43,041 nucleotides of DNA, taken from NCBI GenBank assembly GCA_903857165.1, contig CAIODU010000339.1:1-43041 (forward strand), given 5' to 3'. This document shows positions 1-43,041 of the stretch, piece after piece. Positions within the stretch are counted from its first letter, which is position 1; each line of letters starts with the position of its first letter. The notes under the pieces were generated by a model. It was given only the letters and a program-made list of their open reading frames with translations. It was not told the origin of the DNA and searched no databases. Source of the stretch: an uncultured Methylococcaceae bacterium. Lineage in GTDB: Bacteria; Pseudomonadota; Gammaproteobacteria; Methylococcales; Methylococcaceae. The translations under genes were made by a program, and so were the position numbers.

Positions 1-176
1 AGAACCCGACCTGTGTGCGTCCCGAGCGGGAAACACCCCGCCTCGGCAAATCCCTTTCGCACCGCCTCAACTATCAGCAACGGCGCAAAAAAGCGTGCTT
101 TTAGGCTTAAGTTAATGGCTTTGACGCTCCAGCGTGGGAACGAGAGGAAATAGTCCGCCCCGCAAGTTCCCCTCGC
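1..176. other. spacer at window edge
   Basis: I see no gene here. Positions 104-124 hold a 21-bp string (ggcttaagttaatggctt...) that recurs exactly at 651-671. It is followed by a 'gacgctccagcgtgggaacg' motif of the kind found in dispersed repeats. The left edge may cut a larger repeat cluster. Confidence 0.5.
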
Positions 177-425
177 CTAATTGTTCTTCGTACCCTTTAA
201 TTTCATCAACGCCTGGGCGCAGCCGACTGACATTTGTTCTTTATTTGCCATGAGGCATGCCTTGATCCGGCCGCCGCCCGGCTCCACGCCAGCGCAGAGC
301 CGTTCCACGTCAGCCTTGCAATAAGTGCGCAGCGCCTGAAAATCCGCATCTAGCTGGCTTCCCCCGGCAAATGCCGGTATGGATGCCGCTATTAAGATGA
401 AAGCAAGTGTTGTACGAATGATCAT
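177..425 (-). CDS. small exported Cys-rich repeat protein
   Basis: An 82-residue protein with a clear signal peptide: positive start, hydrophobic stretch LAFILIAASIPAFA, and a cut likely after AFA. The mature part has four cysteines in the pattern YCKADVERLC...IKACL...VGCAQAL. This resembles the cysteine-rich GLG1-type repeat (PF00839-like) seen in short periplasmic proteins of proteobacteria. The call of an exported Cys-rich protein rests on what is visible; the family match is from memory. The cysteines suggest two disulfides in the periplasm. No function is known to me. It is transcribed away from rpoZ and stands alone. Confidence 0.6.
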   Translation of the reverse strand: MIIRTTLAFILIAASIPAFAGGSQLDADFQALRTYCKADVERLCAGVEPGGGRIKACLMANKEQMSVGCAQALMKLKGTKNN

Positions 426-829
426 GTGTGTGTCTCCTCAAAGTGAGTGTGAAGGGAAATTCATCAATATCCCGGCAATAAGGATACCTGTTATTTTTCA
501 ATTTTCAATCATCCCGCACCCCCCGTGGCGAACAAAATCGGGCTACCCACTTGTGGGCGGGGACACGATCAAGGCCTACCCGTTCGCCCTGAGCTTGCCG
601 AAGGGGGTGAGCGGGTAAGCCGTTCATGGTTCGACAGGCTCACCACGAACGGCTTAAGTTAATGGCTTTGAGGCCGGCACTGGGCATGCCCAAATGGCAG
701 GGGTGGGAAGCGAAACCAATCTTTACATTTGCCAAGCCTAAAAGTCTGTACAGAACGCCCGTCATGGGGTTAAATAAAGCATTGATATCTCCAATCCACT
801 TTCCAAATTATATAAGAGGTTAAGCCGGC
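426..829. other. repeat-bearing spacer upstream of rpoZ
   Basis: This 404-bp gap has no credible gene; the ORFs listed here are short and overlap repeats. It holds the hairpin repeat at 577-654 and the second copy of the 21-bp string at 651-671. The last 50 bp are AT-rich, with TTGATA at 782 and a TATAAG-like string at 811, but their spacing (23 bp) is too long for a confident promoter. AGAGG at 815-819 is the likely rpoZ ribosome site. Confidence 0.4.
577..654. repeat. palindromic dispersed repeat (GTTCGCCCTGAGC type)
   Basis: The sequence reads 'ccgttcgccctgagcttgcc', then a hairpin at 620-652 with arms ccgttc/gaacgg around 'ttcgacaggctcaccac'. It is the type of small inverted repeat spread through many proteobacterial genomes. 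A fragment of a related string ('ctgagcgtagtcgaaagc') occurs near 41190. Confidence 0.55.
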
Positions 830-1114
830 ATGGCGAGAGTTACCGTAGAAGATTGCCTGGACAAGGTAGACAACCGTTTCCAACTGGTTTTGTTGAGTTC
901 CAAACGTGCCCGCCAATTGGCCCGACACGCCGACGATGCCAAGCTGCCTTGGGGCAATGACAAACCAACCGTGTTGGCCCTGCGTGAAATCGCTGCCGGG
1001 CTGATCACCCGGGCTTATCTAAAGGAAGGCCCCAAGCATGACCGCTATCAAGTCGAGCGTCCCACCTTCAAGATACGGCATGACGACATTGACATGGACG
1101 ACGACGATCTTTGA
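830..1114 (+). CDS. rpoZ: RNA polymerase omega subunit
   Basis: A 94-residue protein starting [20 protein letters not shown], the hallmark omega start, followed by the conserved [11 protein letters not shown] helix and [10 protein letters not shown]. The tail is very acidic ([10 protein letters not shown]). Omega binds the beta' subunit, helps RNA polymerase assemble and forms part of one ppGpp site. AGAGG lies about 10 nt before the ATG. The stop overlaps the proposed TTG start of spoT, as expected for the conserved rpoZ-spoT pair, so polymerase and alarmone genes are co-expressed. Confidence 0.97.
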
Positions 1115-3411
1115 ACCAAACGGACACTGCGAACGGCATGACCAAGGACACTTGCGAAGCCGACCTTGCGGAAAGCCTGGATGAAACGCCAGGCATCAGC
1201 GTGGGGGGTTTGGTGGGTCATGAGCCATTGCCAAAAGATCCGGCTGAGACGCCGCAGGAAAAACTGATCCGGCGGTTGGCCACCATGTTGGAGGCATACC
1301 TGGAACCGGCTCAGGTGGAAGATGTGTATCGCGCCTATTTTGTGGCCGAACGCGCCCACGAAGGGCAATACCGGGTCAGCGGGGAACCTTACATTTGCCA
1401 TCCGATATCGGTTTCCATCATCCTCGCCGGCATGAGGATGGACGTGAAGGGTGTCATGGCCGGTTTGCTGCATGATGTAATCGAAGACACCGATATCACC
1501 AAAGAGCAGCTATTAAGGGAATTTGGCGAGGAAGTTGCCCAACTGGTGGATGGCGTCAGCAAACTGACCCAACTCGACGGCAAATCCCGCGCCGAGGCCC
1601 AAGCGCATAATGTGCGTAAGATGGTCATGGCGATGGTGAAAGATTTGCGGGTGATTATGGTCAAGCTCGCCGACCGTCTACACAATATGCGGACGCTTGG
1701 GGTCATGGCATCCCAACGTCGCCGGCGCATCGCCCGGGAAACCTTGGATATTTACGCGCCCATCGCCAATCGTCTCGGCATGAACGAGTTGCGCATGGAA
1801 TTGGAGGATTTGGGTTTCGCCGCCTACCATCCAATGCGTTATCGCGTGCTCAAACGCGAAGTGAAGAAAGCCTCCGGCAACCGCAAGGAACTGGTGACCA
1901 ACGTCGAAAACGCGATTAGCACCCGCTTGGCAGATTGCGGACTCACCAATTTCCAGGTGGTAGGCAGGGAAAAGCATCTATTCAGCCTTTACGGGAAGAT
2001 GCGCAACAAGCGCCTGTCCTTCGCGGAGGTGCTTGATGTTTACGCCTTCCGCATCATCACTCGCACCGTGGACGAGTGCTACCGTGCCCTGGGCATGGCT
2101 CACAATCTATTTAAACCCGTGCCGAACCGCTTCAAAGACTACATCGCAGTCCCTAGGGCAAACGGCTACCAATCCCTGCATACCGTGCTCGTCGGACCTT
2201 ATGGCCAGCCATTGGAAATCCAGATTCGCACAAGTGCCATGCATCATATGGCCGAATGCGGCATCGCCGCGCACTGGCTTTACAAGTCCGAAAGCGATCA
2301 GGTCTCCCTGTCGCAATCCCGCGCCCATGAATGGCTGCGCGACCTGCTGGAAATCCAAAAACACGCGGGCGACTCTTTGGAATTCCTCGATAACCTTAAG
2401 ATTGATTTGTTCCAGCACGAAGTCTATATCCTTACACCGAAAGGCAAAATCATCAAATTGCCGCAAAGCGCGACCATCGTCGATTTCGCTTACGCGGTTC
2501 ATACCGATGTCGGCAATGCCTGCGTTTCCGCCCGCATCGACCGGGCTTTGTCCCCCTTGCATACGCAATTGGTGAACGGTCAAACCGTGGAGGTCATCAC
2601 CGCGCCATGGGCCAGGCCAAATCCACTGTGGCTCAATTTTGTCGTCACCGCCAAAGCCCGATCTGCCATTCGCGGCTATCTGCGCAATTTCAAGAAACAG
2701 GAAGCCATCAACCTGGGTCGCAAGTTGCTGGAAAAGGAGCTTGGTGCCCGTGGCATGAGGTTGGAAGACATTAGCGATGCCCGTTTCAACGAATTGTTAA
2801 AAACTCTGGATTTGACTTCACGCGAAGCATTGCAGGAGGATATTGGCCTAGGCAACCGTTTGCCATTCCTAGTCGTCCGCCTGCTGATGCAAGAGGAAAT
2901 AAACCCGCTAAATCCGCGGCCGGAGGGAGCCGGGAAAGCCGTCCGCACACCGCTTATCATCAAGGGTGCGGAAGGCACGGTGGTGAGCCTGGCCAAATGC
3001 TGCCGCCCCATCCCGGGTGATGAGATTGTCGGTTTCTTCAATCCTGGCAAGGGCATCGTCGTGCATTCGAGCGAATGCAAAAACACCATTGATTTGCGCA
3101 AGAAGCAATTCACCGGGCTGGATGTGGAGTGGGACAAGCAGGTCGTCGGTGATTTTTCTGTGGAAATCAGGCTGGAATTGCTCAACAAGCTAGGTACCCT
3201 GGCCAAGGTCGCCTCGGCCATTTCCAAAATGAATGCCAATATCGAAAACGTTCAAATTACCGACCAAGATAGCGAGCTTTCCACCGATGTAATCACTTTG
3301 GCCGTCAAGAATCGCGCCCATTTGGCCAATGTCATGCGCGAACTGCGCAAATTATCCGTGGTTTTAAAAATTTCCCGCATCAAATCCGAAACAAAACCAA
3401 AAAGAACATGA
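1111..3411 (+). CDS. spoT: bifunctional (p)ppGpp synthetase/hydrolase
   Basis: A 766-residue RelA/SpoT homologue of full length. The hydrolase HD domain has HDVIED at residues 121-126 and [13 protein letters not shown] near 184-196. The synthetase domain carries RFKD at 340-343, the RxKD form typical of bifunctional enzymes rather than the ExDD of RelA. A TGS domain begins near 436 ([14 protein letters not shown]) and an ACT domain closes the protein near 690-766. The intact HD motif predicts that it can degrade as well as make (p)ppGpp. The start is uncertain: TTG at 1111 overlaps the rpoZ stop (TTGA), and an ATG lies at 1138. The stop overlaps the ridA start by 4 bp. Confidence 0.95.
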
Positions 3412-3794
3412 ATAAACAAGTCATCCACACTCATGATGCCCCCGTTGCGATTGGCACCTACTCACAAGCAGTGAAAGTTGGCAACACCGTTTACCTGGCC
3501 GGACAAATTCCCCTCGATCCTGCAACCATGGCTTTGGTGGAATCCAGCATGGATGCGCAAATCCGGCGGGTGCTCGACAACCTACGCGCCGTCGCCGAAG
3601 CCGCCGGGGGCACTCTGAATGACATTGTCAAGTTGAATGTCTTTCTGACCGACCTTGCCCATTTCGCTTTGGTCAACGAAATCATGGCCGGTTATTTTGC
3701 CGAACCCTACCCCGCTCGCGCAGCCATCGGCGTGGCATCCCTGCCGCGTGGTGCTGGCATTGAAATGGATGCGGTGATGGTGCTGGCTGAATAG
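3408..3794 (+). CDS. ridA: RidA-type enamine/imine deaminase
   Basis: A 128-residue YjgF/YER057c/UK114 family protein. It shows the family signatures [20 protein letters not shown] near the N-terminus and [22 protein letters not shown] near the C-terminus, including the arginine (PARAA) that binds the substrate carboxylate in this family. RidA hydrolyses reactive enamines and imines such as 2-aminoacrylate to keto acids plus ammonia. It overlaps spoT by four bases (ATGA), so the two are translationally coupled. The spoT-ridA-recG order is common in gammaproteobacteria. Confidence 0.93.
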
Positions 3795-3817
3795 TTTGCC
3801 GACAGAAAAATCTTAAC

Positions 3818-5899
3818 ATGTCACTTTCCGAGGCAACAGACAGCCTGAAGGTTGCGTCCCTCAAAGGTGTGGGGGCGAAGACACTGGAGCGTCTTGGCAA
3901 ACTGAACTTGCACAAGGTCCACGACCTGCTATTCCATCTTCCCTCCCGTTATGAAAACCGGACTGCCTTGATGCCTTTGGGCAGTGTCAGGCCCGGCGAC
4001 CAAGCCTTGGTGGAGGGCCAGGTGGAACTCACGGAGGTCATTGCCCGTGCCCGCCGTTCCTTGGTTTGTCGGATCAGCGATGGGACGGGATTTTTGTACC
4101 TGCGGTTTTTCCATTTTTCCGGCGACCAGCTTTCACGCCTGAAGCCGGGTGCAAGGCTGCGCTGTTTCGGAGAGGCAAGGGAAGGCTATTACGGCACGGA
4201 GATGGTTCATCCCGACTATCAACACATCGCCGATGAAGATGCCGGCAATGTTGATCAAAGCCTGACCCCGGTTTATCCTTCAACCGAAGGCTTGCACCAG
4301 AAAACCCTGCGTAGCCTAGTGGAGCGGGCCTTGGATTTGTGCCTTGAAAACAGTGGCATTTTGCATGAATGGATTCCAGAGGAACAGTTGTCTGCCTTGG
4401 GCTTTCCAACTTTGTTCGATTCCGTGCGCTTGCTGCACCAGCCTCCCGCCGGGGCGGCAGCGGAGCTTCTGGGGCAAGCCCAACAGCGACTGGCTTTCGA
4501 GGAGCTATTGGCCCATCACCTCAGCGTCAGCCGTTTTCGCAACCACATGAGACAGCAGGCCGCGCCGGTGTTGCGCTTGCCCGACCCGGTCTCCAAGCAA
4601 TTCCTGGATTCCCTGCCGTTCGCCCTGACGGGTGCGCAAAACCGGGTGATCCAAGAAATCGCGACCGACCTAGCCGCGGCGAAGCCGATGATGCGCCTGG
4701 TGCAGGGCGATGTAGGTTCCGGTAAAACCGTTGTTGCGGCATGGGCGGCGCTTGCCGCTTTGTCTTCGGATTCTCAAGTCGCCTTCATGGCCCCGACCGA
4801 ATTGCTGGCGGAGCAGCATTACCGCAGCTTCAGCCATTGGCTGGAACCGCTCGGTGTGCAGGTCGCCTATCTGGCCGGCAAGCATAAGGGGCAGATACGC
4901 CGGGAAACGTTGGAAGCCATTGCCGATGGCAGGGCCGGAGCGGTGTTGGGCACCCATGCCTTATTTCAGGAAGAAGTGAAATTCCATCGCCTAGGCTTGG
5001 TCATCATTGACGAGCAGCACCGCTTTGGCGTCCACCAGCGTCTGGCATTGCGCGAGAAAGGGGTGCGTGACGGGCAATACCCGCACCAACTGATCATGAC
5101 CGCCACGCCGATCCCCCGCACCTTGGCCATGCTCGGTTACGCCGATTTGGACGTGTCGGTCATCGACGAATTGCCGCCGGGGCGCAACCCGGTCAAAACC
5201 TCGGTGATTCCTTCGACACGCAGATCCGAGGTCATCGGCCGCATTGATGACTGGGTGAAAGGCAGGCGGCAAGTGTATTGGGTCTGCACCCTCATTGAAG
5301 AGTCCGAAGTGTTGGAACGCGAAGCGGCGGAAAACACCGCAATCGCCTTGGCCGGGGCATTGCCAAAGGTGCGCATAGGGCTGGTCCATGGGCGGATGAA
5401 GCCCGTTGAGAAGGAAGAAGTCATGGACTCGTTCAAATCTGGCTCCGTCGATTTGTTGGTGGCAACCACTGTCATCGAGGTCGGCATGGACGTACCCAAT
5501 GCCGGCCTGATGGTCATTGAGAACCCGGAGCGCTTAGGCTTGGCCCAATTGCATCAGTTGCGCGGCAGGGTCGGGCGCGGACCCGGCGACAGCTTTTGCG
5601 TGTTGATGTACCAGCCGCCATTGACACCGGGCGCCAAAGAGCGCTTGGGGATTTTGCGCGAAACCAGCGACGGTTTCGTGATCGCCGAGAAGGATTTGGA
5701 GCTACGCGGTCCGGGCGAGTTATTGGGCATCCGCCAGACTGGCCAGGTCCAATTCCGCGTTGCCGACCTGGCCCGCGACGGCGAACTATTGGATCAAGTC
5801 AAAGCAACCGCCGAGATTTTGCTGGATAGCCACCCGGATGCAGTGGAGCCATTATTAAAGCGCTGGCTGGCCGACGGGGTGAGATATGCCGAGGTGTAA
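3818..5899 (+). CDS. recG: ATP-dependent DNA helicase RecG
   Basis: A 693-residue protein of usual RecG length. The N-terminal wedge/OB region (LKGVGAKTLERLGKLNLHKVHDLLFHLPSRYE) precedes the helicase. Walker A is GDVGSGKT near residue 295, the motif II box is DEQH near 397, and motif III is TATPIPRTLA. The second motor domain has GLVHGRMK, TTVIEVGMDVPNA and QLRGRVGRG. The C-terminal GPGELLGIRQTG matches the TRG region. RecG remodels stalled replication forks and branched DNA. It lies 23 bp after ridA in the same direction. Confidence 0.97.
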   Translation: MSLSEATDSLKVASLKGVGAKTLERLGKLNLHKVHDLLFHLPSRYENRTALMPLGSVRPGDQALVEGQVELTEVIARARRSLVCRISDGTGFLYLRFFHFSGDQLSRLKPGARLRCFGEAREGYYGTEMVHPDYQHIADEDAGNVDQSLTPVYPSTEGLHQKTLRSLVERALDLCLENSGILHEWIPEEQLSALGFPTLFDSVRLLHQPPAGAAAELLGQAQQRLAFEELLAHHLSVSRFRNHMRQQAAPVLRLPDPVSKQFLDSLPFALTGAQNRVIQEIATDLAAAKPMMRLVQGDVGSGKTVVAAWAALAALSSDSQVAFMAPTELLAEQHYRSFSHWLEPLGVQVAYLAGKHKGQIRRETLEAIADGRAGAVLGTHALFQEEVKFHRLGLVIIDEQHRFGVHQRLALREKGVRDGQYPHQLIMTATPIPRTLAMLGYADLDVSVIDELPPGRNPVKTSVIPSTRRSEVIGRIDDWVKGRRQVYWVCTLIEESEVLEREAAENTAIALAGALPKVRIGLVHGRMKPVEKEEVMDSFKSGSVDLLVATTVIEVGMDVPNAGLMVIENPERLGLAQLHQLRGRVGRGPGDSFCVLMYQPPLTPGAKERLGILRETSDGFVIAEKDLELRGPGELLGIRQTGQVQFRVADLARDGELLDQVKATAEILLDSHPDAVEPLLKRWLADGVRYAEV

Positions 5900-5948
5900 G
5901 GGGCGGGTTATGACGAAGCGACCACATTAAATCCAAAAATTGTAAACC

Positions 5949-6326
5949 ATGCACAAACGCTTTCTGTTGTCCTCCGCACTGGCCGCATTGCTGGCCGTGG
6001 CCCTCGGTGCCTTCGCCGCGCATGGTTTGCGGGGACGGCTTGACGAACATATGATGGATGTCTTCCAGACCGGTGTCCGCTACCATTTCTTCCACGCCCT
6101 TGGCTTGGGGTTGATTGCCTTGTTAGCCAAACACTACCCCGATTCCAAAAAATTGTGCTGGGCGGGTTGGCTGATGCTGGCGGGGATGGTGGTTTTCTCC
6201 GGCAGCCTCTACCTGTTGAGCTTAAGCGGCTTGACTTGGCTGGGCATGATCACCCCGTTGGGCGGCTTGGCTTTCATGGCCGCATGGTTGCTGTTGGCAG
6301 TGTTCGCCTATCGTGATGCGGCGTAG
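5949..6326 (+). CDS. DUF423 (YgdD/TMEM256-like) membrane protein
   Basis: A 125-residue inner-membrane protein with about four hydrophobic segments. The start (LAALLAVALGAFAAHGLRGRLDEHMMDVFQTGVRYHFFHALGL) is the DUF423 signature. The role of the family is not established. It lies 49 bp after recG on the same strand. The stop codon falls inside the left arm of an inverted repeat (6323-6431) that may end transcription. Confidence 0.85.
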   Translation: MHKRFLLSSALAALLAVALGAFAAHGLRGRLDEHMMDVFQTGVRYHFFHALGLGLIALLAKHYPDSKKLCWAGWLMLAGMVVFSGSLYLLSLSGLTWLGMITPLGGLAFMAAWLLLAVFAYRDAA

Positions 6327-6431
6327 AAGGCCGGAATAAGCCGGTTCCAGCGAATCGAAGAAACGGCGTTTCCGGCAACAACCCGGTCAACTTGCCGGAA
6401 ACACCCGCCGGGCGGGTTTATTCCGGCCTAC
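6323..6431. repeat. 109-bp nested inverted repeat after DUF423
   Basis: The outer arms are gtag..gccggaataa..cc (6323-6342) and its inverse ending 'ttattccggcctac' (6415-6431). Inside is a perfect 11-bp stem, gtttccggcaa (6368-6378) with ttgccggaaac (6392-6402). The layout of a stem within a stem matches a dispersed mobile palindrome. It sits at the 3' end of DUF423 and could also work as a transcription terminator. Confidence 0.7.
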
Positions 6432-6465
6432 GATGCCAGACCGCGCCGGTCGGCTTGTCCTCCGG

Positions 6466-6521
6466 CTGTCACATATCCATCATCTTGCCGTCATTGAACT
6501 GTCATGCTGTATTCCTATGAT
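6466..6521 (+). promoter_or_regulatory. tandem Pho box and -10 of the PAP2-glycosyltransferase operon
   Basis: Four heptamers lie in strict 11-bp steps: CTGTCAC (6466), CCATCAT (6477), CCGTCAT (6488) and CTGTCAT (6499), each followed by a 4-bp spacer. The last pair, CCGTCAT-TGAA-CTGTCAT, has the 7-4-7 layout of the PhoB box. TATGAT at 6516-6521 begins 10 bp after the last repeat, the spacing known from E. coli phoA. This strongly suggests PhoB-activated transcription under phosphate limitation. The binding itself is inferred. Confidence 0.75.
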
Positions 6522-6553
6522 TGCATCATAGTAACCTCCTAAGGAATCACACC

Positions 6554-7078
6554 ATGAAAATCATGCAAACCATACAAAGCTATGACATATCCATTTTCAT
6601 CTGGGTCATGCAACGCAGATCGCAGAAATTCCTCGTCCGTTGCGCTCGCGGCATTTCAGCCACCGGCAACGGGCCTTTGTATCTTTTGGTGGCCTCCATC
6701 CTGTATTGGATGGGCGGGCCGGACGGGATGCGCCTGTTGACGTGCATGGCGTTGGCTTTGCTGATCGAGCGACCGTTGTATTTCGTCATCAAGAATGCCT
6801 GCAAGCGTGACCGCCCCCCGGCTGCGTTGAACATCAAAAGCTTCATCATCCCTTCGGACCGCTTCAGCTTCCCCTCTGGCCACACCTCCGCTGCGTTTCT
6901 GATGGCGACCTTGTGGGGCTGGCACTATCCCCCGCTGCTGCCGGCGCTGTTCACCTGGGCGATGCTGGTAGGGGTGGCACGGGTGATCCTCGGCGTGCAT
7001 TTTCCCACCGATACGCTGATTGGCGCAGTGATGGGAACCAGCGCAGCGCTGCTGAGCATGGGGATGATTTTCGCGTGA
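6554..7078 (+). CDS. PAP2-family membrane phosphatase
   Basis: A 174-residue membrane protein of the PAP2 superfamily. The three active-site motifs are readable: KNACKRDRP (K-x6-RP), FPSGHT (PSGH) and ARVILGVHFPTD (the SR-x5-H-x3-D motif, with A in place of S). Such enzymes remove phosphate from lipid phosphates such as phosphatidate, PGP or undecaprenyl pyrophosphate. I chose ATG 6554, with aagga 8-13 nt upstream, over the TTG at 6521, which lies inside the proposed -10 region. It overlaps the following glycosyltransferase by 4 bp (GTGA). Its promoter has a Pho box, so a phosphate-salvage role, for example phosphatidate to diacylglycerol, is a reasonable inference. Confidence 0.85.
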   Translation: MKIMQTIQSYDISIFIWVMQRRSQKFLVRCARGISATGNGPLYLLVASILYWMGGPDGMRLLTCMALALLIERPLYFVIKNACKRDRPPAALNIKSFIIPSDRFSFPSGHTSAAFLMATLWGWHYPPLLPALFTWAMLVGVARVILGVHFPTDTLIGAVMGTSAALLSMGMIFA

Positions 7079-8115
7079 AGGTATTTTACGGCGTTCAGGC
7101 AACCGGCAATGGTCATATCACCCGCGCCAGGGCGATGGCACCGAAACTTAAACAGGCAGGCATTGATGTCACTTGGATGTTCACCGGCCGACCTTGGGAA
7201 CAATTGTTCGAGATGGAGGTTTTTGGTGACTATGCGTGGCGCACCGGGTTGACCTTTGCCACCAAGTCCGGGCATGTCCAATACTTGCAAACGGCTTGGG
7301 AAAATCCACTGGCCCGATTTGTCCGCGATGTGAAAAACTTGGATTTGAGCGGCTATGACTTGGTGATTTGCGATTTCGAGCCGGTCACCGCTTGGGCCGC
7401 CAAGCTGCAAGGCATCAAAACCGTTGGCATAGGCCACCAATACGCATTTTGCTATGACATCCCCAGGGCAGGCGCAGACTTCCTTGGCGAAAAAGTATTG
7501 CATTATTTCGCACCGGTCTCCGTGGGCTTGGGTGTGCATTGGCATCATTTCCACCACCCGATACTGCCTCCGGTCATTGAGCGGGAAATGGGAACCGCTC
7601 AGGCCAAGCCGGACAAGGTCATCGTCTATCTTCCGTTCGAGGATGTGAGCCATGTCATCCAATTACTGAAGCAGTTCCAAAGCCACCAGTTTTACGTCTA
7701 TAGCCCAACATCGCCTAAAACCACCGAACACCCCGCCAATGTCCATGTCAGGCAGCTTTCCCGCGCCGGTTTCCAGAAGGATTTTGCCGATGCCTCCGCC
7801 GTCATCTGTAATGCCGGCTTTGAACTGGCGAGCGAAGCGCTGCAAACCGGCAAGAAAATTCTGGTCAAGCCGCTACGCGGCCAAATGGAACAGGCTTCCA
7901 ATGCCTTGGCGCTGGAATTACTGCAACTGGGCCAAGTGATGCAGTCGCTTGATCCAGCATCGATAGCGACATGGTTGGAGCAAAGCCGTGCCATCCATGT
8001 GCAATACCCGGATTCGGCACAGGCCATTGTCGATTGGCTGTTGCAAGGGGATTTGCGGGTGGACCCGGCATGGGTGGACGGCATCTGGGCTCAAACCATC
8101 AAAACCACGCTTTAA
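7075..8115 (+). CDS. MJ1255/VC2487-type glycosyltransferase
   Basis: From a GTG at 7075 this encodes 346 residues beginning VKVFYGVQATGNGHITRARAMAPKLKQAGIDV, the glycosyltransferase-28-like nucleotide-sugar fold start. The C-terminal half has CNAGFELASEALQTGKKILVKPL, the usual GT-B donor-binding loop pattern. The longer ORF in the track (from 6913) is read-through of another frame of the PAP2 gene. The GTG overlaps the PAP2 stop, so the two are translationally coupled. The GT-B class is clear; the acceptor is unknown. With the Pho box and a lipid phosphatase, diacylglycerol or another lipid is the natural candidate (inference). Confidence 0.8.
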   Translation: MKVFYGVQATGNGHITRARAMAPKLKQAGIDVTWMFTGRPWEQLFEMEVFGDYAWRTGLTFATKSGHVQYLQTAWENPLARFVRDVKNLDLSGYDLVICDFEPVTAWAAKLQGIKTVGIGHQYAFCYDIPRAGADFLGEKVLHYFAPVSVGLGVHWHHFHHPILPPVIEREMGTAQAKPDKVIVYLPFEDVSHVIQLLKQFQSHQFYVYSPTSPKTTEHPANVHVRQLSRAGFQKDFADASAVICNAGFELASEALQTGKKILVKPLRGQMEQASNALALELLQLGQVMQSLDPASIATWLEQSRAIHVQYPDSAQAIVDWLLQGDLRVDPAWVDGIWAQTIKTTL

Positions 8116-8242
8116 TGGGGGTTCCGTGGGAGCGATTGTTAGCGGGGCCGAAAGTCCCGTTTGCAAAGTGTTCCCACAATGACACGCCTTAATCGGTTAG
8201 AATCCCCGGTCTTCCAATTCAACCTTATACTTTGCGAACGCT

Positions 8243-8614
8243 ATGGCAGGTCAAAATCTCAAGGGCGCGGCGCGCATCCATGCCGCATTCCTCAATTCGA
8301 TGAAAGGCTTCAAAGCCACTTGGGCGCATGAAGAGGCATTTCGCCAAGAAGCTTTGCTATGCATCGTCGCCACCCCGTTGGGGCTATGGCTGGGCCAGAC
8401 CGGCGTGGAAAAAGCGCTGCTGCTGGGTAGCCTGCTGTTGGTGCTGATTGTGGAATTGCTCAACACTGGCATTGAAATTGTGGTCGATCGCATCAGTTTC
8501 GAGCGGCACGAACTGTCCGGTCGCGCCAAGGATGTCGGTTCCGCGGCCGTGTTCACCTCGCTGCTGCTGGCTGGCGTGGTGTGGGCGCTGGTATTGTTGC
8601 CGCGTTATTTTTAA
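8243..8614 (+). CDS. dgkA: diacylglycerol kinase
   Basis: A 123-residue, three-helix membrane kinase of the DgkA family. Readable motifs are the cytoplasmic EEAFRQE, the helix IVELLNTGIEIVVDR that carries catalytic Glu and Asn, and GRAKDVGSAAVF. It phosphorylates diacylglycerol to phosphatidate with ATP in the inner membrane, or undecaprenol in some relatives. It begins 127 bp after the glycosyltransferase. Whether it shares the Pho-controlled transcript cannot be told from the sequence. Its activity is opposite to a phosphatidate phosphatase. Confidence 0.93.
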   Translation: MAGQNLKGAARIHAAFLNSMKGFKATWAHEEAFRQEALLCIVATPLGLWLGQTGVEKALLLGSLLLVLIVELLNTGIEIVVDRISFERHELSGRAKDVGSAAVFTSLLLAGVVWALVLLPRYF

Positions 8615-8957
8615 ACTCCCCGCAGGTATTCAGGCCGACGCGGACTCGGCTCAGTCTTTCTCATATTGAGACAAATCGTTGAAATACTGCCCGTCATTGC
8701 GGCATGGATTCCGGAATCCAGTCACAAGGAGGTGAAACTAGGGTTCGCCACTAAGCCTTTTTCAAACGCTGACGCAACCGACAAGTTACCGTCCATGGCG
8801 CTGGATTCCGGCATCCATGCCGGAATGACGGCAATGGATCCATAATGGGAATTGCTGATCCAAGTTAGATGTCAGTGAACCTTCCCCCAAAATTTGTTAA
8901 GATGCGCTCGCTGAGCCTTGTCCTGTTTACCCAATAAAACCGGAGCTTCCTTTTCGC
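8615..8957. other. spacer holding a 142-bp-family repeat
   Basis: This 343-bp gap has no gene. Most of it is the palindromic repeat listed at 8691-8831. The region before the next gene (8870-8957) is AT-rich around 'aaaatttgttaagatgcg', but I could not assign a confident -10/-35 pair. Confidence 0.5.
8691..8831. repeat. palindromic repeat, ~142-bp family (copy 1)
   Basis: It starts 'ccgtcattgcggcatggatt' and ends with the inverse arm '...catgccggaatgacgg'. Length and ends match the copies near hsdS. The middle differs from those copies, so it is an older or separate member. Confidence 0.75.
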
Positions 8958-9659
8958 GTGAAAACAACCAACGTAGTGCTGGCAAACCTGTGTGCATTTT
9001 TTCTGGCATCATCCCTCGCCTTCGCCGAACCCAGTGCCGAGGAATTGGCCAATAAACTCAATGACGAATGGGAGGTGATCTTCTACACGCTGCCCACTAA
9101 CCGCCAGGCCGGGCGCTTCAAGGAGCTGTTGCCTCGTGTCCGGGAGTTAGGGGCAAAATACCCCAACAGGGCCGAACCGCTGATCATAGAGGCCGTCACC
9201 CTCTGCACTTTGGTCGCCGCCGAGTGGAGCTTTAGCGCCTTGAGCGACATTGAAAAGGCCAGGGATTTGCTGGTGAAAGCCATTGAGATCGACCCCAAGG
9301 CCATGGAAGCAGCCGCCTATATCGCCTTGGGCAACCTTTATTACCGCCTACCCGGCTGGCCGATTTCGTTTGGCGACGACGACTTGGCGCGGGAAAATCT
9401 GGAAGCGGCGGTTAAGCTCTACCCTGATGAGGTGGACACCAATTATTTTTTAGGGGACTATTGGCTAGGCGAAGACGAGTATGATAAGGCGCTGCCTTAC
9501 CTGGAGAAGGCGGAAAAAGCCCAGATTCGCCAGTATCATTCACTGTCCGACAATCACACCAAGGCAGAAACACACAAAGCACTGGAAGCGGCAAGAAATC
9601 GGGAAGGCAGCAGAAGTAGTTTCTTTTCAGACATTGTGCCTTCATTTTTCAAGCAATAG
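8958..9659 (+). CDS. exported TPR-like protein
   Basis: A 233-residue protein starting at GTG 8958. The signal peptide (LANLCAFFLASSLAFA) should be cut before EPSAEEL. The mature part is helical with repeat-like units: ARDLLVKAIEIDPKAMEAAAYIALGNLYYRLPG, then ARENLEAAVKLYPDEVDTNYFLGDYWLGEDEYDKALPYLEKAEKA. These are TPR-type pairs, and the fold somewhat recalls TatT-like TRAP-transporter accessory proteins. It probably acts as a periplasmic binding scaffold. The partner is unknown. Genes on either side do not suggest a role. Confidence 0.6.
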   Translation: MKTTNVVLANLCAFFLASSLAFAEPSAEELANKLNDEWEVIFYTLPTNRQAGRFKELLPRVRELGAKYPNRAEPLIIEAVTLCTLVAAEWSFSALSDIEKARDLLVKAIEIDPKAMEAAAYIALGNLYYRLPGWPISFGDDDLARENLEAAVKLYPDEVDTNYFLGDYWLGEDEYDKALPYLEKAEKAQIRQYHSLSDNHTKAETHKALEAARNREGSRSSFFSDIVPSFFKQ

Positions 9660-9760
9660 AGGCAAAGGCATGGACGGATTGCTCTTGCGGAAAAGCCAAA
9701 ATCGAGTCATGCTTATCCAAACGCCGCCTGACACCACTCTCACAATAAGGTGCATAAACA

Positions 9761-10648
9761 ATGGAAACCATAGGCAAAAACGAACTCTGGTCTTTTTTTG
9801 ACAGCGACAGTCATGAAAACGGGAAAGCCAAAAGAGCAACGAACACCGAAGTGCGCGGAGAAAATGGCTGCCCCGTCGGTTCCTACTTGGAACTTGCCAC
9901 CAAAATTGCCGAACTTCAATTCAGGAACAAAAGCCATGTGCTGATGTTTCGTGGTCAATTTCGCGACTTCCGCAACCAACAGGACAACACCAGCATCAAA
10001 CCTGGCCTGTTTCGTCCCGATGCAAACGGCAAGAACCCCGATGCGGAGATACTGATTAATCGTTTTGCAACATTGAAATTAGCGGAAGAAAAGCTCATTG
10101 GTTTTTATGCCAAATGGAAATTTTTGGGTCAAGACCGCATCCAACGCAGCCGCGTCCTGCGCTGGTCGATATTGCAGCATTATGAGGTATGCCTGACGCC
10201 CCTATTGGATGTCACTCATTCAATCCGTATTGCCGCCTCGTTTGCCTCTTTGGACAACCATCAAGACAAGACATTCATCTATGTCCTGGGGATTCCCAAC
10301 TTGAGCGGGGGCATCACCGCCAGCTCCGAGGCGGGCATCCAAACCATCCGGCTTGCCAGCGTTTGCCCTCCACAGGCCATACGCCCGCACATCCAGGAAG
10401 GGTATCTGCTCGGCGAATACCCCGAGTTTGACACTTTTGAGCAGAATTCGCTCTATGAAGCCTACGAGATTGATTTCGGGCTCAGGTTGGTCGCAAAATT
10501 TTGCTTCCACCCCGTCGCTTTCTGGACCAACGATGCCTTTCCTAAAGTGCCCAAGGAGGCGCTCTACCCAAACCATGACGATCCATTGTTCGAAATGGCC
10601 GAAGAATTGAGGGACGATCTGAAGCTCGCCACGAACGTACCCTTATGA
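9761..10648 (+). CDS. FRG-domain protein
   Basis: A 295-residue soluble protein. The FRG signature is visible: [11 protein letters not shown] near residue 65, then [27 protein letters not shown] near 140-170, the family's QHYG.PT.LLD.T.s...A.xFA block. The domain is named for its FRG motif and is often found in phage-defence or toxin-like proteins, but its biochemical activity is not settled. There is no signal peptide or membrane segment. aagg lies upstream of the ATG. It stands alone between a TPR protein and uvrA. Confidence 0.75.
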
Positions 10649-10855
10649 ACCGGTGTTACAGCATAGGGAATGTTTGTAGGGCGGCCTTCAAGCTGCTTCC
10701 GCGGTTGATGACCCTGCGGATTTGTTTGGCAGCCTGAAGGCAGCCTTGCAACCGTTCGAAACCGATGCCGTCCTACAAATCCATCATTCCACTTTGCCTT
10801 TCCCTCCCCTAAACGCTTATAGCCTAGCGTTTTTCCAGCATCCGCAAAAACACCC
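10649..10855. other. spacer upstream of uvrA with palindromic repeat
   Basis: A 107-bp inverted repeat spans 10673-10779. After it, aaacgct (10811-10817) and agcgttt (10826-10832) form a small stem running into ttttt. This is a possible weak terminator for the FRG gene or an operator. I looked for a LexA box (CTGT-N8-ACAG) before uvrA and saw none. Confidence 0.4.
10673..10779. repeat. 107-bp inverted repeat (TTTGTAGGRCGGC ends)
   Basis: The left arm tttgtagggcggc (10673-10685) pairs with gccgtcctacaaa (10767-10779), with one mismatch. Inside are further complementary strings (ccttcaagctgc / gcagcctgaagg). No coding potential was found. Confidence 0.7.
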
Positions 10856-13690
10856 ATGGACACCATTTCAATCAGAGGGGCACGTACCCACAACCTAAAA
10901 AACATCGACTTGGATCTGCCAAGGGACAAGCTGATCGTCATCACGGGTTTGTCGGGTTCGGGCAAGTCTTCGTTGGCTTTCGATACCATTTACGCCGAGG
11001 GTCAACGGCGTTATGTGGAGTCGCTGTCCACCTATGCCCGTCAATTCTTGTCGGTTATGGAAAAGCCGGATGTGGATCACATAGAAGGCTTATCCCCTGC
11101 CATTTCCATAGAGCAGAAATCCACCTCCCATAATCCCCGTTCCACCGTCGGCACCATCACCGAGATTTACGATTACCTTCGCCTGCTGTTTGCCCGGGCC
11201 GGAACGCCGCGCTGCCCGGACCATGGGGTTTCCTTGGAGGCGCAGACCATCAGCCAGATGGTCGATGGCGTGATGGCCCTGCCGGAGGATTCCCGGTGGA
11301 TGCTGCTCGCACCGGTGGTCAACGAACGCAAAGGCGAACATGTGCAAGTGCTGGAAGAATTGCGCGGACAAGGCTTCATCCGCGCCCGCATCGACGGCGA
11401 GGTTTACGAGTTGGACGAGCCGCCAAAACTGGATTTGAAGAAGAAGCACACCATTGAGGTCATCGTTGACCGCTTCAAGATTCGTAGTGATTTGGGGCTT
11501 CGATTGGCGGAATCCTTCGAGACGACTTTGCGCCTGGCCGAGGGCTTGGCCTTGGTGGTTTCGATTGACGATGCAAAACAGAGTCTGGTGTTTTCGGACA
11601 AGTACGCCTGCCCCCATTGCGGCTATTCTTTGAGCGAACTGGAACCCCGCATCTTTTCTTTTAATAATCCCAAGGGCGCGTGCCAAAAATGCGATGGATT
11701 GGGCGTGAAACAATATTTCGATCCCCGCTTGATTGTCCACAGCCCGCAGCTTAGCCTGGCCGGTGGGGCGGTGCGCGGATGGGATCGGCGCAATGCCTAT
11801 TATTACCAGATTATCTCTTCGCTGGCGGACCATTACGGCTTTGACTTGGAGCAGCCGTTCGAGAAATTACCGCAAGCGGTGAAGGACGTGATTCTTTATG
11901 GCAGTGGCAAAGAAACTATTCCCTTCAAGCACCTGAACGCACGGGGCAGCTATGATATGCGCTTCCATGCGTTCGAGGGCGTCATCCATAATATGGAAAG
12001 GCGCTACCGGGAGACCGATTCCAGTCTGGTGCGGGAAGAATTGACCAAGTATATGGGTGGCAAGCCCTGCCCAGACTGCGAGGGTACCCGCTTGAACAAA
12101 GGCGCCCGCCATGTGTTTGTGGCTGAACGCAACTTGCCGGAGTTGACCCATTTGCCGGTCCGGCGCGGGCTGGATTTTTTTGATGAGCTGCAATTGCCGG
12201 GCCAGCGTGGCGAAGTGGCGGCGAAAATCGTCAAGGAAATTCGCGAACGGATGCGGTTCCTCGTCAACGTGGGTTTGGATTACCTGACGCTGGACCGAAG
12301 TGCCGACACGCTTTCCGGCGGCGAGGCTCAACGCATCCGTCTGGCCAGCCAAGTCGGGGCGGGGCTGGTGGGTGTCATGTATGTGCTGGACGAACCCTCC
12401 ATCGGCCTGCACCAACGCGACAATGAGCGCTTGCTGAAGACCTTGATACGACTGCGCGACATTGGTAATACAGTGATTGTGGTGGAACACGACGAAGAAG
12501 CCATCATGGCCGCCGACCATGTTGTGGACATAGGCCCCGGCGCGGGGGTTCACGGCGGACAAATCGTAGCACAAGGGACTCCACGGCAAATCTTGGAACA
12601 TGCCGATTCGCTGACCGGGCAATACCTTTCCGGTCGGCTGGAGATTGAGATTCCCGCCCGGCGCAACCATAGTGACGAGGGAAACGTGCTGCGACTGGTC
12701 AATGCCACCGGCAACAATCTGAAAGGGGTTGATGCAGCTTTCCCCGTCGGACTGTTCACCTGTGTCACCGGCGTTTCGGGTTCCGGCAAATCAACGCTGG
12801 TCAACGACACCTTGCACAAATTCGCCGCCCGCGAGTTGAACGGTGCGAGTGCGGCCCCCGCCCCTTGCGAAAAAATCGTAGGGCTGGAATTGTTCGACAA
12901 AGTGGTGGACATTGACCAAAGCCCCATCGGCCGGACGCCGCGTTCCAACCCGGCCACTTATACCGGGTTGTTCACCCCCATCCGCGAATTGTTCGCCGCG
13001 ACGCCGGAGGCGAGGTCACGCGGCTATACGCCGGGACGCTTTAGCTTCAACGTCAAGGGCGGGCGTTGCGAAGCCTGTGCGGGCGATGGCGTCATCAAGG
13101 TGGAGATGCACTTTCTGCCGGACATTTTTGTCCATTGTGATATTTGCAAAGGGAAACGCTACAACCGGGAAACCTTGGAAATCCGTTATCGCGGCAAGAA
13201 CATCGCTGAAATTCTGGGAATGACCGTGGAGGAGGCCTGCGCGTTTTTCTCGGCGATACCCAATGTCCACCGCAAGCTGCAAATGCTGATGGAAGTCGGC
13301 TTGAGCTATATCACCTTGGGTCAAAATGCCGTGACCCTATCCGGCGGCGAAGCCCAGCGCGTCAAACTCGCCAAGGAGCTGTCCAAGCGCGACACGGGCA
13401 ATACCTTATACATCCTTGACGAACCGACCACGGGGTTGCATTTCCACGACATCAAACAATTATTGAAAGTGCTGCACCAATTGCGCGACCACGGTAACAC
13501 GGTAGTGGTGATCGAGCATAATCTGGATGTCATCAAAACCGCCGATTGGATTATTGACCTAGGCCCGGAAGGCGGCGACGGCGGTGGACGGATCATTGCC
13601 GAAGGCACGCCGGAGCATGTGGCGGCGAACCCGGCCTCACATACGGGGAGGTTTTTGAAAAAGGCGTTGGGGAGGGGCAAAGAATGGTAA
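10856..13690 (+). CDS. uvrA: excinuclease ABC subunit A
   Basis: A 944-residue UvrA of normal length with two ABC ATPase halves. The first Walker A is GLSGSGKSS at residues 31-39 and the second is GVSGSGKST. Both halves carry LSGGEAQR signatures followed by DEPSIGLH and DEPTTGLH. Zinc modules are CPHCGYSL...CQKCDGLG in the first half and CEACAGDG...[10 protein letters not shown] in the second. UvrA dimers find bulky DNA damage and load UvrB in nucleotide excision repair. It appears to be transcribed alone. Confidence 0.98.
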
Positions 13691-13774
13691 AGCTAAGTTT
13701 TTTGATAAGGGATAAAATGAGGTTGTTACTGTTCCCGTTTACAATATATCATTATATAATATTTGGATTTTGAT

Positions 13775-14572
13775 ATGACTGATTATAAATGGAATCCTAT
13801 TAGACCTTTGTCAGAGCAAGATGGTGTAATTGATCTTGCATTTATACGACCACTTTACGATTCATGGCGAATATCTGAAAAACGACTTAAAGAATCTAGC
13901 AGAGATAACTTACGCGAGTTTAACAATCGCCTTGTTCGTAGACTGAGCATCGAAACTGGTATCTTAGAAAGGCTATATGACCTAGATAGATGCACAACTG
14001 AAGCATTGATAGCAATGGGATTTGTCGAAGACATCGTGTCACGTTCCAGCACTGACATAGAACCATCGCGTTTGATCGATATTCTCCAAGACCAAGAGGC
14101 GGCGATTCAGCTTGTTTTGGATTGCATCGCCAATAAGCGTCCTCTAACTAAATCCGTACTCCATGAACTCCATATTCTTGAGGGTGGGCCAGATCATGAG
14201 AATTCACATTGGTACAAGTATGAGGTGGTAGCTTCTGCCAAGGATGCAGGTAAATTCGCCAATTTCTCAGAGCATCACTATTTTGTGAAGGCATCAATCC
14301 GTGCCGAACGTGAACAACTTGTGTTTGTCGTATCCTTTCACCATGTCGGACGTGAATTGTCAGGAATTATTGAGGTGACAGCCTTCGCAAAGTTGGTATC
14401 GTTTGAGGGTTCTGAGGATAGGCATTCGGTTTCAGATAGTTTCTTTGTGTGTTCACTGGAACCGTTCGTTTTTACTCATCAAACCGATGTGAAGTTTGTA
14501 GAGGCAGCATTTACACGTTGGATAGATGCTTCTCTCGCCATCGCAGTGAAAGAATATGGTGATCGGCTTTGA
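13775..14572 (+). CDS. Fic-like protein lacking the catalytic core
   Basis: From ATG 13775 the protein has 265 residues. Residues ~40-125 (IETGILERLYDLDRCTTEALIAMGF...EAAIQLVLDCIANKRPLTKSVLHELHIL) look like the N-terminal region of Fic AMP-transferase proteins. The second half (FVVSFHHVGRELSGIIEVTAFAKL...SLEPFVFTHQTDVKFVEAAFTRWIDASLAIAVKEYGDRL) looks like the C-terminal part of the same family. The expected middle, with HPFxDGNGR, is absent, so no AMPylation is predicted. Both matches are from memory. The gene is clearly more AT-rich than its neighbours and is preceded by TATAAT at 13755-13760, which suggests recent acquisition. It is an open frame, so a non-catalytic protein may still be made. 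Confidence 0.5.
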   Translation: MTDYKWNPIRPLSEQDGVIDLAFIRPLYDSWRISEKRLKESSRDNLREFNNRLVRRLSIETGILERLYDLDRCTTEALIAMGFVEDIVSRSSTDIEPSRLIDILQDQEAAIQLVLDCIANKRPLTKSVLHELHILEGGPDHENSHWYKYEVVASAKDAGKFANFSEHHYFVKASIRAEREQLVFVVSFHHVGRELSGIIEVTAFAKLVSFEGSEDRHSVSDSFFVCSLEPFVFTHQTDVKFVEAAFTRWIDASLAIAVKEYGDRL

Positions 14573-14892
14573 ATTGTATAGTACGAGTTCAAGCCTCACC
14601 GTTTGCGTCGAAAGCAAGAAATTACGCAAGTTGAGACTCAGATTTTTCACCTAGTTATCCACTGCTACGTTGACATTGGCGATTGACACTGGAAGATCGC
14701 CTGCAATTCAGCGGCTTACCTCTGAGTCAAATGCTATAATCTATAAATATCAACAGCTTATAAAATGTCGGTTGGTTTGCTTTGATTAGATACAGCCAAT
14801 GAAAAATCCAGAAAAACTTGAAAATAATCTTGGAAATCGGCGAAACTCACAAAGTTATCCACAGCTTTGTCCATGAATTATGGGGTATGTTT
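14573..14892. other. AT-rich spacer with two DnaA-box-like sites
   Basis: No gene is evident. TTATCCACA (14855-14863), a perfect DnaA 9-mer, and TTATCCACT (14655-14663) lie exactly 200 bp apart. The stretch 14735-14770 is very AT-rich. Two boxes are too few to call an origin. 'tggggt' at 14880-14885 is the likely ribosome site of the next gene. Confidence 0.35.
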
Positions 14893-15849
14893 ATGCATAA
14901 AATGACCGGTATCGCTTCCGTAAACCGGGTGTTCATCGTTGGATGCGGCGATATAGGCATACGGGTCGCCTTGTTGGAGCAGGCAGCGGGACGACAGGTC
15001 ATCGCCTTGGCCCGTTCGGAAACTTCCACGCACAGGCTGGCGCAACATGGAATTGAACCTGTCGCAGGCGATCTGGATCATCCCGGCTCCTTGCTTGAAC
15101 TGCCAAGCACTGAGGTGGTGTATTACTTTGCGCCGCCTCCTTCAGAGAGTGATGGCGACCCAAGGTTGGCAAGTTTGCTTGCTGCTTTGGACAAAAACTC
15201 CCTGCCTCGCAAGTTGGTCTATATCAGCACCAGCGGTGTTTATGGTGATTGCGGGGGTGAGTGGGTGGATGAAGACTGGCCGATGAATCCCCGCTCTGAC
15301 CGTGCGCGACGGCGTGCGGCGGCGGAAAACCGGCTTTTGGAATGGTCCCGGCTTCGTGGGGCCGATGCGGTGATCCTTCGCGTCCCCGGCATCTATGGCC
15401 CCGGCAGGTTGCCCGTTGAACGCATCCGGCGCGGTGTTCCGGTGGTGCGGGAAGACGAGTCGCCATGGAGCAACCGCATCCATGCGGACGATCTGGCGCA
15501 AGCGTGTGTCCTGGCGGCACTCCGGGGAAGGGCGGGAGGGGTTTATAATGTCAGCGATGGCAATCCGACCACGATGACGGATTATTTTTTCCGTGTCGCT
15601 GATTTGCTTGGCCTTCCCCGCCCCCCGTCCATTTCAATGGAGGATGCCCGGCTTACCCTTGGGCCGGGCATTTTGTCGTTTCTGGAGGAATCCAAGCGCT
15701 TGGACAATCGGCGGATGCTGGAAGAATTGGGGGTGGAGTTGCGTTACCCTATGCTGGACTGCGGCCTGCCTGCCTGTCTTGTGCAACCTGCCGATTCCCC
15801 CCTGTCTGGCAGCGTTCGCCAATCCGCCGCCGGGCATCGGGGAGGGTGA
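14893..15849 (+). CDS. YeeZ-like NAD(P)-dependent epimerase/dehydratase
   Basis: An atypical extended short-chain dehydrogenase/epimerase. The Rossmann motif is FIVGCGDIGIRVALLEQAAGR. It also has STSGVYGDCGGEWVDEDWP and ILRVPGIYGPGRLP, the layout of E. coli YeeZ. The classical YxxxK pair is not evident. That fits this subgroup, whose substrate is unknown. I prefer ATG 14893 (MHKMTGIASVNR, 318 residues) because tggggt is placed correctly before it. The track's TTG start at 14818 adds a tail with no family support. Confidence 0.7.
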   Translation: MHKMTGIASVNRVFIVGCGDIGIRVALLEQAAGRQVIALARSETSTHRLAQHGIEPVAGDLDHPGSLLELPSTEVVYYFAPPPSESDGDPRLASLLAALDKNSLPRKLVYISTSGVYGDCGGEWVDEDWPMNPRSDRARRRAAAENRLLEWSRLRGADAVILRVPGIYGPGRLPVERIRRGVPVVREDESPWSNRIHADDLAQACVLAALRGRAGGVYNVSDGNPTTMTDYFFRVADLLGLPRPPSISMEDARLTLGPGILSFLEESKRLDNRRMLEELGVELRYPMLDCGLPACLVQPADSPLSGSVRQSAAGHRGG

Positions 15850-16028
15850 TGATAAGCTTTAGGCGATTTCCGAATAACAAATCAAACTGTAGGGTGTCCT
15901 TCAGGACGCCATGGTGGCCTGAAGGCCACCCTACGGGTAAAGGCATTCTCGTAAATGTCCTTAGTTCGCCCCAGGCGACATGAAGATAATAAATCGTTTT
16001 GCGCTAGAGACCTTAAGGAGTCCGTGCA
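15850..16028. other. spacer with GTAGGGTG hairpin repeat
   Basis: It holds a hairpin at 15889-15934, built of gtagggtg...tccttcaggacgcc and an inverse arm ending ggccaccctac. It may be a transcription stop for the epimerase gene or a dispersed repeat. aaggag at 16015-16020 is the DUF5062 ribosome site. Confidence 0.55.
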
Positions 16029-16289
16029 ATGGCAAAAGTGAAAAATGAACCGCAGTTGGTGAAAAAAGCCGTTGAAGTGACCGAAAAATACGCCAAGAAC
16101 AGAGGGTTTTCGGCATTTCCAGCCAATCTTTCAGCTAACGACAAGGTGGAATGCAGTTACCGGCTGCTGGTGGCAGACAAACTCGTCACCCCCTTGGCCT
16201 TGGATCAGGAAAGCATACCCAATATGCGGCATAAACTGGCATTATGGATTTCCCGGCAATTGCCCAAAGACCATCCGTTACTGCAATAG
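16029..16289 (+). CDS. DUF5062 family small protein
   Basis: An 86-residue soluble protein, MAKVKNEPQLVKKAVEVTEKYAKNRGF..., with the conserved core ECSYRLLVADKLVTPLA and ending NMRHKLALWISRQLPKDHPLL. I recognise this as DUF5062, a family of gammaproteobacterial proteins without known function. It is mostly helical with no export signal. A strong aaggag site precedes the ATG. It is followed immediately by a 162-bp palindromic element. Confidence 0.75.
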   Translation: MAKVKNEPQLVKKAVEVTEKYAKNRGFSAFPANLSANDKVECSYRLLVADKLVTPLALDQESIPNMRHKLALWISRQLPKDHPLLQ

Positions 16290-16305
16290 CCCGTAAATAA
16301 TTGAA

Positions 16306-16467
16306 GGTTACAGCGTTTTCTATATCTATTAGTTACTTATTTACGCCCATGTCGGCAAAGGATTGCCGACCTACTGCGTAACAAGGACTGTAGGGCGGCA
16401 ACCCTTTGCCGCCAACGATTTCAAAACTTAAACAACGTAATCAATTGAAATTAAAAACACTGTAACC
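16306..16467. repeat. 162-bp MITE-like element with GGTTACAG ends
   Basis: Terminal inverted repeats are ggttacagcgtttt (16306-16319) and aaaacactgtaacc (16454-16467), with one mismatch. Inside are two perfect 8-bp hairpins, gtcggcaa/ttgccgac at 16351-16370 and ggcggcaa/ttgccgcc at 16394-16413. It fills the gap between DUF5062 and the GT2 gene. The internal hairpins resemble those of the elements at 38209 and 40991, although the ends differ. Confidence 0.7.
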
Positions 16468-16488
16468 CGAAAGAGGCAGGTAGTCATC

Positions 16489-17634
16489 ATGAAAAAATAC
16501 ATCGGCCTGTGCATGATTGTCAAAAACGAGGCGCATGTCATCCGCCGTTGCTTGGAGAGCGCGTTGCCCCTCATTGATTTTGTTTGCATCGTGGATACTG
16601 GTTCCTCCGATGGCACGCAAGAGGCCGTTCGCTCGTTTCTGCGCGAAAAGAACCTGCCCGGCGTGGTTGTCGACGAGCCTTGGCAGGATTTTGCTTACAA
16701 TCGGTCTTTCGCATTGCGGCAATTGCGGGAAATGCAAACCATCGATTATGGTCTGATGATCGACGCGGATAATGTCCTTGTTTTTGAGACGGATTTCAAC
16801 GCCGCCCAGTTCAAAAAAAGTTTGGACGCCGATGTGTATGATGTCACCCTGAGGACAGGCGTTGTGTTTTACCGCTTGCCTCTATTGTTTAGCAATCGGT
16901 TGGAATTTGCTTATAAGGGCGTATTGCATGAATACCTTGATTGTTCCTTGGCAAAGACGCGCAGTATAGCCACCGGTTTCCTTAACAATCAAATCCAAGA
17001 CAGCGCAAGAAACCGCAATCCAAGAAAATATCAAGATGATGCCGCCGTTTTCGAAAAAGCACTGGCGGAAGAATCCGATCCTTCCTTGCTGTCCCGCTAT
17101 ACTTTTTATTTGGCCCAAAGCTATAGGGACTGCGGTGAAAAAATCAAATCAATGGAGGCTTATCAGCACCGCTCAACATTGGGTTATTGGGATCAAGAAG
17201 TATTTTACAGCCTATATCAAATAGCTAGGCTCAAGGAGGAGTTGGGCCATCAAGAAGAGGAAGTCATCCAGGCTTATCTTGCGGCGTATGAGGCTTGCCC
17301 GATCCGTGCGGAGTCTTTGTATGGGGCCATCCGATTTTGCCGTTTGCGACAGAAATATCAACAGGGCTATATCCTTGGCAAGCATGCGCTTGGCATAGCC
17401 TATCGGCAGGATGGATTATTTGTCGAGCAATGGATTTATGACTACGGCTTGCTGGATGAATTTTCCATTGTAGCCTATTGGGCTGGTCACTATCGCGAAT
17501 CCTTCGATGCCTGCCTGAAATTGCTAAGGGAGGCCAAAGCACCCCCTAGCCATCGGGAACGGATATTTCAGAACGCCGATTTCGCGATTCAAAAACTTAA
17601 CAATCCAGACTTGCGCAATCTATTGCCGGTGTGA
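16489..17634 (+). CDS. family 2 glycosyltransferase with helical C-terminal region
   Basis: A 381-residue protein. The N-terminal GT-A domain reads GLCMIVKNEAHVIRRCLESALPLIDFVCIVDTGSSDGTQE, with the metal-binding motif probably DADN near residue 90 (YGLMIDADNVLVF). From about residue 190 the sequence is helical and TPR-like (SRYTFYLAQSYRDCGEKIKSMEAYQHRS), a common layout in SPBc2-type GT2 proteins. It probably adds a sugar to a cell-surface or protein acceptor; donor and acceptor are unknown. There is no membrane segment. It converges on htpG, with a terminator between. Confidence 0.85.
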   Translation: MKKYIGLCMIVKNEAHVIRRCLESALPLIDFVCIVDTGSSDGTQEAVRSFLREKNLPGVVVDEPWQDFAYNRSFALRQLREMQTIDYGLMIDADNVLVFETDFNAAQFKKSLDADVYDVTLRTGVVFYRLPLLFSNRLEFAYKGVLHEYLDCSLAKTRSIATGFLNNQIQDSARNRNPRKYQDDAAVFEKALAEESDPSLLSRYTFYLAQSYRDCGEKIKSMEAYQHRSTLGYWDQEVFYSLYQIARLKEELGHQEEEVIQAYLAAYEACPIRAESLYGAIRFCRLRQKYQQGYILGKHALGIAYRQDGLFVEQWIYDYGLLDEFSIVAYWAGHYRESFDACLKLLREAKAPPSHRERIFQNADFAIQKLNNPDLRNLLPV

Positions 17635-17637
17635 ATC

Positions 17638-17671
17638 AAAAAAAAAGCCGGGGTTCTTGCGAAACCCGGCT
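17638..17671 (-). terminator. Rho-independent terminator of htpG
   Basis: On the minus strand a GC-rich stem (agccgggtt / aaccccggct, one bulged base) is followed by nine T residues. It begins 29 bp after the htpG stop. On the plus strand the T run is missing, so it works mainly for htpG. Confidence 0.85.
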
Positions 17672-17699
17672 AAAAATAGGTCGATTTACAGAAAGGGTA

Positions 17700-19595
17700 T
17701 TAAACTATCAGTTGCTGTAGCAGGCCATTCAGCTTGTGGACAAACGCAGCCGGATCGTCAATTTGTCCGCCTTCGCTCAGCACGGCCTGATCAAACAGTA
17801 TCAGGGTCAAGTCGGCAAAACGAGTTTCATCGGTCTCGTTTTTGAGCTTGGCGATCAAGGCGTGGCTGGGGTTGATCTCAAACACTGGCTTGCTGCCCTG
17901 GACGTTTTGCCCGACTTCTTTGAGTATCTTCTCCATCGTGCGACTCATGCCATAAGCCTCGCTAACCAGACAGGCCGGGGACTCGGTCAGACGATGGCTG
18001 ATGCGCACATCGGCAACCTTGCCGTCCAAGGCTTTCTTGATCTTTTCAATCAATGCCTCGAAGTCATGGCTGACGTTGTTGATGTCTTCTTTTTCCTTCT
18101 CGTCTTCCAGCTTGCCCAAGTCCAAATCGCCACGGGCGACGGATTGCAGATGCTTGCCTTCGTAGTCGCTGAGGTGGTCTGTCAGCCAAGAGTCGATGCG
18201 GTCCCCCAACAACAATACCTCCACGCCTTTCTTGCGGAATATTTCCAAGTGCGGGCTATTCTTGGCCGCTGACAAACTATCTCCGGTGATGAAGTAAATC
18301 TTGTCCTGGCCCTCCTGCATGCGGGATATGTAGTCGTCCAAGGAAACTTCCTGGGCATCGTTCCCGGTGGAAGAGAAGCGCAACAGTTTGGCGATGCGAT
18401 CCTTGTTCTTGTAGTCGTCAATGATCCCTTCCTTGAGCGCTTGGCCGAATTCTTTCCAAAAGACTTTGAATTTATCCGGTTCGTTTTTCGCCAAATCCTC
18501 AATCAACCCCAGCAATTTCTTCACCGCGCCGGAGCGGATTTTTTCCAGCAACTGGTTTTCCTGGAGCAATTCCCGGGAAATGTTCAGCGGCAGGGAGTCG
18601 GAGTCGATCACGCCACGGATGAAGCGCAGATAGCGCGGCATTAGCTTGTCGGCATCGTCGGTGATGAACACCTTGCGCACATACAGCTTCACCCCATGTT
18701 TGGGGTCGCGATCCCACAGGTCGAAGGGTGCGTGCGACGGGATGTAAAGCAGTAAGTTGTATTCATTGGTGCCCTCAACCCGGCTGTGGAGGCGGGCCAA
18801 GGGTTCCTTGAGGTCATGCGATACGTGCCTGTAAAACTCGGCATATTGTTCTTCGGTAATTTCGTCCTTGGACTTAGTCCACAATGCCGATGCACTGTTG
18901 ACGGTTTCATATTCCACCGGCTTCCCGTCCTCGTCATCGCCGTAGGTTTCCTTTTGCATCTCGATGGGGATGGAGATGTGGTCGGAGAACTTGCGGATGA
19001 TGGTGCGCAGCCTCCAGCCTTCCAGGAATTCGTCCTCGCCCTCACGCAGGTGCAGGGTGATTTTGGTGCCTCGGTCGGCCTTCTTGATGGTTTCCAGGGT
19101 AAATTCGCCTTCCCCATTCGATTCCCAGCGAACACCTTCCTCGGGGTCGCCGCCGGCATCGCGTGTTTCCAGCGTAACCTTGTCGGCAACGATGAAAGAA
19201 GAGTAAAACCCAACGCCAAATTGACCGATCAGTTGGCTATCCTTAGCCTCGTCGCCCGTCAGCGATGCAAAGAAATGGCGGGTGCCCGAACGGGCGATGG
19301 TGCCGATATTCTCGCGCACCTCGTCACGGTTCATGCCGATGCCGTTGTCCGCAATCGTGATGGTGCGCTGTTCCTTGTCGTAATCGACGATTATTTTCAA
19401 CTGGCTGTCGCCTTCGTAGAGGCTTTCGTTGCTCAACGCACTGAAGCGCAGCTTATCGGCGGCGTCAGAGGCATTGGAGATCAGTTCGCGAAGAAAAATA
19501 TCCTTGTTGCTATACAAGGAATGAATCATCAGGTTAAGAAGTTGTTTGACTTCCGCTTCGAAGCCAAGGGTGACTTTGTTTTCCGCAACAGACAT
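17700..19595 (-). CDS. htpG: molecular chaperone HtpG (Hsp90)
   Basis: A 631-residue bacterial Hsp90. The N-terminal ATPase has [33 protein letters not shown] and [11 protein letters not shown], the GHKL ATP site. Middle and dimerisation domains follow to full length. It refolds and remodels client proteins in the cytoplasm, especially under heat stress. Its promoter matches the sigma-32 consensus (see 19662-19688), and the gene ends in a clear terminator, so it is a single-gene heat-shock unit. Confidence 0.97.
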
Positions 19596-19661
19596 GGCGA
19601 TTGCAAATCCTCATGAGTAAGATGGTTGGATGGAGCCCGTTCGGGCCATAGCTTGTTCCAT

Positions 19662-19688
19662 TATTGGGATGTTTCAGTTTTTTTCAAG
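19662..19688 (-). promoter_or_regulatory. sigma-32 heat-shock promoter of htpG
   Basis: On the minus strand CTTGAAA is followed after 13 bp by CCCAATA, close to the sigma-32 consensus CTTGAAA-N13-CCCATnT. It lies about 67-93 bp upstream of the htpG ATG. The leader contains a small palindrome (gcccgttcgggc at 19635-19646). Confidence 0.75.
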
Positions 19689-19808
19689 CATGTTGCTTGG
19701 AAAATCGGTTTTGGGCTTGCAGGACAGGAACTTCAGCTTTAAATATAAAAATGACCCAATTTGCGGTATCATCCACAATTCATTTAAATAGGTTGGAATC
19801 GAATCACA

Positions 19809-22535
<2,727 letters not shown>

Positions 22536-22559
22536 AGCGCGGTTGTTGGGAGCATGGCG

Positions 22560-23765
22560 ATGAAACAGGACAATCCTGCGTACATACCTAAAGTCCCCGG
22601 CTTGAAATTGGGTGCGGCCGGTGCCGGCATCAAGCGGACCGACCGGGACGACCTCGTGTTGATCGAATTGCCACCCGGTTCGAGTTGCGCCGCCGTGTTC
22701 ACCCGCAACGCCTTCTGCGCCGCCCCGGTGACTGTGGCTCGCCGGCATTTGGCCCATGCCCCGCGCTGGCTGTTGATCAACTCCGGCAATGCCAATGCGG
22801 GCACCGGCCAACGCGGCATGGACGACGCGCTGCAATCTTGCTGGAGTGTGGCCGGCCTGAGGGGCGGTACTGTGGAGCAAGTCCTGCCTTTCTCCACCGG
22901 CGTGATCGGCGAATACCTCCCCGTCGACAAGATCGCAGCCGCCCTGCCACTCGCCATCGAAGCACTGGCCGAAGAAGGCTGGGGACGGGCCTCGCGGGCC
23001 ATCATGACCACCGACACCGTACCCAAGCTCGCCCATCGTGAAATCAGCTTGGACGGGCGCACAGTGGTTCTGGTGGGCATGGCCAAAGGTGCCGGCATGA
23101 TCCAACCCAATATGGCGACTTTGCTGTCATTCATCGGGACCGATGCCCAAGTCGAACCCACGTTACTGCAAGAACTGCTGGCAAAGGCGGCGGATAGCTC
23201 CTTCAATTGCATCACCGTGGATGGCGACACCTCGACGAATGATTCCCTGGTGCTGATGGCGACTGGCGCTTCTGGCGCTGTGGTGGAAGGGGGCGGCGCA
23301 AACCTGCCAATTTTCGCGGTGGCCTTGCAAGCGGTCTGCGACGAGTTGGCCGAGGCCATTGTGCGTGACGGCGAGGGTGCCACCAAACTGATGCGCATCG
23401 TCGTCGAGCAGGCGCGTAGCGAGGCCGAGGCGCGTAATGTGGCGAAAACCATTGCCCATTCCCCTTTGGTAAAAACGGCGTTCTTCGCCAGCGACCCGAA
23501 CTGGGGCCGCATCCTTGCCGCCGTGGGCCGTTCCGATTGCCCGGACATGGACATAGACAAGGTGACGATTTTTCTGGGCGATGTCTGCATCGTAGCAAAC
23601 GGCGGGCGTGCCTTGACCTATACCGAAGAAGCCGGCCAGAAAGTCATGGCGGAAACTGACATTACCGTGCGCGTCGTCCTGGGGCGCGGCGATGCCAGGC
23701 AACGGGTGTTGACCTGCGATTTTTCCTACGATTATGTGAAGATCAATGCGGAGTACAGGACTTAG
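22560..23765 (+). CDS. argJ: ArgJ ornithine acetyltransferase / N-acetylglutamate synthase
   Basis: About 401 residues, full length for ArgJ. The autocleavage site is visible in KGAGMIQPNMATLLSFI, where the Thr near residue 187 becomes the nucleophile of the beta chain. KTAFFASDPNWGRILAAVGRS is the conserved C-terminal block. The enzyme moves acetyl groups from N-acetylornithine to glutamate in the cyclic arginine pathway; in some species it also uses acetyl-CoA. gggag at 22548-22552 sits properly before ATG 22560 rather than ATG 22554. It follows secA closely and ends at a strong terminator. Confidence 0.95.
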   Translation: MKQDNPAYIPKVPGLKLGAAGAGIKRTDRDDLVLIELPPGSSCAAVFTRNAFCAAPVTVARRHLAHAPRWLLINSGNANAGTGQRGMDDALQSCWSVAGLRGGTVEQVLPFSTGVIGEYLPVDKIAAALPLAIEALAEEGWGRASRAIMTTDTVPKLAHREISLDGRTVVLVGMAKGAGMIQPNMATLLSFIGTDAQVEPTLLQELLAKAADSSFNCITVDGDTSTNDSLVLMATGASGAVVEGGGANLPIFAVALQAVCDELAEAIVRDGEGATKLMRIVVEQARSEAEARNVAKTIAHSPLVKTAFFASDPNWGRILAAVGRSDCPDMDIDKVTIFLGDVCIVANGGRALTYTEEAGQKVMAETDITVRVVLGRGDARQRVLTCDFSYDYVKINAEYRT

Positions 23766-23800
23766 GCGAAGAGACCCTCCGTCCAAGTCCGTCCAAGTCC

Positions 23801-23840
23801 AAAAAACCCGCCATAGTCAAAAGCTTAGGCGGGTTTTTTT
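23801..23840 (+). terminator. Rho-independent terminator after argJ
   Basis: aaaaaacccgcc pairs with ggcgggttttttt across a 15-base loop, giving a stem with T7 on the plus strand and A6 on the other. It ends the secA-argJ unit and isolates the restriction island. A tandem gtccaagtcc x2 precedes it. Confidence 0.9.
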
Positions 23841-23995
23841 GTCCGTTGAATGGACGGTGATTTGATTGAAAGGTGTCTTGCGCACACAGAAGGAACTTGC
23901 CAGCTTTTCAACCAAGCCATGCCGTGAACCTTGGCAGAACGGCAATGTGAGCGAGGGGTGGGTAACTTACGGCATAATGGACGGATGAAGCGCAT

Positions 23996-24013
23996 TGGCA
24001 AATTATTTTGCCA
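23996..24013. promoter_or_regulatory. operator-like inverted repeat before hsdM
   Basis: A perfect palindrome, TGGCAAA-TTAT-TTTGCCA, lies 38 bp before the hsdM ATG. TTGGCA at 23995 may overlap a weak -35. The position fits a control site for the restriction operon. No regulator is encoded nearby, so this is only suggestive. Confidence 0.35.
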
Positions 24014-24050
24014 TCACGAATAAGAAGCTAAACCAAGGAACAACGGATTC

Positions 24051-26714
24051 ATGTCGAACGCAAAACTGACTCTCGCACGGCTGGAAAGCCTATTGCTGAC
24101 CGCCTGTGACGATCTGCGCGGAAACATGGACGCGAGCGAATACAAGGAATACATCTTTGGCATGTTGTTCCTCAAACGCGCCAGCGACCTGTTCGACCAG
24201 CGCCGGGAGGAGATCAAACGGCAAGGTTTGGCCCAGGGTTTGAGCGAAGCGGACATTGCCCTCAACTTGGAAGACCCCGACCAATACTCCGGCAAATATT
24301 TTTTTGTGCCGCCCCGCGCCCGATGGAATGAGCCTTGGTCTGACATCACCATCGACAAGGAAGGAAAGCCTGTATTCACCCATTACCCGGCCCTCAAACA
24401 CGTCAAGGAAAATGTCGGCACGATGCTCAACAAGGCGCTTGAAGCCTTGGAAGAAGACAATGCCGATGCTTTGCAAGATGTACTCGGCAACATCAACTTC
24501 AACCGCAAAATCGGGCAGCAAACGCTGGATGACGATACGCTGACCAACTTCATCCAGAACTTCGAGAAGATTCCCCTCAAAGATGACGACTTTGAATTTC
24601 CCGACCTGCTCGGTGCGGCGTATGAATATTTGCTGAAAGAATTTGCCGACCAAGCGGGTAAAAAGGCCGGCGAGTTCTACACCCCTGCCGAGGTTGTACG
24701 CGTCTGCGTTGAAATCTGCGAACCCAAGGAAGGCATGAGCGTTTATGACCCCACCGTGGGTTCGGGCGGCATGTTAATCCAAGCGCGGGATTATGTGCGT
24801 GAATGTGGCGGCGATTCGCAAGAGTTGGCCTTGTATGGTCAGGAAAAGATGGGCACGACCTGGTCCATCTGCAAAATGAACATGCTGCTGCACGGCATTT
24901 CCCACGCCGTCATCCGCCAGCAAGACACCCTCCGCGAACCGCAACACCAAGACGACGACGGCCAGCTTAAGCGCTTCGACCGAGTACTTGCCAATCCCCC
25001 GTTCAGCCAGAATTACATCAAGAAGGAAATCAAGTTTCCCGGACGGTTCCCGGTATGGATGCCGGAAAAAGGCAAAAAGGCCGATTTGATGTTCGTCCAG
25101 CACATGCTGGCCGTGACCAAAGCCAATGGGCGATTGGCGACGGTGATGCCGCATGGAGTGCTGTTCCGGGGCGGCGAAGAACGCGAGGCAAGGCAATATT
25201 TCATCGACAAAGGCTATTTGGAGGCGGTGATTGGCCTGCCGAGCAATCTGTTTTATGGCACGGGCATTCCTGCTTGCATACTGGTATTGAACAAAGCAGG
25301 GAGCCAGCAGCGCAACTCGGTGCTGTTCATCAACGCCGACCGCGAATACCGTGAAGGCAAGGCACAAAACCATCTGCGGCCCGAAGACATCGACAAGATT
25401 GTCCACGCCTACCGTGCCGGGCATGACATCCCCGCCTATGCCCGCCGTGTGCCGGTGGATGAGATCAAGGCCGAAGACTACAACTGCAACATCCGCCGTT
25501 ATGTGGACAACGCCCCGCCGCCCGAACCGCATGATGTACGCGCCCATCTGCATGGCGGTGTGCCGGTCAGTGAAATCGACACTTTGGTGCATTTTTGGCA
25601 AAACTACGACGGGTTGAGGGAGAGTTGTTTTGTCGAGAGGCAACCACCAGAAGAGTGTTCGCGTAGCCCGGATGAAGCCCCGCAGGGGCGCAATCCGGGG
25701 AATCAATCCACGCAAGACCCCGGATTTCGCCGCAATGCGGCTACATCCGGGCTACAGGTCATCTACGCCGATTTCACCGAAGCATTGCAAGACAAACGCG
25801 CCATTGCCGCGCATGTCAACCAACACCCCGGCGTACAGCAACGGCAAACCGAGTTTATGGAGCAACTGCAAACCTGGTGGCAATTGCACTTGCCGCTGAT
25901 CGAAGGCTTGGCCCCGGATGCCGCCAACCAACAAGCCAAACCGAACAATGTCTACGCCATGCGGGCCACACTGCTGGACAGCATCGAGCGCACCTTTGCC
26001 GGTCAACACTTGCTCAACCGCTACCAGATACGCGGTGCTTTCGCCAATTATTACAATCTGCTGAAAGCCGATTTCAAATCCATCGCTGCCAGCGGGTGGG
26101 GACCGGAACTGATCCCGGACGAAGACATCCTGCAAAGCCAATTCCCTGCCGTGCTGGCCGAACTGGAAAGCCAGCACAGCCGCCTCGCCGAGTTGCAAGC
26201 CCTGTTCGCCGTTGCCAGCGAGGAAGATTTTGAAGACAGCGAAGACACCGGCGTGTTGCCCGCTGATGAAGTCAAAGCGCTGAAAGCCGTGATGAAGGAA
26301 GCCAAGGGCAACCAGAAACTCGCCAAGCGCGACAGCAGTTTTGGCGATGCCGACAGCCACCGCAAAGAGGCCGAACGCATCGAAACCCAATTGGCCCGCC
26401 ACAAAAAACTGGAAGACGAAGCCAAGACGCTGAAAACCCTAATCAAATCCACCGAAAAAAACCGCGACGAATTGGTGGAACAGGCACGGCTGAACATCAG
26501 CCGGGACGAAGCGCGGCAAGTCATCATCGAGCGGCTAGGCACTGTGTTGTTTGACAGTTACCGGCAATACCTCCGCGCCGACCAACGCGCTTGCATCGCC
26601 GCGATTGAAAACCTCTGGGGCAAATATGCTGTGACCGCCAAGCAGATTGAAGCCGAACGCGAGCTAGCGGCGGCGGAGTTGGAGGCGTTTTTGGTGGAGT
26701 TGGGGTATGAATAA
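24051..26714 (+). CDS. hsdM: type I restriction-modification DNA methyltransferase, HsdM
   Basis: An 887-residue modification subunit. The N-terminal HsdM helical domain ([24 protein letters not shown]) precedes the N6-adenine methylase. The SAM motif is [10 protein letters not shown] near residue 232 and the catalytic motif IV is NPPF near 314. The C-terminal region is long and partly coiled coil. With HsdS it methylates adenines in a bipartite target and forms the core of the restriction complex. Residues ~538-568 ([16 protein letters not shown]... to ATSGLQ) are the translation of a 93-bp palindromic repeat and do not belong to the family. The last residues, [12 protein letters not shown], recur in a fragment before hsdS. 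aagga precedes the ATG. Confidence 0.93.
25663..25755. repeat. 93-bp palindromic repeat inserted in frame in hsdM
   Basis: Ends gtagcccggatg (25663-25674) and catccgggctac (25744-25755) are perfect 12-bp inverted repeats, with further pairing inside (ccgggg / ccccgg). Its length is 31 codons, with no stop in the hsdM frame, so the reading frame is kept. It belongs to the widespread GTAGCCCGGATG type of intergenic palindrome. Confidence 0.85.
26676..26712 (+). repeat. hsdM 3'-end direct repeat, left copy
   Basis: These 37 bp (gagttggaggcgttttt...gtatgaat) recur at 27458-27494 with one mismatch. This copy is the true C-terminus of hsdM. The pair brackets the GIY-YIG gene and several repeats. 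Confidence 0.9.
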
Positions 26715-26717
26715 TAG

Positions 26718-26771
26718 CCGTCATTCCGCCATGGACGGTAACCAGTCGGCTGCAACAATACTTGATTGAGC
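26718..26771. repeat. truncated copy of the ~142-bp repeat
   Basis: It begins ccgtcattccgccatggac and continues as ggtaaccagtcggctgcaac, matching the copy at 27127 except that a segment between two ccatggac strings has been lost. It then breaks off just before the GIY-YIG gene. Confidence 0.65.
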
Positions 26772-26792
26772 CTATGTAGCCGAAGGCAATAT

Positions 26793-27083
26793 ATGAAACA
26801 ACCCGCCGTCTATATTCTGGCGAGCAAACGCAATGGTACGCTTTATACGGGTGTCACTGGCGATTTGGTTCGGCGTATATGGGAACACAAAAATGATTTT
26901 ATTGATGGGTTTACTCAAGACCACCAAACCCACAGCTTAGTGTATTATGAATTGCACGGCGATATGACAGCAGCCATTGCCCGAGAGAAACAGATTAAAA
27001 AATGGAATCGGCAGTGGAAGTTGAGGCTAATCGAAAAATCCAATCCCGAATGGCGAGATTTATGGCAAGAAATCATTGGTTAA
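26793..27083 (+). CDS. GIY-YIG nuclease-domain protein
   Basis: A 96-residue single-domain GIY-YIG protein. The signature VYILASKRNGTLYTGVTGDLVRRIWEHK is complete, including the catalytic Arg region, followed by the conserved EKQIKKWNRQWKLRLIEKSNPEW. It belongs to the small UPF0213/YhbQ-like group, which has possible structure-specific DNA nuclease activity; cellular roles are poorly known. I used ATG 26793, since the family begins there. It is wedged between a truncated and a full repeat, and between two copies of the hsdM 3' end, so it probably came in with an insertion. Confidence 0.85.
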   Translation: MKQPAVYILASKRNGTLYTGVTGDLVRRIWEHKNDFIDGFTQDHQTHSLVYYELHGDMTAAIAREKQIKKWNRQWKLRLIEKSNPEWRDLWQEIIG

Positions 27084-27126
27084 ACATAACCGTTATTCCG
27101 GCAGTCAGATCCAAAACAACAAATCT

Positions 27127-27269
27127 CCGTCATTCCGCCATGGACTGGCGGAATCTAGTGCCATGGACGGTAACGGGTCGATTACAACAGTGCTTGGTCG
27201 GGTTCTTTTGTAATGTTGCAGATTCACTTCCCTGTGACTGGGTTCCGGCAGTCCATGCCGGAACGACGG
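27127..27269. repeat. palindromic repeat, ~142-bp family (copy 2)
   Basis: Arms are ccgtcattccgccatggac... and ...gtccatgccggaacgacgg. The middle carries 'ttggtcgggttcttttgtaa', shared with the next copy. Confidence 0.85.
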
Positions 27270-27307
27270 GGTTGAATAGGCGGCGTTCACCGGGTTGGCT
27301 AAACACT

Positions 27308-27449
27308 CCGTCATTCCCGCTGGGATGCGGGAATCCAGAGCCATGGACGGTAACGGGCCGAATACGACAGTGCTTGGTCGGGTTCTTTTGTAATGTTGCA
27401 GATTCACCTCCCTGTGACTGGGTTCCGGCAGTCCATGCCGGAACGACGG
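27308..27449. repeat. palindromic repeat, ~142-bp family (copy 3)
   Basis: Same length and orientation as copy 2 and nearly identical in its last 100 bp. The left arm differs (ccgtcattcccgctgggatg). It abuts the duplicated hsdM end. Confidence 0.85.
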
Positions 27450-27457
27450 CGCTTGCT

Positions 27458-27494
27458 GAGTTGGAGGCGTTTTTGGAGGAGTTGGGGTATGAAT
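27458..27494 (+). repeat. hsdM 3'-end direct repeat, right copy
   Basis: 37 bp matching 26676-26712 with one mismatch. Here the frame runs GYE-stop (tatgaatga) and overlaps the hsdS ATG at 27489. This is probably the original hsdM-hsdS junction. Confidence 0.9.
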
Positions 27495-28829
27495 GAATGG
27501 ATTGAAAATTCGCTAGGTTCGCTGGCATGTATTCGACGAGGTATTGGCTATTCCGAATCTACCTTGAAAAATAACCCGGAAGATGGTCGTCATTATATCA
27601 ATATGAAATCCTTTATAAAGGATGGTGGCTACAACAAAGAAGGTTTGAAGTTTTATTCAGGTTACTTTGCTAAGGCTGATGTCGTTTCATGTCGTGATTT
27701 GTTATTAGTCAATACTGATGTCACTCTTGATGGGGATATAATTGGAGTTCCAGCATATTTACCTAGCCATCTGCAAAATGAAGAGGTTTTATTTTCACAT
27801 CATGTGACGCGATTAAGTCTTAACGAAAAAATAGAGCCTAAATTTCTTTATTATCTACTTTGCATCAATACTTACCGGCGCTGGATGCTCAAATATGCCA
27901 GAGGCACGACTGTGCTTATGTTGGATATGGGGGCAATTAAAAGGATACCAATTCGATACCCTGTTACAAAAAGCAACCAGCGCAAAATAGCTGTTATCCT
28001 CACCAGCATCGACACGGCTATCGAAAAAACCGAAGCGCTGATTGAGAAATATCAGCAAATCAAAGCCGGGTTGATGCACGACCTATTCACCCGTGGTGTG
28101 CTACCCAACGGCCAGTTGCGCCCACCCCGTGAGCAAGCCCCGGAGTTGTATCAGCAAACCGCGATTGGGTGGATTCCGAAGGAGTGGGAGTGTAGTCGTC
28201 TGGGTAAAATTCTCTCTGAATCAGGCGGCTATTTGCAAACCGGTCCTTTTGGTAGCCAGTTACACGCAAATGAATATTCTTTTGAAGGAGTTCCTGTTGT
28301 GATGCCGCAGGATATAAATAATGGCTCTATTGAAGAAAACTCGATTGCACGCATTCCTGAAGAGAGGGCAATGAGCCTTTCTAGGCATCGTTTACAGCAT
28401 GGAGATGTAATTATCGCTAGGCGAGGGGAACTTTGTAGAGCAGCAGCAGTATCAAGAAGGGAGACAGATTGGATATGTGGAACTGGTTGCTTCTTGCTAC
28501 GGCTAGGAAAAACCAAAATGAACCATTGCTTCTTTTCATTGGCTTATCGGTATGATTTTATTCAAAGGCAAATAGAAGGTTTAGCTGTAGGAACTACAAT
28601 GCCAAGCCTAAATAACGCAGTAATGTCGAAGTTATATTTCCCAGTCCTTCAACCTTTAGAGCAAGATGTAATTATTTCAAAAATTGATACTCAATCAAGG
28701 ACTATGGATAAACTTGAAAAACAGGTTGAAAAGTTGCGAGAAATCAAACTCGGCCTCATGCAAGACCTCCTCACTGGCAAAGTCCCGGTGAAGGTCGATG
28801 ACCCGGTTGCGGATTTTGTGAATGCTTAA
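27489..28829 (+). CDS. hsdS: type I restriction specificity subunit, HsdS
   Basis: From ATG 27489 (MNEWIENSLGSLACIRRG) the protein has 446 residues. It has two target-recognition domains, each followed by a conserved helical spacer: QRKIAVILTSIDTAIEKTEALIEKYQQIKAGLMHDLFTRGV in the middle, and DVIISKIDTQSRTMDKLEKQVEKLREIKLGLMQDLLTGKVPV at the end. HsdS fixes the two half-sites that HsdM methylates and HsdR uses for restriction. The recognition domains are more AT-rich than the spacers, typical of swapped modules. The track's longer N-terminus is repeat sequence and is excluded. Confidence 0.92.
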   Translation: MNEWIENSLGSLACIRRGIGYSESTLKNNPEDGRHYINMKSFIKDGGYNKEGLKFYSGYFAKADVVSCRDLLLVNTDVTLDGDIIGVPAYLPSHLQNEEVLFSHHVTRLSLNEKIEPKFLYYLLCINTYRRWMLKYARGTTVLMLDMGAIKRIPIRYPVTKSNQRKIAVILTSIDTAIEKTEALIEKYQQIKAGLMHDLFTRGVLPNGQLRPPREQAPELYQQTAIGWIPKEWECSRLGKILSESGGYLQTGPFGSQLHANEYSFEGVPVVMPQDINNGSIEENSIARIPEERAMSLSRHRLQHGDVIIARRGELCRAAAVSRRETDWICGTGCFLLRLGKTKMNHCFFSLAYRYDFIQRQIEGLAVGTTMPSLNNAVMSKLYFPVLQPLEQDVIISKIDTQSRTMDKLEKQVEKLREIKLGLMQDLLTGKVPVKVDDPVADFVNA

Positions 28830-28854
28830 TCATCCCAGCGTAATCGTTAAAAGC

Positions 28855-28996
28855 CCGTCATTCCGCCATGGACTGGCGGAATCCAGTGCCAAGGAGGGTA
28901 ATCTGCCAGTGTGCATGTGTTTTGTTTGGGCAAGGTGCCAACCCACATATTCACATCCCTGTGACTGGGTTCCGGCAGTCCATGCCGGAACGACGG
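28855..28996. repeat. palindromic repeat, ~142-bp family (copy 4)
   Basis: Begins ccgtcattccgccatggac and ends ccatgccggaacgacgg. The middle (ctgccagtgtgcatgtgttt) is shared only with copy 5, so these two are a recent duplication. Confidence 0.9.
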
Positions 28997-29016
28997 GTTA
29001 TATTGAAACAAATCCG

Positions 29017-29158
29017 CCGTCATTCCGCCATGGACTGGCGGAATCCAGAGCCAAGGAGGGTAATCTGCCAGTGTGCATGTGTTTTGTTTGGGCAACGTGC
29101 CAACCCACAGATTCACATCCCTGTGACTGGGTTCCGGCAGTCCATGCCGGAACGACGG
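29017..29158. repeat. palindromic repeat, ~142-bp family (copy 5)
   Basis: Same orientation as copy 4 and exactly the same length (142 bp), with only a few differences (for example ggcaaggtgcc to ggcaacgtgcc). Confidence 0.9.
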
Positions 29159-29181
29159 TATTTTTTTAAGGAGTCCGGACT

Positions 29182-29394
29182 ATGACACTCTCACTGGAAG
29201 ATTCAGCCAAAGGCCAAGCCGCACTAAACGCATTGCAACGGGCGGTGGCAAAGACTTTGGATAATAAACAACGGTTGGGACAGTATGCCGTGGTGTGGCA
29301 AGACGGCAAGCCGGTGATCATCGGGGGGGTGTTGGATGATTTAAGCCCTTCGTCATTGGTTGGTAAGGATTTGGCGAAGCCATTAGATGACTAA
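29182..29394 (+). CDS. small protein encoded ahead of darT
   Basis: A 70-residue soluble protein, with a predicted helix (AKGQAALNALQRAVAKTLDNKQRLG) followed by a strand-like QYAVVWQDGKPVIIGG. It has a good aaggag site 8 nt before the ATG, and its stop lies inside the darT start region (8-bp overlap), so the two are translationally coupled. I do not know a family name or function. From memory, short ORFs of this kind occur ahead of DarT-like or other toxin genes, so a regulatory or accessory antitoxin role is possible. That is inference. Confidence 0.7.
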   Translation: MTLSLEDSAKGQAALNALQRAVAKTLDNKQRLGQYAVVWQDGKPVIIGGVLDDLSPSSLVGKDLAKPLDD

Positions 29395-30034
29395 CCATTA
29401 TCCCAGCCTGAACCCTGACAAAGCGCTGATCTGGCGCATTGTCCATCGGGACAATCTCCCGTGGATTCTGGACAATGGCTTGCACTGTGCCAATTCCAGC
29501 GTGTTGTCCTCCAATTACATTAAAATCGGCAATGCCGAGTTGATCGACAAGCGCCACCATCGCCCTGTACCGATTTCACCGGGCGGCACATTGGCCGACT
29601 ATGTGCCGTTTTACTTCACCCCCTTCTCGGTGATGATGAAAAACATCCATTCCGGTTGGGGGGTGCAACAACGCCACAATGAAGAAATTGTCATCGTGGT
29701 GTCCAGCTTGCATCATGTCAAATCCATTGGCTTGCCTTTCGTTTTTACCAATGCACATGCTTACCCAAACTGGACTAATTTTTACAGCGATTTGGCACAA
29801 TTAAAGGAAATTGACTGGGAGATTTTACAACGCCGGGATTTCAGCCGTGACCCGGACGACCCGAGAAAGATGGAACGATACCAGGCAGAAGCCTTGATCT
29901 ATAAGCACTTGCCAATTCATGGCTTTCTCGGCATAGTGTGCTACACCGAAGCACTCAAACCTAACATTGAACTGGAGATTCAGCAGCGTGGGCTGCAACT
30001 GCCAGTATATGCCCGTCCGGGCTGGTATTTCTGA
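29387..30034 (+). CDS. darT: DarT-type ssDNA thymidine ADP-ribosyltransferase toxin
   Basis: A 215-residue DUF4433/DarT protein. The NAD-binding start is [21 protein letters not shown] (residues 14-34). The segment [16 protein letters not shown] near 72-87 is the family signature. Glu168 in [13 protein letters not shown] matches the catalytic glutamate of DarT, and Arg56 may match its NAD-site arginine. The enzyme transfers ADP-ribose from NAD+ to thymidine in single-stranded DNA, stops replication and can act in phage defence. It is followed at once by its antitoxin partner (TGATG overlap). Confidence 0.9.
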
Positions 30035-31107
30035 TGATTCAATTCACCCAAGGTAATTTATTAGAGGCGCGAACCGAGGCACTGGTCAATACAGTGAACA
30101 CGGTTGGCGTGATGGGCAAGGGCATCGCGTTAATGTTCAAGGATCGCTTTGCCGAAAATTTCCGTTTATATGCCGCCGCTTGTAAGGCTAAGCAGGTGCA
30201 AACCGGCAAGATGTTCGTGACCGAGGTGAATGAACTGGAAGGCCCGCGCTGGATTGTGAATTTTCCAACCAAGCAACATTGGCGAGCGCCTTCACGATTG
30301 GCGTGGGTGGTGGAAGGACTGCATGACTTGCGCCGATTTCTCGTTGACCATCAAGTCAAATCCATTGCCATTCCGCCCTTAGGCGCGGGCAATGGGGGCC
30401 TGGAATGGGCCGATGTGCGTCAACAGGTTGAGGCTATCTTAGGGGATTTGGATTTAGAAATCATCGTGTTCGAGCCTACCCGGCAATACCAAAATATAGC
30501 CAAGCGCACCGGAGTCGAAAAGCTAACGCCCGCCCGTGCATTGATAGCGGAAATGGTGCGGCGTTACTGGATACTGGGGATGGAGTGCAGTTTGTTGGAA
30601 ATACAAAAGCTCGCGTGGTTTATTGAGCGGGGAATTGAGCGCTTCAGACCGGGGGACAACCCGCTCAATTTGCAGTTTGTGGCGCATAAATATGGCCCTT
30701 ACGCCAACCGGCTAGACCACTTGTTGAACAACTTGGATGGTAGTTATCTGCATTGCAACAAGCGTATCAGCGATGCCGACCCGCTTGAAGTCATCTGGTT
30801 TGACAATGACAGGAAGACCTACATGGAAACCTATCTGAAGACTGAGGCTAAAGCCTATCTGCCTGCATTGGAATACACCACGGCCTTGATTGATGGGTTT
30901 GAGTCGCCGTTTGGCATGGAGCTTTTGGCAACGGTGGATTGGCTGTTGTGCAAGGAACAAATTGACCCAACCCTTGAGGCGGTGCGGGAGGGCATGAAAC
31001 ACTGGCCAGCGGGGGCGGCGGAGCGGAAATGCCGTTTGTTTGATGATCGTGCCATTAGTATTGCATTAGCGCGTTTGCAGAACCCGCCGACTATCCCGGC
31101 AAGGTGA
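30034..31107 (+). CDS. darG: DarG-type macrodomain antitoxin
   Basis: A 357-residue protein. The N-terminal macrodomain has [42 protein letters not shown] with Lys80 at the known catalytic position, and [12 protein letters not shown] near 115-125. It removes ADP-ribose from DNA. The C-terminal part ([18 protein letters not shown]...[24 protein letters not shown]) is the DarT-binding/neutralising domain of this DarG group and looks Panacea-like. It starts on the last base of darT (TGATG) and its stop overlaps the hsdR region, so toxin, antitoxin and HsdR are made from one message. Confidence 0.9.
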
Positions 31108-31115
31108 AATGCGTC

Positions 31116-34100
31116 ATGTCTGAATACTCCGAAGTCGAAAAACCCTTCCTGCAGCAGCTTGAAAAATTAGGCTGGACAGTCATCGACCAAGGCATAGGGA
31201 TTCCGCAAGAGGCCGCGCCTAGCCTACGCAGTCACTTCCGCCAGTGGGTATTGCCGGAGGTGTTCAACGAAGCCGTGCGGGCCATCAATTTAACCGAAGA
31301 TGGCAAAGAATGGCTGACCGATCTGCAATTGGACGATTTACGCAGTCAGTTGTCACGCCAACCCAACCGCACTCTGCTGGAAGCCAATGAAGCCGTTCAA
31401 GCCTTGTTGCTTAAGGCCCAGGTGGATGTCAACGAACTGACTGGCGAGGTTGACCCGGTGGTGCGGTTAATTGATTTCCAAAACCCGGAAAACAACCGTT
31501 TCCACGCCATCAACCAGTTCCGCATCGACACGCCGGGTTGTGTGAAGGGCTTCATCATTGTGGACATCGTGTTGTTCGTCAATGGCATTCCCTTGTGCGT
31601 GGTGGAGTGTAAAAAAGGCTCGGAAGTCTGTGCCAACCCGATGCAGGAAGCCTTTGTACAGCTGCAGCGTTACTTGCGCCGTCGCAAAGAAACCGAACTG
31701 GCCGGACTGAAGGAAGGCGAGCCACGGCTGTTTTACACCAATCTATTGTTGATCCGCACCAGTGGGTTGGAAGCCGACTATGGCACGATCACGTCGGGCG
31801 AAGAGCATTTCTTCGCATGGAAAACGCTCTACCCGGAGAACGAGGCCGACCGCGAGGGCATGAACGCCCAACAGCAATTGATCGCGGGGATGCTGACCCG
31901 GCGCAACCTGTTACAGATTCTCCGTACTTGTTCGGTGTTCATGGACACCGATGGCGGCACACGCATCAAGGCGGTTTGTCGTTATCAGCAATTCCGCGCC
32001 GCCAATAAGATTGTGGATCGCTTGCGCACCGGCATGACCGCGATGGACCGCAGCGGCGTGGTCTGGCACACCCAAGGTTCGGGCAAATCCCTGACCATGG
32101 TGTTCTTGGCGCGGATGCTGAGGGCCAGCCGTGACTTGAATGATTATAAGATAGTGCTGGTGAATGACCGGCATGATTTGGAAGACCAATTGGGCGAGAC
32201 GGCCACGCTGATTGGCGGGCGGGTGAATGTCATCGAAAGCAGCCAAGACTTGCGCCTGTCCTTGGCAACCGACAGTTCCGACATCAACATGGTGATGGTG
32301 CATAAGTTCCAAGAGCGCAAGCAAGTGTTGGGCAATGCGGTGGTCGAGGCACTCGGCACTTATCTAGCGATGCCAGCCAGCAAGACGTTTGGCGTGGTCA
32401 ATGCCTCGGAGCGGATTATTCTGCTGATCGACGAGGCACACCGGACGCAAAGCTCGGACATGGGTGACAACCTGTTCGATGCCTTCCCAAATGCCACCCG
32501 CGTGGCCTTCACCGGCACACCGCTGATTACCGAACGCCACGGTGAAAAAAGAACGCACAAACGTTTTGGCGAGTACATCGACACTTACAAGGTGATGGAC
32601 TCCGTGAATGACGGTGCCACGTTGCAAATTCTGTACGAAGGCAAAACCGCCGACAGCGCACTCAATGAAAAACATGCCTTTGATGAGGCGTTTGAGGACT
32701 TGTTTAAGGATCGTAGCGAAGAGGAATTACTGGCGATCAAGCGGAAATACGGGGCCACGGGCGACATCTTGGAAGCCGAGAACCGCATCAATGCCATCAC
32801 CCGCGATTTGGTCAAGCATTATGTGGACAACATCTTGCCGAATGGCTTTAAGGCGCAAGTGGTGTGTCATTCCAAACTGGCGTGTGTGCGCTATCAAGTG
32901 GGGATTCAGGCAGCGTTGGCTGAACGAATCGAACTTGAAGAAAGCCTTATTGCATCCGTTCCTGTAAAATTAAAGAGTCATTCCACCATGGATTGGCGGA
33001 ATCCAGACGCAGGGATGCAGATTGTGGGGCGGGACGGATTGTCCTCCATGGCACTGGGTTCCGGCAGTCCTTGCCGGAACGACGATGAACACCTAAATTC
33101 AATTAGATTAGATGCATCACCTGATTACGAACTCATCAAAAAGTTGAAGTTTTTGAAAACCGCCGTGGTGATCTCGTCCGATGGCACGAATGAATTGGCC
33201 TATATCACTCATGCCCGCAAACAGGCGGCACGGATGAATGCGGTGGACAATTTCTGCAAAAGCTTCGACTACGACGATCCAGACAAGGAAAATACCGGCA
33301 TCGCCTTCCTGATTGTCTGCGATATGCTGTTGACCGGGTTTGATGCGCCCATTGAACAGGTCATGTACATTGACAAAAAACTGCGAGAACATGGCTTGTT
33401 ACAGGCCATCGCCCGGACCAATCGGGTAAGGAAGGGCAAGCAGCGCGGGTATATCGTGGACTATATTGGCTTGGCCAACCACCTGACCTCGGCGTTGTCT
33501 CTCTATGCCGCCAGTGATGAACTGCAAGAACTCCAAGACGGTTTGCAGAGCATCGCATCAGAATTGCCTATCTTGGAAGAACGCTATCAGCGCTTGTTGC
33601 AGCTTTTCACTGAATACGGGGTGAAGCAGATCAAAGCGTTCGTCACCGGTGCATTGCCGAATCTGGACGCGGATGCTGCCGTGGTCCATGCTGCCGTTAA
33701 AGCATTAAAGGATGAAAAACGACGGGCTGATTTTGAAGTGTATTTGAAAAAGTTCTTGATGAGCCTGGACATCATCCTGCCTCATGAGTCGGCTCAATCC
33801 TACCGTGTTCCCGCCAAGCGTTTCGGCTACATCTTGCAAGTCGCCAAGGAACGCTATAAAGATTCCAGCCTTGACTTAGGGAATGCGGGGGAAAAGGTCA
33901 AGGCGTTGATTAACGGGCATCTCATCAGCCTTGGCATCAATCCAAAGGTTCCACCCATCGAACTATTGGCCGAGGACTTTCTGGAAAAATTGGCATCCCA
34001 CACCGGCAATAATGCGGAAGCCAAGGCCAGCGAAATGGAACACGCCATTCGCAAGCATTGCACTGTCCATCATGACGAAGACCCGGCATTCTACAAAAGC

Positions 34101-34544
34101 CTGTCCGAAAAAGTGGATGCGCTGATCGAAAAGCATCATGATGAGTGGGAATTGCTGGCAGAGCAGTTGGCCGGGTTGCGCAACGAGGCGATTACCGGTC
34201 GCCAACAAGGCAAAGACGGCATGGGTAAAGAGGCAGCCACCTTCTTCGAGCATATCGTGCCAGTGGGTTTTGCCAGTGGCTCGGTCGATGACGAGGCAAG
34301 ACCCAGGTTCAAGGCATTGATGGAATCCGTTGTTGAAATACTTCAAGACACCATTGGTAGCATCGACTTTTGGCAAAACCCGGATAAGCAAAAGCGGGTT
34401 CGTGGTTTGATTAAGACCGAAATCGCCAAGACGGGAATCGAGGAGTTGAAGCAGAACCGGGAACGGGTTGCCGTCGAAATCATGAAGCTTGCCAAAAATC
34501 GCCACGACCAACTAACACGGCATTCCCAAGCAGTGGGGGCATGA
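31116..34544 (+). CDS. hsdR: type I restriction endonuclease subunit, HsdR
   Basis: The motor/nuclease subunit, about 1142 residues from ATG 31116 (aaggtg just upstream); a GTG at 31104 would add four residues. The N-terminal nuclease has VDIVLFVNGIPLCVVECKKG (D...ExK). The helicase part has HTQGSGKSLTMVF (Walker A, ~315), LIDEAHRTQ (DEAH) and AFTGTPLI, then QAIARTNRV. HsdR translocates DNA and cuts it far from unmethylated sites. Residues around 622-657 (STMDWRNPDAG...GSGSPCRNDD) translate a repeat inserted in frame in the second helicase domain. This is unusual and could affect activity. Confidence 0.92.
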   Translation: MSEYSEVEKPFLQQLEKLGWTVIDQGIGIPQEAAPSLRSHFRQWVLPEVFNEAVRAINLTEDGKEWLTDLQLDDLRSQLSRQPNRTLLEANEAVQALLLKAQVDVNELTGEVDPVVRLIDFQNPENNRFHAINQFRIDTPGCVKGFIIVDIVLFVNGIPLCVVECKKGSEVCANPMQEAFVQLQRYLRRRKETELAGLKEGEPRLFYTNLLLIRTSGLEADYGTITSGEEHFFAWKTLYPENEADREGMNAQQQLIAGMLTRRNLLQILRTCSVFMDTDGGTRIKAVCRYQQFRAANKIVDRLRTGMTAMDRSGVVWHTQGSGKSLTMVFLARMLRASRDLNDYKIVLVNDRHDLEDQLGETATLIGGRVNVIESSQDLRLSLATDSSDINMVMVHKFQERKQVLGNAVVEALGTYLAMPASKTFGVVNASERIILLIDEAHRTQSSDMGDNLFDAFPNATRVAFTGTPLITERHGEKRTHKRFGEYIDTYKVMDSVNDGATLQILYEGKTADSALNEKHAFDEAFEDLFKDRSEEELLAIKRKYGATGDILEAENRINAITRDLVKHYVDNILPNGFKAQVVCHSKLACVRYQVGIQAALAERIELEESLIASVPVKLKSHSTMDWRNPDAGMQIVGRDGLSSMALGSGSPCRNDDEHLNSIRLDASPDYELIKKLKFLKTAVVISSDGTNELAYITHARKQAARMNAVDNFCKSFDYDDPDKENTGIAFLIVCDMLLTGFDAPIEQVMYIDKKLREHGLLQAIARTNRVRKGKQRGYIVDYIGLANHLTSALSLYAASDELQELQDGLQSIASELPILEERYQRLLQLFTEYGVKQIKAFVTGALPNLDADAAVVHAAVKALKDEKRRADFEVYLKKFLMSLDIILPHESAQSYRVPAKRFGYILQVAKERYKDSSLDLGNAGEKVKALINGHLISLGINPKVPPIELLAEDFLEKLASHTGNNAEAKASEMEHAIRKHCTVHHDEDPAFYKSLSEKVDALIEKHHDEWELLAEQLAGLRNEAITGRQQGKDGMGKEAATFFEHIVPVGFASGSVDDEARPRFKALMESVVEILQDTIGSIDFWQNPDKQKRVRGLIKTEIAKTGIEELKQNRERVAVEIMKLAKNRHDQLTRHSQAVGA
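32977..33083. repeat. palindromic repeat, ~142-bp family, inside hsdR
   Basis: gtcattccaccatggattgg at the left and ggcagtccttgccggaacgac at the right match the ends of the intergenic copies. The middle is shorter, for a total of 107 bp. It is read in frame without a stop. Confidence 0.8.
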
Positions 34545-35252
34545 ATGCAACTTCGCCAAGTACGCGACATTGAATACCACTTGCTGCCGGGGGCTGACCG
34601 CCAAACCACGGACATCGTGATTGAGCGCAATGGCATCATCACCGTCCGCCCGCCGTTGAAAATGACACCCGGGCAAGTGGACGAAACCGTATTCAGCAAA
34701 CGGATGTGGATATACCGCAACTTGGCCGAGTGGCGCGAACTCAACTCGAAAAACGTTTCCCGTGAATGGGTAAACGGCGAGTCATTCCCCTACCTGGGCA
34801 GCCAATACCGTTTGTTATTGGTCAACGGGCAGGACGAGCCGCTGAAACTCAAGGATGGGCGATTCTGCTTGCTGCGATCCATCATCGAAACTGGTGACAA
34901 AGAAGCCCCTTATCAGGTCTTTGAAAACTTCTATAAGCAAAAGGGTTTGAACCGCTTGGTCAAGCGCGTGGTCTATTTTGCCAGCAAGGTGGGAGTGTCG
35001 CCGGGAAAAGTTCAAATCAAGGAGATTGGCTATCGCTGGGCCTCTTGCCTCAAGAATGGCGACCTGCACTTTCACTGGAAGTGCTTGATGGCCCCATTGA
35101 CGATCATCGACTATATCGTGGTCCACGAGCTTTGCCATTTACATCACCGTGACCACTCATTGGCATTCTGGAACGAGGTGGATAAGGTCTTGCCTGATTA
35201 TCGTGAACGCAAGGAATGGCTACGGCTGCGCGGGGCGGAATTGGAGCTTTGA
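34545..35252 (+). CDS. YgjP-like zinc metallopeptidase (DUF45)
   Basis: A 235-residue YgjP/WLM-type protein. The N-terminal part has RVVYFASKVGVSPGKVQIKEIGYRWASC, and the metal site is VVHELCHLHHRDHSLAFW, giving HExxH plus a downstream His. The ATG follows the hsdR stop with no gap (tgaatg), so it belongs to the restriction operon. Proteins of this kind are frequent neighbours of type I systems; their target is unknown. It may process or degrade a restriction subunit. No signal peptide is seen. Confidence 0.85.
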   Translation: MQLRQVRDIEYHLLPGADRQTTDIVIERNGIITVRPPLKMTPGQVDETVFSKRMWIYRNLAEWRELNSKNVSREWVNGESFPYLGSQYRLLLVNGQDEPLKLKDGRFCLLRSIIETGDKEAPYQVFENFYKQKGLNRLVKRVVYFASKVGVSPGKVQIKEIGYRWASCLKNGDLHFHWKCLMAPLTIIDYIVVHELCHLHHRDHSLAFWNEVDKVLPDYRERKEWLRLRGAELEL

Positions 35253-35541
35253 TTGGCTGTTGCCGTTCTGAAAAGCCTGACAATAATGGAGTCCACTGAT
35301 AAACCGGTTTAGGGGAAATAATTGCATGAGCCGGGACATTGAAAAAGCCCAAGCCATTTTGAACGCATTGGAGGGTTGAGCCATGCATATCCGGCGCGAA
35401 AGGCCGTGACCAAAGACCCGTCTTCGACTGGCTGTTAAAGGATGCCAGCCGATTTGGTGAAGGTTCACCAAAACGACCGGAAAACGTAAGGCACCGCCAA
35501 ATAGCGTAGGGGCGGGTTTGGAACCCGCCCCTACAACGTAA
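35253..35541. other. spacer after the restriction operon
   Basis: No convincing gene. A 17-codon frame (MSRDIEKAQAILNALEG) at 35326-35379 with aggggaa upstream may be a remnant. The 29-bp palindrome at 35506-35534 closes the region. Confidence 0.4.
35506..35534. repeat. perfect 13-bp-arm hairpin (GTAGGGGCGGGTT)
   Basis: gtaggggcgggtt and aacccgcccctac flank a tgg loop. It lies 8 bp beyond the SBP56 stop. The same palindrome, split by an inserted element, occurs at 38189-38351. Confidence 0.85.
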
Positions 35542-36915
35542 TTACTCCGCCTTCGCCAACGCGTGGCCACCTTGGCCGGCCAGACCGGAATACAAGGAGT
35601 GCGCACCAAACCGCATCTGATGCGGGCGGCCCAGCTTTTCTGCGTGGAAGTCGATGGCGAACTGCTCCTTCAACTCCTTGCCGTCCCAGTGGTACAACTT
35701 CAGGAACTGCTCGTTGTCCTTGCCTTTCTTGTCCCAGTTAGCCAGCAATGAAGTTGTGTAGTACAGCCGTTTGCCGTCCCAACTCGAAGACACCATGTTG
35801 ACCTGGGAACCGATGTGCTTTTCATAAACCTGCACTGGCTTGTCGGGGTTGGAAATATCAAACAGACGGGTGTTGCCGTCCATGAAAGTGTTCACCCACA
35901 GATGCTGGTCGTCGTTGGAGATGGAAATATCCACCGGCAAGGTGATTTTGGACGGATCGCCGATGTCGGCGACTTCTTTGGCCTGCCATTCGCCCTTGGC
36001 GTCCTCATGAATCAACCAAATTTTTGAGGTCAACGCGGTGGTGGTGAAGCAATAATTATGCGTCTCGCCCCAAGCGCAACGGATTTCCAACGGCGCGCCC
36101 GGCACGTCAAAAACTTTCTTCGCTTGCTTGGTGTGCAAATCCCAAGTCACCACGGTGTTGCCGAAGTGCTTCATCGCTTCCGGGTCGGCCAGCATCTTGC
36201 CAAAATCCATCATGTAGTTGTTCCAACCGGTGAAGGATGAAGTCACCAATAGGTTCTTGCGCGGCAGGGCGCGGACATCATAATTGTAGCCGTCGGCATA
36301 CTTGCCGGTTTTGATGGCGCCTTGCAAATTGCTGTCGGTGGGCATCCAATGGGTCGCAATGTATTCCCCTTCATTGGTATATTCCACCAGCGCCGTGCGT
36401 CCGCCATGGTCTTTATTATTGGACAGGCCGGTGATGATCATCCTTCCCGGCAGCGCGTACATAGTATGCGGACCGACCACACCGCCCGATTTTTCGACGA
36501 AATTAGTGATGGTTTTGTGCAGTTTCGGTTTGGACGGGTCGGTTTTCACGTCGAAGACAAAAATTTTACTGGTGTCCAGTCCGCCCGCCCACAAGTATTG
36601 GCGGTCATCGGTGAAATCGGAATGATGCGCCTCGTTGCGGCCACCGACGGAAAACTGGTGGATCACCTTGCCGTATTTGTCCGACTTGGGATTGACATCG
36701 ACGGTGACCAGTTTGTCTTGTTCGTCGCCTATGCCTTCCTCTCCCAGTGTCCAGACATAGACATAGTCTTCCTGCCCGGTGATTTTCTTCATGTAGGGGG
36801 ACGCGCAGGTTTCGTCTGCAAATGACGTGGCGGGCAGGGCGGCAAGGCCCAGCAGACCTGCGACGGTGAAGCCTGTCAGTAGTCCACGGATTGTCCGAGT
36901 GATTGTTTTATTCAT
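35542..36915 (-). CDS. mtoX: exported SBP56 / methanethiol oxidase
   Basis: A 457-residue selenium-binding-protein-56 family protein with a clear signal peptide (GLLTGFTVAGLLGLAALPATSFA, cut before DETCASPYMK). Conserved blocks include YVYVWTLGEEGIGDEQDKLVTVD, RNEAHHSDFTDDRQYLWAGGLD, GVVGPHTMYALPGRMIITGLSN and LGRPHQMRFGA. Exported bacterial members include the copper-dependent methanethiol oxidase, which turns methanethiol into formaldehyde, H2S and H2O2. The periplasmic location fits that enzyme. Function by family only. It follows a DUF4242 gene and a TetR gene, with an operator-like site in between. Confidence 0.85.
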   Translation of the reverse strand: MNKTITRTIRGLLTGFTVAGLLGLAALPATSFADETCASPYMKKITGQEDYVYVWTLGEEGIGDEQDKLVTVDVNPKSDKYGKVIHQFSVGGRNEAHHSDFTDDRQYLWAGGLDTSKIFVFDVKTDPSKPKLHKTITNFVEKSGGVVGPHTMYALPGRMIITGLSNNKDHGGRTALVEYTNEGEYIATHWMPTDSNLQGAIKTGKYADGYNYDVRALPRKNLLVTSSFTGWNNYMMDFGKMLADPEAMKHFGNTVVTWDLHTKQAKKVFDVPGAPLEIRCAWGETHNYCFTTTALTSKIWLIHEDAKGEWQAKEVADIGDPSKITLPVDISISNDDQHLWVNTFMDGNTRLFDISNPDKPVQVYEKHIGSQVNMVSSSWDGKRLYYTTSLLANWDKKGKDNEQFLKLYHWDGKELKEQFAIDFHAEKLGRPHQMRFGAHSLYSGLAGQGGHALAKAE

Positions 36916-36960
36916 CTTGGCATGATCTCTCTTTAATATTTTTTTATTTCTGAACCCGGT

Positions 36961-37245
36961 TTATGCCGGGGATTGTTCCGCTGTACACGGGTATATCTTC
37001 GTCACGATTTGGCGGATGCTATTGGCTGGGAACCCGCCTTGTTCGGCATGTTCCCGTATCATCGCTTCGTTGGGGGCAATGTACACGCAGTAGACCTTGT
37101 CCTGCGTGACGAAGCTTTCCACCCACTGAATCTGTGGGCCGAGATTTTTCAATATTGAGCAGGACTTTTGCGAAATGCCCTGCAATTCGCCGGGCGACAA
37201 CTGGCCTGCGCCTGGAATATCGCGTTCGATGATGTACTTCGGCAT
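36961..37245 (-). CDS. DUF4242 small protein
   Basis: 94 residues beginning MPKYIIERDIPGAGQLSPGELQGISQKSC, the DUF4242 start, and ending with the usual TKIYP region. The family contains small ferredoxin-like-fold proteins annotated as nickel-binding; the role here is not known. An aggagaa site lies before the ATG. It is 45 bp upstream of the SBP56 gene on the same strand, so it is likely co-transcribed and linked in function. There is no signal peptide. Confidence 0.75.
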   Translation of the reverse strand: MPKYIIERDIPGAGQLSPGELQGISQKSCSILKNLGPQIQWVESFVTQDKVYCVYIAPNEAMIREHAEQGGFPANSIRQIVTKIYPCTAEQSPA

Positions 37246-37307
37246 GGCTGTTTCTCCTGTTGTGGGTTGAAGTTATAACTAACAGATGTTGCGCATGAAC
37301 CTAGGGC

Positions 37308-37399
37308 TGGAGCGTCAAAGCTTGCTTTGACTGGCAAGGCTTGCCTTGCCCCTTCCTGCCTGTCTGCGACAGGCGGTCAAAGCAAGCTTTGACGCTCCA
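37308..37399. repeat. 92-bp inverted repeat with perfect 24-bp arms
   Basis: The arms (37308-37331 and 37376-37399) read tggagcgtcaaagcttgctt... and its inverse. Outside them gatgttgcgcatg and catgcgtaacatc extend the symmetry imperfectly. The same core, with gccaaag, occurs twice at 42982-43041. Confidence 0.9.
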
Positions 37400-37417
37400 T
37401 GCGTAACATCAGTTAAC

Positions 37418-37440
37418 TAATATGACCGGTCGTCTCGTTA
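37418..37440. promoter_or_regulatory. TetR-type operator of the DUF4242-SBP56 operon
   Basis: TAATATGACCGGTCGTCT, with palindromic core gaccggtc (37424-37431). It matches the site in the tetR promoter at 16 of 18 positions. On the minus strand TATTAG follows the core and could be a -10. Confidence 0.7.
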
Positions 37441-37453
37441 CGGCTGAAAAATT

Positions 37454-38047
37454 TTAGGCTTTAAAGTAGCCCGCCAACAAATTTTTGCAGCAAGCCGTCA
37501 GAGGGGCGGTGGATTGCTCTATCTTCATCCGCAATAACGCACCCTGCCAAGCGTCGGAAAGAAAGTCGGCCATTTCTTCCGCGTCTTTATCCTTGCGAAA
37601 CTGTCCTTCCTGTTGACCGCGCTCGATTCCTTCCCTTAGTTTGTCACGATAACGATGCAAGGCGCTGCTCAATGCCAAGCGGCAGCTTGCGCTGGTGTCG
37701 CCGATCTCGCCGATGAGATTGCCCAACAGGCAACCGCCAACAAATTGCCGGCGCTCCAACGCGGCGGTCAATTCCCCAAAATAGCCTTCAAGCGCGGCGG
37801 CGGCGCTCAATTCGGGTCGTTTCAGCCATTGATCCAGCAGGGTGATAAACGGCTCGATGTAATGTCCAATGGCAGCTGCGCCAAATTCTTCCTTGCTGGC
37901 AAAGTAATTGTAAAAAGACCCCTTCGGCACTCCGACACTTGCCAGTATGTCTTGCAGCCCCGTGCCATGGTAGCCATGCTCGGTGAACAGCGCGACACCT
38001 TGGTCTAGCAATTTTTCGCGAGTGATGTGTTTTGAAGCGGTTTTCAT
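37454..38047 (-). CDS. TetR/AcrR family repressor
   Basis: About 197 residues. The N-terminal HTH reads TREKLLDQGVALFTEHGYHGTGLQDILASVGVPKGSFYNYFASKEEF. The C-terminal half is helical, as expected for ligand binding and dimerisation, of the YxaF/LmrA-like subgroup by appearance. I chose ATG 38047 over ATG 38059 because the latter overlaps the likely -10 of its promoter. The paired operators suggest that it represses itself and the DUF4242-SBP56 operon that follows on the same strand. The inducer may be a sulfur or one-carbon compound (inference). Confidence 0.88.
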   Translation of the reverse strand: MKTASKHITREKLLDQGVALFTEHGYHGTGLQDILASVGVPKGSFYNYFASKEEFGAAAIGHYIEPFITLLDQWLKRPELSAAAALEGYFGELTAALERRQFVGGCLLGNLIGEIGDTSASCRLALSSALHRYRDKLREGIERGQQEGQFRKDKDAEEMADFLSDAWQGALLRMKIEQSTAPLTACCKNLLAGYFKA

Positions 38048-38054
38048 CATGAAA

Positions 38055-38088
38055 AACATAATACGACCAGTCGTCTTATAAATGCAAG
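38055..38088 (-). promoter_or_regulatory. tetR promoter with operator in its spacer
   Basis: On the minus strand TTGCAT, 18 bp, then TATTAT, with TAATACGACCAGTCGTCT (plus strand, 38059-38076) lying over the spacer and -10. The core palindrome is acgac-ca-gtcgt. This layout predicts autorepression. Confidence 0.7.
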
Positions 38089-38188
38089 CTTTTTGTTGAA
38101 AAAAAATTGGACTGGCGGCGGAAAGCCTAAGTGTGTAGGCTATATTCCAAGAATCATGGTGATTCCAACCCTATTGCAAAGGTCAGAT

Positions 38189-38351
38189 GTGGGGGCGGGT
38201 TTGGAACCAATACTGTTGAATTAAGGAGTAGGTCGGCATCCCCATGCCGACAATGAACTTGTTCTTCCCTCGGCGGCAAAGGGTTGCCGCCCTACGGATT
38301 CTGTTGCATAGGCTTAATTCAACAGTATTGGGGTTTGGACCCCGCCCCTAC
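38189..38351. repeat. split GGGGCGGGTT palindrome carrying an inserted element
   Basis: gggggcgggtttggaacc ends at 38208 and ggggtttggaccccgccc resumes at 38330, the two halves of the hairpin seen intact at 35506-35534. The string gggtttgga is duplicated on both sides, as expected for a target duplication. Confidence 0.65.
38209..38329. mobile_element. 121-bp MITE-like element, copy A
   Basis: Terminal inverted repeats AATACTGTTGAATTAAG (38209-38225) and its exact inverse (38313-38329). Inside are two hairpins: gtcggcatccccatgccgac and ggcggcaaagggttgccgcc. It encodes nothing. Copy B at 40991-41112 is the same element inverted. Confidence 0.8.
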
Positions 38352-38370
38352 TTAAAAATCGAACGGGAAA

Positions 38371-39747
38371 ATGGCAAAAATTTACAAGACACTGACGGGC
38401 GTCATGCTGATTTTCGGCATTGCGGCACAGGGGCTGGCGGAGGAAATTGATCCAAGAGTGGAGCGAATCCGTCGCGACTTGGGCTATTACCGTCAAAATG
38501 AAAATCAAAATGGTGGGTTGGCGGCGGAAATCCGTGCATTACGCGAAGAGTTCCGCCAGGCGACTGAGCGTCAAGACAATCGTATTCGACAGATTGAGGA
38601 GGAACTCAAGCAACTCAAGCCGATGGCAAAGCCATCCCCGCAGACTCCGCCCCAGACCATCTCTGCCGAACCCCCGCGTACCGAAGTGAAACCCCTTCTT
38701 CCGGCATTAAACAAGGGGGGCGGAATTTCGGTTTGCCATCAAGGCTGTGATTTCCAAGATTTGCAACAGGCGGTGGATGCCGCCCCGCCGGGCGGCCTTA
38801 TTTCGGTCGCAGCCGAAATCAATGGAACTTGCGCGGTCATCAACAAGCCGCTTCGACTGTCAGGTTTGCAGGGCAAGGATGGCTCGCGCGCGCACCTGGC
38901 AGGCGGGGTTTGCCTAGGCAAGGCGTCTTTGGTTACGGCAGCCCCCAACATCACCATCGAGGGGTTTGAGATTTCCGGCATCCAAGTAGGTGACGGAAAC
39001 GGTGCCTGTATCCGGCTGGACCCGGGCAGTCGTGATATTACGATTAAAAACCTCTACTGCCATGACAGCCAAGATGGAATCCTCGGGGGATTCAGTGGCA
39101 GACTCACCCTGGAGGATTCAACTTTCGAGAGCAATGGTTTCGGCAATGGGCAGGCCCATGGACTCTATCTGACTGATGGGAACGAAGCGGTGATACGCCG
39201 CAGTAAAATACTGTCAACGAAGGATGCCGGGCATTCGCTCAAATCGGGTGTGCAAAAACTGATCGTGGAAGATAGCGTCATCGCCGCGTTGAACGGCCAC
39301 AATTCGCGAGCCTTGGATGCTTTTGCCGGGGGCGACATTAGCTTGCGCCGAAATGTCATCCAGCAAGGGCCGCAGTCCGACAATAGCGACGTGATCGGCC
39401 TTGCACTGGAACCCAACCGATTGTTGCCTGGCGGACATTCCGTTTTGCTGGAAGACAATTGGGTGATTTTCGACGATGACACTCGGGGTCAGAAAGTGTT
39501 GTTCAGGGGGCAAAAACTGGGCTCCGTCGTCGTCCGCAATAACATGATGGTCGGGCTGAATCGAATCGGCATCGACGGGGTCAGGGAGGAAGGCAATCGC
39601 TGGGCTGAAAACCGCAGTCAGGCTGGCTTGCCAGCGTATGACGGAAGCTTGGCAACGCTCCCTGGCCCCGGCAAGAAACCCGCCAACCTCGACCATTCCA
39701 AAATTCCATCCCTGCCGGGATATTCTTGGAGGAGTATTTTCAAGTGA
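38371..39747 (+). CDS. exported right-handed parallel beta-helix protein
   Basis: A 458-residue protein with a signal peptide (LTGVMLIFGIAAQGLA before EEIDP). Residues ~25-90 are a charged coiled coil (EIRALREEFRQATERQDNRIRQIEEELKQLK), then a Pro-rich linker, then from ~125 repeated strand/turn units such as NITIEGFEISGIQVG, DITIKNLYCHDSQDG, LTLEDSTFESNGFG and KLIVEDSVIAAL, which read as a right-handed parallel beta-helix. Such folds bind or cleave polysaccharides; catalytic residues cannot be assigned by eye. It is probably periplasmic or surface-attached. No operon partner is evident. Confidence 0.75.
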   Translation: MAKIYKTLTGVMLIFGIAAQGLAEEIDPRVERIRRDLGYYRQNENQNGGLAAEIRALREEFRQATERQDNRIRQIEEELKQLKPMAKPSPQTPPQTISAEPPRTEVKPLLPALNKGGGISVCHQGCDFQDLQQAVDAAPPGGLISVAAEINGTCAVINKPLRLSGLQGKDGSRAHLAGGVCLGKASLVTAAPNITIEGFEISGIQVGDGNGACIRLDPGSRDITIKNLYCHDSQDGILGGFSGRLTLEDSTFESNGFGNGQAHGLYLTDGNEAVIRRSKILSTKDAGHSLKSGVQKLIVEDSVIAALNGHNSRALDAFAGGDISLRRNVIQQGPQSDNSDVIGLALEPNRLLPGGHSVLLEDNWVIFDDDTRGQKVLFRGQKLGSVVVRNNMMVGLNRIGIDGVREEGNRWAENRSQAGLPAYDGSLATLPGPGKKPANLDHSKIPSLPGYSWRSIFK

Positions 39748-39990
39748 TTGTTTGGGCTTTACCTTAGGCTTTGGCTCTGTTAGCGTTAAGGTGATTCCTG
39801 AGAAAAAACATCCCATCAAGAATCCGTTCCGTGGGAAAAAATAGAGTCCACGAAAGACACGAAAGGCACGAACAAAAGCAAGATTCGTTCGTGCCTTTCG
39901 TGTTTTTCGTGGACGATTCTTTTGGTGGATTCATTAGAATTGTGGTTTGTGTTAATCTTCCGTCATCCACAACCAATAGAGACCCGTGTC
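39748..39990. other. spacer with long hairpin before the P460 gene
   Basis: No gene. A hairpin with 28-bp arms (39846-39873 and 39887-39914) dominates it. No clear promoter could be assigned. Confidence 0.6.
39846..39914. repeat. 28-bp-arm hairpin (CCACGAAAGACACGAAAGG type)
   Basis: gtccacgaaagacacgaaag... pairs with ...ctttcgtgtttttcgtggac, with one mismatch and a 13-base loop. This is a common bacterial dispersed repeat motif and a likely bidirectional transcription stop. Confidence 0.85.
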
Positions 39991-40491
39991 ATGAAGAAAT
40001 CCATTCTACTTTTAAGCGTTTTGCTGGTGTCCGCGTCTATGCTTCAGGCTGAAGAGGCCAAGGTCGCTGTCGGCAATAACGGCATCGGCATCCCCGAAGG
40101 CTATAAAAACTTCCGTCTGATCGGCGTTTCCCAGCGCTCCGACGACCAGACCCTGCGTGCCATCCTCGGCAACGATGTGGCGATTGAGGCGGCACGAGCG
40201 GGCAAAACCAATCCGTGGCCAAATGGAACCATCCTCGCCAAGTTGGGCTGGAAGCACACGCCTAGCGACAAATTCCCCGCCGCCACCATTCCCGGCGACT
40301 TCACCCGTGCCGATTTTATGATTAAGGACGATGTGAAATACGCCTCCACCGGCGGTTGGGGTTGGGGCCGCTGGATCGGCATGGAACAAAAGCCCTACGA
40401 CAAAGCCGATTTTGCCCAAGAATGCATGGCCTGTCATTCTGTGGTCAAGGATCAGGATTTGGTATTCACCAAGCCGGTGAAACTGCCTTAG
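39991..40491 (+). CDS. cytochrome P460 family c-type cytochrome
   Basis: From ATG 39991 the protein has 166 residues. The signal peptide (KKSILLLSVLLVSASMLQA) precedes EEAKVAVGNNG. The family block SDDQTLRAILGNDVAIEAARAGKTNPWPNGTILAKLGWK and the C-terminal haem site CMACH mark cytochrome P460 / c'-beta. In methanotrophs and ammonia oxidisers such proteins oxidise hydroxylamine or bind NO; the lysine in the K-L-G-W-K segment may be the residue that crosslinks the haem. It is periplasmic. The track's upstream extension is not supported. It is followed directly by an M48 remnant in another frame. Confidence 0.85.
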   Translation: MKKSILLLSVLLVSASMLQAEEAKVAVGNNGIGIPEGYKNFRLIGVSQRSDDQTLRAILGNDVAIEAARAGKTNPWPNGTILAKLGWKHTPSDKFPAATIPGDFTRADFMIKDDVKYASTGGWGWGRWIGMEQKPYDKADFAQECMACHSVVKDQDLVFTKPVKLP

Positions 40492-40988
40492 GGGCCGCCT
40501 ATTCGCGTTCGCGCGAATACAGTTCTGACTTACACGGTTTGGCCTGTTGCCCCAATATGGACGACGCTTGCCGGGGTTTATCCGCATTGGCCGCTGGCGG
40601 CAAGCGATTCAAGACCCTTGACATCAACGAATATGTCGATCAAACCGCCGCGACAGGAGGGTTTTGGATGTCGCTTCATGAATTGATTGCCGATTATCCT
40701 TGGCTGATCAAACGCATGGAAAGGCTGAGGGCAACAGCGGAAGGCCGGGAGCCGAATTTCCCACGGCGGAGGCTGCGGGCTTGGCTACTGGCTCTATTCA
40801 TTCCCCGGATAGGCGTTGGATCCGGGGCGGGGGCATCGCCTCTAATCATGATCGCCGCCATCGGCATCTTGGCGGCCATCGCCGTTCCCGCTTACCAAGA
40901 CTTCCTAACGCGCGCCAAGGTGGCGGAGGGCTTCAAATCGCAGGGTGGGCCGTCCGCTGATTTGCCACCCGCTGGCCCACCAGAGTAG
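40491..40988 (+). pseudogene. 5'-truncated M48 peptidase with pilin-like tail
   Basis: The frame begins in the third-ligand motif of M48 peptidases (AYSRSREYSSDLHGLACCP, from SRxxEYxAD) and continues with ALAAGGKRFKTLDINEYVDQTAATGGFWMSLHELIADYPWLIKRMERL, typical of M48 C-terminal halves. It ends in a hydrophobic, pilin-like segment (IGILAAIAVPAYQDFLTRAKVAEG). The HExxH half is missing because the P460 gene ends exactly where homology starts. There is no start codon or ribosome site of its own. It is most likely a remnant left by a rearrangement. Confidence 0.6.
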
Positions 40989-40990
40989 GC

Positions 40991-41112
40991 AATACTGTTG
41001 AATTAAGCAATAACGACAAAACCCGTAGGGCGGCAACCCTTTGCCGCCGAGGGATGAGACAAGTCCGTTGTCGGCATGGGGATGCCGCCCTACGCCTTAA
41101 TTCAACAGCATT
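40991..41112. mobile_element. 121-bp MITE-like element, copy B
   Basis: Ends AATACTGTTGAATTAAG (40991-41007) and its inverse (41096-41112, one mismatch). Its interior is the reverse complement of copy A, with about 85% identity by eye. gagtagg lies on both sides (40983 and 41113), a possible target duplication. Confidence 0.8.
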
Positions 41113-41221
41113 GAGTAGGGGTGTGGGGTTTGCGCTGGTTCCCAGGCTCCGTTTCCCGTTGCATATGCCCTAGGCCGGGATAAGCCTGTCTGAGCGTAGT
41201 CGAAAGCAAATCCCCCTTAGC

Positions 41222-41239
41222 CCCCCTTTGCAAAGGGGG
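41222..41239. repeat. CCCCCTTTGCAAAGGGGG palindrome
   Basis: A perfect 18-bp palindrome, part of the common 'aatcccccttagcccccc' repeat, followed by tttt on the plus strand. It may serve as a terminator for either side. Confidence 0.55.
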
Positions 41240-41322
41240 TTTTCGGGCTTATCAAGGCGAACCTCCGCCCGGCCAACCGCAACCGGGACAGCAAACCAGG
41301 CTTCCTTACTTGCCCATTCCAC

Positions 41323-42687
41323 TCAAAACGTCGGTGCCCGCTTGCCCATCATGCCTTTTGCGCCGCGCATCATGGAAGCCATGCTGCCACCCTTCTTGAA
41401 CTTCTTCATCATCTTCTGCATCTGCTCGAATTGCTTGAGCATCTTGTTGATGTTCGGCACATCCGTGCCCGAACCCTTGGCAATGCGGTTCTTGCGCGAG
41501 CCATTGAGGATTTCAGGGCTGGAACGCTCTTTCTTGGTCATCGAGTCGATCATGGAGAGTTGTTGGAACAACTCCTTCTCGTTGATCTTGTCCTTGACGT
41601 GCTGCGGCATGGTGGCCGCGCCGGGCAGTTTGTCCAGCATGGCCATCACGCCGCCCATGCCCTTCAACTGGGTGAGTTGGTCGCGATAGTCCTCCAAGTT
41701 GAAGCTCTTGCCTTTGTGGATCTTTTCCGCCAGTTTCTCGGCCTTGTCCTTGTCCATTTTGCGCTCCACGTCCTCAATCAGGGAGAGCATGTCGCCCATG
41801 CCTAGGATTCTGGAGGCCAGGCGGTCAGGATGGAACAACTCCAAGGCGGCGGTCTTTTCGCCAACGCCTAAGAACTTGATGGGCTTGCCGGTGATGTGGC
41901 GGATCGACAGCGCCGCGCCGCCCCGCGCATCGCCGTCGGTCTTGGTCAGGATGATGCCGGTCAAGGGCAGTGCGTCATGGAAAGCTTTGGCAGTGTTGGC
42001 GGCATCTTGGCCGGTCATGCTATCGACCACGAACAAGGTTTCGATGGGCTTGATTGCGGCATGGATTTCCTTGATTTCCGCCATCATTTGCCCGTCTATG
42101 TGGAGACGGCCTGCGGTATCGACGAGGACCACGTCGAAATATTTCTTGCGGGCGTAGGTAATCGCGTTTTTGGCGATGTCCACGGGTTTTTGCGAAATGT
42201 CGCTGGGGAAAAACTCTGCTTTCACTTCAGCAGCCAAGGTTTTCAACTGCTCGATGGCGGCCGGGCGGTAAACGTCGGCGGACACCACCAACACGGATTT
42301 GCGCTCGGTCTCCTTCAACCAGCGCGCCAACTTGGCAACCGTTGTGGTCTTGCCCGCGCCTTGCAGGCCGGCCATGAGGATGACCGCCGGCGGCTGGCAG
42401 GCCAGGCTGAGCTTCACATGGGCGCTGCCCATGACGGCTTTCAACTCTTCATGGACGATCTTCACCATCGACTGCCCAGGGTTGAGGCTTTTCCCCACCT
42501 CATGGCCGAGCGCGCGTGCCTTCACCTGCTCGATGAAGTCCTTCACCACGGGCAATGCCACATCGGCCTCCAGCAGCGCCCCCCTCACCTCGCGCAGGGT
42601 GTCTTGAATGTTGCTTTCGGTCAGGCGGCCTTGGCCGCGAATTTTCTTGAGCGATGCGTCAAATCGTTGGGTTAGGTTGTCGAACAT
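41323..42687 (-). CDS. ffh: signal recognition particle protein Ffh
   Basis: A 454-residue SRP54 homologue. The N domain (MFDNLTQRFDASLKKIRGQGRLTE) leads into the GTPase with GLQGAGKTTTVAKLA, DVYRPAAIEQL, DTAGRL and TKTDGDARGGAAL. The M domain is rich in methionine (MMKKFKKGGSMASMMRGAKGMMGK) and binds 4.5S RNA and signal sequences. With FtsY it delivers nascent membrane proteins to SecYEG. aaggtag is the ribosome site. No 4.5S RNA gene is visible in this window. Confidence 0.97.
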   Translation of the reverse strand: MFDNLTQRFDASLKKIRGQGRLTESNIQDTLREVRGALLEADVALPVVKDFIEQVKARALGHEVGKSLNPGQSMVKIVHEELKAVMGSAHVKLSLACQPPAVILMAGLQGAGKTTTVAKLARWLKETERKSVLVVSADVYRPAAIEQLKTLAAEVKAEFFPSDISQKPVDIAKNAITYARKKYFDVVLVDTAGRLHIDGQMMAEIKEIHAAIKPIETLFVVDSMTGQDAANTAKAFHDALPLTGIILTKTDGDARGGAALSIRHITGKPIKFLGVGEKTAALELFHPDRLASRILGMGDMLSLIEDVERKMDKDKAEKLAEKIHKGKSFNLEDYRDQLTQLKGMGGVMAMLDKLPGAATMPQHVKDKINEKELFQQLSMIDSMTKKERSSPEILNGSRKNRIAKGSGTDVPNINKMLKQFEQMQKMMKKFKKGGSMASMMRGAKGMMGKRAPTF

Positions 42688-43041
42688 GTGAATACTACCT
42701 TATTTAAGCTGGGCAACGGGGGGTTGTCGGTTCCGGTGGGCGATGCTGCGGGTTTTGCGCTGGGCAGTCGGAATCCAAATGCCAATTTTACCGCGATGGG
42801 CAGCAGAAATACGTTTTTTTCTGAAAATTGATAGATGCCAAGCCCCCAAACAGGAAGAAGCGGTTTCACGCAACGACGCAACGGGGCAATGCCGGCCAAG
42901 TGTAAAATTTCCTGACACCCTCCGCCCGGCCGGTTCATTCGTGTTTTTTTTAACCACTGAGGTTACGCACCATTATGTGCAGGAGCGCCAAAGCTTGCTT
43001 TGGCACTTGGATTGGGGTTGGAGCGCCAAAGCTTGCTTTGG
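42688..43041. other. spacer upstream of ffh with repeats at the window edge
   Basis: 354 bp. The minus-strand ORFs listed here have no recognisable content. The end holds two direct copies of ggagcgccaaagcttgcttt... at 42982-43003 and 43020-43041, the arm of the inverted repeat seen at 37308. The element is cut by the window edge. Confidence 0.55.

Follow-up and report, generated by a model that had tools for sequence, protein, structure and literature searches.

The gene at positions 13,775–14,572 of the window (the whole stretch of 43,041 nucleotides analysed here, from an uncultured Methylococcaceae bacterium) raises the question of how a Fic-type gene came to be without its catalytic core, and whether its shortened product still acts. 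An earlier note on this DNA described two halves resembling the parts that flank the Fic core in longer Fic proteins, and proposed either an in-frame deletion product or a stand-alone regulator. In our view the gene is most probably a recently disabled, functionless remnant of a horizontally acquired fic gene, the core of which was lost by one in-frame deletion. Its parts are as follows:

13775..14572, plus strand: core-less fic-type gene, 265 aa plus stop, both halves of which match 493-aa Fic proteins
13775..14173, plus strand: N half, residues 1–133, the all-helical N-terminal region of the Fic subfamily in predicted models
14171..14173, plus strand: deletion junction, where a single CAT is kept in the window, from alignment with relatives
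14174..14569, plus strand: C half, residues 134–265, a domain of helix, five-stranded sheet and helix, 71–79% identical to the four closest relatives

When the genomes of the order to which the host belongs were searched with the 265-aa protein, one close match was returned, in genome G151, where residues 1–138 match at 72% and residues 130–265 at 68% within one open frame, 657 nt apart. The E value against G151 is about 1e-61 for each half, which excludes chance similarity. This relative (P0002, L011/L019) spans 493 aa from the matching Met, carries an intact core, HPYQDGNGRLAR (HPYQDGNGR), and shares 298/408 bases (73%) and 280/388 bases (72%) with the window gene over its two ends. Among the best 80 of 233 relatives taken in an N-half scan of genome contigs, the closest are L017 (77% in the N half, 79% in the C half) and L018 (77% and 78%), and both halves are 71–79% identical in the four closest; the identity of the N half to P0002, L017 and L018 is 74–77%. 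Thus, the resemblance of the halves to the flanks of a Fic core is borne out, and neither half is without similarity to Fic proteins. The source of P0002/L019 is labelled as a Methylomagnum ishizawai MAG, that of L017 as a Rhodocyclaceae MAG and that of L018 as a Sulfurisoma MAG, and many further relatives are labelled as Acidobacteriota.

The full-length members of the subfamily have the same order of parts and the same start region as the window gene, but contain in addition a 228-residue Fic core and linker with the motif HPYQDGNGRxxR. The model of a full-length relative (mean pLDDT 88.6, pTM 0.60) matches the folds of 3CUC, FICD and SoFic, with BT_2513 (3CUC) as the best match, whereas the window protein has no Fic fold. 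Its 265 residues correspond to both termini of a 493-aa Fic protein, fused in frame near residue 133/134; the earlier note had placed the join near residue 127. Compared with P0002, L018, L019 and L020, 228 codons (684 nt) are absent, which correspond to the complete Fic domain and the helical linker. Neither HPFxDGNGR, also reported as missing in the earlier note, nor the wider active site HPFx[D/E]GNGRxxR occurs in the open reading frame. With all catalytic residues and the ATP-binding core gone, transfer of AMP by the product is impossible. Judged by its sequence, the 265-aa protein is therefore a derivative of the Fic family (PF02661), since its halves share common descent with intact Fic proteins, and not an enzyme of that family, since both the active-site motif and the Fic fold are missing.

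Because the core is wholly gone, the remnant is missed by Fic-domain libraries: the whole 265-aa protein matched no family in Pfam or NCBIfam and no PDB entry by sequence, and a search of plasmid and phage collections with the remnant returned no match. A typeIV Cas11 match in the domain libraries (Pfam, NCBIfam, PADLOC), with an E value of 0.0097 over 44 residues, is weak and was judged to be due to chance. The predicted model of the remnant is only moderate (pLDDT 76.6, pTM 0.54), and its CapZ-like Foldseek matches, with a query TM below 0.3, were set aside. Promoter and terminator scans gave results at chance level.

In a multiple alignment with L017, L018, L019 and L020, the window gene has one clean gap, located beside H133. 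L018 presents a CAT triplet at both edges of the segment lost from the window (TTACAT on the left side and CGCAT on the right), which fits a deletion at microhomology, the true parent sequence not being at hand. The N-half scan, to which viral contigs added one locus, covered 81 loci in total, and both halves were located in 71 of these, where they are separated by 682–922 nt, compared to about 15 nt in the window. Core-less homologues, which the earlier note had proposed to look for in other genomes, number zero among these 71 loci (from the best 80 of 233 relatives plus the viral one), and no core-less match was present in 311 genomes of the order or 369 of the class, the latter sample yielding only long Fic-type frames of 508–551 aa. 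An intact HP[FY]x[DE]GNGR within a frame longer than 450 aa is present at 69/81 loci; the others are interrupted, altered at the motif or cut by contig ends. The viral locus, L097, is a distant full-length Fic. Within the subfamily we also observed two catalytic motif substitutions, HPYQDGKGR in place of HPYQDGNGR in the long member L056, and GNGS in place of GNGR in L091.

Trees of the N half and of the C half both group the window gene with L017, L018 and L019 (support 0.94 and 0.98). The presence of both halves in one four-member clade indicates one ancestral gene rather than a fusion, and one deletion in one lineage. An essential part has thus been lost relative to intact orthologues in a single lineage, as is expected of a pseudogene, and the first of the two proposals, an in-frame deletion product, agrees with the intact relatives, the clean 684-nt gap, the shared clade and the single occurrence. 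It is highly unlikely that the core was dropped from the contig during assembly while the full gene exists in the organism: although the assembly is a draft of 428 contigs, the sole shared edge sequence seen is CAT, which is too short for an assembler join, the junction contains no run of N, and no orphan core of the subfamily occurs elsewhere in the contigs.

The surroundings of the gene bear on its origin and comprise the following:

10856-13690: uvrA, upstream of the core-less gene
13691..14650, plus strand: approximate insert with the fic remnant, its ends not exact to the base; G027 and G029 lack it between uvrA and the epimerase-like gene
14818-15849: epimerase-like gene, downstream, its start at or after 14818

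In these two genomes, which belong to the same genus, the site is empty, and a single contig carries the two flanking genes as neighbours. The ancestral spacer resumes at about 14650–14654, and parts of it are recognizable in G025, G027, G029 and G030; the fic gene is therefore part of a roughly 0.95-kb insert. The gene is AT-rich, as had been noted, with a GC content of 42.7% (36% at third positions) compared to 53.5% in the window. The host genome contains neither a full copy nor an orphan core of the subfamily, so that relocation of the core within the genome was rejected, and the full Fic gene that the earlier note had proposed to look for here is absent as far as the subfamily is concerned. 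Six other PF02661 matches are present (on C95, C362, C267, C102, C75 and C56), none of them of the subfamily; the best match beyond the gene itself, C102 (45% over 75 aa), carries its own SxxxEG motif. Those on C75 and C56 cover no more than the end of the profile and are possibly partial. The second Fic of the genus (G030, P0003) was rejected as the parent, being a distant paralogue with 24% identity.

We suggest that a single-gene Fic protein of about 493 aa was acquired horizontally into the uvrA–epimerase spacer, and that its layout would have comprised N-terminal helices with a probable inhibitory helix, the Fic domain, a helical linker and a C-terminal α/β domain. Subsequently, 684 bp would have been lost in one in-frame deletion, probably at the CAT microhomology, through slippage or illegitimate recombination. 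Upstream of the epimerase-like gene we observed, in addition, a 31-bp block (14843–14873) around ACTCACAAAGTTATCCACAGCTTTGTCCA, with a DnaA-box-like TTATCCACA. It is about 90–94% identical in other genomes of the genus, with the surrounding spacer near 70%; a close copy is present in 7/7 genus genomes and a second copy elsewhere in most of them. A second TTATCCAC is located at 14655–14662.

Whether the remaining protein could still act depends in the first place on its N half, where one motif and one altered codon stand out:

13955..13969, plus strand: TGILE, residues 61–65, candidate inhibitory helix motif (S/T)xxxE, from alignment of homologues
13991..13993, plus strand: codon 73, Cys, where 68/69 intact relatives have Gly, from alignment

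Within TGI[LI]E, T61 and E65 are invariant in 69/69 intact relatives and both are kept in the window. The residue that follows E65 is Arg in 49/69, Gly in 16/69, Asn in 3/69 and His in 1/69 of these relatives, with Arg in the window and in the closest group, and the full motif (S/T)xxxE(G/N) is matched exactly in 19/69. Its likeness to this motif makes TGI[LI]E a probable inhibitory helix. Class II Fic proteins such as SoFic (3EQX) and human FICD have the (S/T)xxxE inhibitory motif in the N-terminal part, to which TGILE of the window protein may correspond, although the class II motif continues with Gly or Asn, where Arg follows the Glu in the closest relatives of the window gene. Class I antitoxins of the VbhA type also resemble the window protein in that the inhibitory-helix motif occurs without a catalytic core. 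The antitoxin VbhA docks onto the active site of VbhT and switches VbhT off. However, VbhA is a dedicated antitoxin encoded beside its toxin, whereas the window protein is a truncated class II-like Fic, with uvrA and the epimerase-like gene rather than a cognate Fic toxin as its neighbours. Nor do the full-length relatives have a conserved partner gene beside them: the widest neighbour clusters were discarded as shadow ORFs or broken pieces of the fic gene itself, and each of the others covered at most 6 loci.

We are aware of no trans inhibition by a class II N-terminal region on its own, and we regard it as very improbable that the shortened protein acts in this way, its TGILE helix docking on the active site of a Fic enzyme, whether incoming or resident. 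Such an activity would be consistent with the two retained invariant residues and the open frame, with the supply of the same (S/T)xxxE(G/N) Fic inhibitory motif from a separate protein by class I antitoxins (PMC3667792), and with the existence of cross-regulation between Fic proteins (PMC5651007), but it is opposed by the Arg after the Glu, by the lack of core-less homologues among the loci and genomes described above, and by the host genome, which offers no Fic of the subfamily and in which the best match is equipped with a motif of its own. It is likewise very unlikely that the deletion turned a self-inhibited Fic into a free trans-inhibitor with an immunity-like role, blocking incoming fic genes of the same mobile subfamily by means of the inhibitory helix that it kept. 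Activity of the shortened protein, if present, would show how a self-inhibited Fic enzyme can give rise to a class I antitoxin in a single step. Of the stand-alone regulator proposed in the earlier note, the conserved motif and the open frame remain as permissive features, but the loci and genomes covered contained no core-less homologue, the host genome no full-length Fic of the same subfamily and the surroundings of the full-length relatives no conserved partner gene, and selection on the shortened form was not detectable.

Across the family the C half is conserved, and its predicted structure is of moderate to good confidence (pLDDT mostly 75–89). Its α/β domain matched no solved or Pfam domain and had no relative in the viral contigs; no stand-alone C-half gene was present in the 311 order genomes, where this half is always attached to Fic proteins. 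Apparently, the domain is undescribed and occurs only with Fic in the genomes examined. Its conservation and predicted quality might be taken to indicate that the domain, jointly with the N half, serves as a decoy or an independent binding protein for the parental Fic's target or ligand, which we consider very unlikely given its constant attachment to Fic, the lack of a domain match and the pTM of only 0.54 for the whole remnant.

Selection on the remnant can be gauged from the sites that are invariant in relatives, at 3/61 of which the window departs (G73C, R181Q and M199I), compared to 0–2 departures in most comparable relatives. The tip branch of the window gene is of average length (rank 17 of 35). 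Its frame is open, where neutrality along the entire tip branch would predict about 2.8 stops (P(no stop) about 0.06). From the open frame and the average branch it follows that either the deletion is young relative to the branch or the remnant is constrained; a recent deletion and continued selection account for these observations equally well. In a codon model, omega for the window ranged from 0.04 to 0.22 among the triples; for the whole branch, which includes the time before the deletion, neutrality was rejected in 1/3 triples (4.7 log units), and in 2/3 the window branch cannot be separated from neutral because synonymous sites are saturated. For the disabled remnant that we favour, the frame would still be open by chance and through its recent age. 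Such a remnant would illustrate cleanly how an in-frame deletion can disarm a fic gene of sparse distribution, and would caution that products of this kind escape domain libraries. Interrupted copies also occur elsewhere in the same fic subfamily (L023, L039, L052, L053 and L055), and together with altered copies suggest, from their sequences, that decay is frequent there. Stops or frame changes are found among these five and L058, the latter being an altered copy with an insertion of roughly 54 codons.
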